A stretch of DNA of 64,000 nt from Tritonibacter scottomollicae (lineage in GTDB: Bacteria; Pseudomonadota; Alphaproteobacteria; Rhodobacterales; Rhodobacteraceae), in NCBI RefSeq assembly GCF_003003215.1, contig NZ_PVUF01000009.1:1-64000 (forward strand), read 5' to 3'. The position numbers and the translations under genes are program-made. Within the stretch, counting starts at the first letter, position 1, and each line of letters begins with the position of its first letter. Positions 1 to 64,000 of this stretch are shown here, piece by piece. Under the pieces are notes generated by a model. That model ran no database searches, was not told the origin of the DNA, and saw only the letters and a list, made by a program, of their open reading frames with translations.

Positions 1-242
1 CCTGCGTCGCCGCCGCCCCGTCCAGTCTGCCACCGTAGCGCCTCAGCGCCGCCGGTAGAGGGGGTTCTAAGGTTAGACCCAATGAGCCGCAACCCAAAAA
101 TACCAAAACCGCACAAAAAATGCGAAACTTCTGTGAACTATGTTTAATATCAAAGCGTTAAGCCTTCAAAAAACACTTCCACCCCACCGCTTTCGCCCCG
201 CTCCACCCGCCAAACACATCCCCAACTCCCCGCCAAAACCCC

Positions 243-272
243 TTATCCACAAGCCACCCCCACTTACCCACA
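243..272 (+). promoter_or_regulatory. Pair of DnaA-box-like 9-mers
   Basis: TTATCCACA at 243-251 is the strict DnaA box consensus, and TTACCCACA at 264-272 differs by one base. Both lie in the same orientation with starts 21 bp apart, that is two helical turns. An AT-rich stretch lies just to the left. That the sites bind DnaA is an inference from sequence; the neighbourhood (guanine deaminase) is not a usual replication-origin context, so this could be a DnaA titration or regulatory site, or chance. Confidence 0.4.
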
Positions 273-350
273 GACTCAACCGCGGAATCGCGTCGCTGCT
301 CGCAGGCCAAACCAACAAAGCGAGTCGCACCCAGCGCGAAACCCAGCCGC

Positions 351-384
351 AAAAACAAAAAAGCGCAGAGGAAACCCTCCGCGC
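351..384 (-). terminator. Rho-independent terminator of guaD
   Basis: Read on the minus strand, a 9-bp stem with one mismatch (arms at 376-384 and 363-371, loop GTTT) is followed by a T-rich run (351-362 on the plus strand is almost all A). It lies 30 bases after the stop codon of the guanine deaminase gene, so it ends that minus-strand transcript. Confidence 0.8.
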
Positions 385-414
385 CTTCTGAACGACCGAT
401 CTGGTGATCTGGTC

Positions 415-1722
415 TCAGGTCTTCGGCTTGCTCGCCTTGCCCGCCACATAGACCTCTGCCACCGCCCGGTCATCGCCAAGCATCTGTAGGATGAACAGCT
501 CCTCACTCAGGGATGAAGCCGCCTCTGCCCGCAAGGCCATTGCCGGAGTGGCCGACACGTCCATCACCACGATGTCCGCTTCGGTGCCCACATCCAGTGT
601 GCCGATCTGATCGACCTGCCCCAGCACCTCGGCATTGCCGCGCGTGATCCAGTGGAAGGCGCTCAACGGATGCAGCTTCTGGTTCTGTAGCTGCAGGACC
701 TTGTAGCCCTCATTGAGGGTCTGCAGCATCGAGTAGCTGGTGCCAGCGCCGATATCAGTGGCGATGCCGTTGCGAATACCTTTGCCGCGCAGGCCTGCGT
801 CATCGAACAACCCGCTGCCGAGGAACAGGTTCGAGGTCGGGCAGAACACCGGCTTGCCCCCAACATCCGCCAGCAGCTCGATCTCGCGCGGTTCTAGGTG
901 GATCGCATGGCCCAGCAGGGTCTTCTCCCCCACACACCCGTAGCGCTCATAGATACCGAGGTAGTCCGGCGCGTCCGGATAGAGGCTGAGGGTGAAGTCG
1001 ATCTCGTCGCGGTTCTCCGACAGGTGCGTCTGCACATAGGCCTCGGGGTGTTCGCGCACCAGGGCGCCCGCCGCCTCCAGCTGCGCGGGCGTGGAGGTGA
1101 TCGCGAACCGTGGAGAGATCGCATAAGACGCGCGCCCCTTCCCGTGCCAACGCTCAATCAGCGCCTTGGTCTCGTCATAGCCCTGCTGCGCGGTATCGGT
1201 CAGACCTTCGGGTGCGTTGCGGTCCATCATCACCTTGCCGCCGATCATCCGCATGTTGCGGCGGGCCGCTTCGGCGAAATAGGCCTCGGCCGACGTCGGA
1301 TGCACCGAGCAGAACGCCACCGCCGTTGTGGTGCCATGGCCGAGGATCAGGTCATAAAAGCCGCGCGCCATCCGTTCTGCGTGGCCTGCGTCGGCAAACT
1401 GCACCTCCGCCGGGAAAGTATAGGTGTTGAGCCAGTCCAGGAGCTGCTCACCCCAGGAGGCCACCACCTGCACCTGCGGGAAATGCAGATGCAGGTCGAT
1501 GAAACCGGGCATCAGCAGATGCGGGCGGTGGTCGACCACCTCGGCGCCTGCGGCCTGCGGCGCGATCTCGGCATAGGGGCCCTGTGCGGTGATGCGCCCG
1601 TCCTGCATCAGGATCGCGCCATCCTCTATATAAGAGTAGGCAGCGGTGTCTTCGGGCCCGGTGGGCTCGGCATGAAAACTCAGCGTGCGGCCACGCAGAA
1701 GGGTCGCGGAAGCGGACATCAT
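415..1722 (-). CDS. guaD: Guanine deaminase
   Basis: This 435-residue amidohydrolase converts guanine to xanthine plus ammonia in the cytoplasm and so feeds purine catabolism. The metal-binding HxH pair is seen in LHLHFPQ (H78, H80), followed by HLSEN, LGHAIHL and PTSNLFLGSG, the usual order for the GuaD branch of the metal-dependent hydrolases. A longer open frame exists upstream, but the ATG at 1722 is preceded at good spacing by AAGGGG, so I start there (a second ATG follows directly). It lies 141 bases downstream of puuD on the same strand and is followed by a terminator. The urate pathway alongside supports guanine rather than another base as substrate. Xanthine dehydrogenase, which would join the two steps, is not in the window. 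Confidence 0.93.
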   Translation of the reverse strand: MMSASATLLRGRTLSFHAEPTGPEDTAAYSYIEDGAILMQDGRITAQGPYAEIAPQAAGAEVVDHRPHLLMPGFIDLHLHFPQVQVVASWGEQLLDWLNTYTFPAEVQFADAGHAERMARGFYDLILGHGTTTAVAFCSVHPTSAEAYFAEAARRNMRMIGGKVMMDRNAPEGLTDTAQQGYDETKALIERWHGKGRASYAISPRFAITSTPAQLEAAGALVREHPEAYVQTHLSENRDEIDFTLSLYPDAPDYLGIYERYGCVGEKTLLGHAIHLEPREIELLADVGGKPVFCPTSNLFLGSGLFDDAGLRGKGIRNGIATDIGAGTSYSMLQTLNEGYKVLQLQNQKLHPLSAFHWITRGNAEVLGQVDQIGTLDVGTEADIVVMDVSATPAMALRAEAASSLSEELFILQMLGDDRAVAEVYVAGKASKPKT

Positions 1723-1772
1723 AGATCCCCTTAGTTCGGTATCAGAAAAACAGGTCAGCCCAGGCGCCCCCT

Positions 1773-1790
1773 GCACCGCGTCAGCGGTGC
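1773..1790. repeat. GC-rich hairpin with GTCA loop between puuD and guaD
   Basis: A perfect 7-bp inverted repeat (GCACCGC/GCGGTGC) encloses GTCA. A hairpin with the same core (CCGC-GTCA-GCGG) occurs at 60474-60491. It sits in the 141-base gap between puuD and guaD, where it could modulate guaD expression or be a remnant of one of the intergenic repeat families of this genome. Confidence 0.5.
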
Positions 1791-1863
1791 GCGGCCCGGC
1801 GGGCGCGGCTGCATTTTAATGCTGTTGCGACGGGCGGGTGTGCCCCGACCGGCAAGACGGTGC

Positions 1864-3123
1864 TCAGTTGCCGGCCATATAGAAGGGCAGCTTTGCCGCG
1901 CCATCGGCAAACCACTTGCGGATCAGCGCGCGCTCGTCATCTTCCATATAGGTGACATTGGCGGGCGGCATGGCATGGGTGGCCCCGGCCTGCAGATAGA
2001 TCTGGCGGGCGTATTTCGCCACATCCGCCTCGGTTTCCAAGAGCACGTTCTTCGGCGCCCGGCGGATGCCCTCATAATAGGGCTCGCGTGCATGGCACAT
2101 CGCACACCGTCCCGGCACCACGCTCATGATGTCATCGAAATGCTCCGAGCCGGCGTAAGCCAGCTCGGTCTGTGTCAATTCACGCGCCTCGGATTCCTCG
2201 TAGGTGTCCTGCATCAGCGGTGCCTGGCTCAGCGCCATGACGGCAATGAACAGCAGGATGGTGACCGGCCAGGTCCAGGTCGGATTGCCGGTGCCCGCAT
2301 GCAGCGTGTTGAAATAGTGCCGGATCGTCACCCCCATCAGGAACACCAGCGCCGCGATGATCCAGTTGTACTCGGTGGCAAAGGCCAGCGGGTAGTGGTT
2401 GGACAGCATCAGGAAGATGACCGGCAGCGTCAGGTAGTTGTTGTGGGTCGACCGCAGCTTGGCAATCTTGCCGTACTTTGGATCCGCCGGACGGCCCGCC
2501 TGCAGGTCCGCCACCACGACACGCTGGTTCGGCATGATAATGAAGAACACGTTGGCGGTCATGATCGTGGCGGTGAAGGCGCCCAGATGCAGCATCACCG
2601 CGCGGCCGGTAAAGATCTGGTTGTACCCCCAGCCCATCGCCACCAGCAGCACGAACAGCAACACCATCAGGACGGTCGGCTTTTCGCCCAGAGGCGATTT
2701 GCACAGGAAGTCATAGATCAGCCAGCCGATGCTGAGCGAGGCCGCCGAGATCAGGATCCCCTGCCACAGGGCCAGATCCGCCTTGCCCTGGTCGATCAGG
2801 TACAGCTCCCCCCCGGCCCAGTAGACGATCATCAACAGACCGGCGCCAGACAGCCAGGTGGCATAGCTCTCCCATTTGAACCAGATCAGATGGTCCGGCA
2901 TGTTCTCCGGCGCCACCAGATATTTCTGGATGTGATAGAAACCGCCGCCGTGGACCTGCCACTCTTCACCATGCGCCCCCACCGGCAGATGCGGCACCTT
3001 CCGCAGCCCCAGGTCGAGGGCGATAAAGTAGAAGGACGATCCGATCCAGGCGATCGCGGTGATGACATGTAGCCAGCGGACCGCAAAGCCCAGCCAGTCC
3101 CACATGATGACAAGCTCTTGCAT
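1864..3123 (-). CDS. puuD: Urate hydroxylase PuuD (membrane cytochrome c type)
   Basis: PuuD is an integral-membrane urate oxidase that passes electrons to a fused cytochrome c domain instead of making hydrogen peroxide as uricase does; it produces 5-hydroxyisourate. The 419-residue protein has about eight membrane segments (from WLHVITAIAWIGSSFYFIA near residue 17 to about residue 302), then a periplasmic cytochrome c domain with the haem motif CAMCH (C340-H344) and a likely axial methionine in HAMPP (M385). Both the length and the membrane-plus-cytochrome layout match the family. The ATG is preceded by AAGGAG at 8 bases. It is divergent from a LysR regulator and upstream of guaD. Confidence 0.95.
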   Translation of the reverse strand: MQELVIMWDWLGFAVRWLHVITAIAWIGSSFYFIALDLGLRKVPHLPVGAHGEEWQVHGGGFYHIQKYLVAPENMPDHLIWFKWESYATWLSGAGLLMIVYWAGGELYLIDQGKADLALWQGILISAASLSIGWLIYDFLCKSPLGEKPTVLMVLLFVLLVAMGWGYNQIFTGRAVMLHLGAFTATIMTANVFFIIMPNQRVVVADLQAGRPADPKYGKIAKLRSTHNNYLTLPVIFLMLSNHYPLAFATEYNWIIAALVFLMGVTIRHYFNTLHAGTGNPTWTWPVTILLFIAVMALSQAPLMQDTYEESEARELTQTELAYAGSEHFDDIMSVVPGRCAMCHAREPYYEGIRRAPKNVLLETEADVAKYARQIYLQAGATHAMPPANVTYMEDDERALIRKWFADGAAKLPFYMAGN

Positions 3124-3232
3124 AGCTCACTCCTTGCGCGTTTGTCCTGACCCTAGGCGAGGGCGTCATTTTCGTGTATCAGGAAAAAATTCCAAGCTGC
3201 TTCAAACATAAGCTAACAATGAAATACCCAAC
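3124..3232. promoter_or_regulatory. Divergent puuD / LysR promoter region
   Basis: This 109-base gap must hold the promoters of both puuD (minus) and the LysR regulator (plus). Its centre is AT-rich, unlike its surroundings. On the minus strand a possible -35/-10 pair (TTGAAG, TGATAC, about 18 bases apart) can be placed, but it is weak. LysR proteins usually bind such divergent gaps; I cannot single out one T-N11-A site with confidence. Confidence 0.45.
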
Positions 3233-4147
3233 ATGGCCTATCTGAACAATATCCGCACTTTCGTCCGCGTCTACGAGCTCGGAAACATGTCCGCCGCCGC
3301 GCGGGACATGCGCATTTCCGCCGCCGTGGCCTCGTCGCGGATTTCACAGCTGGAAGAACACCTTAAGGTGCGCCTGTTTCAACGCACCACGCGCCTGTTG
3401 AACCCGACCGAACAGGGCCAGCTGTTCTATCACGGCGCGGTCAAGATCCTCGAAGCGGTGGAAGAGGCCGAGGCCGATATCTCCAACGTGACCCAGACGC
3501 CGCGCGGCACGCTCTATGTGGCGGCTCCCCTTGGTCTGGGCCAGCGGCTGATCGCCCCGGCGGTGCCGCAGTTCAACGCCGCCTACCCGCTGATCAACAT
3601 CCGCCTGCGCCTGTCGGACCGCAAACTCGATCTGGCCGCCGAAGGGCTGGACGCGGCCTTCTTCCTCGGCCTGCCGGAGGATTCAAACCTCAAGATCCGC
3701 AAGATCACCGACTGCCCGCGCGTGCTCTGCGCCGCCCCCGCCTATATCGAGACCCGTGGCCTGCCCCAATCCAGCGCCGAGCTGAAAACCGACGCACATG
3801 ACTGCCTGAACCTGCGCTATCCCGGCGCGCCGGAATTCCAGTGGCCCCTGCACGGCCCTGATGGCATCCGGCGGGTGGCCGTCACCGGCCCGTTTGAATC
3901 GGACCACGGAGATGTGCTGACCCAATGGGCGCTCGACGGTCATGGCATCATCCTGAAGCCCCTGTTCGAGGTTTTCGAACACCTCGCTGAGGGAACGCTG
4001 GTGCCCGTGCTGACAGAAGAGCCCCCCGCGACGATCCAGATGGCCTGCCTCTACATGCACCGTCGCCATCAGGACCCGAAGGTGCGGCTGTTCCTCGATT
4101 TCATGATCGACCACATTCTGGCGTCTCTGCCCGAAAAGGCCGCCTGA
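3233..4147 (+). CDS. LysR-family transcriptional regulator
   Basis: A 304-residue regulator of standard LysR length. The N-terminal winged helix-turn-helix (residues about 1-60, with NMSAAARDMRISAAVASSRI and FQRTTR) is followed by a substrate-binding domain of about 200 residues containing LYVAAPLGLG. It is transcribed away from puuD and ends facing uraH, so the likely job is control of the urate genes, with a purine degradation intermediate as possible co-inducer. That role is inferred from position only. Uses the ATG at 3233; no strong ribosome binding site is visible upstream. Confidence 0.9.
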   Translation: MAYLNNIRTFVRVYELGNMSAAARDMRISAAVASSRISQLEEHLKVRLFQRTTRLLNPTEQGQLFYHGAVKILEAVEEAEADISNVTQTPRGTLYVAAPLGLGQRLIAPAVPQFNAAYPLINIRLRLSDRKLDLAAEGLDAAFFLGLPEDSNLKIRKITDCPRVLCAAPAYIETRGLPQSSAELKTDAHDCLNLRYPGAPEFQWPLHGPDGIRRVAVTGPFESDHGDVLTQWALDGHGIILKPLFEVFEHLAEGTLVPVLTEEPPATIQMACLYMHRRHQDPKVRLFLDFMIDHILASLPEKAA

Positions 4148-4179
4148 AACGGCAAAAGGACGGCGCCCCATGGCCCCGC

Positions 4180-4215
4180 CCTTCATCTTTTCCCAAAATA
4201 CCTCCGCCGGAGGCT
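4180..4215. repeat. Intergenic repeat, TTCATCTTTTCC family, copy 1
   Basis: CCTTCATCTTTTCCCAAAAT followed by the palindrome CCTCC-GCC-GGAGG (4201-4213). Related copies lie at 13122-13173 and, inverted, at 39652-39709. This one is between the converging LysR and uraH genes and could act as a bidirectional terminator. Confidence 0.7.
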
Positions 4216-4219
4216 GCCG

Positions 4220-4576
4220 TCAGCTGCCGCGATAGGTGGAATAGCCATAGGGCGACAACAGCAGCGGCACATGATAATGGCTGTCCGCCTCGCTCATGCC
4301 AAACCGGATCGGCACTTGGTCGAGGAACATCGGCGCATCCCCCGCCTGACCCGACGCGCGCAGATAGTCACCGCAAAAGAAGACCAACTCATAGGTTCCG
4401 GTCTCAAATGTCTCTGCCGGCAGGATCGGGCTGTCGGTGCGACCATCCGCATTGGTCACCGTCTCGGCAATCTTTTCGTTAGAATCACCGCTCACCTTAT
4501 AAAGCGCGATCTTGATGCCCTCGGCCGGGCAGCCGCGCGCGGTGTCCAGAACATGTGTTGTCAGATATCCGGTCAT
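4220..4576 (-). CDS. uraH: 5-hydroxyisourate hydrolase (transthyretin-like)
   Basis: HIU hydrolase opens the unstable PuuD product 5-hydroxyisourate to OHCU. The 118-residue protein has the family's N-terminal TTHVLDTARG (catalytic histidine H8) and ends in the diagnostic YRGS tetrapeptide. The open frame runs further upstream, but the ATG at 4576 follows AAGGAG by 11 bases and gives the normal family length. The gene is divergent from puuE-uraD across a 217-base gap, so the two probably share control. It supplies the substrate of the UraD domain next door. Confidence 0.95.
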   Translation of the reverse strand: MTGYLTTHVLDTARGCPAEGIKIALYKVSGDSNEKIAETVTNADGRTDSPILPAETFETGTYELVFFCGDYLRASGQAGDAPMFLDQVPIRFGMSEADSHYHVPLLLSPYGYSTYRGS

Positions 4577-4793
4577 CTGTGACGTCTCCTTTTTGGCGGT
4601 ACAATGTTCAACGGAACCGTGCGACAGGCCCACGCCCAATCACGTCTCGCTGATTTTATCGCCATACTGCGAGAGCTTTGCCGCAGATGCACGCAGAAGC
4701 GTCAAACAGCACTTTCAAAAAATGCGGTAAAGCCCCGCGGCCATTTCATATGTATAACATGTAAATAACCTAAAAGACGCGGAGATCCCAATC
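4577..4793. promoter_or_regulatory. Divergent uraH / puuE-uraD promoter region
   Basis: This 217-base gap separates the start codons of uraH (minus) and puuE-uraD (plus). An AT-rich patch at 4743-4775 with a loose dyad (CATATG ... CATGTA) lies just before the puuE start and is the best candidate for a promoter or operator. No clear consensus promoter is visible. Confidence 0.4.
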
Positions 4794-6209
4794 GTGACAC
4801 GCTATCCCCGAGACATGCGTGGATATGGGGCGCATGCCCCGCATCCCGCTTGGCCCAATGATGCAAAAATCGCCGTCCAGTTCGTGTTGAACTACGAAGA
4901 AGGCGGCGAGAACTGCACCCTGCACGGCGATGCCGCCTCCGAGGCCTTCCTCTCCGACATCCCCGGCGCGGCGCAATGGCAAGGCCAGCGCCACTGGAAC
5001 ATGGAATCGATCTATGAATACGGCGCGCGGGCCGGGTTCTGGCGCCTGCACCGCCTGTTCACCGGCGCCGACATCCCGCTGACCATCTATGGCGTCGCCA
5101 CCGCCCTCGCCCGCAGCCCCGAACAGCTGCAGGCGATGAAGGACGCGGACTGGGAAATCGCCTCCCACGGCCTCAAATGGGTCGAGCACAAGGACATGCC
5201 CGAGGATGAAGAGCGCGCCTCGATCAAAGAGGCGATCCGCCTGCATACCGAGGTGGTCGGGGAACGCCCGCGCGGCTGGTACACTGGCCGGTGCAGCGCC
5301 AACACCGTGCGTCTGGTCGCCGAAGAGGGCGGCTTTGACTATATCTCCGACACTTATGATGACGACCTGCCCTATTGGCTGGAAGTTGGCGATCACGACC
5401 AGCTGATCATTCCCTATACGCTCGAAGCCAACGACATGCGCTTTGCCACCGCGCCCGGTTGGGTCACGGGCGAGGATTTCGGCTCCTATCTGACCGACGC
5501 CTTCGATGCGCTTTATGCCGAAGGCGAGGCCGGCGCGCCCAAGGTGATGACCATCGGTCTGCACTGCCGTCTGGTGGGTCGCCCGGGCAAGATCGCCGCA
5601 CTCAAACGCTTTATCGAGTATATCCAGACCCATGAGGGCGTCTGGTGCCCGCGTCGTGTGGAGATCGCCGAACATTGGGCGGAAAACCACCCGCATCAGC
5701 GCCGCACCCGTCCAAGCCGGATGGATCGCGAAAGCTTTGTCGCCACCTTTGGGTCGATCTTCGAGCATTCGCCCTGGATTGCAGACCGCGCCTTTGACTT
5801 GGAACTCGGCCCCGCGCATGACTGCGCCGCCGGGGTCCACAATGCGCTCTGCCGCATGTTCCGCACTGCCTCCGACGAGGAGCGCCTCGGCGTGCTCACC
5901 GCGCACCCGGATCTGGCCGGCAAACTCGCCAGCGCCGGGCGCCTGACCGCCGAGAGCACCTCGGAACAGGCCAGCGCCGGGCTCGACATGCTGACGGATG
6001 CGGAACGCGAGACCTTCACCGCGATGAATGACACCTATGTGGCCAAACACGGCTTCCCCTTCATCATTGCGGTGCGCGACCACGACAAGGCCTCGATTCT
6101 GGCCGCCTTCCAGCGCCGCATCGACAATGACCGTGCGACCGAGTTTGCCGAGGCCTGCCGTCAGGTCGAACGCATCGCGCAATTCCGTCTGATGGATCTG
6201 CTGCCATGA
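4794..6209 (+). CDS. puuE-uraD: Bifunctional allantoinase (PuuE) / OHCU decarboxylase (UraD) fusion
   Basis: Two enzymes of consecutive urate-pathway steps are joined in one 471-residue chain. Residues 1 to about 305 match PuuE, the metal-independent, polysaccharide-deacetylase-like allantoinase (GYGAHAPHPAWP, NYEEGGEN, ASHGLKW). Residues about 310-471 match UraD (EHSPW, HPDLAGK at 371-377, SEQ at 390-392, FPFIIAVR at 421-428). UraD makes S-allantoin from OHCU and PuuE opens the allantoin ring to allantoate, so the order along the chain is the reverse of the reaction order. The start is a GTG at 4794 with GGAG about 10 bases before it. It overlaps allA by ATGA, so translation is coupled. Confidence 0.93.
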   Translation: MTRYPRDMRGYGAHAPHPAWPNDAKIAVQFVLNYEEGGENCTLHGDAASEAFLSDIPGAAQWQGQRHWNMESIYEYGARAGFWRLHRLFTGADIPLTIYGVATALARSPEQLQAMKDADWEIASHGLKWVEHKDMPEDEERASIKEAIRLHTEVVGERPRGWYTGRCSANTVRLVAEEGGFDYISDTYDDDLPYWLEVGDHDQLIIPYTLEANDMRFATAPGWVTGEDFGSYLTDAFDALYAEGEAGAPKVMTIGLHCRLVGRPGKIAALKRFIEYIQTHEGVWCPRRVEIAEHWAENHPHQRRTRPSRMDRESFVATFGSIFEHSPWIADRAFDLELGPAHDCAAGVHNALCRMFRTASDEERLGVLTAHPDLAGKLASAGRLTAESTSEQASAGLDMLTDAERETFTAMNDTYVAKHGFPFIIAVRDHDKASILAAFQRRIDNDRATEFAEACRQVERIAQFRLMDLLP

Positions 6210-6712
6210 CCCGTGAGTTGATCGCCCAACCGCTGACCGCCGCAGACTTCGCCCCCTTTGGCGAGGTGCTGGAACCAAAGGCGCAGCCCGACAAGCTCAT
6301 CAACCAGGGCAAATGCGGCCGTCACCACGACCTCGCACAGCTCGACTTTGCCGACGGGCGGGCCGGGATCAGCCTGTTTGATGCTGAGGCCCGCACCCTG
6401 CCCCACAAGGTAGACATGGTCGAACGTCACCCCGAGGGCAGTCAGGCCTTTGTGCCGGTCACCGGCGTGCCAATTCTGGTGGTCGTGGCTCCGGATGAAG
6501 ACGGCACCCCCGGCACGCCGCGCGCCTTCCTCAGCCAGCCCGGCCAGTCGATCAACCTGCACCGGGGCGTCTGGCACGGGGTACTCGCTCCGTTTGAGGC
6601 GCCCGGTCAGTATATCGTCATCGACCGCATCGGTGAGGGCGCAAACCTCGAAGAACACTGGTTCGACGATCCCTGGATTGTCACCAAGGTCGCCGCACAA
6701 ACAGAAGGCTGA
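6206..6712 (+). CDS. allA: Ureidoglycolate lyase
   Basis: Ureidoglycolate lyase releases urea and glyoxylate from S-ureidoglycolate, the last step of allantoin breakdown. The 168-residue protein begins with LIAQPLTAADFAPFGEVLE and contains NQGKCGRHHDLA, LPHKVDMVERHPEGSQAF and LHRGVWHGVL, the usual AllA order and length. The ATG overlaps the stop of the PuuE-UraD fusion by four bases, so the two are translationally coupled. The permease gene follows 75 bases later. Confidence 0.95.
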   Translation: MTRELIAQPLTAADFAPFGEVLEPKAQPDKLINQGKCGRHHDLAQLDFADGRAGISLFDAEARTLPHKVDMVERHPEGSQAFVPVTGVPILVVVAPDEDGTPGTPRAFLSQPGQSINLHRGVWHGVLAPFEAPGQYIVIDRIGEGANLEEHWFDDPWIVTKVAAQTEG

Positions 6713-6787
6713 CCTCCCTCTTTCATCTGGATCATCCCGACCCGCCAAACGAGGCCGGGAGATCCGCCAACCAACAGGGAACAGAAA

Positions 6788-8227
6788 ATGTCTGATACCT
6801 CCATCGGGACGCCGGAGCAGCTCCGCGATCCCGACTACATGCCCCCGCTGGCCAAGGCCATTCCGCTGGGCATCCAGCACGTGCTGGCGATGTTCGTCTC
6901 CAATGTGACGCCAGCGATCATCGTCGCAGGCGCCGCCGGGTTCGGGTTTGGTTCCAACTCGCCCGATTTCCCGGAACTGCTCTACCTGATCCAGATGTCG
7001 ATGCTGTTTGCTGGCATCGCCACCCTGATGCAGACGCTCACCCTCGGCCCGGTGGGCGCACGGCTGCCGATCGTTCAGGGCACATCCTTCGCATTCCTCC
7101 CGATCATGATCCCGCTGGTTGCGGGCAAGGGCGTCGACGCGCTTGCCGCGCTCTTCGGCGGGGTGCTGATCGGCGGGCTGTTCCACGCCGCTCTCGGCCT
7201 CATCATCGGCAAGATCCGCTTTGCGCTGCCGCCGCTGGTCACCGGCCTCGTGGTCACCATGATCGGCCTCGCGCTGGTCAAGGTCGGCATTCAATACGCC
7301 GCAGGTGGCGTTCCCGCCATCGGCACACCGGAATACGGCTCGCTGCTCAACTGGTCAGCCGCACTGGTGGTGATTTTGGTGACGCTGGGGCTGAAGTTCT
7401 TCACCCGCGGCATGCTGTCGGTCTCCGCGGTGCTGCTGGGCCTCATCGTCGGCTATGTCTACGCGCTGATGGTCGGCATGCTCAGCTTTGACGCCATCGC
7501 CGGCTCCTGGGGCAACGCCGCCGCATTTGCGCTGCCGCAGCCGTTCAAATACGGGTTCGAGTTCTCCTTCGCCGCCATCTTGGGCTTCTGCCTGATGGCC
7601 TTTGTCTCGGCGGTGGAAACCGTGGGCGATGTCTCCGGCATCACCAAGGGCGGCGCGGGTCGCGAAGCCACCGACACCGAAATCGAAGGCGCGATCTACG
7701 CCGACGGGTTCGGCTCGGCGCTGGCCGGGGCCTTTGGCGCCATGCCCAACACCTCCTTCAGCCAGAACGTCGGCCTGATTGCCATGACCGGCGTCATGAG
7801 CCGCCACGTGGTGACCTGCGGGGCGGTCTTCCTGATTGTCTGCGGATTGATCCCGAAGGTCGGCGCGCTGATCCGCACCGTTCCGATCGAAGTGCTCGGC
7901 GGCGGTGTCATCGTGATGTTCGGCATGGTGGTCGCAGCGGGCATCTCGATCCTGTCGGACGTGGAGTGGAACCGGCGCAACATGGTGATCTTTGCCATCT
8001 CGCTCTCCATCGGCCTCGGGCTGCAGCTGGAACCCGGCGCCTTGCAACATGTCGCGGACACGCCGCGCATCCTGTTGACCAGCGGCCTGCTGCCCGCCGC
8101 CGTGATCTCCATCGTGCTGAACCTGATCCTGCCGGAAGAGCTGGCGAACGAATCGACCGAGGAGGTCTCCGGCGGCATGTCGGGCCACTCCAAAGGCTCG
8201 CTTGGTCAATCGCGCGACGCTGGCTGA
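6788..8227 (+). CDS. NCS2-family xanthine/urate permease
   Basis: A 479-residue nucleobase:cation symporter-2 family protein that very likely imports xanthine, urate or a related purine across the inner membrane. It has the family's many hydrophobic segments, the N-terminal IPLGIQHVLAMFVSNVTPAI, and the signature region SFSQNVGLIAMTGVMSR, which in this family forms part of the substrate site. The SVETVGDVSG-like stretch (SAVETVGDVSGITKGG) is also present. It has AGGGAAC before the ATG and is the last gene of the puuE-uraD/allA operon, followed by a strong terminator. Which purine it prefers cannot be told from sequence; the neighbouring genes favour urate or xanthine. Confidence 0.92.
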   Translation: MSDTSIGTPEQLRDPDYMPPLAKAIPLGIQHVLAMFVSNVTPAIIVAGAAGFGFGSNSPDFPELLYLIQMSMLFAGIATLMQTLTLGPVGARLPIVQGTSFAFLPIMIPLVAGKGVDALAALFGGVLIGGLFHAALGLIIGKIRFALPPLVTGLVVTMIGLALVKVGIQYAAGGVPAIGTPEYGSLLNWSAALVVILVTLGLKFFTRGMLSVSAVLLGLIVGYVYALMVGMLSFDAIAGSWGNAAAFALPQPFKYGFEFSFAAILGFCLMAFVSAVETVGDVSGITKGGAGREATDTEIEGAIYADGFGSALAGAFGAMPNTSFSQNVGLIAMTGVMSRHVVTCGAVFLIVCGLIPKVGALIRTVPIEVLGGGVIVMFGMVVAAGISILSDVEWNRRNMVIFAISLSIGLGLQLEPGALQHVADTPRILLTSGLLPAAVISIVLNLILPEELANESTEEVSGGMSGHSKGSLGQSRDAG

Positions 8228-8246
8228 CGGGCACCCATATGACAGC

Positions 8247-8275
8247 AAAAGGGCCGCATCGCGCGGCCCTTTTTC
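8247..8275 (+). terminator. Rho-independent terminator after the NCS2 permease
   Basis: GGGCCGC (8251-8257) and GCGGCCC (8263-8269) form a 7-bp GC stem with a 5-base loop, followed by TTTTTC and preceded by an A run. It is 20 bases past the permease stop codon. Confidence 0.92.
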
Positions 8276-8300
8276 ATTTTAGCAACAGTCTGGCCGACAG

Positions 8301-8367
8301 GCCGGACAGCCCCCGACCTTCCCCGGGAGGGGGCTTTACCCCCACCCAGGCTCGGGCGCTGTCCTCA
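8301..8367. repeat. Intergenic repeat, GCTGTCCTCA-ended family, copy 1
   Basis: A C- and G-rich block that recurs almost identically, inverted, at 57062-57124 and in diverged form at 29668-29735. Shared pieces include CCCCCGACC, GGGAGGGGGCTT, ACCCCCACCCAGGCTCGGG and the end GCTGTCCTCA. It lies between the converging NCS2 permease and allE genes, and its last three bases are the stop codon of allE. Confidence 0.8.
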
Positions 8368-9195
8368 ACGCAGCGGTGCCAGCGGCATATGCCGGTTCAC
8401 ATCCTTGTAGAGCAGATAGCGGAACAGCCCCGGACCACCGGCGTAGCAGGCCTGCGGGCAGAAGGCGCGCAGCCACATGTAGTCACCGGCCTCGACTTCG
8501 ACCCAGTCCTGGTTGAGTCGATAGACCGCCTTGCCCTCCAGCACATAGAGCCCGTGTTCCATCACATGGGTCTCGGCAAAGGGGATCACCGCGCCGGGTT
8601 CAAACGTCACGATCGTCACATGCATGTCGTGGCGCAGGTCTTTCGGATCGACAAAACGCGAGGTGGCCCATTTGCCATCGGTTCCCGCCATCGCGGTGGG
8701 CGTCACCTCCTGTTCGTTGGTGACAAAGGCCTCCGGCGCCTCGATGCCCTCGACCGCCTGATAGGCCTTGCGGATCCAGTGGAATCGCACTGGCGCATCG
8801 CTGCTGTTGGTCAATGTCCACGTGGCGGATGGCGGCAGGAAGGCATAGCCGCCCTCACCCATTTCATGCGCCTGCCCGTCGATGGTCAGCAACATCTGCC
8901 CCTCGACCACAAACAGCACCGCCTCGACGCCTGCCTCGGTCTCGGGCCGGGCGGAGCCACCACCGGGCTGCACCTCGGCGATGTAATGCGAAAACGTCTC
9001 GGCAAAGCCCGACAGCGGCCGCGCGATCACCCAAAACCGCGACTTCGCCCAGAACGGCAGGAAGCTGGTCACGATATCGCTGTTGGTGCCCTTGGGGATC
9101 ACCGCATAGGCTTCGGTGAACATGGCCCGGTCCGTCAGGAGCTGGGTCTGCGGCGGCAGCCCTCCGTGGGGGGCGTAATAGGTCGGTTTTGTCAT
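8365..9195 (-). CDS. allE: (S)-ureidoglycine aminohydrolase (bicupin)
   Basis: The enzyme removes ammonia from S-ureidoglycine to give S-ureidoglycolate, the AllA substrate. The 276-residue protein has two cupin domains: the first around GFAETFSHYIAEVQPGG and LFVVEGQMLLTIDGQAHEM, the second around GAVIPFAETHVMEHGLYVLE with the expected Mn-binding histidine/glutamate pattern. The N-terminal YYAPHGGLPPQTQLLTDRAM is typical. The ATG at 9195 lies 7-8 bases after GAGAAGG; a GTG one codon upstream is less likely. It converges on the permease. The enzyme that makes its substrate, allantoate amidohydrolase, is not in the window. Confidence 0.93.
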   Translation of the reverse strand: MTKPTYYAPHGGLPPQTQLLTDRAMFTEAYAVIPKGTNSDIVTSFLPFWAKSRFWVIARPLSGFAETFSHYIAEVQPGGGSARPETEAGVEAVLFVVEGQMLLTIDGQAHEMGEGGYAFLPPSATWTLTNSSDAPVRFHWIRKAYQAVEGIEAPEAFVTNEQEVTPTAMAGTDGKWATSRFVDPKDLRHDMHVTIVTFEPGAVIPFAETHVMEHGLYVLEGKAVYRLNQDWVEVEAGDYMWLRAFCPQACYAGGPGLFRYLLYKDVNRHMPLAPLR

Positions 9196-9379
9196 CACAT
9201 CGCCTTCTCAAAATCTCTGCCCCCATCAAACCGTGTGAGCGCCCTCAGTCCAATCATTTTGATGATCCCAAAAGCATGAAGGATTATAAGGCTCGATTTG
9301 AAAGCCCGCCCCATTGACCCCCACCTCAACCGGGGGACACTATGCCCACAACCGCCCTCACGCACAGGACCGCCCGCCA

Positions 9380-10645
9380 ATGACCCAAAGCCTGCACGAC
9401 ACCGCGCTGGAGCTGTTCCGCTGTGCCATTGACCGCGCTGATCCCGCCGCCGCTGTGCGTGCACACCTCGCCACGCAGCCCCTTGCACCGCTTGAGGGCG
9501 AGGGCCGCCGCACCGTCATCGCCGTGGGCAAGGCCGCGGTGCCGATGATGCGCGCCGCACTGGCCACCCTGCCCGAGGCCCCCGCCACCGCGCTGGCCAT
9601 CACCAACCCGGAAAACCAAGCGGATCTCGCCGGGGCCGAGGTCATCACCGGCGCACATCCCGTCCCGGACCAGACCAGCGCCGCCGCCGGGGCGCGAGTG
9701 CTCGATCTACTGAAGGACCTCAGCCCACAGGATCAGGTGCTGATGCTGATCTCCGGCGGTGGCTCCGCCCTGATGGTGGCACCAGCACCGGGGCTGACCC
9801 TCACGGACAAGGCCGCCGTCAACGAGATGTTGCTGGCCTCCGGGCTGGACATCAATCGCATGAACCTGATCCGTCAGAACCTGTCGCAGCTCAAGGGCGG
9901 AGGCCTCTGTCGTGCTGCCGCCCCCGCGCGGGTCACCGCGTTGATCCTGTCGGATGTGATCGGCGACGACTTGCGCGCCATCGCCTCCGGCCCCACCGTC
10001 GCCCCGCTCGGCACCGCACAGGACGCCCGCGCACTGCTGCAGGACCAAGGACTGTGGCACACCCTACCCATCGCCGCGCAACCCCATCTGACAGAGGCCG
10101 GTGCCGCCCACGAAACGCCTGAGGCGCAAAACATCCTGATCGGCTCCAACCGCTTCAGCCTGGAGGCGATGCGCGACCGGGCCGAGGCCCTCGGCTGGCA
10201 GGTGCCAGAGCTGATCGACGACCTCACCGGCGACGTGACAGAGGCCGCGACCCGGGTGCTAGCGGCTGCACACTCCGCCCCCATGGACCGCCCCGTCGCG
10301 CTGTTGTTCGGCGGCGAGACCACCGTGCGCCTGACCGGCACCGGCCGTGGCGGGCGCAATCAGGAGCTCGCCCTGCGCATCGCACAGGCGGCAGATGGGC
10401 TGGACGGGGATTGGGTGTTCCTCTCCGGCGGCACCGATGGCCGCGATGGCCCCACGGATGCGGCGGGCGGTCTGGTCACCTCGCAAACCTGGGCAGAGAT
10501 TGCGCAGGCAGGCGCGGACCCAGAGGCATTGTTGAACAATAACGACAGCTACGCCGCGCTGCAGGCTGCAGACGCGCTGGTGAGCATCGGCGGCACCGGC
10601 ACCAATGTGGCGGATGTGCAAATCCTGCTGCGTCGCCCCGCCTGA
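9380..10645 (+). CDS. Glycerate 2-kinase (MOFRL family)
   Basis: A 421-residue type II glycerate kinase (often annotated as hydroxypyruvate reductase TtuD/GckA) that phosphorylates glycerate to 2-phosphoglycerate. It has the N-terminal VIAVGKAAVPMMRAAL, the LMLISGGGSALMVAP loop, IRQNLSQLKGGGL, and the C-terminal MOFRL domain with LLFGGETTVRLTGTGRGGRN and FLSGGTDGRDGPTDAAGG. The open frame extends upstream, but the ATG at 9380 has AGGA 10 bases before it and starts the conserved region. Placed after allA and allE, it makes sense as the exit from glyoxylate via tartronate semialdehyde and glycerate; that linkage is inferred. Confidence 0.9.
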   Translation: MTQSLHDTALELFRCAIDRADPAAAVRAHLATQPLAPLEGEGRRTVIAVGKAAVPMMRAALATLPEAPATALAITNPENQADLAGAEVITGAHPVPDQTSAAAGARVLDLLKDLSPQDQVLMLISGGGSALMVAPAPGLTLTDKAAVNEMLLASGLDINRMNLIRQNLSQLKGGGLCRAAAPARVTALILSDVIGDDLRAIASGPTVAPLGTAQDARALLQDQGLWHTLPIAAQPHLTEAGAAHETPEAQNILIGSNRFSLEAMRDRAEALGWQVPELIDDLTGDVTEAATRVLAAAHSAPMDRPVALLFGGETTVRLTGTGRGGRNQELALRIAQAADGLDGDWVFLSGGTDGRDGPTDAAGGLVTSQTWAEIAQAGADPEALLNNNDSYAALQAADALVSIGGTGTNVADVQILLRRPA

Positions 10646-10651
10646 CGCGGC

Positions 10652-11086
10652 TCAGTCGTCCAGCTCGTAAAGGTCGTTCAGCAGGTCCAGCAGCGCCTCA
10701 TAGCGGTCCGGCCCCATTTTCTCGCGCGTGCGTTCGATCAATTCGAGGCTGGCATCGATGTTCTCCTCGATCACCGTGTCCCCTGCCGCGGTCAGGGTAA
10801 TCACCTGACGGCGACGGTCGGCCTCGTCGCGGACCCGGTTGATCAGGCCCTTCTCCTCCAGCTTCTGCAGGATCCGGGTCAGGCTCGGCAGTAGCAAACA
10901 GGCACGATCAGCAATCTGCGTCGGATCGATCGGCCCGCTTTCCTGCACCACGCGCAGCACCCGCCATTGTTGTTCGGTCAGATCAACGTCGCTCAGCAAA
11001 TGACGAATCGGCCCCATCACCCGCTCGCGCGCGCGCAGCAAGGCAATGGGAAGAGAGCGGTCCGTGGAGGGCAATGCATGTGTCAT
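10652..11086 (-). CDS. hpaR: HpaR, MarR-family repressor of homoprotocatechuate catabolism
   Basis: A 144-residue MarR-family winged-helix protein. The conserved RSLPIALLRARERVM start, DLTEQQWRVLRVVQE, the recognition region LPSLTRILQKLEEKGLI and the wing RRRQVITLTAAG match the HpaR subgroup that represses hpa meta-cleavage operons. It is divergent from hpaF with 129 bases between starts. AGGAGG lies only two bases before the ATG at 11086, unusually close; a TTG 12 codons upstream is the alternative. Its stop is six bases from that of the converging glycerate kinase gene. Confidence 0.9.
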   Translation of the reverse strand: MTHALPSTDRSLPIALLRARERVMGPIRHLLSDVDLTEQQWRVLRVVQESGPIDPTQIADRACLLLPSLTRILQKLEEKGLINRVRDEADRRRQVITLTAAGDTVIEENIDASLELIERTREKMGPDRYEALLDLLNDLYELDD

Positions 11087-11159
11087 GCCCTCCTGTATCG
11101 CCCTGAACGGCAATCTTGGCAATCATTTCGCGAAGTTAAGTAATTTCCGCAGCCTGTCG

Positions 11160-11188
11160 TTGACAGCAAGGGCACATAAAGATAACAT
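11160..11188 (+). promoter_or_regulatory. Sigma-70-type promoter of the hpaFED operon
   Basis: TTGACA (11160-11165) is a perfect -35 hexamer, and TAACAT (11183-11188) a good -10, with the ideal 17-base spacer. Transcription would start about 20 bases before the strong GGGAGGAGGA ribosome binding site of hpaF. Confidence 0.7.
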
Positions 11189-11192
11189 GTTA
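11183..11192. promoter_or_regulatory. Candidate HpaR operator overlapping the -10 box
   Basis: TAACATGTTA is a perfect 10-bp palindrome that covers the -10 hexamer of the hpaF promoter, where a repressor would block polymerase. A second small palindrome, TTCGCGAA, is at 11127-11134, towards hpaR. Assignment to HpaR is inferred from position. Confidence 0.5.
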
Positions 11193-11215
11193 AGCAGTTT
11201 GGGAGGAGGACCCGA

Positions 11216-11611
11216 ATGCCCCATATCACCTTGGACTACGCACCCCGGCTGGCGCAGATCATCGACATAGCACAGCTCTGCGACCTGTTGCGCCGTGCAG
11301 CCATCGACACCGGCGTCCTGCCGCTGGCAGGCGTCCGGGTCCGTGCCTTTGCAGCGGACCACGTTAGCATGGCCGATGGCAACCCCGACTTCATGTATCT
11401 CGACATCTCGGTCCGCTTGCGCGGCGGGCGCGACCTGCCCACCCGCAAGGCCGCTACTGAGACGATCTTCAACGCCGCCCGCGCCTATCTCGCCCCGGCG
11501 ATGGACACCCACCCCATCGCGCTCTCGCTGGAGATGCGCGACATCGACCCCGCGCTTTCGCCCAAATGCGGCACCATCCGCGATCATCTGAGCACAGGAG
11601 ACCCCGCATGA
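11216..11611 (+). CDS. hpaF: 5-carboxymethyl-2-hydroxymuconate delta-isomerase
   Basis: A 131-residue member of the tautomerase superfamily, acting after ring cleavage and aldehyde oxidation in the homoprotocatechuate pathway. The N-terminal proline directly after Met (MPHITLDYAP) is the catalytic base once Met is removed, and VRVRAFAADHVSMADG and FMYLDISVRLRGGR match the CHM isomerase family. It is preceded by a strong GGGAGGAGGA site and overlaps hpaE by ATGA. It is the first gene of the operon, divergent from hpaR. Confidence 0.92.
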   Translation: MPHITLDYAPRLAQIIDIAQLCDLLRRAAIDTGVLPLAGVRVRAFAADHVSMADGNPDFMYLDISVRLRGGRDLPTRKAATETIFNAARAYLAPAMDTHPIALSLEMRDIDPALSPKCGTIRDHLSTGDPA

Positions 11612-13119
11612 GCGATCTCGCCGCCAATCTCGCCACACTCGACGCCCTGCTGGACAAACACCGCGCAAGCGGCATCACCAACCTGATCAATGGCGAGGCC
11701 CGCCCCGCCGCCTCCGGCCAGACCTTCGAGACCACCTCCCCGGTGGACGAAAGTGTCATCTGCACCGTGGCCCGTGGCGATGCCACTGACATCGACGCCG
11801 CCGCACAGGCCGCCAAGGCGGCCTTTCCCGCCTGGCGCGACATGCCCGCCACAGAGCGCAAGGCGATCCTGCATCGCATTGCCGACGGCATCGTTGCTCG
11901 CGCCGAGGAGATCGCGCTCTGTGAATGCTGGGACACCGGTCAAGCCCTGCGCTTCATGTCCAAGGCCGCCCTGCGCGGTGCGGATAACTTCCGCTTCTTT
12001 GCGGATCGTGCGCCCAGCGCCCGGGACGGCCAGATGCTGCCCTCGCCGACGCTGATGAATGTCACCACCCGGGTGCCGCTCGGCCCGATCGGCGTCATCA
12101 CGCCGTGGAACACCCCCTTCATGCTCTCGACGTGGAAGATCGCGCCCGCGCTGGCCGCAGGCTGCACCGTGGTGCATAAACCGGCGGAATTCTCGCCCCT
12201 TACTGCCCGCATCCTTGCCGAGATCGCCCATGACGCCGGCCTACCGCCGGGCGTGTGGAACCTCGTGAATGGCTTCGGCGAAGAGGCAGGCCGCGCCCTC
12301 ACCGAACACCCGGACATCAAGGCCATCGCCTTTGTCGGCGAGAGCAAGACCGGCTCGATGATCATGGCCCAGGGCGCGCCAACCCTGAAGCGGGTGCATT
12401 TTGAGCTCGGCGGCAAGAACCCGGTTGTGGTCTTTGACGATGCCGACCTGGACCGCGCCTTGGATGCGGCGATCTTCATGATCTACTCCCTGAATGGCGA
12501 GCGCTGCACCTCCTCCTCCCGCCTGCTGATCCACCAGGACATCGCCGAGGCGTTTGAGGCCAAGCTGATCGAGCGCGTCAACAATATTCAGGTCGGCCAC
12601 CCGCTGGACCCAAAAACCGAGATCGGCCCGCTGATCCACAAGGTCCACTTCGACAAGGTAACCTCCTATTTCGACATCGCTCGCAAGGACGGCGCCACCA
12701 TCGCTGCTGGCGGCGCGCGCCACGGCGACACAGGCTGGTTCGTCCGCCCCACCCTCTTCACCGGGGCCACAAACGACATGACCATCGCGCAGGAGGAAAT
12801 CTTCGGCCCGGTCCTCACCGCCATCCGCTTCACCGACGAAGACGAGGCGCTGAACATCGCCAATGACACCCAATATGGCCTCACCGCCTATGTCTGGACC
12901 AACGATGTGACCCGCGCCATGCGCTTCACCAACCAGCTTGAGGCTGGGATGATCTGGGTGAACTCGGAAAACGTCCGCCACCTGCCCACGCCTTTTGGTG
13001 GCGTCAAAGCATCCGGCATCGGGCGCGACGGCGGCGACTGGAGCTTTGAGTTCTACATGGAACAAAAGCACATCGGCTTTGCGATCGGGCACCACAAGAT
13101 CCCCCGCCTCGGCGCCTGA
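11608..13119 (+). CDS. hpaE: 5-carboxymethyl-2-hydroxymuconate semialdehyde dehydrogenase
   Basis: A 503-residue NAD-dependent aldehyde dehydrogenase that oxidises the ring-cleavage semialdehyde. Canonical residues are visible: N168 in TPWNTP, K191 in HKPAEFS, E266 in FELGGKNP, and the nucleophile C300 in NGERCTSSS. Its assignment as HpaE rather than another aldehyde dehydrogenase rests on the operon. The start at 11608 overlaps the hpaF stop and follows ACAGGAG at 7 bases; the open frame's earlier Met lies inside hpaF. A repeat with a strong hairpin separates it from hpaD. Confidence 0.93.
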   Translation: MSDLAANLATLDALLDKHRASGITNLINGEARPAASGQTFETTSPVDESVICTVARGDATDIDAAAQAAKAAFPAWRDMPATERKAILHRIADGIVARAEEIALCECWDTGQALRFMSKAALRGADNFRFFADRAPSARDGQMLPSPTLMNVTTRVPLGPIGVITPWNTPFMLSTWKIAPALAAGCTVVHKPAEFSPLTARILAEIAHDAGLPPGVWNLVNGFGEEAGRALTEHPDIKAIAFVGESKTGSMIMAQGAPTLKRVHFELGGKNPVVVFDDADLDRALDAAIFMIYSLNGERCTSSSRLLIHQDIAEAFEAKLIERVNNIQVGHPLDPKTEIGPLIHKVHFDKVTSYFDIARKDGATIAAGGARHGDTGWFVRPTLFTGATNDMTIAQEEIFGPVLTAIRFTDEDEALNIANDTQYGLTAYVWTNDVTRAMRFTNQLEAGMIWVNSENVRHLPTPFGGVKASGIGRDGGDWSFEFYMEQKHIGFAIGHHKIPRLGA

Positions 13120-13121
13120 AC

Positions 13122-13173
13122 CCTTCATCTTTTCCCAAATACCTCGGGGAGCGCGAGGGGCAGAGCCCCTCGC
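13122..13173. repeat. Intergenic repeat, TTCATCTTTTCC family, copy 2, with triloop hairpin
   Basis: CCTTCATCTTTTCCCAAATA is followed by a perfect 9-bp inverted repeat, GCGAGGGGC (13153-13161) and GCCCCTCGC (13165-13173), with the 3-base loop AGA. It lies inside the hpa operon between hpaE and hpaD, where it may cause partial termination or protect an mRNA end. Confidence 0.75.
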
Positions 13174-13217
13174 ATGTCGCCCTAACATTCGGCCTGTCCA
13201 TTCGGAGGAGACCCGAC

Positions 13218-14198
13218 ATGCCCATTCCCGCACCGACCCTCTACCCGCCCTTCAACATCACCCGCCTCAGCCATGTTGAATACGGCGTCACCGATCTTGC
13301 CGCCTCCCGCGCTTTCTATGTCGACATCCTCGGCCTGCAAGTCACGGCAGAGGACGACAACCGCATCTACCTGCGCGCGATGGAGGAACGCGGCCATCAC
13401 TGCATCATCCTGCGTCAATCCGACAGCGCCGGCGTCTCCTGCCTCGGCTTCAAACTCTACGACACCCCTGAACTCGACAAAGCCGCCGCCTTCTTCGAGG
13501 GCAAAGGCCTGCCCGTGGAGTGGATCGAGCGCCCCTTCATGGGGAAGTGCTTCCGCACCCGCGATCCATGGGGTGTGCCGCTGGAATTCTACGTCAAGAT
13601 GGACCGCCTGCCGCCGATCCACCAGAAATACAGGCTCTACAACGGCGTCAAACCGCTGCGCATCGACCACTTCAACATGTTCTCCGCCAATGTGGACGAG
13701 GCGATCGCCTTTTATGGCGAGATGGGATTTCGCGTCACCGAATATACCGAGGATGACGAGTCCGGCCGCGTCTGGGCCGCATGGATGCACCGCAAGGGCG
13801 GCGTGCATGATGTGGCCTTCACCAATGGAACCGGGCCGCGCCTGCATCACACCGCCTTCTGGGTGCCAACCCCGCTCAACATCATCGACCTTCTCGACCT
13901 GATGGCCACCACCGGCTACGTCGCCAATATCGAACGTGGCCCCGGCCGCCACGGCATTTCCAACGCCTTCTTCCTCTATGTGCGCGATCCTGATGGCCAC
14001 CGGATTGAGATCTACTGCTCGGACTATCAGACCTGCGACGCAGACCTGGAACCGATCAAATGGTCCCTCACCGATCCTCAGCGTCAAACCCTCTGGGGCG
14101 CACCCGCGCCGCGCAGCTGGTTCGAAGAAGGATCGCTGTTTGACGGTGCCGAGATCCGCGACAGTGATCTCAAGGCACAACCGATCATCGCGCCGTAA
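13218..14198 (+). CDS. hpaD: 3,4-dihydroxyphenylacetate 2,3-dioxygenase (VOC-type extradiol)
   Basis: This 326-residue enzyme opens the ring of homoprotocatechuate next to the hydroxyls. It has two vicinal-oxygen-chelate repeats (about 16-130 and 148-270). Aligning by eye to the Brevibacterium/Arthrobacter class I enzymes, the metal ligands are H151 (RIDHFN), H211 (LHHTAF) and E264 (HRIEIY), with the acid-base histidine at H197 and Y254 near the site; the spacing agrees to within a residue. It is thus not the LigB-like HpaD of enterobacteria. The start follows GGAGGAGAC. A repeat with a hairpin separates it from the decarboxylase gene. Confidence 0.94.
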   Translation: MPIPAPTLYPPFNITRLSHVEYGVTDLAASRAFYVDILGLQVTAEDDNRIYLRAMEERGHHCIILRQSDSAGVSCLGFKLYDTPELDKAAAFFEGKGLPVEWIERPFMGKCFRTRDPWGVPLEFYVKMDRLPPIHQKYRLYNGVKPLRIDHFNMFSANVDEAIAFYGEMGFRVTEYTEDDESGRVWAAWMHRKGGVHDVAFTNGTGPRLHHTAFWVPTPLNIIDLLDLMATTGYVANIERGPGRHGISNAFFLYVRDPDGHRIEIYCSDYQTCDADLEPIKWSLTDPQRQTLWGAPAPRSWFEEGSLFDGAEIRDSDLKAQPIIAP

Positions 14199-14207
14199 CA
14201 CACCAGA

Positions 14208-14257
14208 GGGCAGCGCCTGACCGGCCCCCGGAAAGGCGCTGCCCGGGCCAAAGCCCG
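14208..14257. repeat. Hairpin repeat between hpaD and the decarboxylase gene
   Basis: GGGCAGCGCC (14208-14217) and GGCGCTGCCC (14235-14244) form a perfect 10-bp inverted repeat around 17 bases, immediately followed by CGGGC-CAAA-GCCCG (14244-14257). The element begins 10 bases after the hpaD stop and ends 16 bases before the next start. Its GGCAGCGCC end is shared with the repeat at 41045-41110. Confidence 0.7.
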
Positions 14258-14273
14258 AACAAGGGAGCATATA

Positions 14274-15686
14274 ATGAACTGGACCGATTTCGCAGGCTGG
14301 GGCCGCAAGGTCGCCGACTGGGCGCAGGATTATCACCTCACCGTGGGCGAGCGCCCGGTGCGCGCGCAGACCAAACCCGGCGATATGCTGAACGCCCTAC
14401 CAGAAACCCCGCCAGAACAAGGCGAGGGGATGGAGGCGATCTTTGCCGATTTTGAGGAAAAGGTGATGCCCGGTATCACCCATTGGCAGCACCCGCGCTT
14501 CTTTGCCTATTTCGCCTCCAATGCCGCCGCGCCCTCGGTACTGGCAGAATTCCTGACCTCCGCCATCGCACCGCAATGCATGCTCTGGCAGACCTCTCCG
14601 GCGGCGACCGAGATGGAAACCCGGATGATGGACTGGCTGCGCCAATCCCTTGGCCTGCCCGGGGAATTTCGCGGCGTCATTCAGGACAGCGCCTCCTCCG
14701 CCACCCTTGCCGCCGTGCTCACCATGCGCGAACGGGCCTTGAACTGGCAGGGCAACCAACAAGGGCTGTCCGGCCAGCCGACCTTGCGGATCTATTGCTC
14801 GGCGGAGGTGCATACGTCTGTGGATCGCGCCATCTGGGTTGCGGGCATCGGTCAGGCCAACCTCGTGCGCGTGCCAATCAAAGGCGACTGGCGCGGCATG
14901 GACCCCGCCGCCCTTGAGGCCGCCATTGAGGCCGACAAGGCCGCTGGCCTGCATCCGGCGGGTGTCATCCTCTGCGTGGGCGGCACCGGCACCGGCGCCA
15001 CTGACCCCGTGGCCGATTGCATCAGGGTCGCCCAAGCCCACGACCTCTACACCCATGTGGACGCGGCCTGGGCCGGTTCCGCGATGATCTGCCCGGAGTT
15101 TCGTGACTACTGGCCCGGCGTTGAGAACGCCGACAGCATCGTCTTCAACCCGCACAAATGGCTCGGCGCGCAGTTTGATTGCTCGGCGCATTTCCTGCGC
15201 GATGCGGACGATCTGGTGCGCACCCTCGCCATCAGCCCGGAATACCTCAAGACCCACGGCCACGATGGCATCATCAACTATTCCGAATGGTCGGTGCCAC
15301 TTGGTCGCCGCTTCCGCGCGCTGAAGATCTGGTTCCTGATCCGCACCTACGGCATTGAAGGATTGCGACAACGCATCCGCAATCACGTTGCATGGTCGCG
15401 CCAACTTCACGACGCACTCGCATCAGAGGCGGATTTTGAGATCATCACCCCGCCGATGTGGTCGCTCTGGACCTTCCGCTACACGCCCGAGGGCGCCACA
15501 GACATCGATGCGCTGAACCTTGAGCTGGTCAACAAGATCAATGACGATGGCCGCATCTACCTCACCCAGACCCGCGTCGACGGCGCATTGGTGATCCGGT
15601 TTCAGGCGGGCGCGTTTGAAACCACCGAAGCAGACATCATGCTGGCCCATGATGTGATCGCCGAGATTGCACGAGGACTGACATGA
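14274..15686 (+). CDS. Pyridoxal-phosphate-dependent aromatic-amino-acid decarboxylase family protein
   Basis: A 470-residue group II PLP decarboxylase, related to DOPA/tyrosine/tryptophan decarboxylases and phenylacetaldehyde synthases. The Schiff-base lysine is K295 in FNPHKWLG; HVDAAWAGSA (261-270) holds the aspartate that pairs with the PLP ring, H180 stacks on it, and HPRFFAYF (73-80) is the usual N-terminal substrate motif. It is within the hpa operon and overlaps hpaG by ATGA. This suggests it turns tyrosine or DOPA into an amine or aldehyde feeding (hydroxy)phenylacetate metabolism; substrate and decarboxylase versus aldehyde-synthase chemistry cannot be settled by eye. Confidence 0.88.
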   Translation: MNWTDFAGWGRKVADWAQDYHLTVGERPVRAQTKPGDMLNALPETPPEQGEGMEAIFADFEEKVMPGITHWQHPRFFAYFASNAAAPSVLAEFLTSAIAPQCMLWQTSPAATEMETRMMDWLRQSLGLPGEFRGVIQDSASSATLAAVLTMRERALNWQGNQQGLSGQPTLRIYCSAEVHTSVDRAIWVAGIGQANLVRVPIKGDWRGMDPAALEAAIEADKAAGLHPAGVILCVGGTGTGATDPVADCIRVAQAHDLYTHVDAAWAGSAMICPEFRDYWPGVENADSIVFNPHKWLGAQFDCSAHFLRDADDLVRTLAISPEYLKTHGHDGIINYSEWSVPLGRRFRALKIWFLIRTYGIEGLRQRIRNHVAWSRQLHDALASEADFEIITPPMWSLWTFRYTPEGATDIDALNLELVNKINDDGRIYLTQTRVDGALVIRFQAGAFETTEADIMLAHDVIAEIARGLT

Positions 15687-16543
15687 TGCGCTTTGCCACC
15701 TACACCGCCGCGGACGAAACCTTCTACGGCGTGATCACCGACGCGGGCGCAATCGCCCTCTCACCAGATTTCCCCGACTGGCCGAGCCTGCGCGAGGTGA
15801 TCGAGGCCGACGCCCTCCACACCCTCGCCCAAGCCGCGCAGGGGCGGGCCGTGACCCATATACTCGACCAGATCACCTATCAGATCCCGGTGCCCCGCCC
15901 GGAAAAGATCATCTGCGTCGGCGTCAACTTTCCCGACCGCAATGCGGAGTATAAAGACGGACAAGAGGCCCCGCCGAACATGTCGCTGTTTCCGCGTTTT
16001 GCGCGCAGCTTCACCGGCTCAGGTCGCCCGCTGATCCGCCCGCCCGAAAGCCCGCAGCTGGATTACGAAGGCGAGATCGCCATTGTCATCGGCAAGGGCG
16101 GCCGCCGAATTGCCGAAGCAGACGCCTATGACCATATCGCCGCGATATCCCTCTGTAATGAAGGCACAATCCGCGACTGGGTACGCCATGCCAAATTCAA
16201 CGTGACGCAGGGCAAGAACTGGGACTCTTCCGGCGCGATCGGTCCCTGGCTGGTGCCCTTCACGGCTCCAGCACAGCTCGATGACATACGCCTCACCACC
16301 AAGGTCAATGGCGAGCTGCGCCAGGACGACCGCACCTCCCGAATGCTGTTCCCGATCCGCCGTCAGATCGCCTATATCTCCACCTTCACCACGCTGGTGC
16401 CCGGCGACATCATCGTCACCGGCACCCCCACCGGCGCAGGCGCGCGGTTTGACCCGCCACGGTTCCTGAAACCCGGCGACGTGATCGAGGTCGAGGGCGA
16501 AGGCATCGGCATTCTGCGCAACACGGTAGAGGATGAGGCATGA
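15683..16543 (+). CDS. hpaG: Fumarylacetoacetate hydrolase family protein, HpaG-like isomerase/decarboxylase
   Basis: A 286-residue FAH-fold enzyme. In the homoprotocatechuate pathway this position is filled by the 5-oxopent-3-ene-1,2,5-tricarboxylate decarboxylase / 2-hydroxyhepta-2,4-diene-1,7-dioate isomerase. The FAH core is clear: KIICVGVNFPDRNAEY, LDYEGEIAIVIGKGGR (metal-binding glutamates), GKNWDSSGAIGPW and DIIVTGTPTGAG. It is a single-domain protein, whereas enterobacterial HpaG has two such domains. The start overlaps the decarboxylase stop and its own stop overlaps hpaH, so all three are coupled. Function is inferred from the family plus operon. Confidence 0.88.
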   Translation: MMRFATYTAADETFYGVITDAGAIALSPDFPDWPSLREVIEADALHTLAQAAQGRAVTHILDQITYQIPVPRPEKIICVGVNFPDRNAEYKDGQEAPPNMSLFPRFARSFTGSGRPLIRPPESPQLDYEGEIAIVIGKGGRRIAEADAYDHIAAISLCNEGTIRDWVRHAKFNVTQGKNWDSSGAIGPWLVPFTAPAQLDDIRLTTKVNGELRQDDRTSRMLFPIRRQIAYISTFTTLVPGDIIVTGTPTGAGARFDPPRFLKPGDVIEVEGEGIGILRNTVEDEA

Positions 16544-17340
16544 CCCCGGATCAACACGCCGAGGCCGCCGCGCAGCTTTTTCAGACCGAGGAGACCGGCC
16601 AGCAATGCGACCTCCTTTCGCTCGCCTATCCGGGCATGACGCTGGACGACGCCTATGCGGTGCAGGCCGCACTGGTGGCGCAGAAACTCGCGCAGGGTCG
16701 CCGCAAAATCGGCTGGAAGATCGGCCTCACCAGCCGCGCCATGCAGCAGGCGCTGAATATCACCACGCCGGACTCGGGCGTGCTCCTCGATGATATGGTG
16801 TTTGAAAATGCCAGCACCGTGCCAGAGGGGCGGTTTATCCAACCCCGTGTCGAGGCCGAGATCGCCTTTGTGATGAAATCCCCGCTTGCGGGCCGCGATT
16901 GCACCCGCGACGACATCCTGAAGGCCACTGACTATGTGGCCCCCTCGTTGGAAATTCTCGACACCCGCATCCTGCGCACCGATCCCGCCACGGGGCAGGC
17001 GCGGATCATCACTGACACCATCAGCGACAACGCCGCCAATGCGGGCATCGTGATGGGCGGAGCCAAACACGCGGTCGACGCCTTTGATCTGCGCCGCGTC
17101 GGTGCGATCCTGAAACGCGATGGCGTGGTGGAGGAAACCGGCCTGGGCGCGGGCGTGCTGGACGATCCCGTCACCTCGGTCCTGTGGCTGGCGCGACGCA
17201 TGGCGGACTATGGACAACAGATCGAGGCGGGCGATATCGTCCTGTCAGGCTCCTTCATCCGGCCCGTGGAATGCCCGCCCGGAACCCAGATACATGCCGA
17301 TTTTGCCGATTTCGGCACGGTCGAGATTTCATTTGAGTAA
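16540..17340 (+). CDS. hpaH: 2-oxo-hept-4-ene-1,7-dioate hydratase
   Basis: A 266-residue hydratase of the MhpD/HpaH family that adds water to 2-oxohept-4-enedioate before aldol cleavage. Motifs seen are GRRKIGWKIGLTSRAMQ, PRVEAEIAFVMKSPL, DTRILRTDP, TDTISDNAANAGIV and GDIVLSGSFIRPVE. Length is as expected. It overlaps hpaG by ATGA and is followed by hpaI after 12 bases. Confidence 0.94.
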   Translation: MTPDQHAEAAAQLFQTEETGQQCDLLSLAYPGMTLDDAYAVQAALVAQKLAQGRRKIGWKIGLTSRAMQQALNITTPDSGVLLDDMVFENASTVPEGRFIQPRVEAEIAFVMKSPLAGRDCTRDDILKATDYVAPSLEILDTRILRTDPATGQARIITDTISDNAANAGIVMGGAKHAVDAFDLRRVGAILKRDGVVEETGLGAGVLDDPVTSVLWLARRMADYGQQIEAGDIVLSGSFIRPVECPPGTQIHADFADFGTVEISFE

Positions 17341-17352
17341 AAGAGGTTAGAC

Positions 17353-18132
17353 ATGACCGCGCCGAAAAATCACTTCAAACAGGCCCTCACCGAGGGCCAG
17401 CGTCAGATCGGCTGCTGGTGCAGCTTCGGCGAGGCCATCACCACCGAATTGATGGGCACGGCGGGCTTTGACTGGTTGGTGATCGACGGTGAACACGCGC
17501 CCAACGACATCCGCTCGATCCGTGACCAGCTGGTCGCACTTGCGACATCCAGCGCCGAAGCGGTGGTGCGGGTGCCGATCGGCGAGACCTGGATCATCAA
17601 ACAAGTGCTGGACGCGGGCGCTCAGACGGTTCTGGTGCCAATGGTGGAAACCGCAGATCAGGCCGCCGAGCTGGTGCGCGCCTGCCGATACCCGCCCGAA
17701 GGCACACGCGGCGTCGGCGCGGCCGGAGCGCGCGCCACCCGCTTTGGCGGCACGCCGGAGTATATTCAGACCGCAGACGCGCAGATCTGCCTGTTGTTGC
17801 AGGTGGAAAACCGCATCGGCATTGAGAACCTTGATGCCATCCTCGCGGTCGAGGGGGTCGACGGGATCTTTATCGGTCCGGCAGATCTGTCCACCGACAT
17901 CGGCCATCAGGGCAATTCCGCCCATCCGGAGGTGCGCGCGGTGATCGCTGATGCGATCACAAGGATCAAGGCGGCGGGCAAAGCGCCCGGCATTCTTGGT
18001 GTCACCGAAGAGGCGACACAGGCCTATGCCGACATGGGCGCGCAGTTCCTCGCGGTCGGGATCGACGTGGTCTTGCTGGCCCAGAGCGCACGGGCGCTGG
18101 CATCCCGATGGTCAGACGACGGAACCGGCTGA
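17353..18132 (+). CDS. hpaI: 4-hydroxy-2-oxoheptanedioate aldolase
   Basis: A 259-residue class II aldolase of the HpaI/HpcH family that splits 4-hydroxy-2-oxoheptanedioate into pyruvate and succinic semialdehyde, ending the pathway. The family features are visible: FDWLVIDGEHAPND (catalytic His/Glu region), VVRVPIGETWIIKQVLDAG, LLLQVENRIGIENLD (metal-binding Glu) and DGIFIGPADLSTDIGH. It is the last gene of the operon, and no terminator is evident after it. It converges on a small unknown gene 78 bases away. Confidence 0.94.
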   Translation: MTAPKNHFKQALTEGQRQIGCWCSFGEAITTELMGTAGFDWLVIDGEHAPNDIRSIRDQLVALATSSAEAVVRVPIGETWIIKQVLDAGAQTVLVPMVETADQAAELVRACRYPPEGTRGVGAAGARATRFGGTPEYIQTADAQICLLLQVENRIGIENLDAILAVEGVDGIFIGPADLSTDIGHQGNSAHPEVRAVIADAITRIKAAGKAPGILGVTEEATQAYADMGAQFLAVGIDVVLLAQSARALASRWSDDGTG

Positions 18133-18210
18133 GGTAAGGTCACTGCCAACGCAACCGCACCGCCCTGACTGTTGCCCACGGGAACGGCGGTCTGAGTGCA
18201 TGCGACGAGC

Positions 18211-18534
18211 TCAGTGCATCTGTGGCAAGCCGCCAAAGCGTTTTTCCAGCTCGACGCGGGGATGGCCCAGCAGGCCAAAAGTGCAGATCTCGACGCGGCT
18301 TTGCAGGTCCACCAGACGCAGACGGCCGGCACGGGGCTTCATGTCAAATCCCTTGCCGCGCAGCATCTCCCGCAGGGTCGGCCAGCTGTCGGCCGTGGTC
18401 ATCGGCTCGCTCAGGTTGGCCCGCAGCAACATCATTGACTCGGAGTCCAGGCGCTCTCGGGTGCTGGCACAGCCCCAAGCGGTTTGCCCATACGTCAGCT
18501 TTTCGACTTCGTCATTCTGGTCATGAAAACTCAT
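18211..18534 (-). CDS. Hypothetical protein, 107 residues
   Basis: I do not recognise a family. The 107-residue soluble protein has an acidic N-terminus (SFHDQNDEVEKLTYGQ), a middle with RERLDSESMMLLRANLSEPM, and a basic C-terminal half (RGKGFDMKPRAGRLRLVDLQ) that looks foldable. A good GGAGGG site stands 6 bases before the ATG, and no signal peptide or membrane segment is seen. A long palindrome (18613-18646) lies upstream in its promoter region. It sits between the hpa operon and the MuiA-like gene but has no evident link with either. Confidence 0.72.
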   Translation of the reverse strand: MSFHDQNDEVEKLTYGQTAWGCASTRERLDSESMMLLRANLSEPMTTADSWPTLREMLRGKGFDMKPRAGRLRLVDLQSRVEICTFGLLGHPRVELEKRFGGLPQMH

Positions 18535-18612
18535 GGTTCACCCTCCAATCCACTCTGAGATCAGAATACCCTGATCGAAGGCAAAAATGGGGCGCTCTTA
18601 GGTTACTCAGGC

Positions 18613-18646
18613 GGCCCAAAAGTACAGTTTAGTGTACTTTTGAGCC
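18613..18646. promoter_or_regulatory. Long operator-like palindrome upstream of the 107-residue protein gene
   Basis: CAAAAGTACA (18617-18626) and TGTACTTTTG (18633-18642) are perfect 10-bp arms around a 6-base spacer, extended by GGC/GCC outside one mismatch. It is AT-rich, unlike the GC-rich repeats elsewhere, has no T run after it, and lies 79 bases upstream of the start of the 107-residue protein and 20 bases past the MuiA-like stop. I read it as a dimeric regulator site rather than a terminator. Confidence 0.5.
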
Positions 18647-18665
18647 GTTCCCCGATGCACTTGGC

Positions 18666-20312
18666 CTATCGCAGAACTTTTCCCTCGGGCCATGAAAGGC
18701 GGGTGTTGAGGGTGATAATACGGGTCTCGCCCGGCTGCATTTCCAGATCCCACGCAAGGATGCCGCGCTGCTTCTCAACGTTCTCCTCGCTCGGCGCAGG
18801 GCTGGCGGACCAGTTGATTTCCAGATCCTCCTGCTCGCTGTAGGGCACCTGATCCAACACTCTCAGGGGCCAGGTGTCGCCGGTCAGGTTCTCCACCTCG
18901 ATCTCCGCTGTAAGGTCGCGCTGGTTGCTGCGCGAGATCACGCCGCGCCCGCCTTCGCTCTGATCCAGCAGGTCGCGTTTGATGCGCAGACCATCAATGG
19001 GGCCAAAGCCCAGATCCGCCTCGGCCTCCGAGGTCAGCCCGCCGAAATGCCCGGAGCCGATCAACTCACCATCGACAAAGAACCGGCTGTTGGAACTGCC
19101 CAGCAGCTCCTCCCCGCTGGTGTTGGTCACGCTGGCCATGCGAAAGGCGGTCTGGTCGCGACGCGGCACCGCGCGCGCGGTCACCTCCGCCATCATCGTC
19201 ACATCCGGCAGGTTGAGATAGGCAAGCTCCGCCCCGGAGCGCAGGGTCACCGGCGTTTCAAAGCTGTAGGAGACGCCCGCCTCGCTGGTCACGGTGCCAA
19301 AGCCGCCACCTGCTTCTTCCATCATGACAGGCGCTGCAACCGAGGCCTCGAGGGAATCACTCATGACCCGGCTATCGGAGGAAAACTGCTGCTTTGCCTC
19401 GTAATCGTCCTCGATCCACCGCCGGGCGGGCCACAGCTCGTTTGGATTGATCCGCTGATCCGGTGTCGAGGTCGAGACGCGCAACGCCACATCCACCCAG
19501 TCCTCACCCGTGGCCTGCTGGATCATGATGTCACGACGCAATGCAACTTGCGGGGCGTCGCCGGTCTTGAGGTTGAACTCGTACGCAGGCTGCCAAGACA
19601 CCGCATCCGCCGGGTAGCTCAGGCGCAGCGGGACCGTCACCCCCTCGGAGGCCAGCACATCCAGCGCCAGGAACATCTGCTTCTCGTCCTGCTGCGACAG
19701 CGCCTCAAGCTCGGCCTGGGCCCGCAGCAGCTCCGCCTCAAGCGCTGTCAGGTCCCGCTCAAAGCTGCGTTCCGTTGCTTCGGCACGCAGAATGGTCTCG
19801 CGCGCCTGCGCGGTTTCCTCGCCAATGGTGGTGATAAGGGCGCGCAGCTGATCGGGATCGGGAAGGGCCGTGCCCTCGCCCCGCCCCAGCTGGGTCAGGA
19901 ATGCGATCGAGGCCTCTGCCCCGTCCGCGGCCAGTCGCGCCTCTGCCGACGCGCGGTGCAGGGCGTCGATCTGATCCTCCACCTCCACGACGCGGGCCTT
20001 GGCGGCCTCGCGCTCGGGTGTCGAGGCATCCTGCAACACCGGATAGCCCTCGCGCATGTAAAGGCCAACACGGCGCACTCCGGGGTGGATCACCTGCAGG
20101 CCTTCGATCTCGTCAATGAAGGGCATGCCGCCAATCAGGATACGGTGGCGGCCCGCCGGCAGCTCCACCTCCGCGGTGCGCGTGATCAGCGCCTCGCTGG
20201 GGTAGACGGTGACCGCGCTGACGCGGCTTGTGGCCGAGAACGTATCGGCAAGGGCGGTGGTGGACATCAGGGCCGCGACCCCAAGGAGGGCGGAGGACAG
20301 AAGAACGCGCAT
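18666..20312 (-). CDS. MuiA-like exported protein (DUF4140/DUF4139)
   Basis: A 548-residue protein with a Sec signal peptide (RVLLSSALLGVAALMSTTALA) that should place it in the periplasm. An N-terminal DUF4140 region (VSAVTVYPSEALITRTAEVEL) is followed by a coiled-coil stretch (about residues 105-210) and a C-terminal DUF4139 domain with LSYPADAVSWQPAYEFNL and the family's ending EINWSASPAPSEENVEKQRG. Its relatives are called mucoidy inhibitor A, but their biochemical role is unknown. The ATG at 20312 with AGGTG before it is preferred over a GTG three codons upstream. It is downstream of asd on the same strand with a hairpin between. Confidence 0.85.
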   Translation of the reverse strand: MRVLLSSALLGVAALMSTTALADTFSATSRVSAVTVYPSEALITRTAEVELPAGRHRILIGGMPFIDEIEGLQVIHPGVRRVGLYMREGYPVLQDASTPEREAAKARVVEVEDQIDALHRASAEARLAADGAEASIAFLTQLGRGEGTALPDPDQLRALITTIGEETAQARETILRAEATERSFERDLTALEAELLRAQAELEALSQQDEKQMFLALDVLASEGVTVPLRLSYPADAVSWQPAYEFNLKTGDAPQVALRRDIMIQQATGEDWVDVALRVSTSTPDQRINPNELWPARRWIEDDYEAKQQFSSDSRVMSDSLEASVAAPVMMEEAGGGFGTVTSEAGVSYSFETPVTLRSGAELAYLNLPDVTMMAEVTARAVPRRDQTAFRMASVTNTSGEELLGSSNSRFFVDGELIGSGHFGGLTSEAEADLGFGPIDGLRIKRDLLDQSEGGRGVISRSNQRDLTAEIEVENLTGDTWPLRVLDQVPYSEQEDLEINWSASPAPSEENVEKQRGILAWDLEMQPGETRIITLNTRLSWPEGKVLR

Positions 20313-20372
20313 GGAAATCACCTGCAGATCAAATCATTGCGCCCACGCTCGCCCGATGCCTGCGCAAAAGCA

Positions 20373-20397
20373 AGGGGCGCCCCGCCGGGACGCCCCT
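20373..20397 (-). terminator. Probable terminator downstream of asd
   Basis: AGGGGCG (20373-20379) and CGCCCCT (20391-20397) form a 7-bp stem around 11 bases; on the minus strand it is followed by TTGCTTTTG, a broken T run. It lies about 75 bases past the asd stop and before the MuiA-like gene. Confidence 0.55.
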
Positions 20398-20473
20398 CAT
20401 GATCCGATATTGGCCGATTGCCTGATGGTATGTCCCATCCGGGCGTCAGCTCCGTGTCCTTATTGGACGACGA

Positions 20474-21496
20474 TCAGCCCTTCTTCAGAACCTCACGGCC
20501 CAACAGCTCGGCGATCTGCACCGCGTTCAGGGCAGCGCCCTTGCGCAGGTTGTCGGAGACGCACCAGATGTTCAGACCGTTGTCCAGCGTCGAGTCCTGA
20601 CGGATGCGGCTGATGAAGGTGGCAAAATCGCCGACGCATTCTTTCGGCGTCACGTAGCCGCCGTCCTCACGCTTGTCGATCACCATGATGCCCGGAGCCT
20701 CCCGCAGGATGTCGCGGGCCTCGTCTTCATCAAGGAAGTCTTCGAACTCGATGTTGATCGCCTCGGAGTGGCCGACAAACACCGGCACCCGCACGCAGGT
20801 CGCGGTCAGCTTGATGCTGGGGTCGATGATCTTCTTGGTCTCGGCGACCATCTTCCACTCTTCCTTGGTGGAGCCATCATCAAGGAACACGTCGATATGC
20901 GGGATCACGTTGAAGGCGATGTCCTTCGGGTAGACCTTGCGCTGGTAATCGTCGGTCGGATTGTAATGCGCCTTGGTCTGATCCCACAGCTCGTCAATGG
21001 CATCCTTGCCGGAGCCGGAAACCGACTGGTAGGTCGACACCACAACGCGTTTGATCTTGGCACGGTCATGCAAGGGCTTCAGCGCCACAACCATCTGCGC
21101 GGTGGAGCAGTTGGGGTTGGCGATGATGTTCTTCTTGTCATAGCCATGCACGGCCTCGGGGTTCACCTCCGGCACGATCAGCGGCACATCGCGGTCGTAG
21201 CGATAGAGCGACGAGTTATCGATCACCACGCAACCCGCCTTTGCGGCCTTGGGCGCGTATTGCTTGGTGGCGTCAGACCCGATGGCAAACAGCGCCATGT
21301 CCCAGCCGGTGAAATCGAACGTGTCGAGGTCCTGGGTCTTCAGTGTCTTGTCGCCGAAAGTGACCTCCGTCCCCAACGAACGGCGCGATGCCAGAACGGC
21401 AATCTCATCCACTGGAAACTGGCGTTCGGCCAGAATATTCAGCATTTCACGGCCCACGTTGCCCGTGGCGCCGGCGACAACGACGCGATAACCCAT
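20474..21496 (-). CDS. asd: Aspartate-semialdehyde dehydrogenase
   Basis: A 340-residue enzyme that reduces aspartyl phosphate to aspartate semialdehyde, the branch point for lysine, diaminopimelate, threonine and methionine. It has the N-terminal NADP loop VAGATGNVGREML, the VIDNSSLYRYD loop, the catalytic cysteine C130 in IIANPNCSTAQ, and TYQSVSGSGKDAIDEL. Length is standard. It starts 275 bases from the divergent DUF3095 gene. It appears to be a stand-alone housekeeping gene. Confidence 0.97.
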   Translation of the reverse strand: MGYRVVVAGATGNVGREMLNILAERQFPVDEIAVLASRRSLGTEVTFGDKTLKTQDLDTFDFTGWDMALFAIGSDATKQYAPKAAKAGCVVIDNSSLYRYDRDVPLIVPEVNPEAVHGYDKKNIIANPNCSTAQMVVALKPLHDRAKIKRVVVSTYQSVSGSGKDAIDELWDQTKAHYNPTDDYQRKVYPKDIAFNVIPHIDVFLDDGSTKEEWKMVAETKKIIDPSIKLTATCVRVPVFVGHSEAINIEFEDFLDEDEARDILREAPGIMVIDKREDGGYVTPKECVGDFATFISRIRQDSTLDNGLNIWCVSDNLRKGAALNAVQIAELLGREVLKKG

Positions 21497-21771
21497 GATA
21501 GTTTCTCCAAATTTGGTCCGGCCTCATGACCGGCTGCGGTGTGATATAGTTTCTGCGGCTGCATTGAAAGGCGCGATTCAGCGTGAAACACCGTTTCACA
21601 GGGTTTTGTTCCATAAGACTGCGGCTTTTCTGCCCCTGCGCCTCTGTTGAAGGCGATGTTTCGGCCTGTCACGCTTGCGCGAGGGTGGCTTGTTCCGCAT
21701 GAAAATCACTACAGGTTTACGCCATCAGCGCCCAATTCGCGGCGCATGGCCGCCCAATGCAGAGACAGTGA

Positions 21772-22917
21772 ATGATACGCGCAGATCCGTTCTACGCCAG
21801 CCTCACCAAGATGAAGAGCTTTGCGGAGCTGACCCGCGGCACCCGGTTCACGCCGCTGCCCGAGGATTGGCTTGTCGGCTGCTGCGACATCGTGGATTCG
21901 ACCGGGCTGCTGGCGCAGGGGCGCTACAAGACGGTGAACATGGTCGGTGCCTCCGCCATCGCCGCGCTGATGAACGCCTTTGACCACGCGCCGTTTCCGT
22001 TTGTGTTTGGCGGCGACGGCACCTCCTTTGCAGTGCCGCCCAATCTGGCCGAGACCGCGCGGCGGGAGCTGGCAAAGCTGCGGTCCTGGGTGCAGCAGGA
22101 ATTCGACATCACCCTGCGCGCCGCCCTGGTGCCTGTGGCGGAGGTGCGGACCGAGGGCTTTGACGTGCGCGTCGCCCGCTTTGCCGCCTCCGAGCATCTG
22201 GACTATGCGATGTTCGACGGCGGCGGTGTGGCCTGGGTCGAAGGGCAGATGAAGGCCGGACGTTTCGACATTCCGCCCGCCCACCCGGTGCAATCCCCCA
22301 ATCTGGACGGGCTGTCCTGTCGCTGGGACAACGTCGCCTCGGTCAACGGGCAAATCCTGTCCCTGCTGGTGGTGCCACAACCCGACGCGGATCGCGCCGC
22401 CTTTGACCAACTGGTGCGCGAGATTCTGTCAGAGGTCCGCAAGAGTGATCGCGGCGGCCACCCGCTGCCGGTCGCCGGGCCGAACATGCGGTTTCCGCCG
22501 CGCGGCCTTGCGATGGAGGCCCGCCTGTCACGCGGAAACTTACCTGCAATTCTTCGAAAATGCGCGCTGCTTGCGAACTCTGTATTTGCGGGGATTCTAT
22601 TCCTGCGCGGACGCCCCACGGGCAATTTTGACCCGGTCCGATATCGTTCCGTGATCGCCGCAAACGCCGATTTTCGCAAATTTGATGACGGGCTGAAAAT
22701 GACCGTCGACTGCACCGCACAGACTCAGGCGGTGATCGAGGGATTGCTGACCGAGGCTCGGGCCAATGGCGTTGCCCACTATGGGCTGCATACGCAGGAC
22801 GAGGCTCTGGTGACCTGCATTGTTCCATCACCGATGCAAGACGATCACATGCATTTCGTGGATGGCGCATCCGGCGGCTACGCCAGGGCGGCGGAGCAGC
22901 TGAAATCCGGGGCCTGA
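21772..22917 (+). CDS. DUF3095 nucleotide-cyclase-like protein
   Basis: A 381-residue protein matching DUF3095, a family related in fold to class III adenylate/guanylate cyclases. The N-terminal part carries GCCDIVDSTGLLAQGRYK, with an aspartate-rich start like the metal site of cyclases, and FPFVFGGDGTSFAVPP, like the second metal/beta-hairpin segment. The C-terminal third has a KCALLANSVFAGILF hydrophobic stretch and a CTAQTQAVIEGLL region. The activity has not, to my knowledge, been shown, so a cyclic nucleotide product is inference. Start chosen at ATG 21772; the ribosome binding site is weak. It converges on the carbonic anhydrase gene. Confidence 0.78.
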   Translation: MIRADPFYASLTKMKSFAELTRGTRFTPLPEDWLVGCCDIVDSTGLLAQGRYKTVNMVGASAIAALMNAFDHAPFPFVFGGDGTSFAVPPNLAETARRELAKLRSWVQQEFDITLRAALVPVAEVRTEGFDVRVARFAASEHLDYAMFDGGGVAWVEGQMKAGRFDIPPAHPVQSPNLDGLSCRWDNVASVNGQILSLLVVPQPDADRAAFDQLVREILSEVRKSDRGGHPLPVAGPNMRFPPRGLAMEARLSRGNLPAILRKCALLANSVFAGILFLRGRPTGNFDPVRYRSVIAANADFRKFDDGLKMTVDCTAQTQAVIEGLLTEARANGVAHYGLHTQDEALVTCIVPSPMQDDHMHFVDGASGGYARAAEQLKSGA

Positions 22918-22950
22918 ACCGCCCCGAACCAGCTGCTCGTTCCGATGTCT

Positions 22951-23601
22951 TCAGACCTTGGTGAACTTGCTCGACTTGGGGTCGTAGCACTCCAGCCCGC
23001 CCTCGCCGATATCGGTCCAGAGCCCATGCAGGCTGAGCTCTCCGGACGTTACCGCGCTCTCGATGAACGGGAAGGTCATCAGGTTTTCCAGCGAGGCAAC
23101 AACAGCCTGGCGCTCGAACTGGCGGGCCTGTTCATGCGCATCCTCGATGTGCTCGACCTCGGAGAATCGCGGCTTCAGGATATCCATCCAGCGCCCGACA
23201 AAGCTGGTCTTTTCCTCCAGCGCCGGCGCGTGGCCCTTGCACATGTCGATGCATCCCTGAACACCGCCACATTGCGAATGCCCCAGCACGATCAGATGCG
23301 CCACCTTGAGTACCGTCACGGCATATTCGACCGTGGCAGAGGTGCCGTGGTGATCGCCGTCAGGCGCATAGGGGGGCACCAGATTGGCGATATTGCGGTG
23401 GATGAAGAACTCGCCCTGATCGGCGCCAAAGATCGAGGTCACATGCACCCGGCTGTCACAGCAGGAAATCACCATGGCCCGCGGGCGCTGTCCCTCTTTG
23501 GCAAGGCGGCGATACCAGCCCTGGTTCTCTTCATAGACCGTTGCTTTCCAGCCGTGATAACGGGATACCAGATAGCTCGGCAGGGGCTTTGCATAGTCCA
23601 T
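22951..23601 (-). CDS. Beta-class carbonic anhydrase
   Basis: A 216-residue zinc enzyme interconverting CO2 and bicarbonate in the cytoplasm. Zinc ligands are C48 with D49/R51 in SCCDSR, H108 and C111 in LGHSQCGG. The following FIHRNIANLVPPY and TSATVEYAVTVLKV are typical beta-class motifs, and the length is standard. It is divergent from a small HPt-like gene across 151 bases that contain two GGTTGT direct repeats; no operator can be named. Confidence 0.95.
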   Translation of the reverse strand: MDYAKPLPSYLVSRYHGWKATVYEENQGWYRRLAKEGQRPRAMVISCCDSRVHVTSIFGADQGEFFIHRNIANLVPPYAPDGDHHGTSATVEYAVTVLKVAHLIVLGHSQCGGVQGCIDMCKGHAPALEEKTSFVGRWMDILKPRFSEVEHIEDAHEQARQFERQAVVASLENLMTFPFIESAVTSGELSLHGLWTDIGEGGLECYDPKSSKFTKV

Positions 23602-23752
23602 GTCATATACCTCGGGTTGTCGACTGTCGGTTGTGATAACCGCAATTCACGGCAAATTCGAGAGATATACGTTTCGGATGGAAACCTTTTGACAACCAGT
23701 GCGGCGCAAATTGGTGCCATGCCGTGGGGGCATACCGAATACGGGGTGAATA

Positions 23753-24136
23753 GTGGTGGCTAATATACTCACAGTCAATCTTAGGGAAAACGTCCACTTG
23801 GACCCGCAAAAGCTGACAGAGCTCTACTCTCAGCTGGGTGAAACAAGTGCCGAAGATGTCGTGTGCCGCGCCATCGAGGAGCTCGCGGTGCGTCTGACGC
23901 ATTGCGAACGACTTTGGCGTCAAGACGACTTCGAAAATCTGCGCAAGAGCGCAAGATCACTGATCGCGATCTCGGAGCAGATCGGAATGACGGCCATGGC
24001 CGGCATTGCATGCGATGTTACCAGCGCAATTGACGCGGATGATTCTCCGGCGGTGGCAGCGACGCTGTTCCGCCTGATCCGCGTCGGCGAAAGCTCCCTG
24101 ACCGCGGTCTGGGAACAGCACGACCTGACGGTCTGA
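23753..24136 (+). CDS. Small protein resembling a histidine-phosphotransfer domain without the histidine
   Basis: A 127-residue protein, probably cytoplasmic and mostly helical. Residues about 55-90 (LRKSARSLIAISEQIGMTAM, then AGIACDV) line up by eye with the core helix of HPt domains (AHxLKGxAxxIGxxxLAxxA), but the phospho-accepting histidine is an arginine here. The start is ambiguous between GTG codons at 23753 and 23756. The family assignment is a pattern match only; an unrelated helical bundle is possible. It is followed by the M17 peptidase gene after 131 bases. Confidence 0.6.
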   Translation: MVANILTVNLRENVHLDPQKLTELYSQLGETSAEDVVCRAIEELAVRLTHCERLWRQDDFENLRKSARSLIAISEQIGMTAMAGIACDVTSAIDADDSPAVAATLFRLIRVGESSLTAVWEQHDLTV

Positions 24137-24267
24137 GGGATTCGCCGCAGACGCGGCGCGTCCATGTTGGTTTTGAGTTCGGCCCGGTTGGGCTTGCGGC
24201 GGCGGCTGCGACAGATACTCTGGTGGCAAGAGGCATTAGACCCAAGCCATACCAAGAGGACCTGTCC

Positions 24268-25686
24268 ATGCAGCCCCATTTTGCCGTGCCCAACCTGGCC
24301 GTTCCGACCTTTGCCCCCGCTTCCGACGCGGGGCTTCCCCTGCACATCGTAACAGAGCGCACCCTGGAGGCTTGGCTGTCCCAGCAAGACGCTGCAACCG
24401 CAGGCTGGGCCCGCACCATGGGCTTTAGCGGCGCATGGGGTCAGGTGGTGGTGCTGCCCGGCACGGATGGCACCGCAAGTGGTGCTCTGGTTGGCGCAGG
24501 ATCGCCCAAAAGTCGCCAACGCCAGCGCTTCCTGCTCGCCGCGGCTGCCGCCAAACTGCCCGAAGGCACCTATGCGTTGGCCTCGGACCTGCCCGCCGAC
24601 TTGTCCCCCGAGGTCGAGTGCTTTGGCTGGCTGATGGCGCAATACGCCTTTGATCGCTATGCAAAAAATACGGGCGCCAAGGCCCGGTTGATGGCGCCCG
24701 AGGGCGTCGATGCCGCGCGGGTCGAGGTGATGGCCGCGGGAGAGACGTTCACCCGCACGCTCATCAATACTCCAGCCGAGGACATGGGTCCGGAACAGTT
24801 GCAACAGGCGGTCGAATCGTTGGCAGAGGTGCATGGCGCGACCGTCACGACCGTGGTCGGCGAGGATCTGCTGGCGCAGGACTTCCCGCTCATTCACACG
24901 GTGGGCCGTGCCTCTGATCGCGCCCCGCGTCTGATCGACATGCGCTGGGGCAGCGAGGGCCCGACGCTGACTCTGGTGGGCAAGGGCGTGTGTTTTGATA
25001 CCGGTGGCCTGAACCTCAAACCCGGCGCCAGCATGGCCTTGATGAAAAAGGACATGGGCGGATCGGCAAATGTGCTGGGTCTGGCGCATATGATCATGGC
25101 GACGGGTCTCAGGCTGCAATTGCGGGTGCTGATCCCGGCGGTGGAAAACGCCGTCTCCGGCCCTGCCTTCCGCCCCGGTGACATTCTGACGTCGCGCAAG
25201 GGGCTGACGGTTGAGATCAACAACACCGATGCCGAGGGCCGTCTGGTGCTGGCCGATGCGCTGGCGCTGGCCCAGGAAGACACCCCCGATCTGCTGATTT
25301 CCATGGCGACCCTGACCGGGGCTGCACGGGTGGCTGTCGGCGCCGACATTGCCCCGTTTTTCACGGACCGCGAGGGCGATGCGGTGACACTGGCGAGCAA
25401 CGCGCAGGACGCGGCGGACCCGGTCTGGCGGCTGCCGTTTCACGCCCCCTACGAGGCGATGATCGAGCCCGGCATTGCCGATCTGGACAACGCACCATCC
25501 GGGGGATTGGCCGGGGCGATCACCGCCGCATTGTTCCTGCGTCGCTTCGCCGGCGAGGCGCGCTACATGCATTTCGACGTGTTCGGCTGGTGCCCATCCA
25601 GCCTGCCCGCCCGTCCCAAAGGTGGCGTCGGTCAGGGCACCCGCGCGCTATTCCAGGCGCTGCCGGACATGCTGGCGCTGTCATGA
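24268..25686 (+). CDS. Leucyl aminopeptidase family protein (M17)
   Basis: A 472-residue cytoplasmic metallo-aminopeptidase that removes N-terminal residues from peptides. Metal and catalytic motifs are complete: KGVCFDTGGLNLKPG, MKKDMGGSANV and the family signature NTDAEGRLVLADAL, followed by SMATLTGAARVAVG. The ATG at 24268 has AGAGGA 8 bases before it; the open frame's earlier Met is not supported. It overlaps the next gene by ATGA. Pairing of an M17 peptidase with an NlpC/P60 hydrolase suggests recycling of cell-wall peptides; that is inference. Confidence 0.93.
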   Translation: MQPHFAVPNLAVPTFAPASDAGLPLHIVTERTLEAWLSQQDAATAGWARTMGFSGAWGQVVVLPGTDGTASGALVGAGSPKSRQRQRFLLAAAAAKLPEGTYALASDLPADLSPEVECFGWLMAQYAFDRYAKNTGAKARLMAPEGVDAARVEVMAAGETFTRTLINTPAEDMGPEQLQQAVESLAEVHGATVTTVVGEDLLAQDFPLIHTVGRASDRAPRLIDMRWGSEGPTLTLVGKGVCFDTGGLNLKPGASMALMKKDMGGSANVLGLAHMIMATGLRLQLRVLIPAVENAVSGPAFRPGDILTSRKGLTVEINNTDAEGRLVLADALALAQEDTPDLLISMATLTGAARVAVGADIAPFFTDREGDAVTLASNAQDAADPVWRLPFHAPYEAMIEPGIADLDNAPSGGLAGAITAALFLRRFAGEARYMHFDVFGWCPSSLPARPKGGVGQGTRALFQALPDMLALS

Positions 25687-26423
25687 CCCGTACCCGCATC
25701 GCCCGCCCGGTCAGCGATCTGTGCAAAGCACCAAATGGCGCGCGCGAGCGGCAATTGCTGATGGGCGATCACGCCGAGATCCTGTCGCGCCAGGACGGCT
25801 GGTGCCACTTGCGCGCAGAAAAGGACGGCTACACCGGCTGGGTCGCCGAGACGCATCTGGCGGAGCCGCTTCCCATGACCCATTGGGTCAGCGCGCCCGC
25901 CACCCATGCCTATGCGCAGGCGGACTTCAAATCACCGGAGCTGACCGCGCTCAGCCTTGGCAGCCAGGTTGCGGTACGTGGCACGCACGACCGCTTTGCT
26001 CAGACAGATCAGGGGTTCGTGCCGCTGGTGCATCTGTCCCCACTGGCGACCCGCGCCCCCGATCCGGTGACGGTGGCCGAAGCGCTTTTGGGCACGCCTT
26101 ATCTGTGGGGGGGCAATAGCCGCTTTGGCATTGATTGCTCCGGACTGGTGCAGCTTTCGTGCCATGCCTGCGGTCTTGAATGCCCCGGCGACAGCGGCCC
26201 GCAGGAGGCCTCTCTGGGCAGCGCTTTGCCCGACGGCAGCCCGTATGAGCGGGGGGACCTCTTATTCTGGAAAGGGCATGTGGGCTGGGTGCGCGACCCG
26301 CTGACACTGCTGCACGCAAATGCGCATGCCATGGCGGTGACTCTGGAACCGCTCCACGCGGCGATCACCCGCATCGTTGATCAGGGCGACGGGCCAGTGA
26401 CAGCGCATAAACGCCTGGGCTGA
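25683..26423 (+). CDS. NlpC/P60 family peptidoglycan endopeptidase with SH3-like domains
   Basis: A 246-residue protein with an N-terminal SH3-like part (residues about 5-120, with DGWCHLRAEKDGYTGWVAE) and a C-terminal NlpC/P60 cysteine peptidase domain. The catalytic triad is visible: C152 in GIDCSGLVQ, H199 in KGHVGWV and H211 in LLHANAHAM. Such enzymes cut gamma-D-glutamyl-diaminopimelate links in peptidoglycan peptides. No signal peptide is present, which fits a cytoplasmic role on recycled muropeptides. It is translationally coupled to the M17 gene. A tandem palindrome follows the gene. Confidence 0.9.
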   Translation: MTRTRIARPVSDLCKAPNGARERQLLMGDHAEILSRQDGWCHLRAEKDGYTGWVAETHLAEPLPMTHWVSAPATHAYAQADFKSPELTALSLGSQVAVRGTHDRFAQTDQGFVPLVHLSPLATRAPDPVTVAEALLGTPYLWGGNSRFGIDCSGLVQLSCHACGLECPGDSGPQEASLGSALPDGSPYERGDLLFWKGHVGWVRDPLTLLHANAHAMAVTLEPLHAAITRIVDQGDGPVTAHKRLG

Positions 26424-26470
26424 CCAAGCATCCAGGTTGCAGGGCGCGAAGGCTGTGCGATCAAGAGCGG

Positions 26471-26540
26471 TCGGATCGCGCAGCGATCCGATCCGGGCCG
26501 GGGCCGCGCGGGGGCCTCAGGCCCCCGCGCGGCCCCGGCC
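26471..26540. repeat. Tandem perfect palindromes with three-base loops
   Basis: Two perfect inverted repeats stand four bases apart. The first has 9-bp arms (26471-26479, 26483-26491; loop GCA). The second has 21-bp arms of pure G and C (26496-26516, 26520-26540; loop TCA). They lie between the converging NlpC/P60 and DUF2794 genes. There is no T run on either strand, so they are not textbook terminators, though the hairpin would be extremely stable. Confidence 0.9.
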
Positions 26541-26580
26541 ATCCCCCATAAAACCGTTGCGCGATGCGCCTCACGGGCTG

Positions 26581-26925
26581 TTACTCCACGGCGCGGATCA
26601 GTTTGCGCTCCAACACCCGCAGCACGGTCTTGAGGTCATTGCCGCGCTTCAGAATCTGGCCGTCCATCCCTACCACGGAATATTGCCCCTGCCGGTTGCG
26701 CAGCTTGGGACGTTTCTCGATCCGATAAAGAGGGTTTTCAGCCGTGCGGCGAAACACTGAAAACACAGCCATTTCGCGCAGGTGTGACAGGCCGTAATCG
26801 CGCCATTCCCCGGCCGCCACCATGCGGCCATAGAGCGACATGATCACGGAGAGCTCGCGCCGGTGAAAGGCGATCTGTTCAGACGGCGGCGGTGTCGGGA
26901 AGGACCCGGTGCTGTGATCGTTCAT
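26581..26925 (-). CDS. DUF2794 family protein
   Basis: A 114-residue protein matching DUF2794, an alphaproteobacterial family of unknown function. Conserved stretches seen are IAFHRRELSVIMSLYGRMVA, WRDYGLSHLREMAVFSVFRR and RPKLRNRQGQYSVVG. A much longer open frame extends upstream into the ArsR gene region, but the ATG at 26925 begins just before the conserved part. It follows the ArsR-type gene by 31 bases on the same strand, so the two may be cotranscribed. Confidence 0.88.
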   Translation of the reverse strand: MNDHSTGSFPTPPPSEQIAFHRRELSVIMSLYGRMVAAGEWRDYGLSHLREMAVFSVFRRTAENPLYRIEKRPKLRNRQGQYSVVGMDGQILKRGNDLKTVLRVLERKLIRAVE

Positions 26926-26956
26926 CTCTTTAACGTCGGGGCATTTGCGCCGTAAA

Positions 26957-27670
26957 TCAAGCCTCTTCACAGCTTTTCGATGTGGTCCCACGCGCCAGCA
27001 CGCCCCCCAGACCAAGCATCTCATGGAGGGCACGGTGCCCCGGTGCCGTCACCTCCAGCCCACGGCCGCGCACAGGGCGGCGAAGCCAGCCAGCCTCCAG
27101 CGCATGGGTGAGGATCTGCCGCCCCATCGGGCCTGCTATGTGCAAACGCCGCTCGGTCCAATCCATGCAGGGCCGGGCAAAGGGCGTGCGCCCGACATGC
27201 TCCGGCACCGTCACACCAAGCCCTGCCCAGACGGCGCCTGCAACCGGATGAAAGCCGCCTGCCTCTTCGCGCAGATGACCGCGCGCGATCAGCGCATCCG
27301 CAAGTGCCACGGCCAGCGGCCCGGCGAGGTGATCATAGCAGCTGCGCACCTCCGCGAGCCCGCCGGCCTTGCGGCGCTGTGCGCGGTACAGGCTGTCCAT
27401 GGGGGCAATCGCTGCCAATTGCTCCAGCGTGTGCGCCACCTCTGGTCCCGACAGGCGATGAAAAACACAACGCCCGCGCTTTTCCGCCACCACCAGACCG
27501 GCATCCTGCAACAGGCGCAGATGGGCAGAGGCCGTCTGCGGCGTGACCCCTGCGGCGCTGGCCAGTTCCTTGTTGGTGAAGGCGCGCCCCTCCATCAGCT
27601 CGCAGAGCATCCGGGTGCGGCTTGCATCCGCAATCGCCTGTCCGATGATATCAAAACGCGGTGTCGCCAT
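26957..27670 (-). CDS. ArsR-family winged-helix transcriptional regulator
   Basis: A 237-residue regulator with an N-terminal ArsR-type winged helix (residues about 5-90: IADASRTRMLCELMEGRAFT, ELASAAGVTPQTASAHLRLL, RGRCVFHRL) and a C-terminal region of about 140 residues (ARPCMDWTERRLHIAG, then GRQILTHALEAGW) that recurs in a subset of larger ArsR proteins. No metal-binding CxC pair is seen near the recognition helix; C173 in ARPCMDW could be a sensor but that is speculation. It may be cotranscribed with DUF2794. Confidence 0.86.
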   Translation of the reverse strand: MATPRFDIIGQAIADASRTRMLCELMEGRAFTNKELASAAGVTPQTASAHLRLLQDAGLVVAEKRGRCVFHRLSGPEVAHTLEQLAAIAPMDSLYRAQRRKAGGLAEVRSCYDHLAGPLAVALADALIARGHLREEAGGFHPVAGAVWAGLGVTVPEHVGRTPFARPCMDWTERRLHIAGPMGRQILTHALEAGWLRRPVRGRGLEVTAPGHRALHEMLGLGGVLARGTTSKSCEEA

Positions 27671-27853
27671 GCGCCGATCTTAGCGTCGATGCCGGGCGTT
27701 GCCCACGGCAAAGGCTTCGCCCCGCACCGAAGTCTTTGCAGCGAGAGCGCATTGATCGACCGCCGCACCACGGCTCACGGGCATCAACGGATCGCCCCCT
27801 CGGCCCCGAAGCCAGATGACGCCGGGATTGCGACCTGCGGTCTCAACCAGGCT

Positions 27854-28480
27854 TTAACCGGACGACGAGGCGCCATAGCGCGCGAGGAACATATCGACGG
27901 TCGCGTCGGCAACCCGGTTGATCTCGGCCTCCTCAACACCGTCGCGCAGATTGAAGATCAGACGCGGGAACAGATCCGCGCGCAACAGCGCCATCCATTG
28001 CTCGGCGGCCATGTCGAAATCCTCGATCTCCAACTCGCCGCGCGCCACCGCCGCCCGCAGGTAGTCCTTGAGCTTGTCACGCTCCACCTGCGGGCCGCTG
28101 GCGAAGAATTCTCGGCCCAGATCGGGAAACCGCTCGGTCTCTGCCACGCAGATGCGATAGATCTTCTGACCCACCTCGGACAGGATGACCGACAGGATAT
28201 GGCGTGCCAGCTGCGTCAACACCTGACGCGGCCCAGAGCCTTCGGGAATGTCCAGTTGCCGCGTTGCATGACGGGCGCATTCGCTGCGCGCCACCTCCAT
28301 GAACAACAGCCTCTTGTCGGGGAAATAACTGTAGAGCGTCGCCTTGGAGACCTCTGCCGCGCGGGCAATGTCATCGACACTTGCGCCTTCGAACCCATCT
28401 GCCATGAAGACCTTGCGGGCCCCCTCCAGCACCTGATCGAATTTCCGGCCCCTGCGCACGGCGGTTGCGCTTTGGTTCAT
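27854..28480 (-). CDS. TetR/AcrR-family transcriptional regulator
   Basis: A 208-residue TetR-type repressor. The N-terminal helix-turn-helix is clear (ARKVFMADGFEGASVDDIAR, VSKATLYSYFPDKRLLF), and the C-terminal part resembles the AcrR subfamily's TetR_C domain (RLIFNLRDGVEEAEINRVAD). AAGGAGG lies 12 bases before the ATG at 28480; an in-frame ATG four codons upstream directly abuts that site and is unlikely. It is divergent from an AEC transporter gene and is a natural candidate for its repressor. Confidence 0.88.
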   Translation of the reverse strand: MNQSATAVRRGRKFDQVLEGARKVFMADGFEGASVDDIARAAEVSKATLYSYFPDKRLLFMEVARSECARHATRQLDIPEGSGPRQVLTQLARHILSVILSEVGQKIYRICVAETERFPDLGREFFASGPQVERDKLKDYLRAAVARGELEIEDFDMAAEQWMALLRADLFPRLIFNLRDGVEEAEINRVADATVDMFLARYGASSSG

Positions 28481-28722
28481 CACCTTGTCCATCCTCCTTG
28501 CACGCAGCCGGGGCCGTCCCTTGCCCACTCATACGTGCTGCGTGACACATACACTCCAGTCCAGTTGCACACCTCCGAGGCCGTCCCAAGCCCCGATCCG
28601 TGCAATGGACCAGCATTAACGCACAAGCTGACAGCAGGAAAGCGACAGTGCCGTGTTCATGCGTGCAGAGCGCAGGCAAAAAGCCTTTTTCTTCTGGTCA
28701 GTTCAGGTTACCAATTCTGGAA
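28481..28722. promoter_or_regulatory. Divergent TetR / AEC transporter promoter region
   Basis: A 242-base gap between the divergent starts. Near 28530-28570 it contains ATACGTGCTGCGTGACACAT and the imperfect direct repeat ACTCCAGTCCAGT. No perfect dyad of TetR-operator type is apparent, so the operator cannot be fixed by eye. Confidence 0.35.
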
Positions 28723-29655
28723 ATGGCCGAGATTTTCTTTCGCACACTTCCGTTCTTTGCAATCATCGGCCTGGGCTACTGGGCCGGGCGCACGCGCTTT
28801 TTCACCGAAGAAGCCACCGCGTTCCTGACCAAGTTCGTGTTCTTCTTTCCACTGTCGGCGATGATTTTCCGCTTTGCCGCGAACCTGTCGGTGGCGGAAA
28901 TTTTCGATCCCAACCTGATCCTCGGCTACCTTGCAGGCACGCTTGGGGTTTATGCGGTGGCGACCGTTGTGGCGATGCTGCGGCGACAGGATATATCGAC
29001 CGCCGCAGTAGAGGCCCAATGCGCGGCGATCGGCAATGTCGGCTTTCTTGGCATTCCGATGATGGTGATCCTCTTTGGTGAGGCTTCCGTAGGACCGATG
29101 ATGCTTGTGCTCACGGTGGATCTGGTGGTGTTTTCCTCGCTGATCGTGGTGCTGATCAATATCCATCGCGGTGCGGGTCTGAGCCTTGCAACGCTGCGAC
29201 TGGTCGGCGTGGGACTGCTGAAGAACCCGATGATCCTGGCCATTGTGGCGGGGCTTGCATGGTCTGCCGGACAGGTGCCGATCCCGACGCCGATGAATGA
29301 TTTCCTTGCGATCCTGGGCGGTGCCGCCACCCCCGGCGCGTTGTTTGCCATTGGCGCGTCGCTGGCTTCGAAATCCGCCGAACGGGTGGAGGTCGCAGGC
29401 TGGCTCTCGTTTGCCAAGCTGGTGTTGCATCCCTTGGGCGTGGCGGCGGGCGTGTTGTGGCTGATGCCGGTTGCGCCGTTTTCTGCAGCGGTGGCGATTT
29501 CTGCCGCCGCGCTGCCGGTGGCGGGCAATGTCTACATGCTGGCGCAGCACTACGGCGTCGCACCGCAACGCGCCTCGGCAGCGATCCTGATCTCCACTGT
29601 GGTGTCGATCGTGTCGGTGCCGCTGGTGATCGCCTGGGCCAATACGCTGTTATGA
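28723..29655 (+). CDS. AEC family (auxin efflux carrier-like) transporter
   Basis: A 310-residue inner-membrane protein with about ten hydrophobic segments, matching the AEC family (FFAIIGLGYWAGRTRFF at the N-terminus, AAIGNVGFLGIPMMVILFG with the conserved asparagine, and a second half ending SAAALPVAGNVYMLAQHYG). Bacterial members export or take up carboxylic acids; the substrate cannot be predicted. The start at ATG 28723 begins the conserved region, although the frame is open further upstream. It is divergent from the TetR gene. Confidence 0.88.
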   Translation: MAEIFFRTLPFFAIIGLGYWAGRTRFFTEEATAFLTKFVFFFPLSAMIFRFAANLSVAEIFDPNLILGYLAGTLGVYAVATVVAMLRRQDISTAAVEAQCAAIGNVGFLGIPMMVILFGEASVGPMMLVLTVDLVVFSSLIVVLINIHRGAGLSLATLRLVGVGLLKNPMILAIVAGLAWSAGQVPIPTPMNDFLAILGGAATPGALFAIGASLASKSAERVEVAGWLSFAKLVLHPLGVAAGVLWLMPVAPFSAAVAISAAALPVAGNVYMLAQHYGVAPQRASAAILISTVVSIVSVPLVIAWANTLL

Positions 29656-29667
29656 GTTCGGCCGTAT

Positions 29668-29735
29668 GGCCAGACAGCGCCTGACCTTCCCCCGGGAAGG
29701 CGCTTCACGCCTCCCCAAGCTCAGGTGCTGCCCTA
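29668..29735. repeat. Intergenic repeat, diverged member of the 8301/57062 family
   Basis: The block contains CAGACAGCGCCTGACCTTCC, GGGAAGGCGCTTCACGCCTC and CCAAGCTCAGGTGCTGCCC, which align piece by piece with the repeats at 8301-8367 and 57062-57178. It is in the 226-base gap between the AEC gene and fghA; the rest of that gap is AT-richer and holds nothing else I can name. Confidence 0.7.
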
Positions 29736-29881
29736 AACACCAACCCAACCATTTGAAAAATGCGATCTTCAGCCAATTGAAACCTTCCGGCGCAAAAAGG
29801 GGTCAAGACGACGCCCCAGCACTGGATTAATACGCCCCATCCGGTTAGCGATGAGCCAACACCGATTTATGGAGGTCTTCG

Positions 29882-30727
29882 ATGGCAACTTCGATGGAAA
29901 CCCTGGCCGAGAACCGGGCCTTTGGCGGCATTCAGGGTGTCTACCGCCACGCCAGTTCCGCCACCAACTGCGACATGACCTTTGGCCTGTTCCTGCCGGA
30001 AGAGGCGACCGACGGTCCGGTGCCGCTCCTGTGGTATCTCTCCGGCCTCACCTGCACCCATGAGAACGCCATGACCAAGGCCGGCGCGCAGGCCTGGTGC
30101 GCCGAGCAGGGCATCGCCATGGTCTTTCCCGACACCAGCCCGCGCGGCGAGGGGGTTGCCAATGACGAGGCTTATGATCTGGGTCAGGGCGCGGGCTTTT
30201 ATGTCAACGCCACTCAGGACCCGTGGGCGCCGCATTTCCAGATGTGGGACTACGTGGCCGAGGAGCTGCCGGCGCTGCTGGCGGAGAACTTCAACCTCGA
30301 CATGGCCCGGCAAGGCATCACTGGCCACTCCATGGGCGGCCACGGCGCGCTGACGCTGGCGATGAACCTGCCGGGGCGGTTCCGCTCGGTCTCGGCCTTT
30401 GCGCCGATCTGCAACCCCACCGCCTCCGATTGGGGCCGCAAGCAGCTGGGCGCCTATCTCGGCGCGGACGAGAGCCTCTGGGCCAAGCATGACGCCGCGC
30501 TCTTGATGCGCGACGTGGGCTTTGATGGTCCGGTGCTGATCGACACAGGCACGGCGGACCAGTTCGGCGATCTGCTGAAGACCGAAGCGCTGGCCAGCGC
30601 CATCGCCGCGCGCCGCCAAGAGGCCAGCCTGCGGATGCAGAAGGGCTATGATCACAGCTATTTCTTCGTCTCCACCTTCATGGAGGAGCATGTCTCCTTC
30701 CACGCCGACGCCCTCTACCGGGAGTAA
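29882..30727 (+). CDS. fghA: S-formylglutathione hydrolase
   Basis: A 281-residue esterase-D type alpha/beta hydrolase that releases formate from S-formylglutathione in glutathione-dependent formaldehyde detoxification. The catalytic triad is S150 (GHSMGGHGAL), D226 (DTGTADQF) and H258 (YDHSYFF); the oxyanion region WYLSGLTCTHENAM and PDTSPRGEGV are also present. TGGAGG is 7 bases before the ATG. The partner formaldehyde dehydrogenase gene is not adjacent. It is followed four bases later by sthA. Confidence 0.96.
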   Translation: MATSMETLAENRAFGGIQGVYRHASSATNCDMTFGLFLPEEATDGPVPLLWYLSGLTCTHENAMTKAGAQAWCAEQGIAMVFPDTSPRGEGVANDEAYDLGQGAGFYVNATQDPWAPHFQMWDYVAEELPALLAENFNLDMARQGITGHSMGGHGALTLAMNLPGRFRSVSAFAPICNPTASDWGRKQLGAYLGADESLWAKHDAALLMRDVGFDGPVLIDTGTADQFGDLLKTEALASAIAARRQEASLRMQKGYDHSYFFVSTFMEEHVSFHADALYRE

Positions 30728-30731
30728 CACC

Positions 30732-32270
30732 ATGACCGCGACCCGTTCCAAGTTCGACTATGATCTGATCGTCATCGGTTCCGGCCCCTCCGGCCGGACC
30801 GCCGCCATTCAGGCCGCCAAGCTCAAGCGCCGCGTGCTGGTGATCGACCGCAAGGATCGCTTGGGCGGGGTGTCGGTCCACACCGGCACGGTGCCATCAA
30901 AGACACTGCGCGAAACCGTGCTGAACCTCACCGGCTGGCGCGAGCGCAGTTTCTATGGCCGCGCATACCGGGTGAAGGACCAGATCAAGGCCGATGACCT
31001 GAAGGCGCGCCTGCACATGACGCTCGACCACGAGGTCGATGTGCTGGAACACCAGTTCAACCGCAACCATGTGGATATGCTGGCCGGCATGGCGCATTTC
31101 ACCGGTCCCAACGAGGTCGAGGTTGAGGTCGAGGCAGGCGACACCACCCGCGTCACCGGCGAGAAATTCCTGATCGCCACCGGCACCCGCACCTATCGCC
31201 CCGACACCGTGCCCTTCAACGGCACCACCGTGGTAGACGGGGACGAGTTCCTCGAGATGGGGGAAATCCCGCGCTCGCTGATCGTGGTGGGCGCCGGGGT
31301 GATCGGGGTGGAATATGCCACCATGTTCTCGGCCCTGGATGTGCGGGTCACCTTGATCGAGCCGCGCGACACCTTCCTCGATTTCATCGACCGTACCCTG
31401 ATCCAGGAATTCACCCATCAGATTCGCGAAAACGGCGTCGATCTGCGGCTCGGCTCTCCCATCGAGAGCATCGACGACGAGGGCAGCCATATCGAGGTGA
31501 CGCTGGACAATGGCCGCCATATACGTGGCGAGATGCTGCTGTTTGCCGCCGGGCGCATGGGCAACACGGATCGGCTGAACCTCAAGGCCGTGGGGCTGGA
31601 GACCGATCATCGCGGCCGTCTCGAGGTGGAGCGCAAGACCTATCAGACCAAAGTGTCCCATATCTACGCCACCGGCGATGTGATCGGCCACCCGTCGCTG
31701 GCCTCCACCTCGCTGCAGCAGGGCCGCGTCGCCGCCTGTCACGCGATGGAAGTGCCCACGGTGCCCGAAAGCCCCTGGTTCCCCTATGGCATCTACTCGG
31801 TGCCGGAAATGTCCACCTGCGGCATGTCCGAAGAGGAGCTGAACGAGCGTGGGGTCCCTTACGAGGTCGGCATCGCGCGGTTCCGCGAGACCTCACGCGG
31901 GCATATCATGGGGCTGGAGCACGGCATGCTGAAGATGCTGTTCTCGCTCAAGACCCGCCGGGTGCTGGGGGTGCAGATCGTCGGCGAGGGCGCCACCGAG
32001 CTGATCCACATCGCGCAGGCGGTGCTGAACCTCAAGGGCACGGTGGATTACTTCGTTCAGAACACCTTCAACTACCCGACCCTGGCCGAGGCCTACAAGA
32101 TCGCCGGGCTGGATGCCTTCAACCGGATGCCGATCCCGGAGGCCTACAAGGACAAGAAGCCCGCCAAGCCCAAGAAAGCCCCGGCCAAGACGGCAGAGGC
32201 CAAAGCCGATAAGGCGGATGGCGAGACTGGCCAAGATGACGAGACTGGCAAGGACAAGGCCACAAAGTGA
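30732..32270 (+). CDS. sthA: Soluble pyridine nucleotide transhydrogenase (Si-specific)
   Basis: A 512-residue flavoprotein that transfers hydride between NADPH and NAD+, mainly draining excess NADPH. It has the FAD loop [16 protein letters not shown], and the position of the dithiol in related disulfide reductases reads [16 protein letters not shown] without cysteines, the hallmark that separates SthA from lipoamide dehydrogenase. The NAD loop [15 protein letters not shown] and the dimer-interface [16 protein letters not shown] follow. An extra tail of about 40 residues rich in Lys, Ala and Asp (after [14 protein letters not shown]) is beyond the normal end. GGGAG precedes the ATG at 30732. 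Four bases separate it from fghA, and it overlaps yaiI by GTGA. Confidence 0.92.
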
Positions 32271-32719
32271 GCGCGCTCTATATCGATGCGGATGCCTGCC
32301 CGGTGAAGGCCGAGGCGGAGCGCGTGGCCAGCCGCCACAAACTGCGGATGTTCGTGGTCTCCAACGGCGGCTTGCGTCCCTCGCAGAACCCGCTGGTGGA
32401 GAATGTCATCGTCGATGCGGGCGCCGATGTGGCCGACATGTGGATCGCCGAGCGTTGCGGGCCGGGCGATATCGTGGTGACCGGCGACATCCCCCTGGCC
32501 GCAAAATGCATCGAGGCCGGCGCCCGGGTGCTGCGCCACAACGGTGAGCGGTTCACTGAGGCCAATATCGGCCAGCAGCTGGCAATGCGCGACCTGATGG
32601 CGGATCTGCGCGCCGCCAACCCGCTTGGCATGGCAGGCGGCGGCAAGGGGTTTTCCAAGGCGGACCGCTCACGGTTCCTGGACTCGCTGGAACGGGAAAT
32701 CCGCGCGGCGAAAGGATGA
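32267..32719 (+). CDS. yaiI: YaiI/YqxD family protein (UPF0178, DUF188)
   Basis: A 150-residue protein of a widespread family with a PIN-like fold but unproven function. The family start [57 protein letters not shown] and the C-terminal [19 protein letters not shown] are all present. The GTG start overlaps the sthA stop, so translation is coupled. It is followed by a small ABM-domain gene after 6 bases. Confidence 0.93.
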
Positions 32720-32725
32720 AGGGCA

Positions 32726-33034
32726 ATGACTGACATGACAGAAAGCAGTTCAGACGATGTGGTGCGCCTGAGCGGGCGGATGATCTGCGCAACCCCTGCG
32801 GATGTCGCGCTGATCAAAGCCAAGCTGCCCGAACATATCCGCCTGACGCGGAACGAGCCCGGCTGCGTCTCATTCGAGGTGCGACAGACAGACGATCCGC
32901 TGATCTGGAGCGTCGAGGAATGTTTCACGGGTCCGGCGGCGTTTGACCTTCACCAGACCCGCTCCCGGGCATCGGACTGGTGGCGTGCGACCCAGCACAT
33001 TCCGCGCGAGTATGAAGTTTTTGGTCTGACATAA
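32726..33034 (+). CDS. Antibiotic biosynthesis monooxygenase (ABM) domain protein
   Basis: A 102-residue single-domain ABM protein, similar to YgiN-like quinol monooxygenases. Conserved pieces are SGRMICATPADVALIKAKLP, RNEPGCVSFEVRQ, WSVEECFTGPAAFDLHQTRS and the C-terminal YEVFGLT. Such proteins form dimers; the reaction of this one is not known. It is likely the last gene of an fghA-sthA-yaiI-ABM run. The weak AAGGGCA site precedes the ATG by a few bases. Confidence 0.82.
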   Translation: MTDMTESSSDDVVRLSGRMICATPADVALIKAKLPEHIRLTRNEPGCVSFEVRQTDDPLIWSVEECFTGPAAFDLHQTRSRASDWWRATQHIPREYEVFGLT

Positions 33035-33371
33035 GCCCAGATCGCCACGCCAAACGCCGGGATCACGCCAAAGCGCCCCGGTTGGATCTCTCATCCCCGC
33101 TTTGATCCGGGATCCTGATCCCCAATGACAATCAACGGATCATCTAAGGTCTACTGTCCGATAAGGATGGCGGCGCCGCCACAGGGGCGGAGGTGACCGG
33201 GGGTATCCCCCCGCGTGCTCAACGTTATCTCTGCACTGCCCCCCAACGCGGGGGAGCCGGTTCCTGGTGTGTTGCCGAGTATTTTACGCCCGGCAGATGA
33301 TCGCGATCCACTACAACCTAAAAGACATGCCTCAGGATTTCGCAACCAGTGCGCACGGCCCGCATGCAACA

Positions 33372-33571
33372 CCGGGTGCAGGCGAGACGGGGGCCCTCCC
33401 GCCCCAACGGGTGCCTTGCCCTGCGGCAAGCCCCCCTGGTTGCGTTGGGCCGGGCCTTCCGCCCCGGTCCGGGGCGGAAGGCCGCACCGCGCGCCCCACG
33501 GGCGCGCGGTGCCACCCCCAACCGACAGGCCTGTGCCTCTGGCGCAGGGCGGACGGGCGGGAGCCCTCCCC
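33372..33571. repeat. Composite mosaic repeat bounded by inverted GGGCGGGAG modules
   Basis: The left end (GACGGGGGCCCTCCCGCCCC, 33386-33405) is roughly the inverse of the right end (GGGCGGGAGCCCTCCC, 33555-33570), so a 200-base block is flanked by imperfect inverted repeats. Inside are CCCCAACGG and two tandem triloop hairpins. The modules CCCAACGG and GGGCGGGAGCC recur about 30 bases apart at 54232-54290 and 60488-60545. Confidence 0.65.
33453..33512. repeat. Two adjacent perfect palindromes with three-base loops
   Basis: First hairpin: 14-bp arms at 33453-33466 and 33470-33483, loop GTC. Second: 13-bp arms at 33484-33496 and 33500-33512, loop CAC. They abut without a gap, and neither is followed by a T run. 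Confidence 0.9.
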
Positions 33572-33687
33572 CTTTGCCACGCACTCCACTCTGACCGATT
33601 GGTACATCTTGCGAAATTGTACCCGTGCCGCATTCTCGTTGCCCTGTGCTTGACCATGCGCGACAACCGCCGGGGAGGCACACACCG

Positions 33688-34650
33688 ATGCGTACAGCAC
33701 TGATCAATTCGAATGTTCTCGGCATCCTCGCCGCGATTGGCGCCGCCGTCGCCTTCTCCGTGATTGATGTGACCTTCAAGTTTCTCTCCGACGGTTATCC
33801 GCTCTACCAGGTGGTGTTCTTCCGTTCTGTTGTGGCGCTGGCCCTGCTGCTGGCGATCATCATCCCGCTGGAGGGCGGCTATCGCATCCTGCGGACACGC
33901 AACACGCGGTTGCACCTGATGCGGGTCGCCGCTGTGGCCTTTGCCAATATCTCCTTTTTCTCCGGTCTTGCGGTCTTGCCCCTGGCCGAAGCGGTGGCCA
34001 TTGCCTTTGCGACACCACTGATCGTCACCATCCTCTCCGTCCTGTTTCTGAAGGAACGCGTCGGACCCTGGCGTTGGGGCGCCGTCATTGTGGGGTTCAG
34101 TGGCATCCTGGTGATCGTCAAACCCGGCATGGACGCGTTTCAGCCCTATGCGCTGCTGCCCTTCTTCGGCTCCTGTGGTTATGCGACGCTGCATATCCTG
34201 ACCCGACGCGCCGGTGGATCTGACAAGGCGGCAACGCTGTCCTTCTATCCCACCCTCGGGTTTCTGATCATCAGCGCCCTCGCCGGCCTGATCTTCGGCC
34301 ATGGCAATTGGGCCACCGGCGCTCCGCTTACGGATGTGGTACTCAAACCCTGGGCCTGGCCCGACGGCTTTGAGTGGGGCATTTTTGCCGTCGCCGGGGT
34401 GTCAGGCGCAATCGGCGGCTATCTGGTTGGTCAAGCCTATCGCATGTGCGAGGCCGGGCTGGTGGCACCTTTTGAATATATCGCCATGCCGCTGGCTGTG
34501 GTCTGGGGGGTTCTGGTGTTTGCAGAATGGCCGGATCAGTCCGTCTGGCTCGGCTCGGCCTTGATTATCGGCGCCGGTCTTGTTTCTCTCTGGCGTGAAA
34601 CCCGCACCCCCGGCCCGCCGCCACGTCCGCGGCCCCGTTCCTCCGGCTAG
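33688..34650 (+). CDS. DMT-family transporter (EamA-type exporter)
   Basis: A 320-residue inner-membrane protein with ten predicted helices in two EamA repeats (first repeat ending KERVGPWRWGAVIVGFSGIL, second repeat ending WLGSALIIGAGLVSLWRE). Family members export metabolites and amino-acid derivatives; the substrate is unknown. GGGGAGG is about 9 bases before the ATG at 33688. The C-terminal tail is rich in proline and arginine (PGPPPRPRPRSSG). It is 14 bases upstream of the HAD gene and may belong to that operon. Confidence 0.9.
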   Translation: MRTALINSNVLGILAAIGAAVAFSVIDVTFKFLSDGYPLYQVVFFRSVVALALLLAIIIPLEGGYRILRTRNTRLHLMRVAAVAFANISFFSGLAVLPLAEAVAIAFATPLIVTILSVLFLKERVGPWRWGAVIVGFSGILVIVKPGMDAFQPYALLPFFGSCGYATLHILTRRAGGSDKAATLSFYPTLGFLIISALAGLIFGHGNWATGAPLTDVVLKPWAWPDGFEWGIFAVAGVSGAIGGYLVGQAYRMCEAGLVAPFEYIAMPLAVVWGVLVFAEWPDQSVWLGSALIIGAGLVSLWRETRTPGPPPRPRPRSSG

Positions 34651-34664
34651 AAAGGCCTGCCCTT

Positions 34665-35285
34665 ATGTCCATCACCGCCGTCGTCTTTGATATCGGTCAC
34701 GTTCTACTCGAATGGGAGCCGGAGCGTTTTTACGACCGCCTCATTGGCGAGCCGCGCCGCACCGCCCTGTTCAAGGAGGTCGATCTGCATGGCGCCAACC
34801 TCGACGTCGACCGTGGCCACCCGTTCCGCGAGACGATCTATGGCCTTGCCGACAAACATCCCGACTGGGCCGAGGAAATCCGCCACTGGCACGACAGCTG
34901 GATCAAGATGGCCAGCCCGGAAATCCCCCATTCGGTGCGCTTGCTGCGGGCGCTGAAGGCCAAGGGCGTGCCGGTCTATGCGTTGACCAATTTCGGTGCG
35001 GAGACCTTCGTGATCGCGCAAACGCATTATCCGTTCCTGCGCGAATTCGATCAGGCCTTTGTCTCCGCCCATCTGCGCTGCATCAAGCCGGATGCGGAGA
35101 TCTATGCGCAGCTGGAACAGGGCACCGGGCGCCGCCCCGATGAGCTGCTGTTCACCGACGACCGACCCGAAAATATCACCGCCGCCGCCGTGCGCGGCTG
35201 GAAAACCCATCTGTTCGACCAGCCCGAAACCTGGGCCGCGCGGTTGGTTGCAGAGGGGCTACTGACTGAAGAGGAAGCGCAATGA
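34665..35285 (+). CDS. HAD-superfamily phosphatase (subfamily IA)
   Basis: A 206-residue haloacid-dehalogenase-like hydrolase. Motif I is VVFDIGHVLLEW (the DxG form seen in YihX-like members, with the second Asp replaced), motif II is YALTNFG, the conserved lysine lies in RCIKPDAEIY, and the acidic motif IV is FTDDRPENI. It probably removes phosphate from a small metabolite. It overlaps the next gene by ATGA. Confidence 0.9.
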   Translation: MSITAVVFDIGHVLLEWEPERFYDRLIGEPRRTALFKEVDLHGANLDVDRGHPFRETIYGLADKHPDWAEEIRHWHDSWIKMASPEIPHSVRLLRALKAKGVPVYALTNFGAETFVIAQTHYPFLREFDQAFVSAHLRCIKPDAEIYAQLEQGTGRRPDELLFTDDRPENITAAAVRGWKTHLFDQPETWAARLVAEGLLTEEEAQ

Positions 35286-36199
35286 GCCTGACCAACATTG
35301 AATTCGACCAAGGAGAGGCCTTGCTGGACTGGGTCACGCTGAGTGATGCGCTTGCCGAGGGGCACAGCCATCCCAAGGCAAAGGTCGACGACACGTTTCT
35401 CTACCGGGGCGACGATACGCTGCTGTCGCGGTCTGCCTGGATCGACGGGCTGGGCATCGCCGTCAAGACCGCGATGATCTTCCCCGGCAACCCGGACCGC
35501 AATCTGCCGGTGGTGAACGGCGGCGTGAGCCTGTTCAACGACACCAACGGCCTGCTGGAAGCGCTGGTGGATTTCCATCTGGTCACCAAGTGGAAAACCG
35601 CCGGAGACAGCCTGCTGGGCGCGCGTCGTCTGGCCAATCCGGACGCGAAAGAAATCTTGATTGTCGGCGCCGGCACGGTTGCGGGCACCCTGATCGAAGC
35701 CTTCTCGGCCGTCTGGCCCGATGCGCAGATCCGCGTGTGGAACCGCACCACCGCCAAGGCCGAGGCGCTGGCGGCGGACCACCCCGGCACCGCGGTCGCC
35801 ACCGATCTGCCGCAGGCTGTGTCGGCCGCCGACATTATCCTGACCTGTACCATGTCAACCGAACCGGTGATCCGCGGCGAGTGGCTGCGGCCCGGCCAAC
35901 ACCTCAACATGATTGGCGCCTATCGACCCGACATGCGCGAGGCCGACGATGCGGCGCTGGCAAAGTCCCAGATCTATTGCGACAGTTTTGACACCACGCT
36001 GGACCATATCGGCGAGTTCAAAATCCCCCTGGCCGCCGGAACGTTGCAGCGATCCGATGTGCTGGCGGATTTCTACAACATCGCGCAATTCCCGGCCTAT
36101 GATCCGCAGGCGATCACCCTGTTCAAGAACGGCGGCGGTGCGCATCTCGACCTGATGGTCAGCCGTCATATTCTGGATCTCTGGACCCAAAGTGAATGA
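35282..36199 (+). CDS. Ornithine cyclodeaminase / mu-crystallin family protein
   Basis: A 305-residue NAD(P)-dependent enzyme of the ornithine cyclodeaminase/mu-crystallin family, which includes ornithine cyclodeaminase, alanine dehydrogenase and ketimine reductases. Seen: GIAVKTAMIFPGNP, the nucleotide loop ILIVGAGTVAGTLIEAF (GxGxxxG), CTMSTEPVIRGEWLRPGQHLN in pieces, and GAYRPDMREADD. The reaction cannot be fixed by eye, since key substrate residues differ among the subfamilies. It is coupled by ATGA to both the HAD gene before and the hydrolase gene after. Confidence 0.88.
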   Translation: MSLTNIEFDQGEALLDWVTLSDALAEGHSHPKAKVDDTFLYRGDDTLLSRSAWIDGLGIAVKTAMIFPGNPDRNLPVVNGGVSLFNDTNGLLEALVDFHLVTKWKTAGDSLLGARRLANPDAKEILIVGAGTVAGTLIEAFSAVWPDAQIRVWNRTTAKAEALAADHPGTAVATDLPQAVSAADIILTCTMSTEPVIRGEWLRPGQHLNMIGAYRPDMREADDAALAKSQIYCDSFDTTLDHIGEFKIPLAAGTLQRSDVLADFYNIAQFPAYDPQAITLFKNGGGAHLDLMVSRHILDLWTQSE

Positions 36200-37131
36200 T
36201 CTGGCTGCCGGTCATTGGCCTTCTGCTCCTGAGCCTGTTGTTCCTGCCCTCGGTACAGGAAACCCTGCGCAGCCCAATGACGGAGTCGATGCGCCGCTTT
36301 GCCCGTGGCAGCTTTGCTGAGCTGAGCGAGGGGATGACCCATTTCTACTGGATCGGACCAGAACGCGGTCCGGTTGCGGTCTGCGTGCATGGCATCACCA
36401 CCCCCTCAGAAGGGCTGGTGCCACTGGCCGAGGAACTGGCAAAAACCGGATACCGGGTGCTGCTCTATGATCTCTACGGGCGCGGGCTGTCGGACCATGT
36501 GTCGGGAGCGCAGGACCGCGCCTTCTTTCACCAGCAACTGCAGGATCTTCTGGCGCATGAGGGCGTGGTGGAGGACTTCACGCTTATTGGTTATTCCGCC
36601 GGAGGATGCATCGCCACCTCCTTTGCCGCCGAGAACCTGCCACGGGTGCGCCAGCTGATCCTGATCGCCTCGGTCGGGCTGCATTCACCGACGTCTCCGG
36701 TCGCGAGCTTCATGGAGCACCGCCCCGGCCTGCGCGACCTGTTCCTGCGCTGGACCTATCCGATGGCGGCGCGGCGCTACCTTCGCAGTCACCTGACAGA
36801 CAGCGATACCCCGCCCGACGTGATCCGTGCGCAGGTGGCGCAGACCCGGCGGCGGGGCTTTTTTCCCTCCAACCTGGCGGCCATGCGCGGCATCCTGCGT
36901 GATGATTTTGGCCCCGAGCACCGGCTGTTTCATCTTCAGGGCCTGCCGGTCCTGGCAATCTGGGGCGGCGCGGATCGGATCATCCCCGGCCATGTGATCG
37001 GGCGGCTGGCGGAGATCAACCGTTCCGCCAAGCAGGACGTGGTTGAAGGCGCCGGACATGGCGTGGTCTACACCCACCCGCAGGAGGTGGCGCGGGTCAT
37101 CTCCGACAACATTCGTCACGGTCTGCACTAA
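36196..37131 (+). CDS. Membrane-anchored alpha/beta hydrolase
   Basis: A 311-residue alpha/beta hydrolase with an N-terminal hydrophobic segment (IWLPVIGLLLLSLLFLP) that likely anchors it to the inner membrane. The nucleophile is in LIGYSAGGCIA, the oxyanion HG pair in VCVHGITTPSEG, the acid in IWGGADRIIPG, and the histidine in GAGHGVVYTHPQE. The substrate is unknown. It is the last gene of the HAD/OCD/hydrolase operon, overlapping by ATGA, and converges on the MFS gene 39 bases away. Confidence 0.88.
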   Translation: MIWLPVIGLLLLSLLFLPSVQETLRSPMTESMRRFARGSFAELSEGMTHFYWIGPERGPVAVCVHGITTPSEGLVPLAEELAKTGYRVLLYDLYGRGLSDHVSGAQDRAFFHQQLQDLLAHEGVVEDFTLIGYSAGGCIATSFAAENLPRVRQLILIASVGLHSPTSPVASFMEHRPGLRDLFLRWTYPMAARRYLRSHLTDSDTPPDVIRAQVAQTRRRGFFPSNLAAMRGILRDDFGPEHRLFHLQGLPVLAIWGGADRIIPGHVIGRLAEINRSAKQDVVEGAGHGVVYTHPQEVARVISDNIRHGLH

Positions 37132-37170
37132 GCTGCACGGGCTGCGCCATCCGCTTGCCCCGGCTGACGC

Positions 37171-38412
37171 TCAGACCGCCGGGGCCACCGGCAAGGGGCG
37201 TTCGCGCACCGGCAGATGCACGATGGCGCTGAAGGCGCCGACGCCCACACCGATCCACCACACCATGGTGTAATCGCCGTAGATGTCATACATCCGACCG
37301 CCCAACCACACGCCGAGGAAGCCGCCGATCTGGTGGCTGAGGAAGACGATACCATAGAGCGTGCCCATGTAGCGCAGCCCATAGATATGCGCCACGAGGC
37401 CAGAGGTCAGTGGCACCGTCGCCAGCCACAATGACCCCATCGCAACCGAGAAGATAATCACCGACAACGGCGTGATCGGCAGCAGGATGAAGGCCCCCGC
37501 CACAATGGTGCGCGCGGTATAGATCCCCGCCAGCAGGTACTTCTTGGAATAATGCTTGCCTGCCCAGCCTGCCAGCAGCGTGCCGCCCACATTGGCCAGA
37601 CCGATGAGCGAGATCGACACCGCCCCCAGCGCCGAGGTGGTGGTGATCCCCAGCCCATGCAGCATACCACCCGGCATGATCGGGCCGCACATCTCTGTCA
37701 CAAAGGCCGGGAAATGCGCGGTGACAAAGGCCAGCTGATAGCCGCAGCTGAAAAACCCGAGGAAGATCAGCGTGTAGGACGGATCGCGAAAGGCTTTCTT
37801 GAGGATCGCGCCCATGCTCTCTTCCAGTTCCGCCTTGCCGGCGGAAACCGGCGCTCGCATCAGCGGCAGCGACAGGATCAGCGCCAGCACCACGCCGGCA
37901 AAGACCAGGAACACCGATTGCCAGGACATCAGCCCCAGCAGATATTCCGCCGTCGGCGCGCCAAAGATCTGCCCCGCCGAGCCTGCCGCGGTGACGATCG
38001 CCAGCGACATGGAGCGGTTCTCGTCCGAGCTGGCACGGCCCACCACCGCAAGCACCACGCCAAAGCCGGTGCCCGCAACGCCAAAGCCCACCAGCCATTC
38101 GTAGCTCTGCATTTCAAACGGGGTGGTGGCGCCGGAGCTGAGCACCAGACCGGCGGCATAGATCACCGCGCCGATGATGATCGCCTTGCGGTCGCCGATC
38201 TTCTCGGCGATGGCGCCAAAGATCGGCTGACCGATGCCCCAGGCGAGGTTCTGGATGGCAATGGCGAGGGAGAATTCACTGCGCAACCAGCCGAAATCCT
38301 CGGCAATCGGGATCTGGAACACCCCAAAGGAGGCGCGCACGGCAAAGCTGACCATGATGATCAGGCAGCCCACCAAAAGGACGGGCGTGAACAGGGGGGC
38401 GGGGCGGTCCAT
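37171..38412 (-). CDS. Major facilitator superfamily transporter
   Basis: A 413-residue protein with twelve membrane segments, resembling monocarboxylate/oxalate-formate type MFS carriers. Seen: N-terminal MVSFAVRASFGVFQIPIAED, the segment FGAIAEKIGDRKAIIIGAVI (motif A variant), and YGLRYMGTLYGIVFLSHQIG in the second half, typical of this group. The substrate is probably a small organic acid, but unproven. It is divergent from zapE across 158 bases that hold its promoter. Confidence 0.9.
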   Translation of the reverse strand: MDRPAPLFTPVLLVGCLIIMVSFAVRASFGVFQIPIAEDFGWLRSEFSLAIAIQNLAWGIGQPIFGAIAEKIGDRKAIIIGAVIYAAGLVLSSGATTPFEMQSYEWLVGFGVAGTGFGVVLAVVGRASSDENRSMSLAIVTAAGSAGQIFGAPTAEYLLGLMSWQSVFLVFAGVVLALILSLPLMRAPVSAGKAELEESMGAILKKAFRDPSYTLIFLGFFSCGYQLAFVTAHFPAFVTEMCGPIMPGGMLHGLGITTTSALGAVSISLIGLANVGGTLLAGWAGKHYSKKYLLAGIYTARTIVAGAFILLPITPLSVIIFSVAMGSLWLATVPLTSGLVAHIYGLRYMGTLYGIVFLSHQIGGFLGVWLGGRMYDIYGDYTMVWWIGVGVGAFSAIVHLPVRERPLPVAPAV

Positions 38413-38570
38413 GGCGGTCTCCGGTTCTTGTTGCGCGACAGTGTGGCGATCCGGCAGCGGCCGTCAATTCAGGAGTTTTGTGTGCATACATCAGAAAAAT
38501 TGAACACTCAGGCGCGCTCGCCGTGCCCGTGCCGCTTTCCTTTGCAAAATCATCCCGCTATGGCTGGACC

Positions 38571-39641
38571 ATGACACATATGACTGACCTCTATCAGGCC
38601 CGCGTCGATGCCGGGCAGATCCAGCCGGACCCAGCGCAAGAGGCGGTCCTGCCGGAGTTTGACCGCATCGCCGAAGGCCTGCGCGCCGAGCCGGTCAAGC
38701 GCGGCCTGTTCCGCAAGGCAGTGCGACCGGAGGTCAAGGGGCTCTATCTCTGGGGCGGCGTCGGGCGTGGCAAGTCGATGCTGATGGATCTCTTTGTCGA
38801 GAGCCTCGACGATATTCCCAGCCGCCGGGTGCATTTTCATGCCTTCATGCAGGAAATCCACGCCAAGATGCACCTCGCCCGTGAGGCCGGCACCGAGGAT
38901 GCGCTGGCGCCGGTGGTGGCAGACGTGGTGGCCTCGGTGCGCTTGTTGGCGTTTGACGAGATGCAGATCACCGATATCACCGATGCGATGATCGTCGGCC
39001 GCCTATTCGAGGCGCTGTTCGAGGCTGGCGTGGTGGTGGTGACCACCTCCAACCGGGTGCCGGATGATCTTTATAAGAACGGGCTGAACCGGCAGCTGTT
39101 CCTGCCCTTCATCGACCTCATCAAAGAGAAGATGCAGGTGCATGAAATGGTCAGCCCGAAGGACTATCGGCAGGATCGTCTGACCGGCTCTCGGGTCTAT
39201 TTCACGCCGCTGAACGCCGACACCCGCGCCGAGATGGAAGAGATCTGGCGCGATCTGACCGGCGGCGCGGCGGAGCCGTTGGTGCTGACTGTGAAGGGCC
39301 GCGAGGTCACCCTGCCCGCCTATCGCAACGGGGTGGCGCGGGCGACATTCTACGACCTCTGCGGCACCATGCTGGGCCCGGGCGACTACCTGGCGGTGGC
39401 CGATGCGGTAAAGGTTCTGGTGCTGGAGAACATCCCCAGCCTCGGGCGTAATAACTTCAACGAGGCCAAGCGGTTCGTGACCCTGATCGACGCCCTCTAC
39501 GAGGCGCGCGTGCGGCTCATTTGCTCGGCGGCTGCAGAGCCGGAGTTCCTCTATATGGAGGGCGACGGCGCCTTTGAATTCGAACGCACCGCCTCGCGCC
39601 TGCGGGAAATGCAGGACAAGGACTGGGGGCGCGGGGATTGA
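38571..39641 (+). CDS. zapE: Cell division protein ZapE (AFG1-like ATPase)
   Basis: A 356-residue P-loop ATPase of the AFG1/ZapE family, which in bacteria associates with the division ring. Walker A is LWGGVGRGKSMLMD, Walker B is LLAFDEMQITDITDAM, and VHFHAFMQEIHAKM, SNRVPDDLYKNGLNRQLFLP and the late EAKRFVTLIDALYE are family signatures. Two in-frame ATGs (38571 and 38580) precede TDLYQARVDAGQI; neither has a strong ribosome binding site. A much earlier Met in the frame is not supported. It converges on folC with a repeat between. Confidence 0.94.
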   Translation: MTHMTDLYQARVDAGQIQPDPAQEAVLPEFDRIAEGLRAEPVKRGLFRKAVRPEVKGLYLWGGVGRGKSMLMDLFVESLDDIPSRRVHFHAFMQEIHAKMHLAREAGTEDALAPVVADVVASVRLLAFDEMQITDITDAMIVGRLFEALFEAGVVVVTTSNRVPDDLYKNGLNRQLFLPFIDLIKEKMQVHEMVSPKDYRQDRLTGSRVYFTPLNADTRAEMEEIWRDLTGGAAEPLVLTVKGREVTLPAYRNGVARATFYDLCGTMLGPGDYLAVADAVKVLVLENIPSLGRNNFNEAKRFVTLIDALYEARVRLICSAAAEPEFLYMEGDGAFEFERTASRLREMQDKDWGRGD

Positions 39642-39651
39642 AGCCGGAGCT

Positions 39652-39709
39652 GGGGGCGCTGCCCCCGGCCCTTTGGGCCTCCCCCGAGGTATTTCCGAAA
39701 AGATGAAGG
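39652..39709. repeat. Tandem triloop hairpins plus inverted TTCATCTTTTCC-family repeat, copy 3
   Basis: GGGGGC-GCT-GCCCCC (39652-39666) is followed directly by GGCCC-TTT-GGGCC (39667-39679) and then by the inverse of the repeat seen at 4180 and 13122 (GAGGTATTTCCGAAAAGATG, ending at 39709). It fills the gap between the convergent zapE and folC genes. Confidence 0.8.
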
Positions 39710-39720
39710 CGCGGTGGGTA

Positions 39721-40992
39721 TTAGCCGTTTTCGCGCAGGATATTGCCCGCGAGATAGAGCGAGCCGCAGATCAGCACTCGGCAATCGGGATCGCGGGCCA
39801 GGATCGCGTCCAGCGCCGCCGCAACGCTCTCGGCCTCCTGTGCCGCAAGCCCCACGGAGGCCGCCGCAGCCGCCGTGTCTACCGCGCTGAGCGTCGCCGC
39901 TTCGCCGGGGATCGACACTGCGGTCAGACTGTCGGCCTGGGCTGCAAGGGGGCGCATATAGCCGGTCACATCTTTGGTGTTGAGCATGCCGCAGATCAGA
40001 TGCGTCGGACGTTTGGGCAGCTTGGCCAGCACATCGGCGAGCGCAATCCCGGCGGCGGCGTTGTGACCGCCATCGAGCCATAGCTCTGCCGCGCCTGCGG
40101 CCTCGACCAGCGGGCCGGTTTTGAGGCGTTGCATGCGGGCGGGCCATTCGGCGCCGGTCATCGCAGCCTCGCAGGCGGCCTCATCCGCGCCGAGGTGACG
40201 CAGCACTGCCAGCGCTGCCCCGGCGTTTTGCACTTGATGCGCGCCCATCAATGCGGGAAGTGGCAGATCCAGCAGACCGCGTTCGTCCTGATAGACCAGA
40301 CGGCCACGTTCCTCATGGACATGCCAGTGCTGACCATAGGCAATCACCGGTGCGCCCAGGCGCAGGGCGGTGTCTTCGATGACCTCCATCGCCTCGTCGG
40401 GTTGCGGGCCGACCACCACCGGCACGCCGCGCTTGATGATGCCCGCCTTCTCGCCTGCGATCTTGGCCAGCGTGTTGCCAAGGAATTGTTCATGGTCGAT
40501 GGAAATCGGCGTAATCACCGAGACTTCGGGCGTGATGACATTGGTGGCGTCGAGCCGCCCGCCAAGGCCAACCTCCAGCAGGGTGTAATCCGCAGAGCTC
40601 CGCGAAAACGCCAGCAGCCCCGCCACGGTGGTGATCTCGAAATAGGTGATCGTCTCGTCGCCATTGGCGCTGTAGCACTCGTCCAGCACCTGCGTCAGGT
40701 GATCCTCGGAGATCAGATCGCCCGCCAAACGAATGCGTTCGTGAAAGCGTGCCAAATGAGGCGAGGTATAGGCGTGCACGGATTTGCCCCAGCCCTCAAG
40801 CCCGGCGCGGATCATCGCCTGGGTGGAGCCCTTGCCATTGGTGCCGGCGATATGGACCACCGGCGGCAGCTTGTCCTGCGGGTTGTCCAGGGCCGCCAGC
40901 AGGCGCCAGACCCGATCCAGCGTCAGGTCGATGATCTTCGGGTGAAGCGCCATCATGCGGGCGAGGATGGCGTCGGAGGTCTGGTCAGTCAT
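39721..40992 (-). CDS. folC: Bifunctional dihydrofolate synthase / folylpolyglutamate synthase
   Basis: A 423-residue Mur-ligase-like enzyme that adds glutamate to dihydropteroate and to folates. The P-loop is VVHIAGTNGKGSTQAMIRA; TSPHLARFHERIRL, FEITTVAGLLAF, LEVGLGGRLDATNVI and ITPISIDHEQFLG follow in family order, and the ADP-binding glycine region LWLDGGHNAAAG is in the C-terminal domain. It lies downstream of accD on the same strand, the conserved accD-folC arrangement of alphaproteobacteria, with a large inverted repeat between. Confidence 0.96.
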   Translation of the reverse strand: MTDQTSDAILARMMALHPKIIDLTLDRVWRLLAALDNPQDKLPPVVHIAGTNGKGSTQAMIRAGLEGWGKSVHAYTSPHLARFHERIRLAGDLISEDHLTQVLDECYSANGDETITYFEITTVAGLLAFSRSSADYTLLEVGLGGRLDATNVITPEVSVITPISIDHEQFLGNTLAKIAGEKAGIIKRGVPVVVGPQPDEAMEVIEDTALRLGAPVIAYGQHWHVHEERGRLVYQDERGLLDLPLPALMGAHQVQNAGAALAVLRHLGADEAACEAAMTGAEWPARMQRLKTGPLVEAAGAAELWLDGGHNAAAGIALADVLAKLPKRPTHLICGMLNTKDVTGYMRPLAAQADSLTAVSIPGEAATLSAVDTAAAAASVGLAAQEAESVAAALDAILARDPDCRVLICGSLYLAGNILRENG

Positions 40993-41044
40993 CTGGCGTG
41001 ATCCGGTCTGATCACGGAGCGAGGCGGTGCCACATGCGATGAGA

Positions 41045-41110
41045 GCAGCGCCCGTCCCGTCGGGGTGGAAGCGAAGCGCCCGTCCGGGTTGAGGGCGGGA
41101 CGGGCGCTGC
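41045..41110. repeat. Inverted repeat between accD and folC
   Basis: Perfect 15-bp arms GCAGCGCCCGTCCCG (41045-41059) and CGGGACGGGCGCTGC (41096-41110) enclose 36 bases that contain another GCGCCCGTCC. It shares its GGCAGCGCC-type end with the repeat at 14208. It separates the codirectional accD and folC genes and may tune folC expression. Confidence 0.8.
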
Positions 41111-41153
41111 CCGACCTTCGGTCAGGCAAGACTTACAATGAAGGGACGCAGGC

Positions 41154-42110
41154 TTATTTGTCTTCGCCCGATGCGTCCTCTGCGGGCGCTTTTTCGTCTT
41201 TTTCGACCGAAATCTGTTCCGGCTCCGGATCCGGCGCGGGCAGGTCCCCGTGCACTTGCGGCGGCAGGCCCATCAACATCCGGATGATGGTGACCAGCTC
41301 GCCGCGCATCGCGGTGCGCGGTGTCACGCGGTCCAGCATGCCGTGATCCAGCAGGTATTCCGCGCGCTGGAACCCGTCAGGCAGCTTTTCACGGATGGTC
41401 TGTTCAATCACGCGGGGACCGGCAAAGCAGATCAGCGCGTTGGGTTCGGAAATATGCACATCGCCCAGCATCGCGTAGGACGCGGTGACGCCACCGGTGG
41501 TCGGATGGGTCAGCACGACGATATAGGGCAGGCCCGCCTCTTTCAGCATCTCGATCGCAACGGTGGTGCGCGGCATCTGCATCAGGGAAAGGATGCCCTC
41601 CTGCATGCGGGCGCCACCGGCGGCGGAGAACAGAACCAGCGGGCGGTGCAGCTTCACAGCCTCTTCGGCGGCGGCGATGATGGCGTTGCCGACATACATG
41701 CCCATGGAGCCCGCCATGAAGGAGAAATCCTGCGCCGCGGCCACGATCGGGGTGCGGCCAATCTCGCCGGTGGCGACCAGCATCGCTTCCTTTTCGCCAG
41801 TGGTCCGCTGTGCGGTGCGCAGCCGATCCGGATAGCGTTTCTGATCGCGGAACTTCAGCGGATCCACCACGGGCTCCGGCACCTTGACCTCTGCGAAGAT
41901 GCCGCCATCAAACAGCGCGTCAAAGCGATCCCGCGGCGTGATGTGCATGTGGTGCCCGCAGTTGGTGCAGACGTTCTGATTGTCGCTCAACTCGCGGTGA
42001 AACAGCATGGTGCCGCAGTCGTCGCATTTCTTCCACAGGTTCTCGGGCACTTCGCGGCGCGAAAAGATCGAGTTGATCCTGGGACGGACGTAGTTGGTGA
42101 TCCAGTTCAT
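41154..42110 (-). CDS. accD: Acetyl-CoA carboxylase carboxyltransferase subunit beta
   Basis: The 318-residue beta subunit of the carboxyltransferase that makes malonyl-CoA for fatty acid synthesis; it acts with AccA. The N-terminal four-cysteine zinc ribbon is complete ([15 protein letters not shown] ... [10 protein letters not shown]), followed by the crotonase-like core with [39 protein letters not shown] and [20 protein letters not shown]. The start is the ATG at 42110 with GAGG 8 bases upstream. The C-terminal 35 residues are acidic and low complexity, as is common. Confidence 0.97.
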
Positions 42111-42172
42111 CAAATGGCCTCTGCCTGATTGGCGTTGCGTCCCCAGATAAGGTGACTTTCAGTCAATTGCAA

Positions 42173-43054
42173 TCAGGCCCTGATCGCAACCCGTGCCGCA
42201 AGCCATGACACGAGGATCACCAGCAGATCCACCAGCAGCCAGGGGCGCAGGGCGGCAATGTCGTCCATGGCAAAGGGATGCAGGTAGAGCGCCAGCCCGT
42301 GAAGACTGGACGGAGAGGCAATTACCAGAAGCGACCAGACATTGTTGACGAAATGCACTGCGATCGCGGGGCCAAGGCTGCCGGACCGCGCCGTCAGATC
42401 CGCCATCAACACACCATAAAGGGTCGAGCCCGCCACGATCAGCCAGGCATTTTCTCCCGCCTCGGCCGGCATGTAGTGTCCCATGCCGAACAGTGCCGAA
42501 GGCAAGACCATCCACACCAGTGGGCTTTTGAACCGGGCCGCGAGACCTTGCTGAAGATATCCGCGAAACAGGATTTCCTCTGCGCTGACCTGAATCAGCA
42601 CCAGTGCGAGCGAGAGCGGAAGCCACATCAGCCAGCGCGCAAGGTCGAGATTTCGACCCAACGGCGCGCCCATACTGTAGGGGGGCAGGATGACCAGCAC
42701 GGCCACAAGCACCGCGAGGATGCGCAACACGCGCGTTCCCTGCCAGATGGCGCGGTGCTTCGGACCGATCACCGACCCGAGGCTGCGGTGATGCAGCCCC
42801 TGCACCACCAGCCCGACAGCGACAATCGCGTAGATGAAACTGCCGAGCAGCATCGCCATTCCGGCCGGGTTGGTGCCAGTGATGAAATCGGCTTGGTCGG
42901 TCGCCGCAAGCAAAACGGGCAGCAGGAACACGTCCGACAACAGGCTGAGGGCAAACCAGACGACGATTACCAACACCACACCGAGGGCAAAGCGCCAGAG
43001 TTCCGATTTGGCGCGCGCCTCCTGCAGCAGGGTCTCATGCGGGTGGTAGCTCAT
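42173..43054 (-). CDS. CPBP-family intramembrane metalloprotease
   Basis: A 293-residue membrane protein of the CAAX-protease/bacteriocin-processing (Abi) family. The glutamate pair with arginine is in VSAEEILFRGYLQQ, and the two histidine motifs in FGMGHYMPAEA and AIAVHFVNNVWSLL; these are the proposed zinc/catalytic residues. About eight hydrophobic segments are seen. The role in bacteria is generally unknown. It lies 51 bases downstream of the large ABC-like gene, on the same strand, and before accD. Confidence 0.88.
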   Translation of the reverse strand: MSYHPHETLLQEARAKSELWRFALGVVLVIVVWFALSLLSDVFLLPVLLAATDQADFITGTNPAGMAMLLGSFIYAIVAVGLVVQGLHHRSLGSVIGPKHRAIWQGTRVLRILAVLVAVLVILPPYSMGAPLGRNLDLARWLMWLPLSLALVLIQVSAEEILFRGYLQQGLAARFKSPLVWMVLPSALFGMGHYMPAEAGENAWLIVAGSTLYGVLMADLTARSGSLGPAIAVHFVNNVWSLLVIASPSSLHGLALYLHPFAMDDIAALRPWLLVDLLVILVSWLAARVAIRA

Positions 43055-43105
43055 ATCGGCGGGCCTTCTTTGGTCATCATGTATTGGCGCAGGCGATCAT
43101 CAGCA

Positions 43106-46100
43106 TCAATGATCTGGTGCCACCGGGGCTGTGGCTGTCCCGTCATCCGCCGAGGTCGCCAGTGCGGAGGGGGCCGCGGGCATGCGACCTGAGCGCGCCT
43201 CCTGCAGGGCCTCTGCCGCGCTGGACAAGTGGCCCGACACGGTCTTCAACAATTGCAGGGCCACCGAAATGTCGCTTTCGATCACGGTACGATATTCCTG
43301 TGACCCGATGCGCAGGAAAACACAATCTTCTGCGGCCAAAAGATCCAGTTGCCTGGGGTCACCGGTGATCACCGCCAGGTCGCCGATCAACCGCCCCGGA
43401 CCGATCATGTCCAGATGGCTTCCATCCTCGGGAAAACGCAGCGATGCCTGACCGGACAGGCAGAGATAGACCGCATCGCCCTCTTCGCCCGCGCGAAAGA
43501 CTGCGGCCCCGGTTGGGACATTCACCCAGGATGCGGAGAAGGCCAGCAGCCGGCGATGCCGCGCGTCAAGCCGCGCAAACAGATCAATCTCGCTGATGAC
43601 CGCAAGTTTGCGGTCGAAATCACCGCCAGTGTCGTCCGTGTCGGTCCAGACCGGCGTTGCCGCCCCCTCCTGCCCGTCGACGCGCCCGTCCTTCAGCTCC
43701 AGATAGAGATCATAGCGCGATGGGTTTTCAAAATGATCCTCAAAGTGGATCATGGTGGTCTTGGGCAGCAGCGCCTGCAGTCGGGTCCGGGTTTTCAGTC
43801 GGCTGTCAGAGTCGTGGCTGGCCAGCACATGGTCCAAAATCAGGATGTCCGGGCGTTTGATCGCGGCGCGGGTAAAGGCGGCACGTTCACGGAACACAGG
43901 CTCCAGCAGCGCTCCGCCGAGGCCGGTCGGCAGGTCGTAGATCATCAATGCCAGCCGTGCTTTCAGGTCGTGGTCGGCCATTACATCCGCCACGGCATCC
44001 TCGACCGCCTGCGCCCGCGCCCCCGCATGCGCCGAGATACGGCCAAACAGAGCGTTTTCCAGCACCGTCAGCTTGCGGGCGTATTCTTCCGACCGCAGGC
44101 GCCGATAGACGCCGCTGCATTCACTCAACAGCAGATCGCTGCGGTTCTCGCGTATGCGCAGGATGTGGGTCTTGTACGCGCGCGGCAGGCCGGGGCCGAT
44201 CTGCTCTTCGGTGAGCAGGAATGGCAGGGTACACAACAGCGCGCGATCCTCGCGGTTGAGCTCCTGCGCCGCCAGATGGCGCTCCGCGGCCTTGGTAATG
44301 CGGGCATAAAGATCCTCGTCAAGGCCGAGGCGACGGAACAGCGGATGCGAGGTGTCGCCGCGACCGAAGGTGCGCTGCAAGGTGTCGAGAAGCGCCAGAC
44401 TGATGTCGCGGGTCTGCGCCTCCAGCCCCTCGGCGCGCAACACGCGCTGAAAGGGGCCATCCGGGTTTGTGAACAGTTTGGCCGGAACCGGCTGCACCGG
44501 AAAGGCGAACATCATGTTCTCCGCCAGCGACAGCGCCGGATTGTAGTGATCAGGCAGGAAGCGATAGACCACATCGCGCAGGCCTTTTTCCTGCAGGCGC
44601 GCCTCGATCCGGGGGCGCAGCTCGGTGATCTGCGCTTCGAGCGCGCGGTGGCGGTCCTGCAGCCGGGCGTGCAGGGTGCGATGGAAGAGCTGCCCGTCAA
44701 TGCCCATGGCCTCGACCAGCTGGAACCACCAGTCGCGCAGGCCATCCTCGGACCCCAACCCGGCCAGATCCGGGTTCACCCAATCGGCGTTCAGGGGATC
44801 CGGGTTGTTGCCCGCGCGCAGGGATTCCGCCCGCTGCAGCAATTGCAGTTCGGGGCCGGTTGCGCGTGGACGGCTGCGCAGCGGCATCAACACGTTGTCG
44901 CCAAGCGAGCCGTCAAACAGGTAGGGCGCGTTGAACGCATAGCCGATACGGCTGGCGATCACCCCCTGATGCAGCTCTGCCAGCGGACGGCCTGCCACGA
45001 TAACCTCGCCACGGCTTGGCAGCACCTCACGGGTCAACACCTGCGCCAGCGCCTGACGTTCGGCGGTCGAGCTGCTTTGGATTGCGACCTGCGCGCCCGC
45101 CGGAATGGTCAGGCTGAGGCCGTCGAGGATCGGCTTGCCCTCGGCGTCCTTTACGGTGACGTCGCGCAGCTCGATCTCTCCGCGCAGGTGCGGCACTTCC
45201 CGGGGCTCACCTTCAAGCAGCTTTTCATCAATCATGCCGGGAGGGGCGAATTTCTCCGCCATGATCTGCCAGCGCAGCGACATGTCCTGCACCTGATTGT
45301 AATAGGTCAGCAGCTCCTTCCAAGGCGCCGACAGATCCTTGTAAGCCGCCAATGCCGCCACCAGCGCGCCCACGGTGATCTCGCCCCGGATCGCCAGAAC
45401 GCCGCCGACCGAATAGAAAAAGAACGGCGTCAGGTGGCCGATCAGGTTGTTGAGGAACTTCATGAAGAACTTCTTCATGTAGATGCGGCGGCGGATCTCG
45501 AACAGGCGGCCCAGACGGTTGGAGACCTGCGCCAGCCGGTAGCGCCAGCCGCCATTGCTGCGCAGATCGCTGAGCCCTGCCGCCGTCTCGCCGATCTCGG
45601 CCGATAGCGCGCGCACCTCGGCGATACGGTCCTTGTTGAGAAGGTTGATCTGGCGTTGCAGCATTGGAATCAGCCAGGCCTGCAGTGGGATCAGCGCCAC
45701 CGAAGCCAGGCCGAACCAAACGCTCTGGACAAAGAGAAACGTCACGATGGTCAGCATCTGCCCGGCCTGGAACACCGGCTGCGCCACCGCATCCCCCATC
45801 AATCCGCCCATCGGCTCGGACTCGGAGGTGATCATCGACACCATCTCGCCCTGGCTGGTGGTATGAAAATGCCCCGATGGAAACCGCATCATGCGGGCAA
45901 TCATCTGATAGCGCAGCCGCCGCAGCAGGCGTTCGGAGAGGATCCCCTTCAGCGTGTTGAGCCGCATCTTCATCATGCCGCTGGCCAGCACTGCCCCGAG
46001 AAAGGCAAAGCAGAGCACCAGAAGGTAGTCCTCGGACGTCAGCCGCCAGCCCCAGAGATCCACCCATTCGCTGGGCGAACCGATAGCGTCGTTGACAATA

Positions 46101-46219
46101 CGTTTGGGCAGTTCCAGCGTGATATACAGGAACGGAAACGTGAGCAGGGTCAGAAGCAGAAGACCAAGCTGCTGGCGTTTCGAATGGCGCCAGATGAAGG
46201 AAAACAGGCTCGGCTCCAC
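43106..46219 (-). CDS. ABC-exporter-like protein with degenerate ATPase domain and C-terminal cyclic-nucleotide-binding domain
   Basis: A 1037-residue protein. Residues about 15-330 are an ABC exporter membrane domain (LFSFIWRHSKRQQ, ITLELPKRIVNDAIG). An ABC-type ATPase domain follows (about 346-850), but its P-loop reads VAIQSSSTAERQAL (378-391, no GxxGxGK lysine), the Q-loop glutamine is asparagine (IGYAFNAPYLFDGSL), the signature is TGLGGALL, and Walker B ends DILILDH (791-797), with histidine for the catalytic glutamate. Between them lies about 270 extra residues with further (A/L)EN-type motifs. Residues about 873-993 are a cyclic-nucleotide-binding domain (AVFRAGEEGDAVYLCLSGQA, GPGRLIGDLAVITG). 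The GTG at 46219 has AAAGGA 7 bases before it and fits the family's start; a TTG 27 codons upstream is less likely. ATP-driven transport is doubtful. Confidence 0.85.
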   Translation of the reverse strand: MEPSLFSFIWRHSKRQQLGLLLLTLLTFPFLYITLELPKRIVNDAIGSPSEWVDLWGWRLTSEDYLLVLCFAFLGAVLASGMMKMRLNTLKGILSERLLRRLRYQMIARMMRFPSGHFHTTSQGEMVSMITSESEPMGGLMGDAVAQPVFQAGQMLTIVTFLFVQSVWFGLASVALIPLQAWLIPMLQRQINLLNKDRIAEVRALSAEIGETAAGLSDLRSNGGWRYRLAQVSNRLGRLFEIRRRIYMKKFFMKFLNNLIGHLTPFFFYSVGGVLAIRGEITVGALVAALAAYKDLSAPWKELLTYYNQVQDMSLRWQIMAEKFAPPGMIDEKLLEGEPREVPHLRGEIELRDVTVKDAEGKPILDGLSLTIPAGAQVAIQSSSTAERQALAQVLTREVLPSRGEVIVAGRPLAELHQGVIASRIGYAFNAPYLFDGSLGDNVLMPLRSRPRATGPELQLLQRAESLRAGNNPDPLNADWVNPDLAGLGSEDGLRDWWFQLVEAMGIDGQLFHRTLHARLQDRHRALEAQITELRPRIEARLQEKGLRDVVYRFLPDHYNPALSLAENMMFAFPVQPVPAKLFTNPDGPFQRVLRAEGLEAQTRDISLALLDTLQRTFGRGDTSHPLFRRLGLDEDLYARITKAAERHLAAQELNREDRALLCTLPFLLTEEQIGPGLPRAYKTHILRIRENRSDLLLSECSGVYRRLRSEEYARKLTVLENALFGRISAHAGARAQAVEDAVADVMADHDLKARLALMIYDLPTGLGGALLEPVFRERAAFTRAAIKRPDILILDHVLASHDSDSRLKTRTRLQALLPKTTMIHFEDHFENPSRYDLYLELKDGRVDGQEGAATPVWTDTDDTGGDFDRKLAVISEIDLFARLDARHRRLLAFSASWVNVPTGAAVFRAGEEGDAVYLCLSGQASLRFPEDGSHLDMIGPGRLIGDLAVITGDPRQLDLLAAEDCVFLRIGSQEYRTVIESDISVALQLLKTVSGHLSSAAEALQEARSGRMPAAPSALATSADDGTATAPVAPDH

Positions 46220-46615
46220 GCCGTGTCCTTTCTGTCCGTCGGACCGCCGTGAAGCCCATGGCGGGTTGAAAACAAAAGCGATACCGTCTGTCGCAGACAA
46301 ACGCGCCCCGAAAATCTGTCAAAGAGCGCCTGATACGTCACCGCATCCCGCGAAGGCGCGTCAGGTAAGCGTGTTGTTGCCGCAATTCAAGTCACGCGTG
46401 TTCACTCTCCGTTAGCACTTGTTCCGATTCAAGGCTCCGTTTAAACAAACTGGGTATGAAAATAAGGGTGTGCCCCGGTGCCGGGGTCACGCAGAATCTG
46501 GGTGCAGGGGCAGACATTGACCGGATTACGGGCACGGACCACAGCCATTCATTGCGCCCTCGGTCGGCGCCGGACAGAGGTCTTTGCCGGCCTGTTAGAT
46601 CGTGCAGGCGGGCGA
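46220..46615. other. Intergenic region upstream of the ABC-like and lipoprotein genes
   Basis: 396 bases between the divergent ABC-like gene and the lipoprotein gene. A relatively AT-rich stretch at 46370-46470 probably holds promoters. A small hairpin CCCCGG-TG-CCGGGG is at 46473-46486. The lipoprotein frame is open from 46478 on, but its upstream part does not look coding. No named regulatory site is recognised. Confidence 0.45.
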
Positions 46616-47359
46616 GTGGATCTGCGCCGATGTCTGCTCTTGCTCGTGCTGCCGCTCGTGTTGGCGGGATGCATGGAAGGCAACCGTCTGGCCTTTGCCC
46701 CTCCGGGTCAGGATATTCCTCATTCCGGCAATGGGCGCGGGCGTGCGCTGACGGCGGTTTTTGGCGATGGGCAACTGATCCTCGCCGCCCCGTCCGGTTT
46801 CTGTTTTGACGCCCAAATGGAACAGCACACCGGCAGCGGCGGTTTTGCACTGCTCGCCCGCTGCGAGCGGCTTGGCACGTTTGGGCGTTTCAGGACGGGC
46901 GATGGTGCAATGCTGACCGCCACCGTGGGCGCGGTGGCCGCAAACACACCGCCTCCCTCTGCCGATGCGCTACGGTCGGCGTTTGCTACGTCCCGCTCTA
47001 GCGCGAGGGTTCTTGAAACCCGCAACGACGGAGGTGTTCCGCTGGTGAAGCTGCACCTGACCGGGCATTCCGCAGAGGGGGCCAGCGGCACCCATTGGCG
47101 CGGAGCGTTTGTGGTGCATGGGCATCTCGTTTCGATTGCGCTCTATGCGCCGGACGGCAGCGGCTATCTGGGTGAATCCGGCGCCCGCCTGATCCGCGAG
47201 TTTGTTCGCGCGACCCGCAACGCCACACATCTGGCGGAGACCTCGGCTCCGCCCGCCTCCAACGATGCTGCAGAGCGAGCCGCGGCAGGAGCGCACTCTG
47301 CCGTGCCCGCGACGGCGCTGGCCGCGCGCAGGTTCACGCCGCGCACTCCGGGCGCGTGA
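46616..47359 (+). CDS. Hypothetical lipoprotein
   Basis: A 247-residue protein with a clear lipoprotein signal peptide (RCLLLLVLPLVLAGC, lipobox LAGC), so it should be lipid-anchored after export. The mature part contains QLILAAPSGFCFDAQ, LARCERLGTFGRF and RGAFVVHGHLVSIALYAPDG, and ends in a low-complexity Ala/Thr/Pro tail. I do not recognise a named family. The GTG at 46616 places the signal peptide at the very N-terminus; upstream in-frame starts would give an odd long leader. It lies on the plus strand ahead of the DUF6478-like pair. Confidence 0.72.
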   Translation: MDLRRCLLLLVLPLVLAGCMEGNRLAFAPPGQDIPHSGNGRGRALTAVFGDGQLILAAPSGFCFDAQMEQHTGSGGFALLARCERLGTFGRFRTGDGAMLTATVGAVAANTPPPSADALRSAFATSRSSARVLETRNDGGVPLVKLHLTGHSAEGASGTHWRGAFVVHGHLVSIALYAPDGSGYLGESGARLIREFVRATRNATHLAETSAPPASNDAAERAAAGAHSAVPATALAARRFTPRTPGA

Positions 47360-47400
47360 CATCACAGCGCCACAGGAGAGAGAAACTCGGTGTCGCCGTG

Positions 47401-47428
47401 TTGTCCCCTTGTGCTAATCCGTTAATAT
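47401..47428 (+). promoter_or_regulatory. Possible promoter of the DUF6478-like gene
   Basis: TTGTCC (47401-47406) and TAATAT (47423-47428) with a 16-base spacer resemble a sigma-70 promoter. A start about 8 bases later would put the hairpin at 47440-47458 in the 5' leader of the mRNA. Confidence 0.45.
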
Positions 47429-47439
47429 GTAGACGAAAT

Positions 47440-47458
47440 CCAGAGCAGCACGCTCTGG
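47440..47458 (+). promoter_or_regulatory. Hairpin in the leader of the DUF6478-like gene
   Basis: CCAGAGC (47440-47446) and GCTCTGG (47452-47458) form a perfect 7-bp stem with a 5-base loop between the possible promoter and the start codon at 47493. It may stabilise the mRNA; no known riboswitch is recognised. Confidence 0.35.
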
Positions 47459-47492
47459 TAAAGCACGCGACAGCGCGATCTGCGGGGGAAGA

Positions 47493-48254
47493 ATGGGCAG
47501 ATTTCTTGAACAGGTGCTGAACGCCAGCACATTTCGCCGCTGGCAAGCCGCCGTGCGCAAAGCCCCGGATGCGGGTCTTGCCCGCCTGCGGCAACAACGC
47601 AATGAGGCCCGAAAGCTGCGCGCCCGCCTCGACCAGCTGATCCATATCGCCGATGGCCAGCTTGCGTTGCCGCGGATCGGATCGTCCTATTTCGCCCGTC
47701 CGCACGGTACCGACTGGTCCTGGCGCCCGGAGCTTTGGCGCGGCCCGTTGCCGCTTCCGGGCGTGTCCTCGGCGCCCAGCAAGACGCCGCTCGGCCACGA
47801 GGTGAAGCTGTTCCATGATTGCACCATTTCAGAACTGACCCTGCGCCAGCTGCGCAACACCCGCGAAGAAGATCTGGCCCCGTTTGGCCTGCGGATGGAT
47901 GTGTTCAAATTCGATGGCTCGTTTCTGTCATTGGTCATCGATCTGCCCGCGGAGGCGACCATCGGCCTGACCCGCCAGCATCTGGTGCGCTTGGACTGCA
48001 TTGTCGAGAGCGAACAGCCTGTCGAGATTTTTGCCCGCCTGAACATCAAGCACGGTCCCAATACCGAACAGCTGGTGCGGGAGCTTCCGCATGGCGAGAC
48101 GGCGGTCTCGGTGGAATATGATCTGGCCTATTCGCGGTTGAACGAAAAGCGGATCGAGAAAGCCTGGGTGGATCTGATCTTTGAAGCGCCCGACATGAAC
48201 CAGGTGGTGCTGCGCGACGTGACTTTTGCCCGGTTCCGCCGGGCCAACCTCTGA
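47493..48254 (+). CDS. Conserved hypothetical protein, DUF6478-like
   Basis: A 253-residue protein that resembles a Rhodobacteraceae family I believe is DUF6478. It has a basic helical N-terminus (QVLNASTFRRWQAAVRKAPD, then ARLRQQRNEARKLRARLDQL), and a beta-rich C-terminal half (FKFDGSFLSLVIDLPAEA, then YDLAYSRLNEKRIEKAWVDL) that might be a carbohydrate-binding-like sandwich. No signal peptide is present. GGGGGAAGA precedes the ATG. It is 22 bases upstream of a second small gene and probably cotranscribed. Confidence 0.8.
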   Translation: MGRFLEQVLNASTFRRWQAAVRKAPDAGLARLRQQRNEARKLRARLDQLIHIADGQLALPRIGSSYFARPHGTDWSWRPELWRGPLPLPGVSSAPSKTPLGHEVKLFHDCTISELTLRQLRNTREEDLAPFGLRMDVFKFDGSFLSLVIDLPAEATIGLTRQHLVRLDCIVESEQPVEIFARLNIKHGPNTEQLVRELPHGETAVSVEYDLAYSRLNEKRIEKAWVDLIFEAPDMNQVVLRDVTFARFRRANL

Positions 48255-48276
48255 TCCCAGTGCCAGGAGACCCCTC

Positions 48277-48654
48277 ATGAGCGCCCTGACCCTTCGCAAA
48301 ATCCGCTTCCGTTCCGGCCTCTGGGAAGGACAGATCGACAATGCGCCTACCTCCGGCGCCCGACCGCAGATTTCGGTTCGGTTTCTGGACCGGGAAGTCG
48401 AAGACGTGACGCTGACCGAAGGGGACGCCCCCGGAAGCTGGCGCCTGTCCGTCCCGATCCCAAGCGAGGCGGTGGGCGATGGGGTTCAAAGCTTCCTGAT
48501 CTATGACACGGAAGCGGATGTGAAACTTGGTGATTTCGCCCTGGTCGCCGGTGACCCCCTGGCCGATGATCTGCGCGCCGAGGTGGAGTTGCTGCGCGCC
48601 GAACTGGACATGCTGAAGCGCGCCTTTCGACGGCATTGCCGGGATACCATCTGA
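48277..48654 (+). CDS. Conserved hypothetical protein with C-terminal coiled coil
   Basis: A 125-residue protein without a family I recognise. The first 85 residues look beta-rich (RKIRFRSGLWEGQID, SVRFLDREVEDVTLTEGD), and the end is a short coiled coil (DDLRAEVELLRAELDMLKRA). AGGAGA lies 7 bases before the ATG at 48277; an earlier in-frame Met has no such site. Its beta-rich style resembles the second half of the upstream protein, so the two may interact. It converges on ada with tandem hairpins between. Confidence 0.78.
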   Translation: MSALTLRKIRFRSGLWEGQIDNAPTSGARPQISVRFLDREVEDVTLTEGDAPGSWRLSVPIPSEAVGDGVQSFLIYDTEADVKLGDFALVAGDPLADDLRAEVELLRAELDMLKRAFRRHCRDTI

Positions 48655-48742
48655 TACGCCCTCCGGTATGGGAGTGACACGGCACCACTGGGGAAATCTG
48701 TGGCACAAGAGGTATTGCGCCCGCTTGCACGTCCGCCGTGGG

Positions 48743-48795
48743 GCGCGCGCCGGGCCATAGGCCCGGCGCGCGCGAGTCCGACCGATCCGGTCGGA
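48743..48795. repeat. Tandem perfect palindromes with three-base loops
   Basis: The first has 14-bp arms (48743-48756 and 48760-48773, loop ATA), the second 8-bp arms TCCGACCG/CGGTCGGA (48777-48784 and 48788-48795, loop ATC), three bases apart. They lie between the convergent coiled-coil-protein gene and ada. No T run follows on either strand. Confidence 0.9.
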
Positions 48796-48827
48796 AACAC
48801 CTCACCAGAAGCCCTATCAGGTCTTCC

Positions 48828-49892
48828 TTACGCCGAAGTGGCACTCAAATCCCGCTCGATCTCGATCAGGCGTTGTTTACGCCACAGACCTCCGCCATAG
48901 CCGGTAAGCGTGCCATCTGCCCCCAGCACCCTGTGGCAGGGAATCATCACGGCGATCTGGTTTGCACCATTGGCCCGGGCCACGGCGCGGCTGGAACCGG
49001 GGCGCCCCAGATCTTTGGCCAACTGACCGTAGCTGCGGGTTTCTCCAGCCGGAATGTCACGCAGGGCACGCCAGACCTCAGCCTCAAAGGCGGTGCCATG
49101 ATAGGCCAACGGGGTGTCAAACCGTGCCGCCCGGCCCGCGTAATACTCTGTCAGCTCTGCCGCAGCCTGATCGATCACCTCAGGGCGACCAAAGCCCAGA
49201 CCTCCGGGCTGGCGTTTCTGCAGTTTGGCCACTTCTCGCGGCAGCGCCTTGCGATCAGCGAACTCCAGAAGGTGCAGCTTGTGCCGACAGGCGACGGCCA
49301 CCATCGCACCGAGGGGCGTGTCGATCCAATCCGCCAATAATTGTGCATCCTTGCGAAAAGCTCCGGGGGCCACACCGACAAGCCGGGCAAAGGCGGCACG
49401 AAAGGCGCTGGGACTGTCAAAGCCCGCATCCATCTGCGCCGCGATCACCGGCTCACCGGCGCTGAGCGCGGTGAAGCCCTCGCGCAACCGGCGCTGACGG
49501 GCCATTTCCAGAAATGTCATGCCGAACTGTCGCTTGAAGGCGCGGCGCGCGGTGGACGCATCCACCCCCAGCGCCAAGAGATCCTCCTCACGCCAGCGGT
49601 AGCTGGGTCGGGCCTCCAATGCATCCAGCAGGCGGCGCACCATCGGGTCATTCCCTGCAGCCGCACTAAGAGGATGACAGCGTTTGCAGGCCCGGAACCC
49701 GGCCTCGATACAGGCACCTGGCGTGGCAAAGAACTGGCAATTCTCAAACTTGGGTTTTCGCGCCGGACAGGTCAGGCGACAAAAGATCCCGGTAGAAGAA
49801 ACGCCCACATAGGCACGCCCGTCATAGGCCGCATCGCGGGCCAGCAGCGCAGCATAGAGGGTTTCGGAATCAGGCAGATCAAACATCATCAT
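48828..49892 (-). CDS. ada: Ada: methylphosphotriester/O6-methylguanine-DNA methyltransferase and regulator
   Basis: A 354-residue DNA-alkylation repair protein that is also the activator of the adaptive response. With the ATG at 49892 the four zinc cysteines fall at C38, C42, C69 and C72, exactly the E. coli Ada numbers, which supports this start (further ATGs follow at 49889 and 49886). An AraC-type helix-turn-helix region (GFDSPSAFRAAFARLVGVAP) follows, then the methyltransferase domain with the acceptor C319 in MIPCHRVLG. It carries all three Ada modules. A terminator-like repeat lies downstream; no alkA/alkB partner is next to it. Confidence 0.95.
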   Translation of the reverse strand: MMMFDLPDSETLYAALLARDAAYDGRAYVGVSSTGIFCRLTCPARKPKFENCQFFATPGACIEAGFRACKRCHPLSAAAGNDPMVRRLLDALEARPSYRWREEDLLALGVDASTARRAFKRQFGMTFLEMARQRRLREGFTALSAGEPVIAAQMDAGFDSPSAFRAAFARLVGVAPGAFRKDAQLLADWIDTPLGAMVAVACRHKLHLLEFADRKALPREVAKLQKRQPGGLGFGRPEVIDQAAAELTEYYAGRAARFDTPLAYHGTAFEAEVWRALRDIPAGETRSYGQLAKDLGRPGSSRAVARANGANQIAVMIPCHRVLGADGTLTGYGGGLWRKQRLIEIERDLSATSA

Positions 49893-50012
49893 GCCCAAAC
49901 CTTAGCGCGCACGCGCGGTCCATGCCGCCGAAATTCGGGCGTCTATATGGAAAACACCCCGAAATCGCCTGTGCTCTGTGGATCAACGATCAAAACATCG
50001 TTTTGAGCAATG

Positions 50013-50042
50013 AAAAAGGCCGCCCGGTGAGGGCGGCCTTTG
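50013..50042 (-). terminator. Rho-independent terminator of the gpmI-envC-ctpA operon
   Basis: AAGGCCGCCC (50016-50025) and GGGCGGCCTT (50031-50040) form a perfect 10-bp stem around five bases. On the minus strand the stem runs into TTTTT. It lies 26 bases after the ctpA stop. Confidence 0.9.
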
Positions 50043-50067
50043 ATGAATATCCTGCGAGCAGAAGATG

Positions 50068-51405
50068 TTACTGTTTCGGCCCCAGTGCCGACAGCCCTTT
50101 GAGGATGTCGATGGCATAGGCCATCTGATAGTCTTCCTCGCGCAGCTCGGCTGCTTTCTCCGCTTTCTCGCGATCCGCCTCGATCTGACGCACCTCGTCT
50201 TCGGAAAGGCTGTCGTTGTTCAGGCGTCCGCGCAAGTCGGCCTCGGACCGGGGGCCAAAGGCGCTGCTGGCGGGCTCTTCCTCTTCTGCCTCGGGGCGAT
50301 TGCGCGGTTGCGCAACAACGATGTCGGGGCTGACGCCCAGCGCCTGAATGGACCGACCGGACGGCGTGTAATAGCGCGCCGTGGTCAAACGCATGGCGCC
50401 ATCGCCGCGCAAAGGCATCACGGTCTGGACCGAGCCCTTGCCGAAGGATTTGGTGCCCACCACGATGGCGCGGCGGTGATCCTGCAGCGCACCGGCGACG
50501 ATTTCGGAGGCCGAGGCAGAGCCGCCGTTGATCAGCACCACGATCGGCTTGCCGTCGATCAGGTCGCCCGGAGTGGCGTTGAACCGCTCACCATCCGCCG
50601 CCTGACGGCCACGGGTGGAGACGATCTCGCCGCTTTCGAGGAAGCTGTCGGCCACGCTGATCGCCTGGGTCAGCAACCCGCCGGGGTTGTTGCGCAGGTC
50701 GAGCACGATGCCGTTGACGTTGTCCATCCCGCCCAGTTCCTCGATTTGTTCTTCGAGATTGGCCTCCAGGTTGGGGGTGGTCTGCTCGTTGAAGGTGGTA
50801 ACCCGCACGACAACCGACGAACCTTCCGTACGTCCACGCACAGCAGTGAGCTTGATGGTGTCGCGGATGATGGAGACATCGAACGGCTCGTCCTCGCCCT
50901 CGCGCACCACGGTGATGATGATCTCGGACCCCACCGGGCCGCGCATCAGCTCCACCGCTTCGTCGAGGCCGAGGCCCAGCAGGCTCTCACCATCGACATG
51001 GGTGATGAAATCACCGGCCTCGATTCCAGCCTCATAGGCGGGCGTGCCGTCCATTGGCGAGACGACCTTCACAAAGCCGTCGGCTTGCGTGACCTCGATG
51101 CCGAGACCACCAAATTCGCCCCGGGTCTGCACCCGCATCTTGTCAGCGTCATCGGGCGAGAGATAGCTGGAATGCGGATCAAGCGATTGCAACATGCCAC
51201 CAATGGCCGCCTCGATCAGCTCTGTCTCGTCTACTTCCTCGACATATTGCGCGCGGATGCGTTCGAAGATGTCGCCAAACAGGTCCAGCTGTTCATAGAC
51301 GGATGCCTCGTTGCTTTCCTGCGCCAGCAGCGGTGCTGCCACATAGGTCGTTGCCACAATGCCCGCGAGCGTCCCGCCCAGAGCCGCCATCGCAAATTTC
51401 TTCAT
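50068..51405 (-). CDS. ctpA: C-terminal processing peptidase (S41 family)
   Basis: A 445-residue periplasmic protease with an N-terminal signal or anchor (FAMAALGGTLAGIVATTYVA), a PDZ domain (about 95-175, GLGIEVTQADGFVKVVSPMD) and an S41 catalytic core. Placing the known Prc spacing on the sequence gives S298 (GGSASASE), K323 (SFGKGS) and Q327. Such enzymes trim exported proteins and control peptidoglycan hydrolases. It starts seven bases after the envC-like stop, which supports cotranscription; CtpA often works with wall-enzyme regulators, so the pairing is meaningful. Confidence 0.94.
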   Translation of the reverse strand: MKKFAMAALGGTLAGIVATTYVAAPLLAQESNEASVYEQLDLFGDIFERIRAQYVEEVDETELIEAAIGGMLQSLDPHSSYLSPDDADKMRVQTRGEFGGLGIEVTQADGFVKVVSPMDGTPAYEAGIEAGDFITHVDGESLLGLGLDEAVELMRGPVGSEIIITVVREGEDEPFDVSIIRDTIKLTAVRGRTEGSSVVVRVTTFNEQTTPNLEANLEEQIEELGGMDNVNGIVLDLRNNPGGLLTQAISVADSFLESGEIVSTRGRQAADGERFNATPGDLIDGKPIVVLINGGSASASEIVAGALQDHRRAIVVGTKSFGKGSVQTVMPLRGDGAMRLTTARYYTPSGRSIQALGVSPDIVVAQPRNRPEAEEEEPASSAFGPRSEADLRGRLNNDSLSEDEVRQIEADREKAEKAAELREEDYQMAYAIDILKGLSALGPKQ

Positions 51406-51412
51406 CTCTTGC

Positions 51413-52564
51413 CTATCCACCTTGCCCGGTCCGGAACCATGTCTCAGGGTCCACGGGACTGTTTTCCATTCTAACCTCTATATAGAGCGTTTCTGTCCGG
51501 CCAGTTCCACCCCCTTCACCGCTAAGTGACAAAATCGCGCTTGTCGCGGCCGCGTCACCGCCCATCAAACCGACCGGCGTGCCCTCGGGGATCACCTGAC
51601 CGGCAGCGCCAAAGACCTCTGCAAGGCCGGACAGGATGAACAACGTGTCCGGCTGCGGCTCCAGAATCACCACATTGCCGAGATCAAGCAACGGACCGAG
51701 GTAGCGGATCGTCGCGGCCGTCGGGCTGACGACCAGCGACCGGGGGCGGCTGGCCACCAGAATGCCGGCCCGCGCGACGCCGGCGGCGTCCTTGTCGCCA
51801 TATCCACGCAGCAACAACCCCTCGACCGGCAGCGCAAGATCGCCGCGGCGGTCGGAAATATCAGAACCCGACGTTTGGACCCCATTGGCCTCGGCAATCA
51901 GTGCAAGCCCATCAGCAAAGCCGGTCAGCGTCTCGGTCGAGGAAATCAGGATTGCGGTCTGCACCGGATCCTCGGTGAACCGTTGCGGCAAGTCCTGACG
52001 GTCAGCGATCGCGGTCGAGAGCGCAGCCCGGGCCGCCTGGACGCCCTGCAGCCCGTCTTCGAGCTTCTGTGCCGCGTTCTGCTGCAACAGGCGCAGGTCA
52101 CGCACTTCCTGCAGATCATTGCGCAACGCATCGGCACGCGCCTGCAGCCCCGGTGTAACCTCTGCCAGCATCATCGCCGAACGCGCCGCACCTAGCGGCC
52201 CGGAGGGATGCAGCATCAGAACCGGCGGCGTCGAGGTCTCGATGGTGGTGATGACGCCCAGCAGCTCGGCCACCTCCTCATCACGGGCCCGCAGCTGCGT
52301 GGTCAGCTGTGTTTCACGCCGGGCCACCCGGCGCAGGCCTTCGCGCATGGCTTGCAGCCCGTCCTCATAGGCCCGCACGGTTTCGGTCAGTGCCTTGACC
52401 CGGTCATTTGCGGTTTGTGCGGCATCCATGCGTTCGCCCGCCGCTTCCAGCGCTGCCGCAGCCGTGCTGGCAGCCTCGCCGGGGCTCTGGGTCGCCGCAG
52501 AGGCAGACACGCCAGCCAGCAGACACAGGCCCAGCGCAAAGGTCATCGCGAGATTGCGCATCAT
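51413..52564 (-). CDS. envC: EnvC-like murein hydrolase activator with degenerate LytM domain
   Basis: A 383-residue exported protein with a signal peptide (MTFALGLCLLAGVSASAA), a long coiled coil (about residues 25-225) and a C-terminal M23/LytM-like domain (ATIRYLGPLLDLGNVVILEP). The zinc-binding HxxxD and HxH positions of active M23 peptidases are absent, as in E. coli EnvC, which activates amidases rather than cutting murein itself. The start overlaps the gpmI stop (ATGATG), so translation is coupled; the ATG at 52561 is an alternative. It lies between gpmI and ctpA, an order common in alphaproteobacteria. Confidence 0.88.
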   Translation of the reverse strand: MMRNLAMTFALGLCLLAGVSASAATQSPGEAASTAAAALEAAGERMDAAQTANDRVKALTETVRAYEDGLQAMREGLRRVARRETQLTTQLRARDEEVAELLGVITTIETSTPPVLMLHPSGPLGAARSAMMLAEVTPGLQARADALRNDLQEVRDLRLLQQNAAQKLEDGLQGVQAARAALSTAIADRQDLPQRFTEDPVQTAILISSTETLTGFADGLALIAEANGVQTSGSDISDRRGDLALPVEGLLLRGYGDKDAAGVARAGILVASRPRSLVVSPTAATIRYLGPLLDLGNVVILEPQPDTLFILSGLAEVFGAAGQVIPEGTPVGLMGGDAAATSAILSLSGEGGGTGRTETLYIEVRMENSPVDPETWFRTGQGG

Positions 52565-54081
52565 GCGAGTAGGCTTTCCCCGGTCATTTCCTCGGGCTGT
52601 TCCAGCCCCATCAGCGCCAGCAGGGTCGGCGCCAGGTCCGCGAGCCGGCCATCGCGCAAGGCAACACCCTCTGGACCATTTACCAAAGCAACAGGAACGA
52701 GGTTGGTTGTATGCGCCGTATGGGCGCCGCCAGTGTCCGGGTCCACCATCAGCTCGCAATTGCCGTGGTCGGCGGTGACGATCATCGCACCACCGGCGGC
52801 CTTCAGCGCCGTGACCACCGCGCCAAGCCCCTTGTCCACCGCCTCGCAGGCCTTGATCGCCGCGTCCAGATCACCGGTGTGACCGACCATGTCCGGGTTG
52901 GCGTAGTTGGTGACGATAAGGTCATAGCCCGCCTCGATCGCCGCGACGAATTTCTCGGTCACCTCGGGGGCGGACATTTCCGGCTGCAGATCGTAGGTCG
53001 CCACCTTGGGCGATTTGGGCATCGCACGGTCCTCGCCCACCTCGGGTGTTTCCTTGCCGCCGTTGAGGAAGAAGGTCACATGCGGATATTTCTCGGTCTC
53101 GGCGAGGCGGAACTGGGTCTTGCCCTGCTTGGCCACCCATTCGCCCAGCGTGTTGACGATGGCCTTTTTGGGATATGCCGTAGTCATGTAGCCGTTGTGA
53201 TCGGCGGAATACTCCACCATGCCCAAGAGCCCGGCAAGGTCGGGGCGCGGCCCGGTGTCGAAGTCGGTGAAATCGGGCTCTCCGATGGCGCGCAGGATCT
53301 CGCGGGCGCGGTCGGCGCGGAAGTTGAGGCAAAAGACCCCGTCGCCATCCTGCATGCCGTCAAAATCTGCAACCACCGTGGCCTTGATGAACTCGTCCAG
53401 CTCCTCACGCGCGTAAGCATCCTCGACCGCCGCTTTTGCGGTCTGCGCGGTGAACTGGCACCTGCCGTGGACCATCGCCTCATAGGCCTGGCTCACCCGC
53501 TCCCAGCGATTGTCGCGGTCCATTGCGAAATAGCGCCCGGTGACGCTAGCGATCCGTGCGCCCTCCGCCAGTCCGGCCTCAAGCTGCTCCAGATAGCCCA
53601 GCGCCGATTTGGGTGCCACATCACGCCCATCGGTCATGGCATGCAGCCAGACCGGCACACCCGCATCGCGGATCGCCTTCACAGCCGCGAGGATATGGGT
53701 GACATGGCCATGCACGCCGCCATCGGAAACCAACCCCATCAGATGCGCCGCCCCACCGGTGTCTTTCAACTTGGCAATGAAGGCCTGCAGCGCGTCATTG
53801 TCAAAGAACGACCCATCCTCGATCGCCAGGTCGATCTGGCCCAAATCCATCGCCACCACCCGGCCCGCGCCGATATTGGTGTGACCGACCTCGGAATTGC
53901 CCATCTGGCCGGAGGGTAGTCCGACGTCGGGACCATGGGTGATGAGGCGGGCAGCCGGGCCGTCCGCCATGATCGCATCCAGCGTCGGGGTCTCTGCCAG
54001 ATAGGGCGCGTTGGCCGGTCCCGGCGCAGCGCTGCCCCAGCCATCCAGAATGCAAAGAACGACAGGTTTGGGTGCGGGCAT
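52561..54081 (-). CDS. gpmI: Cofactor-independent phosphoglycerate mutase
   Basis: A 506-residue enzyme that interconverts 3- and 2-phosphoglycerate without 2,3-bisphosphoglycerate. The metal-binding D13 (CILDGWG) and the phospho-serine S63 (GQMGNSEVGHTNIGAGR) are present, as are DGRDVAPKSALGYL, GRYFAMDRDNRWER and the C-terminal metal site VTADHGNCELM. Length is standard. It is the first gene of the operon with envC and ctpA. It also handles the 2-phosphoglycerate made by the glycerate 2-kinase at 9.4 kb. Confidence 0.97.
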   Translation of the reverse strand: MPAPKPVVLCILDGWGSAAPGPANAPYLAETPTLDAIMADGPAARLITHGPDVGLPSGQMGNSEVGHTNIGAGRVVAMDLGQIDLAIEDGSFFDNDALQAFIAKLKDTGGAAHLMGLVSDGGVHGHVTHILAAVKAIRDAGVPVWLHAMTDGRDVAPKSALGYLEQLEAGLAEGARIASVTGRYFAMDRDNRWERVSQAYEAMVHGRCQFTAQTAKAAVEDAYAREELDEFIKATVVADFDGMQDGDGVFCLNFRADRAREILRAIGEPDFTDFDTGPRPDLAGLLGMVEYSADHNGYMTTAYPKKAIVNTLGEWVAKQGKTQFRLAETEKYPHVTFFLNGGKETPEVGEDRAMPKSPKVATYDLQPEMSAPEVTEKFVAAIEAGYDLIVTNYANPDMVGHTGDLDAAIKACEAVDKGLGAVVTALKAAGGAMIVTADHGNCELMVDPDTGGAHTAHTTNLVPVALVNGPEGVALRDGRLADLAPTLLALMGLEQPEEMTGESLLA

Positions 54082-54397
54082 GTTTCGTCTCCGGTCAGCG
54101 ACAGTGGTTTGATCCGGGTTCTACAGCCTGTGACGCGGTTGGGAAACCGGCGAGTGCGATCTCGGCAGTTTTGTGACACCGGGCCCTGCGGTATTTGCAC
54201 ATTGCAAGCGGCGCGCGATTCGCAGCGCGCTGCCGGGCCCAACGGGGGCGCCGGCATGTCCAATGCAGGTGACACGGGCGGGAGCCTCCCCCGGCATGGG
54301 ACGTTTGCCACTGCGGCGAAGGCGCAAGATCCGGGTCGCTGGACGGGCAGCGAGAGAACTATCCAAAGGGCAGCCAAACAAAACAGGACCACAGCCC
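54082..54397. other. Divergent gpmI / DUF1203 intergenic region with mosaic repeat
   Basis: 316 bases. The part next to gpmI (54082-54180) is ordinary promoter-like sequence. The rest holds a mosaic repeat (54184-54296). The DUF1203 frame is open through it from 54173, but that part reads like translated repeat, so I do not count it as coding. Confidence 0.5.
54184..54296. repeat. Mosaic intergenic repeat with GCCGGGCCCAACGG and GGGCGGGAGCC modules
   Basis: A GCGCGC-type imperfect hairpin (54211-54230) is followed by GCCGGGCCCAACGG (54232-54245), 30 bases, then GGGCGGGAGCCTCCC (54276-54290). The same modules in the same order and spacing occur at 60472-60549, and a larger variant at 33372-33571. 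Confidence 0.7.
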
Positions 54398-54859
54398 ATG
54401 CCCCATATCATCGCAATGTCGACCAACACCGTCCGCGCCTATCAATCCGGCCAGCCAGATGCGCACGGCCAACTGCCAGAGCGCGCCATCTCCGACGGCG
54501 GCGGCAACCCCTGCCGCCATTGCCTGCGCTACATCCCGGAAGGTGCCGAGATGCTGATCCTCGCCCACCGCCCCTTTCCCGCAGCGCAGCCCTATGCGGA
54601 AACCGGGCCGATCTTTCTCTGTGCCGACGCCTGCATCCGGCACGAGGGTGCGGCAATGCCCGAGGTCTTCACCCGCTCGCCCGACTATCTGATCAAGGGC
54701 TACTCGGACGACGACCGCATCGTCTATGGCACTGGCGTGGTGGTGGAAAAGGACCGGATGATGGCGCAGGCCGAGGAGATCCTCGCCGACCCGCATGTGC
54801 GCTACATCCACATACGCTCCGCCCGCAACAACTGCTATCAGGCCAGGATCGAGCGCTGA
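54398..54859 (+). CDS. DUF1203 family protein
   Basis: A 153-residue protein matching DUF1203, of unknown function. Conserved stretches are NPCRHCLRYIPEGAEMLILA with its CxxC, FPAAQPYAETGPIFLCADAC, VFTRSPDYLIKGYSDDDRI and IHIRSARNNCYQARIER. The cysteine-rich N-terminal half may bind a metal; that is inference. The ATG at 54398 with CAGGA upstream begins the family-like sequence. It converges on the GNAT gene 19 bases away. Confidence 0.87.
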   Translation: MPHIIAMSTNTVRAYQSGQPDAHGQLPERAISDGGGNPCRHCLRYIPEGAEMLILAHRPFPAAQPYAETGPIFLCADACIRHEGAAMPEVFTRSPDYLIKGYSDDDRIVYGTGVVVEKDRMMAQAEEILADPHVRYIHIRSARNNCYQARIER

Positions 54860-54878
54860 GCCGCCCGACGTCGGGACA

Positions 54879-55346
54879 CTAGAGCGTCTTGGTCATCGCG
54901 TAGTTGTGCATCATCACGCCGCGACGCTCAAAATCACAGCGCCCTGCCTCGGCAAACCCCTGCCGCAGGAAGAAGCGCCGCGCCGCCTCGCTGGCCTCCA
55001 CATAAAGCGACGCAAGACCAAGGGCGCGGGCTTCTGCCTCAAGGCAGGCATAGAGGTCCGCGCCAATACCGGTTCCGGCCACCTCTGGCGCGAGGTAAAA
55101 ACAGTCGATGTGGCCGTCGGCCTCCAGCTCGATAAAGCCCTGCGCCACGTCGCGCGCATCCGCCGCAACCCAAATCCGACGGCCGTCCTGCCCGCGTTCC
55201 AGCACGCGGTCGAGCGGGGCCGGTTCCGGGCTCCAAGCCGCACATTGTTCGGGGGTGTAGTCGCGCGCGCCGACCTGATGCACGGCGGCATGAAAGATCC
55301 GCGCCCAGTCGGCGGCATCGCGGGGCTCAAACGGACGGATCAGCAT
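54879..55346 (-). CDS. GNAT-family N-acetyltransferase
   Basis: A 155-residue acetyltransferase. The GNAT core is visible from IRPFEPRDAADWARIFHAAV, through FIELEADGHIDCFYLAPEVA, to the acetyl-CoA loop GTGIGADLYACLEAEARALG and the late ASEAARRFFLRQGFAEAG. The YafP-like start and end suggest it belongs to the group acting on small molecules; the substrate is unknown. Its ATG shares one base with the stop codon of the ABC ATPase gene, so the two are coupled. Confidence 0.9.
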   Translation of the reverse strand: MLIRPFEPRDAADWARIFHAAVHQVGARDYTPEQCAAWSPEPAPLDRVLERGQDGRRIWVAADARDVAQGFIELEADGHIDCFYLAPEVAGTGIGADLYACLEAEARALGLASLYVEASEAARRFFLRQGFAEAGRCDFERRGVMMHNYAMTKTL

Positions 55347-56275
55347 CAGCGGGACTTCGTCAGCGCGAGGAAGACATCTTCGAGGTCGGCCTCTTCGGTC
55401 TTTACATCACGGATGGAAATCCCCGCGGCACGCACCGCCTCCAGCACCGCCTCGGCAGAGGTCTCATTGCTGTGATAGCGCAGCACAAGGGCACCGTCGC
55501 CGCGCAATTCGGCCTCAATGCCCGGGCCCTGCGGCAGCTCCGTCACCGGGGTTGCGGGCTGCACCACCATGGCGCGCGCATCCAGACGTCCCAGCAGGTT
55601 TGCGGTCGAATCCCGCGCCACCACTTCGCCCTGGTTGATGATGGCGATCTCGTCGCACATCTCCTGAGCTTCCTCGAGGTAGTGGGTGGTGAGGATGATG
55701 GTCATGCCCTGCGCGTTGAGCTGACGGACATTCTCCCACAGCATCTGACGCAGCTCGATATCCACACCGGCGGTGGGCTCATCCAGCACCAGAATATTGG
55801 GGCGATGCACCAGCGCCTTACCCAACAACAGCCTGCGCCGCATGCCGCCCGAGAGGGTCCGCGCATAGGCCTCGGCCTTGTCCTCCAGCCCGATCAGTTT
55901 CAGGATTCCGTCGCTGTCGCGCTCTGCCTTTGGCACGCCATAAAGCCCCGCCTGCACCTCCAGCGCGCCGCGCGGGGTGAAGAAGGGATCGAGGTTCAGC
56001 TCCTGCGGCATCACCCCGATCGAGGCCCGGCTCTGACGGGGGTTCTGATCCTGATCGAAGCCCCAGATCGTCACCTTGCCGGAGGTCTTCAGCACCAGCC
56101 CGGCGAGGATGTTGATCAGCGTCGACTTGCCCGCACCATTCGGCCCCAAGAGACCAAAAACCGATCCGCGTGGCACCGTGAGGTCGATGCCCTTCAGCGC
56201 GTGCTTTTCAGGCTGGCCCTTCTGGCCTTTGTAGGTTTTGCGCAAAGCTTCAATTCGGATTGCCTCATCAGTCAT
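55346..56275 (-). CDS. ABC-2-type transporter ATP-binding protein
   Basis: A 309-residue ATPase of the CcmA/YadG-like ABC-2 group, with all motifs intact: Walker [15 protein letters not shown], signature [16 protein letters not shown], Walker [14 protein letters not shown] and the H-loop [10 protein letters not shown]. The C-terminal 80 residues are the usual extra domain. AAGGG is 5 bases before the ATG at 56275; another ATG at 56302 with AGGAG 10 bases upstream is possible. The permease subunit that such ATPases need is not adjacent: the next gene is the coupled GNAT enzyme. Confidence 0.92.
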
Positions 56276-56345
56276 CGCGACCCTTGCCCCCGGTATTTTC
56301 ATGGCTCATAAAGCTCCTAACCCATTAGCCAGAGGACCGCCAGCG

Positions 56346-56528
56346 ATGACCATTGAAGCGCCGGAAACCAAAATCGTGGACAGCATGCGAGTGGCCTGCG
56401 ACGGCAGCGAAGGCGCATTGGGACATCCACGAGTCTATCTGCAGATCCCCGAGGACACTGGATTTGTGGAATGCCCCTATTGCGACTGCAGGTTCATCCA
56501 CAAGGATTTCGAAGGCAAGATCGCCTGA
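56346..56528 (+). CDS. Small CHCC zinc-finger protein (NDUFS6-like)
   Basis: A 60-residue protein with the zf-CHCC pattern: one cysteine in RVACDG, a histidine in LGHPRV, then CPYCDCRF. This matches the family related to the mitochondrial complex I accessory subunit NDUFS6, found as short proteins in alphaproteobacteria. AGAGGA lies about 10 bases before the ATG at 56346; the earlier in-frame Met is unlikely because it overlaps the divergent ABC gene. A role in complex I or in metal handling is possible but unproven. Confidence 0.88.
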
Positions 56529-56570
56529 TCCGGCTTTCGCGCCTGGACATGAGCCGTTAGGCTTTGATGC

Positions 56571-57056
56571 ATGGCAGAGCTGTTGATTGTCTATCACTCC
56601 CGCACCGGCGGCAGTCACCAGATGGCCGAAGCCGCCCGCGCGGGCGCTGCGGAAGAGATCACCACCCATCTGCTGACCGCCGATGAGACCACACCGGAGC
56701 ATCTTCTGGCCGCAGACGGCTATCTGTTCTGCGGCCCCGAGAACCTCGCCGCGCTATCCGGCGCGATGAAGGAATTCTTCGACCGCTGTTATTATCCCGT
56801 TCTGGGGCACCTCAACGGGCGCGCCTATGCGCAAATGATCTGCGCCGGATCGGATGGCGAGAATGCCGCCCGGCAATTGGCACGGATCGCGCAGGGCTGG
56901 CGACTGAAGGCGGTGCAGGACCCGTTGATTGTCTGCACCCATGCGCAGACTCCCGAGGACATTCTGGCCGACAAGGTGATCCCCGAGGCTGACTTGCAGC
57001 TGTGCCGGGAACTGGGGCAGGCCATCGGCGCGGGGCTGGTGATGGGGATGTTTTGA
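56571..57056 (+). CDS. Flavodoxin-like / NAD(P)H-dependent FMN reductase family protein
   Basis: A 161-residue flavodoxin-fold protein. The FMN phosphate loop is IVYHSRTGGSHQMA at the N-terminus, and GYLFCGPENLAALSGAMKEF with YYPVLGHLNGRAYAQMICAG follows as in flavodoxin-like reductases. It is probably a cytoplasmic FMN-binding redox protein; partner and substrate are unknown. It lies 42 bases after the CHCC zinc-finger gene and ahead of polA. Confidence 0.85.
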   Translation: MAELLIVYHSRTGGSHQMAEAARAGAAEEITTHLLTADETTPEHLLAADGYLFCGPENLAALSGAMKEFFDRCYYPVLGHLNGRAYAQMICAGSDGENAARQLARIAQGWRLKAVQDPLIVCTHAQTPEDILADKVIPEADLQLCRELGQAIGAGLVMGMF

Positions 57057-57061
57057 AGCAC

Positions 57062-57178
57062 TGAGGACAGCCCCCGAGCCTGGGTGGGGGTGAAGCCCCC
57101 TCCCGGGGGGAGGGTCGGGGGCCGCCCGACCTATCGGCCGGACGGTGACGCCTCCCCAAGGTCAGGCACTGTCCTCTG
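57062..57178. repeat. Composite intergenic repeat, inverted copy of the 8301 element plus a second half
   Basis: 57062-57124 is nearly the exact inverse of 8301-8367 (TGAGGACAGC end, then GGTGAAGCCCCCTCCC). The second half (57145-57178, GACGCCTCCCCAAGGTCAGG) matches the end of the repeat at 29668. The whole is bounded by GAGGACAG (57063) and CTGTCCTC (57169), so it is a large imperfect palindrome between the flavodoxin-like gene and polA. Confidence 0.82.
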
Positions 57179-57289
57179 CAACCTGCCGATCAGCCCTCCA
57201 ATCCCAAACTCCAATTGCCCTTGGCCCCCGGATCATTGATAACCCAGAAACAGAACACGAACGATTTCCCGAGAAGGAGCGCGACGGTC

Positions 57290-60094
57290 ATGAGCGGAAC
57301 GCAATTCGGCAAAGGCTGCCATCTTCACCTGATCGATGGCTCCGCCTTCATCTTTCGCGCCTACCACGCGCTGCCGCCGCTGACGCGCAAATCCGACGGG
57401 CTGCCGATCGGCGCGGTTGCGGGCTTTTGCAACATGCTGCAGCGCTATGTGGAGGGCAACACCGGCCCGGACGCGCCGACCCATGTGGCGGTGATCTTCG
57501 ACCATTCCGGCAAGAGCTTTCGCAACGATTTTTACGACCAATACAAGGCCAACCGCCCGCCCGCGCCCGAGGACCTGGTGCCTCAGTTCCCGCTCACGCG
57601 CGAGGCCACCCGCGCCTTCAACATCGCCTGCAAAGAGACCGAAGGCTTCGAGGCCGACGACATCATCGCCACGCTGGCCTGTCAGGCGCGCGACGCCGGT
57701 GGACGGGTGACCATCATTTCCTCGGACAAGGATCTGATGCAGCTGGTGGGCGACGGCGTCGAGATGCTGGATGCGATGAAGAACAAGCGCATCGACAGCG
57801 ACGGCGTGCGCGAGAAATTCGGCGTCGGCCCCGACCGGGTGGTGGACGTGCAGGCATTGGCGGGCGACTCGGTCGACAACGTGCCCGGCGCCCCCGGCAT
57901 CGGCATCAAGACCGCCGCGCTGCTGATCAACGAATTCGGCTCTCTTGAGGAGCTGCTGGACCGTGCCGAGGAGATCAAGCAGCCCAAGCGCCGCCAGACC
58001 CTGATCGAGAAACGCGAACAGATCGAGATGTCGAAAACGCTGGTGCAGCTCGATTGCGAGATGGCGCTGGACTTCACCCTCGACGAGCTGGAAGTGCGCG
58101 ACCCCGACCCGGAGGTGCTGCTGGGCTTCCTGTCGGAGATGGAGTTCCGCACCCTGACCAAACGGCTGGCCGATCAGTTGGGTCAGGAGGCACCGACGAT
58201 CCCCGAAACCGCCGCCCCGGCCGCGCAGGCGGATCTGCCCGAAGCCCCCGGTTTTGACGTCGCCGAATATACCACCGTGCGCGATGCCGAAACGTTGCAA
58301 CAGTGGATCGACCGCATTCGCGAGCATGGCTATGTCGCGGTGGATACCGAAACCACCGGCCTTGACGAGATGATCGCCGATCTGGTGGGGATTTGCCTCT
58401 GTGTCACCCCCGGGCAGGCCTGCTATGTGCCGCTGACCCATAAGGCGGGCAATTCCGACGATCTGTTTGGCTCTGACGATCTGGCCGAGGGGCAGATGCC
58501 GCTGGAGCAGGCGCTGGAGATGCTGAAGCCGGTGCTGGAGGATGAAGCGATCCTCAAGATCGGCCAGAACATGAAGTATGACGCCAAGATCTTCGTGCGC
58601 AACGGCATCACAGTTGCGCCGATCGACGACACCATGCTGTTGTCCTATGCGCTGCACGGCGGCCTGCACGGGCATGGCATGGACACGCTGTCGGAACGCT
58701 ATCTCGACCACCAGCCGATCCCGATCAAATCTCTGCTGGGCACGGGCAAATCCGCGATCACCTTCGACCGGGTGCCGATCGACGAGGCCACGCCCTATGC
58801 GGCCGAGGATGCCGATATCACCCTGCGCCTGTGGCAGCAGTTCAAGCCACAGCTGCATCAGCAACAGGTGACCACGGTCTACGAGACGCTGGAACGTCCA
58901 CTGGTGCCGGTGCTGGCGCAGATGGAGCGTCACGGCATCAAGGTGGACCGCGACACGCTGAGCCGGATGTCGAACGCTTTTTCGCAGAAGATGGCGGCGT
59001 TGGAATCGGAAATCCACGAGCTGTCGGGCGAGAGCTTCAACGTCGGCTCACCAGCGCAGCTGGGGGAGATCCTGTTTGACAAGATGTCCCTACCGGGTGG
59101 TAAGCGCGGCAAGAACGGCAAGTATTCCACCGGCGCCGATATTCTTGAGGATCTGGCGACCGAGCATGAGCTGCCCGCTCGCGTGCTGGATTGGCGGCAG
59201 CTGTCCAAGCTGAAATCCACCTATACCGACGCGCTGCAGGAACATATCCACCCAGAGACCGGCCGGGTGCATACCTCCTACCTGCAGACCGGCGCCAACA
59301 CCGGGCGCATGGCCTCCTCCGACCCGAACCTGCAGAACATCCCGGTGCGCAGCGAAGAGGGTCGGCGCATCCGCGAGGCCTTTGTCGCGGATGAAGGCAA
59401 CGTGCTGTTGTCGCTCGACTATTCCCAGATCGAGCTGCGCATCCTCGCCCATGTGGCGGAAATCGACGCGCTGAAACAAGCCTTTGCCGACGGTCATGAC
59501 ATTCACGCCATGACCGCCTCGGAGATCTTCGACGTGCCGCTGGACGAGATGACCTCGGAAATCCGCCGCAAGGCGAAGGCGGTCAACTTCGGGGTGATTT
59601 ACGGAATTTCGGGCTTTGGCCTGGCGCGCAACCTGCGCATCCCGCGCGGCGAGGCGCAGGGCTTTATCGACCGCTACTTCGAACGCTTCCCCGGCATTCG
59701 TCATTATATGGACGACACGGTGAATTTCGCCAAGGAGCACGGCTATGTGCAGACGCTGTTTGGGCGCAAGATCCACACGCCGGAGATCGCCGCCAAGGGA
59801 CCGCGGGCGAGCTTTGCCAAACGCGCAGCGATCAACGCGCCAATCCAGGGCACGGCGGCGGATGTGATCCGCCGCGCCATGGTTCGGATGCCGGACGCGA
59901 TCACCCACCTGCCGGCCCGCATGTTGTTGCAGGTGCACGATGAATTGATATTCGAGGTTCCAGAAGGTCACGTGGATGAGACCATTTCGGTCGCCCGCAA
60001 GATCATGGAAGGCGCTGCCGATCCGGCGGTGCATATGGACGTGAAACTGGTGGTGGACGCCGGTCGCGGCCAGAACTGGGCAGAGGCGCATTAA
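57290..60094 (+). CDS. polA: DNA polymerase I
   Basis: A 934-residue polymerase for Okazaki fragment maturation and repair. All three domains are intact: 5' nuclease (1-290, IDGSAFIFRAYHALPPLT, EGFEADDIIATLA), 3'-5' proofreading exonuclease (about 325-520, YVAVDTETTGLDEM with the DxE pair) and polymerase (motif A LLSLDYSQIELR, motif B RRKAKAVNFGVIYGISGFG, motif C LLQVHDELIFEVP). The ATG at 57290 has AAGGAG 11 bases upstream, and the conserved sequence begins there. It is monocistronic as far as visible. Confidence 0.97.
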   Translation: MSGTQFGKGCHLHLIDGSAFIFRAYHALPPLTRKSDGLPIGAVAGFCNMLQRYVEGNTGPDAPTHVAVIFDHSGKSFRNDFYDQYKANRPPAPEDLVPQFPLTREATRAFNIACKETEGFEADDIIATLACQARDAGGRVTIISSDKDLMQLVGDGVEMLDAMKNKRIDSDGVREKFGVGPDRVVDVQALAGDSVDNVPGAPGIGIKTAALLINEFGSLEELLDRAEEIKQPKRRQTLIEKREQIEMSKTLVQLDCEMALDFTLDELEVRDPDPEVLLGFLSEMEFRTLTKRLADQLGQEAPTIPETAAPAAQADLPEAPGFDVAEYTTVRDAETLQQWIDRIREHGYVAVDTETTGLDEMIADLVGICLCVTPGQACYVPLTHKAGNSDDLFGSDDLAEGQMPLEQALEMLKPVLEDEAILKIGQNMKYDAKIFVRNGITVAPIDDTMLLSYALHGGLHGHGMDTLSERYLDHQPIPIKSLLGTGKSAITFDRVPIDEATPYAAEDADITLRLWQQFKPQLHQQQVTTVYETLERPLVPVLAQMERHGIKVDRDTLSRMSNAFSQKMAALESEIHELSGESFNVGSPAQLGEILFDKMSLPGGKRGKNGKYSTGADILEDLATEHELPARVLDWRQLSKLKSTYTDALQEHIHPETGRVHTSYLQTGANTGRMASSDPNLQNIPVRSEEGRRIREAFVADEGNVLLSLDYSQIELRILAHVAEIDALKQAFADGHDIHAMTASEIFDVPLDEMTSEIRRKAKAVNFGVIYGISGFGLARNLRIPRGEAQGFIDRYFERFPGIRHYMDDTVNFAKEHGYVQTLFGRKIHTPEIAAKGPRASFAKRAAINAPIQGTAADVIRRAMVRMPDAITHLPARMLLQVHDELIFEVPEGHVDETISVARKIMEGAADPAVHMDVKLVVDAGRGQNWAEAH

Positions 60095-60185
60095 AGCGCC
60101 TCATGCCCCTCATCGGCACAGCCCTTTCCGGCGGGCGCCCGACGTGGCCGCCGGTCATTGACCAAAGCCAATTGGATGAAGACCT

Positions 60186-60449
60186 TTGAAACCGATCATA
60201 TTGACTGCAGCGCTCGCGGCGCTGTCTGCCTGCGCCCATCATATCAACCCGGAAGTCACGGCCTATAACGGCGACAGCGTCACCATCGCCACCAGCGAGA
60301 CGTTCAAGCGCCGCTGGGCTTTGAATGTGGCCTCTGACGAAGCGGAGCGTGTCTGTCGTCAGGGACAGGGCAAGCGGGCGGAACATGCATCCACCCGGAA
60401 GGATCGCGCCCGTGGTCGCAATCTCGACCTGTTCCTTTGCCTGCAATAA
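60186..60449 (+). CDS. Small hypothetical lipoprotein
   Basis: An 87-residue protein with a short lipoprotein signal (KPIILTAALAALSAC, lipobox LSAC) and a basic mature part (NGDSVTIATSETFKRRWALN, RGRNLDLFLCLQ). The start is probably TTG at 60186, since the upstream ATG at 60176 is in another frame. Similar small lipoproteins with a NGDSVTI motif occur in related bacteria as far as I recall, but no function is known. A mosaic repeat follows. Confidence 0.62.
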   Translation: MKPIILTAALAALSACAHHINPEVTAYNGDSVTIATSETFKRRWALNVASDEAERVCRQGQGKRAEHASTRKDRARGRNLDLFLCLQ

Positions 60450-60471
60450 GCTGAGCTGGCGGCCTGGCTCC

Positions 60472-60549
60472 GCGCCGCGTCAGCGGCGCCGGGCCCAACG
60501 GCCAGAGATCATCTGTGATGATTGAATGGCGGGCGGGAGCCCCCCTGCC
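60472..60549. repeat. Mosaic intergenic repeat, second copy of the 54184 type
   Basis: GCGCCGC-GTCA-GCGGCGC hairpin (60474-60491), GCCGGGCCCAACGG (60488-60501), the AT-richer triloop palindrome ATCATC-TGT-GATGAT (60508-60522), then GGGCGGGAGCC (60531-60541). It lies between the convergent lipoprotein and hyi genes. Confidence 0.72.
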
Positions 60550-60602
60550 CGGATTGCGTAACAGATCACGCATCGCGCCCAGCCGCGTGACAACAGGTGT
60601 AA

Positions 60603-61370
60603 TCAGGCCGCCTGCAAAGTCCGCATCCAGCGCAGGCTGTCCTCGGTGCGCAGCGTACTTGGGGTGTATTCCGCACTGACCCACCCGGTATAGCCGCTGT
60701 CATCCACCGCCGCGAAGAACTGATCGAAATCCAGCGCGCCGCGCCCCGGCTCGCAACGCGATGGCGCTGCCGCAAACTGCACATGGGTGGCGCGGTGGCC
60801 GAAGACCTCCCAGACCTTCAACGCGTCGCCATGTATCAGCTGAGCATGATAGGCGTCGAACTGCAGGGTGACGTTGTCCCGGTCCACCTCATCAAGGATC
60901 TCGACCGCGAGGTTATAGTCATCCAGAAAATAGCCGGGGAAATCACCGCTGTTCAGCGGTTCGATCGTGAACTGCTGATGGGGGGCAGAATCCGCAGCCA
61001 TCTGCAGGTTCTGCACATAGGTCGCCCGTGCGGCATCCCCCTTGGCGGGCCCTGCCATCACATGGACACGTTGCGCTTTCAGCATATCCGCATAGCGCAT
61101 CACCCGACGGATGTCGCGCTGGAAGCGGTCCGCCAGCTTTGGCACCGCAGCATAGCCCGGGTCACCGCCCGCATAATTCGGCGGCGGTGCATTGATCAAC
61201 AGCAGCTCCAGACCATTGGCCAGGAGCGCTCGCTGAGTTTCTTTCGCTGCAAACTCATATGGAAACAGCACTTCCACCGCCTTGAACCCGGCAGCGGATG
61301 CCGCGGCAAACCGGTCCAGATAGGGCAGCTCCGCAAAGAGCATGGATAGATTGGCCGCGAACCTTGGCAT
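60603..61370 (-). CDS. hyi: Hydroxypyruvate isomerase family protein
   Basis: A 255-residue TIM-barrel enzyme of the xylose-isomerase-like (AP endonuclease 2) superfamily, closest by eye to hydroxypyruvate isomerase: PRFAANLSMLFAELPYLDRF, GFKAVEVLFPY, VHVMAGPAKGD, FTIEPLNSGDFPGYFLDDYN (metal-binding Glu) and LQFDAYHAQLIHGD. It would interconvert hydroxypyruvate and tartronate semialdehyde in glyoxylate metabolism, fitting the glycerate kinase at 9.4 kb, although related sugar isomerases (OtnI) look alike. AGGAGG is 5 bases before the ATG at 61370, so a GTG two codons upstream is not used. Confidence 0.85.
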   Translation of the reverse strand: MPRFAANLSMLFAELPYLDRFAAASAAGFKAVEVLFPYEFAAKETQRALLANGLELLLINAPPPNYAGGDPGYAAVPKLADRFQRDIRRVMRYADMLKAQRVHVMAGPAKGDAARATYVQNLQMAADSAPHQQFTIEPLNSGDFPGYFLDDYNLAVEILDEVDRDNVTLQFDAYHAQLIHGDALKVWEVFGHRATHVQFAAAPSRCEPGRGALDFDQFFAAVDDSGYTGWVSAEYTPSTLRTEDSLRWMRTLQAA

Positions 61371-61638
61371 TCTCACCTCCTGCTGCGCATGCAGCCCCTA
61401 CGTCTGACTATACCACAGACCTGCGGCTGGCGTAGATCGATTTAACTTAACTTTGAACTGCATCTGCTCTCTCGGTGCGAAGATATGCCTTTGCGCAGCA
61501 CGGATGGAAATGCCCTCGATTTGTGCAATTTTAATGATCCACATCGCACACCCCCGTCTTCCCTTCGCCACCGCCTCGGGCCAAAGTCTGAGCCTGCAGC
61601 CCACCCAGGTGCAAGCGTCAGGATCGTGCGACGCCCTT

Positions 61639-62220
61639 TCAGGCGAGATCCAGCTCGTCCGCAGGCATGATGCGAAAGAACTCGCCACCGGACCAGAGAC
61701 CGAACCAGCCATCGCGCGCAACGCCACGCTCCACCAGCCGGTAGAAACTCTTGCGGTCGATCAGTGCCTCCAGCCCGTTTCGGATGTGCACATAGGGGGA
61801 TGGCTCGTCGGTCTGCGGGTCACGTTCGACCCGGATCGGATTTTCGGGTCCCGCTGTCGCGCGATCCCCCACATGGGTGGTGAAGGTCAGATCCTGCGCC
61901 TCCCCCTGTCCCGAGGCATCGAAATCCACCGCCACAAAAGGCGCATCATCCACCGTGATGCCGACCTTTTCCACCGGCGTGACGAGATAGTATTTCCCGT
62001 CCTCCAGCTTCAGAATCGAGGAGAAGAGCTTCACCAGCTCAAACCGGTTTATCGGGGAGCCGAGGTAGTACCAGCTGCCGTCGCGCGCGATCCGCATATC
62101 CAGATCACCGCAGAACGGCGGGTTCCACAGATGCACCGGCGGCAATCCGCCCTTGCCAGCCGCCTTTGCGCTTGCTTCAAGGGCATCTGCATTGGGGGTC
62201 ACAACTTTTTGTCCACTCAT
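61639..62220 (-). CDS. DUF1285 family protein
   Basis: A 193-residue protein matching DUF1285, a proteobacterial family of unknown function. Conserved parts are PPVHLWNPPFCGDLDMRIAR, DGSWYYLGSPINRFELVKLF, YYLVTPVEKVGITVDDAPFV and SPYVHIRNGLEALIDRKSFY. I start at the ATG at 62220; another four codons upstream (62232) is possible, and neither has a clear ribosome binding site. It is divergent from moxR with 64 bases between starts. Confidence 0.88.
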   Translation of the reverse strand: MSGQKVVTPNADALEASAKAAGKGGLPPVHLWNPPFCGDLDMRIARDGSWYYLGSPINRFELVKLFSSILKLEDGKYYLVTPVEKVGITVDDAPFVAVDFDASGQGEAQDLTFTTHVGDRATAGPENPIRVERDPQTDEPSPYVHIRNGLEALIDRKSFYRLVERGVARDGWFGLWSGGEFFRIMPADELDLA

Positions 62221-62284
62221 TCGTTTTGCCATTCCATCTGCGCGCGATACACTCAAACCATATAAGCCCACGGGAAGGGAAGTC

Positions 62285-63292
62285 ATGAGCGAAGCACAGG
62301 ATCTTTTGTCCGACATCGAGGCGCTGGAAACCAAGCTGCAGGAGGCACGGACCTCCATCACCCGCCGGTTCATCGGCCAGGAACGGGTGGTGGACCTGAC
62401 GCTGGCGACGCTGCTCTGCGGTGGTCACGGGCTGCTGATCGGCCTGCCCGGCCTCGGCAAGACCCGCCTGGTCGAGGCGCTATCGACGGTTATGGGCCTC
62501 AATGGCAACCGGGTGCAATTCACGCCCGACCTGATGCCCGCCGATATCCTCGGCTCGGAGGTGCTGGACACCGCCGCCGACGGCACCCGGGCGTTCCGGT
62601 TTGTGCAGGGGCCGATCTTCTGCCAGCTGCTGATGGCGGATGAGATCAACCGCGCCTCGCCCCGAACGCAATCGGCGCTTTTGCAGGCGATGCAGGAAAA
62701 GACCGTCACCGTTGCTGGTGCGGATCGGGCACTGGAGGCGCCGTTCCACGTGCTGGCCACCCAGAACCCGATCGAACAGGAGGGCACCTATCCGCTGCCC
62801 GAAGCACAGCTGGACCGTTTCCTGCTGCAGATCGACGTCCCCTACCCTGACCGCGACACCGAGCGTGATATCCTGCTGGCCACCACCGGCGTCGAGGAAG
62901 AAGAGGCGCATCAGGTCTTTACCGCTGCCGAACTGATCGCCGCGCAGACGCTTCTGCGTCGGATGCCCGTCGGTGAATCGGTGGTCGAAGTGATCCTCGA
63001 TCTCGTGCGCGCCTTCCGTCCTGACGAACCTGACGTGACCGCCCGGGTGGCACAGACCGTGGCCTGGGGGCCGGGACCACGCGCCGCGCAGGCGCTGATG
63101 ATGGCGGTCCGGGCGCGGGCGCTGCTGCAAGGGCGGCTGGCGCCCAACGCCGAGGATGTGATCGAGATGGCCCGCCCGGTGCTGAGCCACCGGATGCAAC
63201 TGAACTTTGCCGCACGGGCACGCGGTGACAACCTGGCGGATCTGATCGACGAGACCGCCGCCGCATTGGTCCGGACCGAGGCCGCAGCGTGA
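62285..63292 (+). CDS. moxR: MoxR-family AAA+ ATPase
   Basis: A 335-residue MoxR-type AAA+ ATPase, a chaperone-like protein that acts with VWA-domain partners on target complexes. Walker A is GLLIGLPGLGKTRLVEAL, Walker B LLMADEINRASPRTQ, sensor 1 HVLATQNPIEQEGTYPLPEA, and the arginine finger region LDRFLLQIDVPYPD. The ATG at 62285 is preceded by AAGGGAAG. It overlaps the DUF58 gene by GTGA, the classical MoxR-DUF58 pair, so translation is coupled. Confidence 0.95.
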   Translation: MSEAQDLLSDIEALETKLQEARTSITRRFIGQERVVDLTLATLLCGGHGLLIGLPGLGKTRLVEALSTVMGLNGNRVQFTPDLMPADILGSEVLDTAADGTRAFRFVQGPIFCQLLMADEINRASPRTQSALLQAMQEKTVTVAGADRALEAPFHVLATQNPIEQEGTYPLPEAQLDRFLLQIDVPYPDRDTERDILLATTGVEEEEAHQVFTAAELIAAQTLLRRMPVGESVVEVILDLVRAFRPDEPDVTARVAQTVAWGPGPRAAQALMMAVRARALLQGRLAPNAEDVIEMARPVLSHRMQLNFAARARGDNLADLIDETAAALVRTEAAA

Positions 63293-64000
63293 GCCAGCCC
63301 GCGTCCTCTCGCAACGGCATCGCGGATATCCCCGCTGGACAGCTCCGCACCCGCGCCGAAGAGGCCGCCAGTGTCCTGCCGCCCCTGCTGGTGCAGGCGC
63401 AGCAGCTGGCGGGCGCGGTTTTGTTGGGGGAGCACGGACGCAGGCGCTCGGGCGTCGGTGATGACTTCTGGCAGTATCGCCCGGTGCAGCAGGGCGACAG
63501 TCGCCGCATGATCGACCACCGCCGATCAGCCCGAGGCGATCAGCAATTTGTCCGCGAACGGGAATGGCAAATCGCCCAGACCGTTCACCTCTGGGTCGAT
63601 CAGGGGCAATCCATGCGCTTTGCCTCTGACACAAACTTGCCGCGCAAGATCGACCGGGCGCGCCTGCTGTCATTGGCTGCAGCGGTGCTGATGATCCGTG
63701 GGGGCGAGCGTGTCGGCCTGACCGGCGGGCAGCTACCGCCCCGCCGTGGCAATATGCAAGTCCTGCGCATGGCACAGCATTTCACCGATGATGACGATAC
63801 CCCCTACGCCCCGCCAGAGCACAGGGCGCTGATCCCGCATGCTAGGGCGCTGTTTGTGTCCGATTTCCTCGGCCCGTTTGAGGAGTTGGAGATCGCGCTC
63901 ACCAAAGCTGCGGATCGCGGGCTGCGCGGGGTGCTGTTGCAGGTCCTGGACCCCAGCGAAGAACTGTTCCCCTTTGCCGGGCGCACCCGCTTTGAAGGTC
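63289..64000 (+). CDS. DUF58 domain protein (partial, runs off the window)
   Basis: The first 237 residues of a DUF58 protein; no stop before the window end. The GTG start overlaps the moxR stop. The family signature GDDFWQYRPVQQGDSRRMID and HRRSARGDQQFVREREW is present, followed by a VWA-like start (HLWVDQGQSMRFAS) in which the usual DxSxS metal site reads DQGQS. DUF58 proteins work with MoxR ATPases, and further membrane VWA proteins usually follow downstream. Confidence 0.93.
   Translation, partial: MSQPASSRNGIADIPAGQLRTRAEEAASVLPPLLVQAQQLAGAVLLGEHGRRRSGVGDDFWQYRPVQQGDSRRMIDHRRSARGDQQFVREREWQIAQTVHLWVDQGQSMRFASDTNLPRKIDRARLLSLAAAVLMIRGGERVGLTGGQLPPRRGNMQVLRMAQHFTDDDDTPYAPPEHRALIPHARALFVSDFLGPFEELEIALTKAADRGLRGVLLQVLDPSEELFPFAGRTRFEG

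Follow-up and report, generated by a model that had tools for sequence, protein, structure and literature searches.

A candidate pseudo-ABC exporter family with a degenerate ATPase domain and a cyclic-nucleotide-binding partner in Alphaproteobacteria

Within the window (the whole stretch of 64,000 nucleotides from Tritonibacter scottomollicae that was analysed) lies a gene whose product has the build of an ABC exporter and few of the residues by which such proteins hydrolyse ATP, which raises the question of what an exporter of this kind does without its ATPase. The reading we favour, at a probability of about one half, is that of a pseudo-ABC exporter, in which the exporter transmembrane domain (TMD) and the fold of the nucleotide-binding domain (NBD) have been kept, ATP hydrolysis has been given up, and a cyclic-nucleotide-binding (cNMP) protein, here fused, has become the partner. 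This reading draws on comparison, which shows the predicted fold, the loss of residues, purifying selection, the repeats, the pairing with cNMP proteins, and the co-occurrence and linkage with a gene cluster. Titles and abstract openings in the literature gave no account of such a pseudo-ABC family.

Layout of the protein

Only three Pfam families match the protein at E ≤ 1, namely ABC_membrane, cNMP_binding and ABC_tran. The exporter-type TMD is found at E 1.7e-18 (PF00664, 67.7 bits against a cut-off of 28), and the cNMP domain that the initial annotation had placed after the NBD is indeed there, with 51.5 bits against a cut-off of 27.5. The NBD is predicted to have an ABC-type fold, and the model of the protein matches the ABC-exporter fold over residues 2–850. 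The coordinates of all features are collected in Table 1.

Table 1. Features of the exporter-like gene and its downstream neighbour, in window coordinates
Feature	Position	Strand	Basis or remark
Whole gene, 1037 residues	43106..46219	-	GTG start at 46219; alternative start codon TTG at 46300
ABC-exporter TMD, residues about 1-344	45188..46219	-	Pfam ABC_membrane 64-290; highest conservation in the family
NBD, N-terminal part, residues 345-442	44894..45187	-	Fold match; Pfam ABC_tran 365-442 at only 18.1 bits (cut-off 25)
Degenerate Walker A VAIQSSSTAERQAL, residues 378-391	45047..45088	-	Alignment
Degenerate Q-loop and repeat motif 1 AFNAPYLFDGSLGDNVLMPL, residues 428-447	44879..44938	-	Alignment
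Insertion, residues 443-728	44036..44893	-	Contains two additional copies of the stretch around the post-Q-loop motif
Repeat motif 2 SLAENMMFAF, residues 564-573	44501..44530	-	Profile comparison, position check
Repeat motif 3 TVLENALFGR, residues 718-727	44039..44068	-	Profile comparison, position check
NBD, C-terminal part, residues 729-850	43670..44035	-	Fold match
LEPVF at the signature position instead of LSGGQ, residues 772-776	43892..43906	-	Alignment
Degenerate Walker B LILDH, residues 793-797	43829..43843	-	Alignment
Cyclic-nucleotide-binding domain, residues 899-982	43274..43525	-	Pfam PF00027, E 1e-13
Phosphate-binding-cassette position GRLIGDLAVITGDPR, residues 942-956	43352..43396	-	Gly946 and Arg956 invariant, 64/64 (window and 63 close relatives)
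CPBP/Rce1-like membrane protease, next gene downstream	42173..43054	-	Domain match

Catalytic residues, insertion and conservation

A relative of the protein is present in 96 of 289 alphaproteobacterial genomes. From 184 loci, removal of duplicates and of matches below 250 bits left 124 distinct proteins, which together with the window protein form the 125 members aligned with L-INS-i, one of them (L261) a fragment of 436 residues. Smaller alignments combine the window protein with 18 members (A1 and A2), 63 (A3) or 61 (A4), the last two being drawn from 80 loci, of which 17 and 19, respectively, were omitted by eye as similar, among them the truncated L104.

When aligned in this way, the NBD of the window protein is left with one of eight canonical catalytic residues, the Walker B aspartate (Asp796). 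In the P-loop the three glycines, the lysine and the Ser/Thr have become S, T, E, R and Q, the Q-loop glutamine is Asn430 and the Walker B glutamate is His797, in agreement with the initial annotation, which had named the P-loop lysine, Q-loop glutamine and Walker B glutamate as replaced; the H-loop histidine (now Asp828) is a further loss that it had not listed. It had also quoted TGLGGALL as the remnant of the signature, and though LSGGQ is lost, this segment (765–772), which pairs with VGERGVML in the alignment, begins seven residues before the signature position, the two overlapping solely in the segment's final leucine, and the signature proper reads LEPVF. The P-loop lysine, Q-loop glutamine, Walker B glutamate and H-loop histidine are each absent from all 64 sequences comprising the window protein and 63 close relatives, and the loss becomes partial only in distant relatives. 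The proposal of a dead ATPase had been staked on orthologues lacking an intact Walker A and catalytic glutamate, and members that retain the P-loop lysine, the Ser/Thr and the Walker B glutamate are confined to distant relatives (8/125), all eight of which lack the Q-loop glutamine. No member has all eight catalytic residues and none has LSGGQ (0/125 in both cases), from which the decay looks graded, starting from an active ancestor and complete in the clade of the window protein. Some members may still bind or split ATP, because those eight keep the lysine, Ser/Thr and glutamate and one, L034, keeps 7 of the 8 catalytic residues. An exporter that is weakly active or differently powered, still cycling by non-canonical nucleotide binding, would fit these eight and the D-loop aspartate, which is retained in 107 of the 125 members, but we consider it quite improbable for the window protein, given the joint loss of P-loop glycines, lysine, Q-loop, signature, glutamate and histidine in its clade and the acidic residue that 87 of the 125 members carry at the Mg-binding Ser/Thr position.

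The distance from the P-loop lysine to the Walker B aspartate is 408 residues, compared to 122–127 in five canonical exporters encoded by this genome, which bears out the earlier estimate of about 400 instead of about 110. Long spacing is seen in 125 of 125 members, the minimum of 361 being due to the inclusion of the fragment L261. An insertion of about 286 residues is present in the NBD, where 270 had been estimated, and the three similar motifs noted near residues 438, 564 and 718 start at exactly those residues. These motifs had suggested a repeated subdomain, for which we used hhalign between disjoint segments of the family profile. Copies 2 and 3 (510–662 against 663–800) are evidently repeats of each other, with a probability of 98.8, a score of 98.2 and E 1.3e-16, compared to a maximum score of 20.8 in 60 column shuffles. 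The canonical copy 1 (400–509) matches both less strongly, at probability 73, score 32.8 and E 3e-5 against copy 3 (maximum of 23.5 in 60 shuffles), and at probability 48, score 28.9 and E 1.8e-4 (no shuffle control) against copy 2. The idea of repeats within the insertion is supported. Modelled by itself, the insertion takes a confident predicted fold for which comparison with the PDB gave no clear match, and the window protein's own insertion stretch has no match in Pfam. Among the genomes listed for the window's own family, 4 have the insertion and 20 have none.

Conservation in the family is inverted when compared with 30 Atm1-type exporters, the TMD being better conserved than the NBD. 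To judge from substitution rates, the window gene is under purifying selection, with dN/dS of 0.04–0.22 across all regions in comparisons with four relatives of 83–87% identity, and of 0.12–0.42 with three more distant relatives, for which dS (1.1–2.8) is near saturation. The values against the close relatives make it very improbable indeed that the gene is a decaying paralogue without function, as could be imagined from L104, truncated at 538 residues, and from the insertion and cNMP part diverging faster than the TMD; an open frame of about 1000 residues is also kept in 79 of the 80 relatives fetched.

The cyclic-nucleotide-binding part and its genomic setting

Comparison across the family supports an old and conserved link between cNMP domain and ABC part. 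In 97 of the 125 members a gene for a cNMP protein lies immediately downstream, and in 17, which form one clade, the cNMP protein is fused to the ABC part; for 11 no such partner was found nearby. Phosphate-binding cassettes have the motif G-E-x-A ... P-R-[ATS]-A-T, and among 114 family sequences the glycine is present in 114, the glutamate in 104 and the arginine in 113. The window cassette, GDLAVITGDPRQLDL, has diverged from the commonest one in the family, GEIAILCDVPRTATV, keeping the glycine and arginine, with aspartate for glutamate and without the small residues after the arginine. A relative of class III cyclases was found in only 6 of the 40 loci chosen for the neighbourhood study, which were picked from the matches and not at random.

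Many alphaproteobacterial relatives adjoin a conserved sugar-polymer gene set containing glycosyltransferases and an Opp/Dpp-type peptide ABC transporter, to which one genome or another adds a polysaccharide deacetylase, histidine phosphatase, methyltransferase or cyclase; a literature search for this cluster found no description. In plain genome counts, which ignore kinship, the cluster occurs in 90 of the 96 genomes with the family and in 3 of the 193 without it, though 27 of these 90 have the two genes more than 5 kb apart or, in 18 cases, on separate contigs. The initial annotation had proposed a membrane sensor or regulator gated by cAMP/cGMP-like ligands in place of a pump, and this is partly supported, by the lost catalytic residues, the maintained TMD, the repeats and the old cNMP link. 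The co-occurrence and linkage, however, suggest that the protein functions within an envelope pathway and is not a sensor acting on its own. The copy in the window is an additional paralogue without linkage to the cluster; in the same genome, another copy is located about 19 kb away from the glycosyltransferase of the cluster. The role of the window copy may differ from that of the rest of the family because of the missing linkage and its diverged cassette.

The CPBP/Rce1-like protease is likewise the neighbour on two Ruegeria plasmids, and it was present at 5 of the 13 roseobacter-type loci that were inspected. Its presence in the subclade of the window protein, the lost ATPase residues and the sensor-type domain would together suit a non-transporting receptor or scaffold, in which the TMD anchors and signals, and cNMP binding is relayed to the glycosyltransferases or the protease. 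We hold this to be rather unlikely, as the protease is a neighbour in those 5 of 13 loci only, and the TMD, with its exporter architecture and its rank as best conserved part, seems to exceed the needs of an anchor.

For the pseudo-ABC exporter, we picture a membrane protein of half-transporter type that has abandoned hydrolysis, with a cNMP-binding partner that is a separate neighbour in most relatives and fused in the window protein. The pair of NBDs and the insertion would form a docking and gating ring, altered when a cNMP-type ligand binds the cNMP part, and the conserved TMD would be the working part, independent of ATP and most likely a ligand-controlled regulator or a passive flippase or conduit for a glycan pathway. 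It is a tentative extension that this large, unnamed and mainly alphaproteobacterial family as a whole descends from an exporter turned ATP-independent and cNMP-controlled, whose enlarged engine gates the passage or synthesis of envelope glycan. If true, a cNMP signal would control envelope glycan from a conserved cluster by way of a former ATPase engine, and the family may be a cyclic-nucleotide output other than a transcription factor. Pseudokinases and other inactive relatives of enzymes have been highly instructive about regulation, and a widespread exporter whose ATPase is degenerate and whose TMD is better conserved would make it testable what exporters can do without ATP, as well as giving a handle on a cluster found in nearly all genomes with a relative.

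Comparison with known systems

The solved structures nearest to the window protein include PCAT1 and TM287/288, which are MsbA/ABCB-type (type IV) exporters, and in sequence TM_0288, one chain of the TM287/288 heterodimer, comes closest (E 8.3e-25). Degenerate ATP sites on one side are known from heterodimeric exporters, and in TM287/288, TAP and BmrCD, where a degenerate NBD is kept within the fold as it is here, ATP is still hydrolysed at one of the two sites. The window protein could be the regulatory half of such a pair, with an intact half encoded elsewhere providing the sole working site, which would agree with its closest chain, with the one-sided degeneracy of these pairs and with one locus (L180) that has an intact exporter-like ORF nearby. 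A scan of 40 loci, up to about 8 kb on each side, for ORFs of 480–780 residues that combine GxxGxGK[ST] with an SGG signature, strict motifs that miss cut ORFs and cover the loci rather than whole genomes, gave only this ORF and the importer-type ATPase of L160. In the heterodimers known so far the degenerate half retains the P-loop lysine, which none of the 64 sequences in the clade of the window protein has, and we think a heterodimer improbable, to much the same degree as a receptor. Unlike TM287/288, TAP and BmrCD, a homodimer of the window protein would have both sites degenerate, and no partner was identified in the loci scanned.

As a pseudo-ABC exporter, the protein differs from MsbA in its lost catalytic residues, 286-residue insertion and cNMP domain, and as a candidate MsbA lipid A flippase it was rejected, its 133.9 bits with the NCBIfam equivalog falling far short of the cut-off, 602. 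In Rhizobium leguminosarum, where the cNMP partner is a protein of its own, this partner matches the bacteriocin-type transport-associated cNMP proteins of TIGR03896 (5.3e-11), at 42.5 bits against a cut-off of 161, and may share with them only the generic domain. A HetC-like PCAT was likewise rejected, as a C39 peptidase N-terminal to the TMD is absent from the window protein (Pfam, E ≤ 1). HetC of Nostoc is nonetheless similar in being an exporter-type ABC protein with an attached cNMP-type domain. HetC is reported to have a C39 peptidase, an essential ATPase residue and an N-terminal cNMP domain that its function needs, and this domain bound ppGpp in vitro and was not significantly protected by cAMP (PMC10986499). 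The two proteins place the domain at opposite ends, N-terminal in HetC and C-terminal in the window protein.

The pseudo-ABC family and its repeat-enlarged ATPase domain

The window gene belongs to a conserved family of pseudo-ABC exporters that have a repeat-enlarged ATPase domain (NBD) and are tied to a cyclic-nucleotide-binding (cNMP) protein. We assigned motifs by aligning the window protein with five ordinary exporters from the same genome. The sequence at the P-loop is SSSTAERQ and that at Walker B LILDH, LEPVF takes the LSGGQ position, and Asn430 and Asp828 stand at the Q-loop Gln and H-loop His positions; the initial annotation was thus right that P-loop, Q-loop, signature and Walker B are replaced, though its signature letters (TGLGGALL) begin seven residues upstream of the true position. 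Also confirmed are the enlarged distance from P-loop to Walker B (408 residues from the Lys position, versus 122-127 in the five exporters), the three similar motifs starting at 438, 564 and 718, and the cNMP domain. No NCBIfam model reached its cut-off for the window protein (among the matches listed, 25 of 61) or for four relatives (among the matches listed).

Features of the pseudo-ABC gene and its divergent neighbour
Feature	Position	Strand	Details
pseudo-ABC gene	43106-46219	minus	1037 aa, GTG start
ABC_membrane	residues 64-290		Pfam E 1.7e-18, above cut-off
ABC_tran	residues 365-442		Pfam 18.1 bits, below cut-off 25
cNMP_binding	residues 899-982		Pfam E 1e-13, above cut-off
DUF6478 gene	47493-48254	plus	Pfam E 7.8e-125

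Across 125 aligned members the Lys-Asp spacing is always long (361-491 including one fragment, at least 385 without it), and LSGGQ occurs in none. Lys is retained in 63, Ser/Thr in 12, the Q-loop Gln in 21, the signature Ser in 58 and its first Gly in 15, the Walker B Asp in 27, Glu in 55 and His in 33; no member keeps all eight residues, 24 keep none, and Lys, Ser/Thr and Glu occur together in eight, all lacking the Q-loop Gln. Whether the missing residues are missing family-wide has a divided answer: Lys, Gln, Glu and His are each absent from all 64 sequences of the window's clade (the window protein and 63 close roseobacter-type relatives), while elsewhere canonical residues are partly retained, up to seven of the eight in one relative, L034. 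The window protein might be one half of a heterodimer paired with an intact exporter half, which we consider unlikely.

Asp or Glu replaces the P-loop Ser/Thr in 87/125, and the Walker B Asp is lost from 78 of these 87 versus 20 of the 38 others (Fisher 1e-5, kinship ignored). Both magnesium-site residues are replaced together across the family, by an acid and usually Asn (the commonest pair, 51/87); the pattern resembles an exchange of one hydrogen-bonded pair for a different one. In one relative (L104:8001-9614) the frame ends at 538 residues, within the insertion, which may mark a pseudogene or a misassembly.

Repeats were sought by profile-profile alignment of disjoint family segments, with 60 column shuffles as controls for two pairs. 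Segments 510-662 and 663-800 match with probability 98.8, score 98.2 and E 1.3e-16 (shuffled maximum 20.8), 400-509 and 663-800 with 73, 32.8 and 3e-5 (shuffled maximum 23.5), and 400-509 and 510-662, the pair without shuffle control, with 48, 28.9 and 1.8e-4; unrelated segment pairs gave E 0.08 or worse. Copies 2 and 3 have about 100 columns in common, ending in helices after V-E-x-F-D-x-x-x-Y-N ... E-N-x-L-F-G, and the canonical copy 1 shares mainly the Q-loop and DN/EN-LLFG part. Because of these matches the earlier idea of a repeated helical subdomain is right as to repetition; the unit itself is the Q-loop strand and helix with flanking helices.

Distribution and gene cluster

Pseudo-ABC matches at E<=1e-60 occur in 96 of 289 alphaproteobacterial genomes. 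Of 398 Pseudomonadota genomes, 31 match the insertion profile, and every one of these belongs to the window's class; in the window's own family, 4 genomes have the insertion and 20 of those listed are without it. The insertion of one relative, L017, matches 263 plasmid records, mainly Rhizobium (144) and Sinorhizobium (80), and no phage record was found. Named loci (best 80 of 579) include Granulosicoccus and one other gammaproteobacterial MAG. The fused genes on four Granulosicoccus contigs and that MAG (L085, L087, L089, L109, L111) are 48-50% identical to the window protein and may reflect transfer or binning error.

In most genomes the exporter is tied to a glycan-type gene cluster. The cluster glycosyltransferase (L148:3822-5027) is found in 93/289 genomes at E<=1e-50, together with the pseudo-ABC in 90; 6 have the pseudo-ABC alone, 3 the glycosyltransferase alone and 190 neither (Fisher 3e-63, phylogeny ignored). 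The two lie within 5 kb in 63 of the 90 and within 45 kb in 69, farther apart on one contig in 3 and on different contigs in 18. The order in R. leguminosarum is a DppD/DppF-type double ATPase, an SBP_bac_5 protein, two permeases (nearest models Opp4B and Opp4C, both under cut-off), three glycosyltransferases, the pseudo-ABC and the cNMP protein; genes for a nucleotide-sugar dehydrogenase, a methyltransferase and a cyclase lie close by, and the stretch examined has no deacetylase or histidine phosphatase. Azospirillum has the importer, glycosyltransferases, a histidine phosphatase and a deacetylase; Shinella has importer parts, glycosyltransferases and a deacetylase. Several cluster genes within 15-20 kb were counted by eye at 24 of 40 chosen loci. 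The conserved alphaproteobacterial cluster (L148; L156 in R. leguminosarum; L278, G000:C1:306001-326000) comprises a peptide-type ABC importer and glycosyltransferases; histidine phosphatase, polysaccharide deacetylase, methyltransferase and class III cyclase are variable members.

The window's genome carries the cluster set on another contig, its glycosyltransferase about 19 kb from a second full-length paralogue (L002/L178, G000:C1:334595-337657; 49% identical to the window protein). Next to the window copy are accD, a folC-like gene and the gene for a CPBP protease; this neighbourhood recurs in two Ruegeria plasmids, which likewise have the DUF6478 neighbour, and in 5/13 roseobacter-type loci. 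Genome G154 holds a third, more distant pseudo-ABC (L197, G154:C1:3341655), which the tree places as sister to its seven other roseobacter-type copies.

The cNMP partner, constraint and a proposed role

A separate cNMP protein lies within 1.5 kb downstream in 97/125 members, is fused in 17 and was not found in 11, one of which (L252) had less than 1.5 kb of downstream sequence. The 17 fused proteins form one clade (support 0.999), so the window protein derives from a single fusion, which argues for joint action of the ABC and cNMP parts. The family's phosphate-binding cassette, most commonly GEIAILCDVPRTATV, is well kept (Gly 114/114, Glu 104/114, Arg 113/114, Thr after Arg 91/114); that of the window, GDLAVITGDPRQLDL, is less so, and Gly and Arg are invariant in all 64 of its clade. 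Thr after the cassette Arg favours cGMP in eukaryotic kinases. There are seven class III cyclase matches in the window's genome, a cyclase gene adjoins the transporter genes in Rhizobium leguminosarum, and 6 of the 40 chosen loci have a cyclase relative.

Across the 125 members, mean pairwise identity is 0.495 in the transmembrane domain (TMD), 0.36 in the NBD core and 0.384 in the insertion (17 fused members: 0.586, 0.334 and 0.295), compared with 0.601 for TMD and 0.708 for NBD in 30 Atm1-type exporters, the best 30 matches and hence fairly close relatives; the usual order of conservation is reversed in the pseudo-ABC family. When the window gene is compared with four relatives of 83-87% identity, dN/dS comes to 0.06-0.11 in the TMD, 0.12-0.22 and 0.04-0.08 in the N and C parts of the NBD, 0.14-0.17 in the insertion and 0.09-0.18 in the cNMP part; against three more distant relatives it is 0.12-0.42, with dS close to saturation. 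By this coding-sequence measure the window protein is maintained. That such a protein is purely a receptor or scaffold seems to us as improbable as the heterodimer.

We infer instead that the TMD would act without ATP, under ligand control, in the pathway of the glycan-type cluster, and put the probability of this at about one half. Counting against it are eight members with a nearly complete ATP site, the 11 members without a cNMP partner, and the window copy itself, unlinked to the cluster and with a diverged cassette.

No description of the family or its cluster was found in the literature covered, most subscription journals being outside its scope. The nearest described case found is HetC of Nostoc, an exporter requiring a cNMP-type domain, for which the ligand found is ppGpp (PMC10986499); the cAMP or cGMP gating proposed in the initial annotation is therefore not to be assumed.
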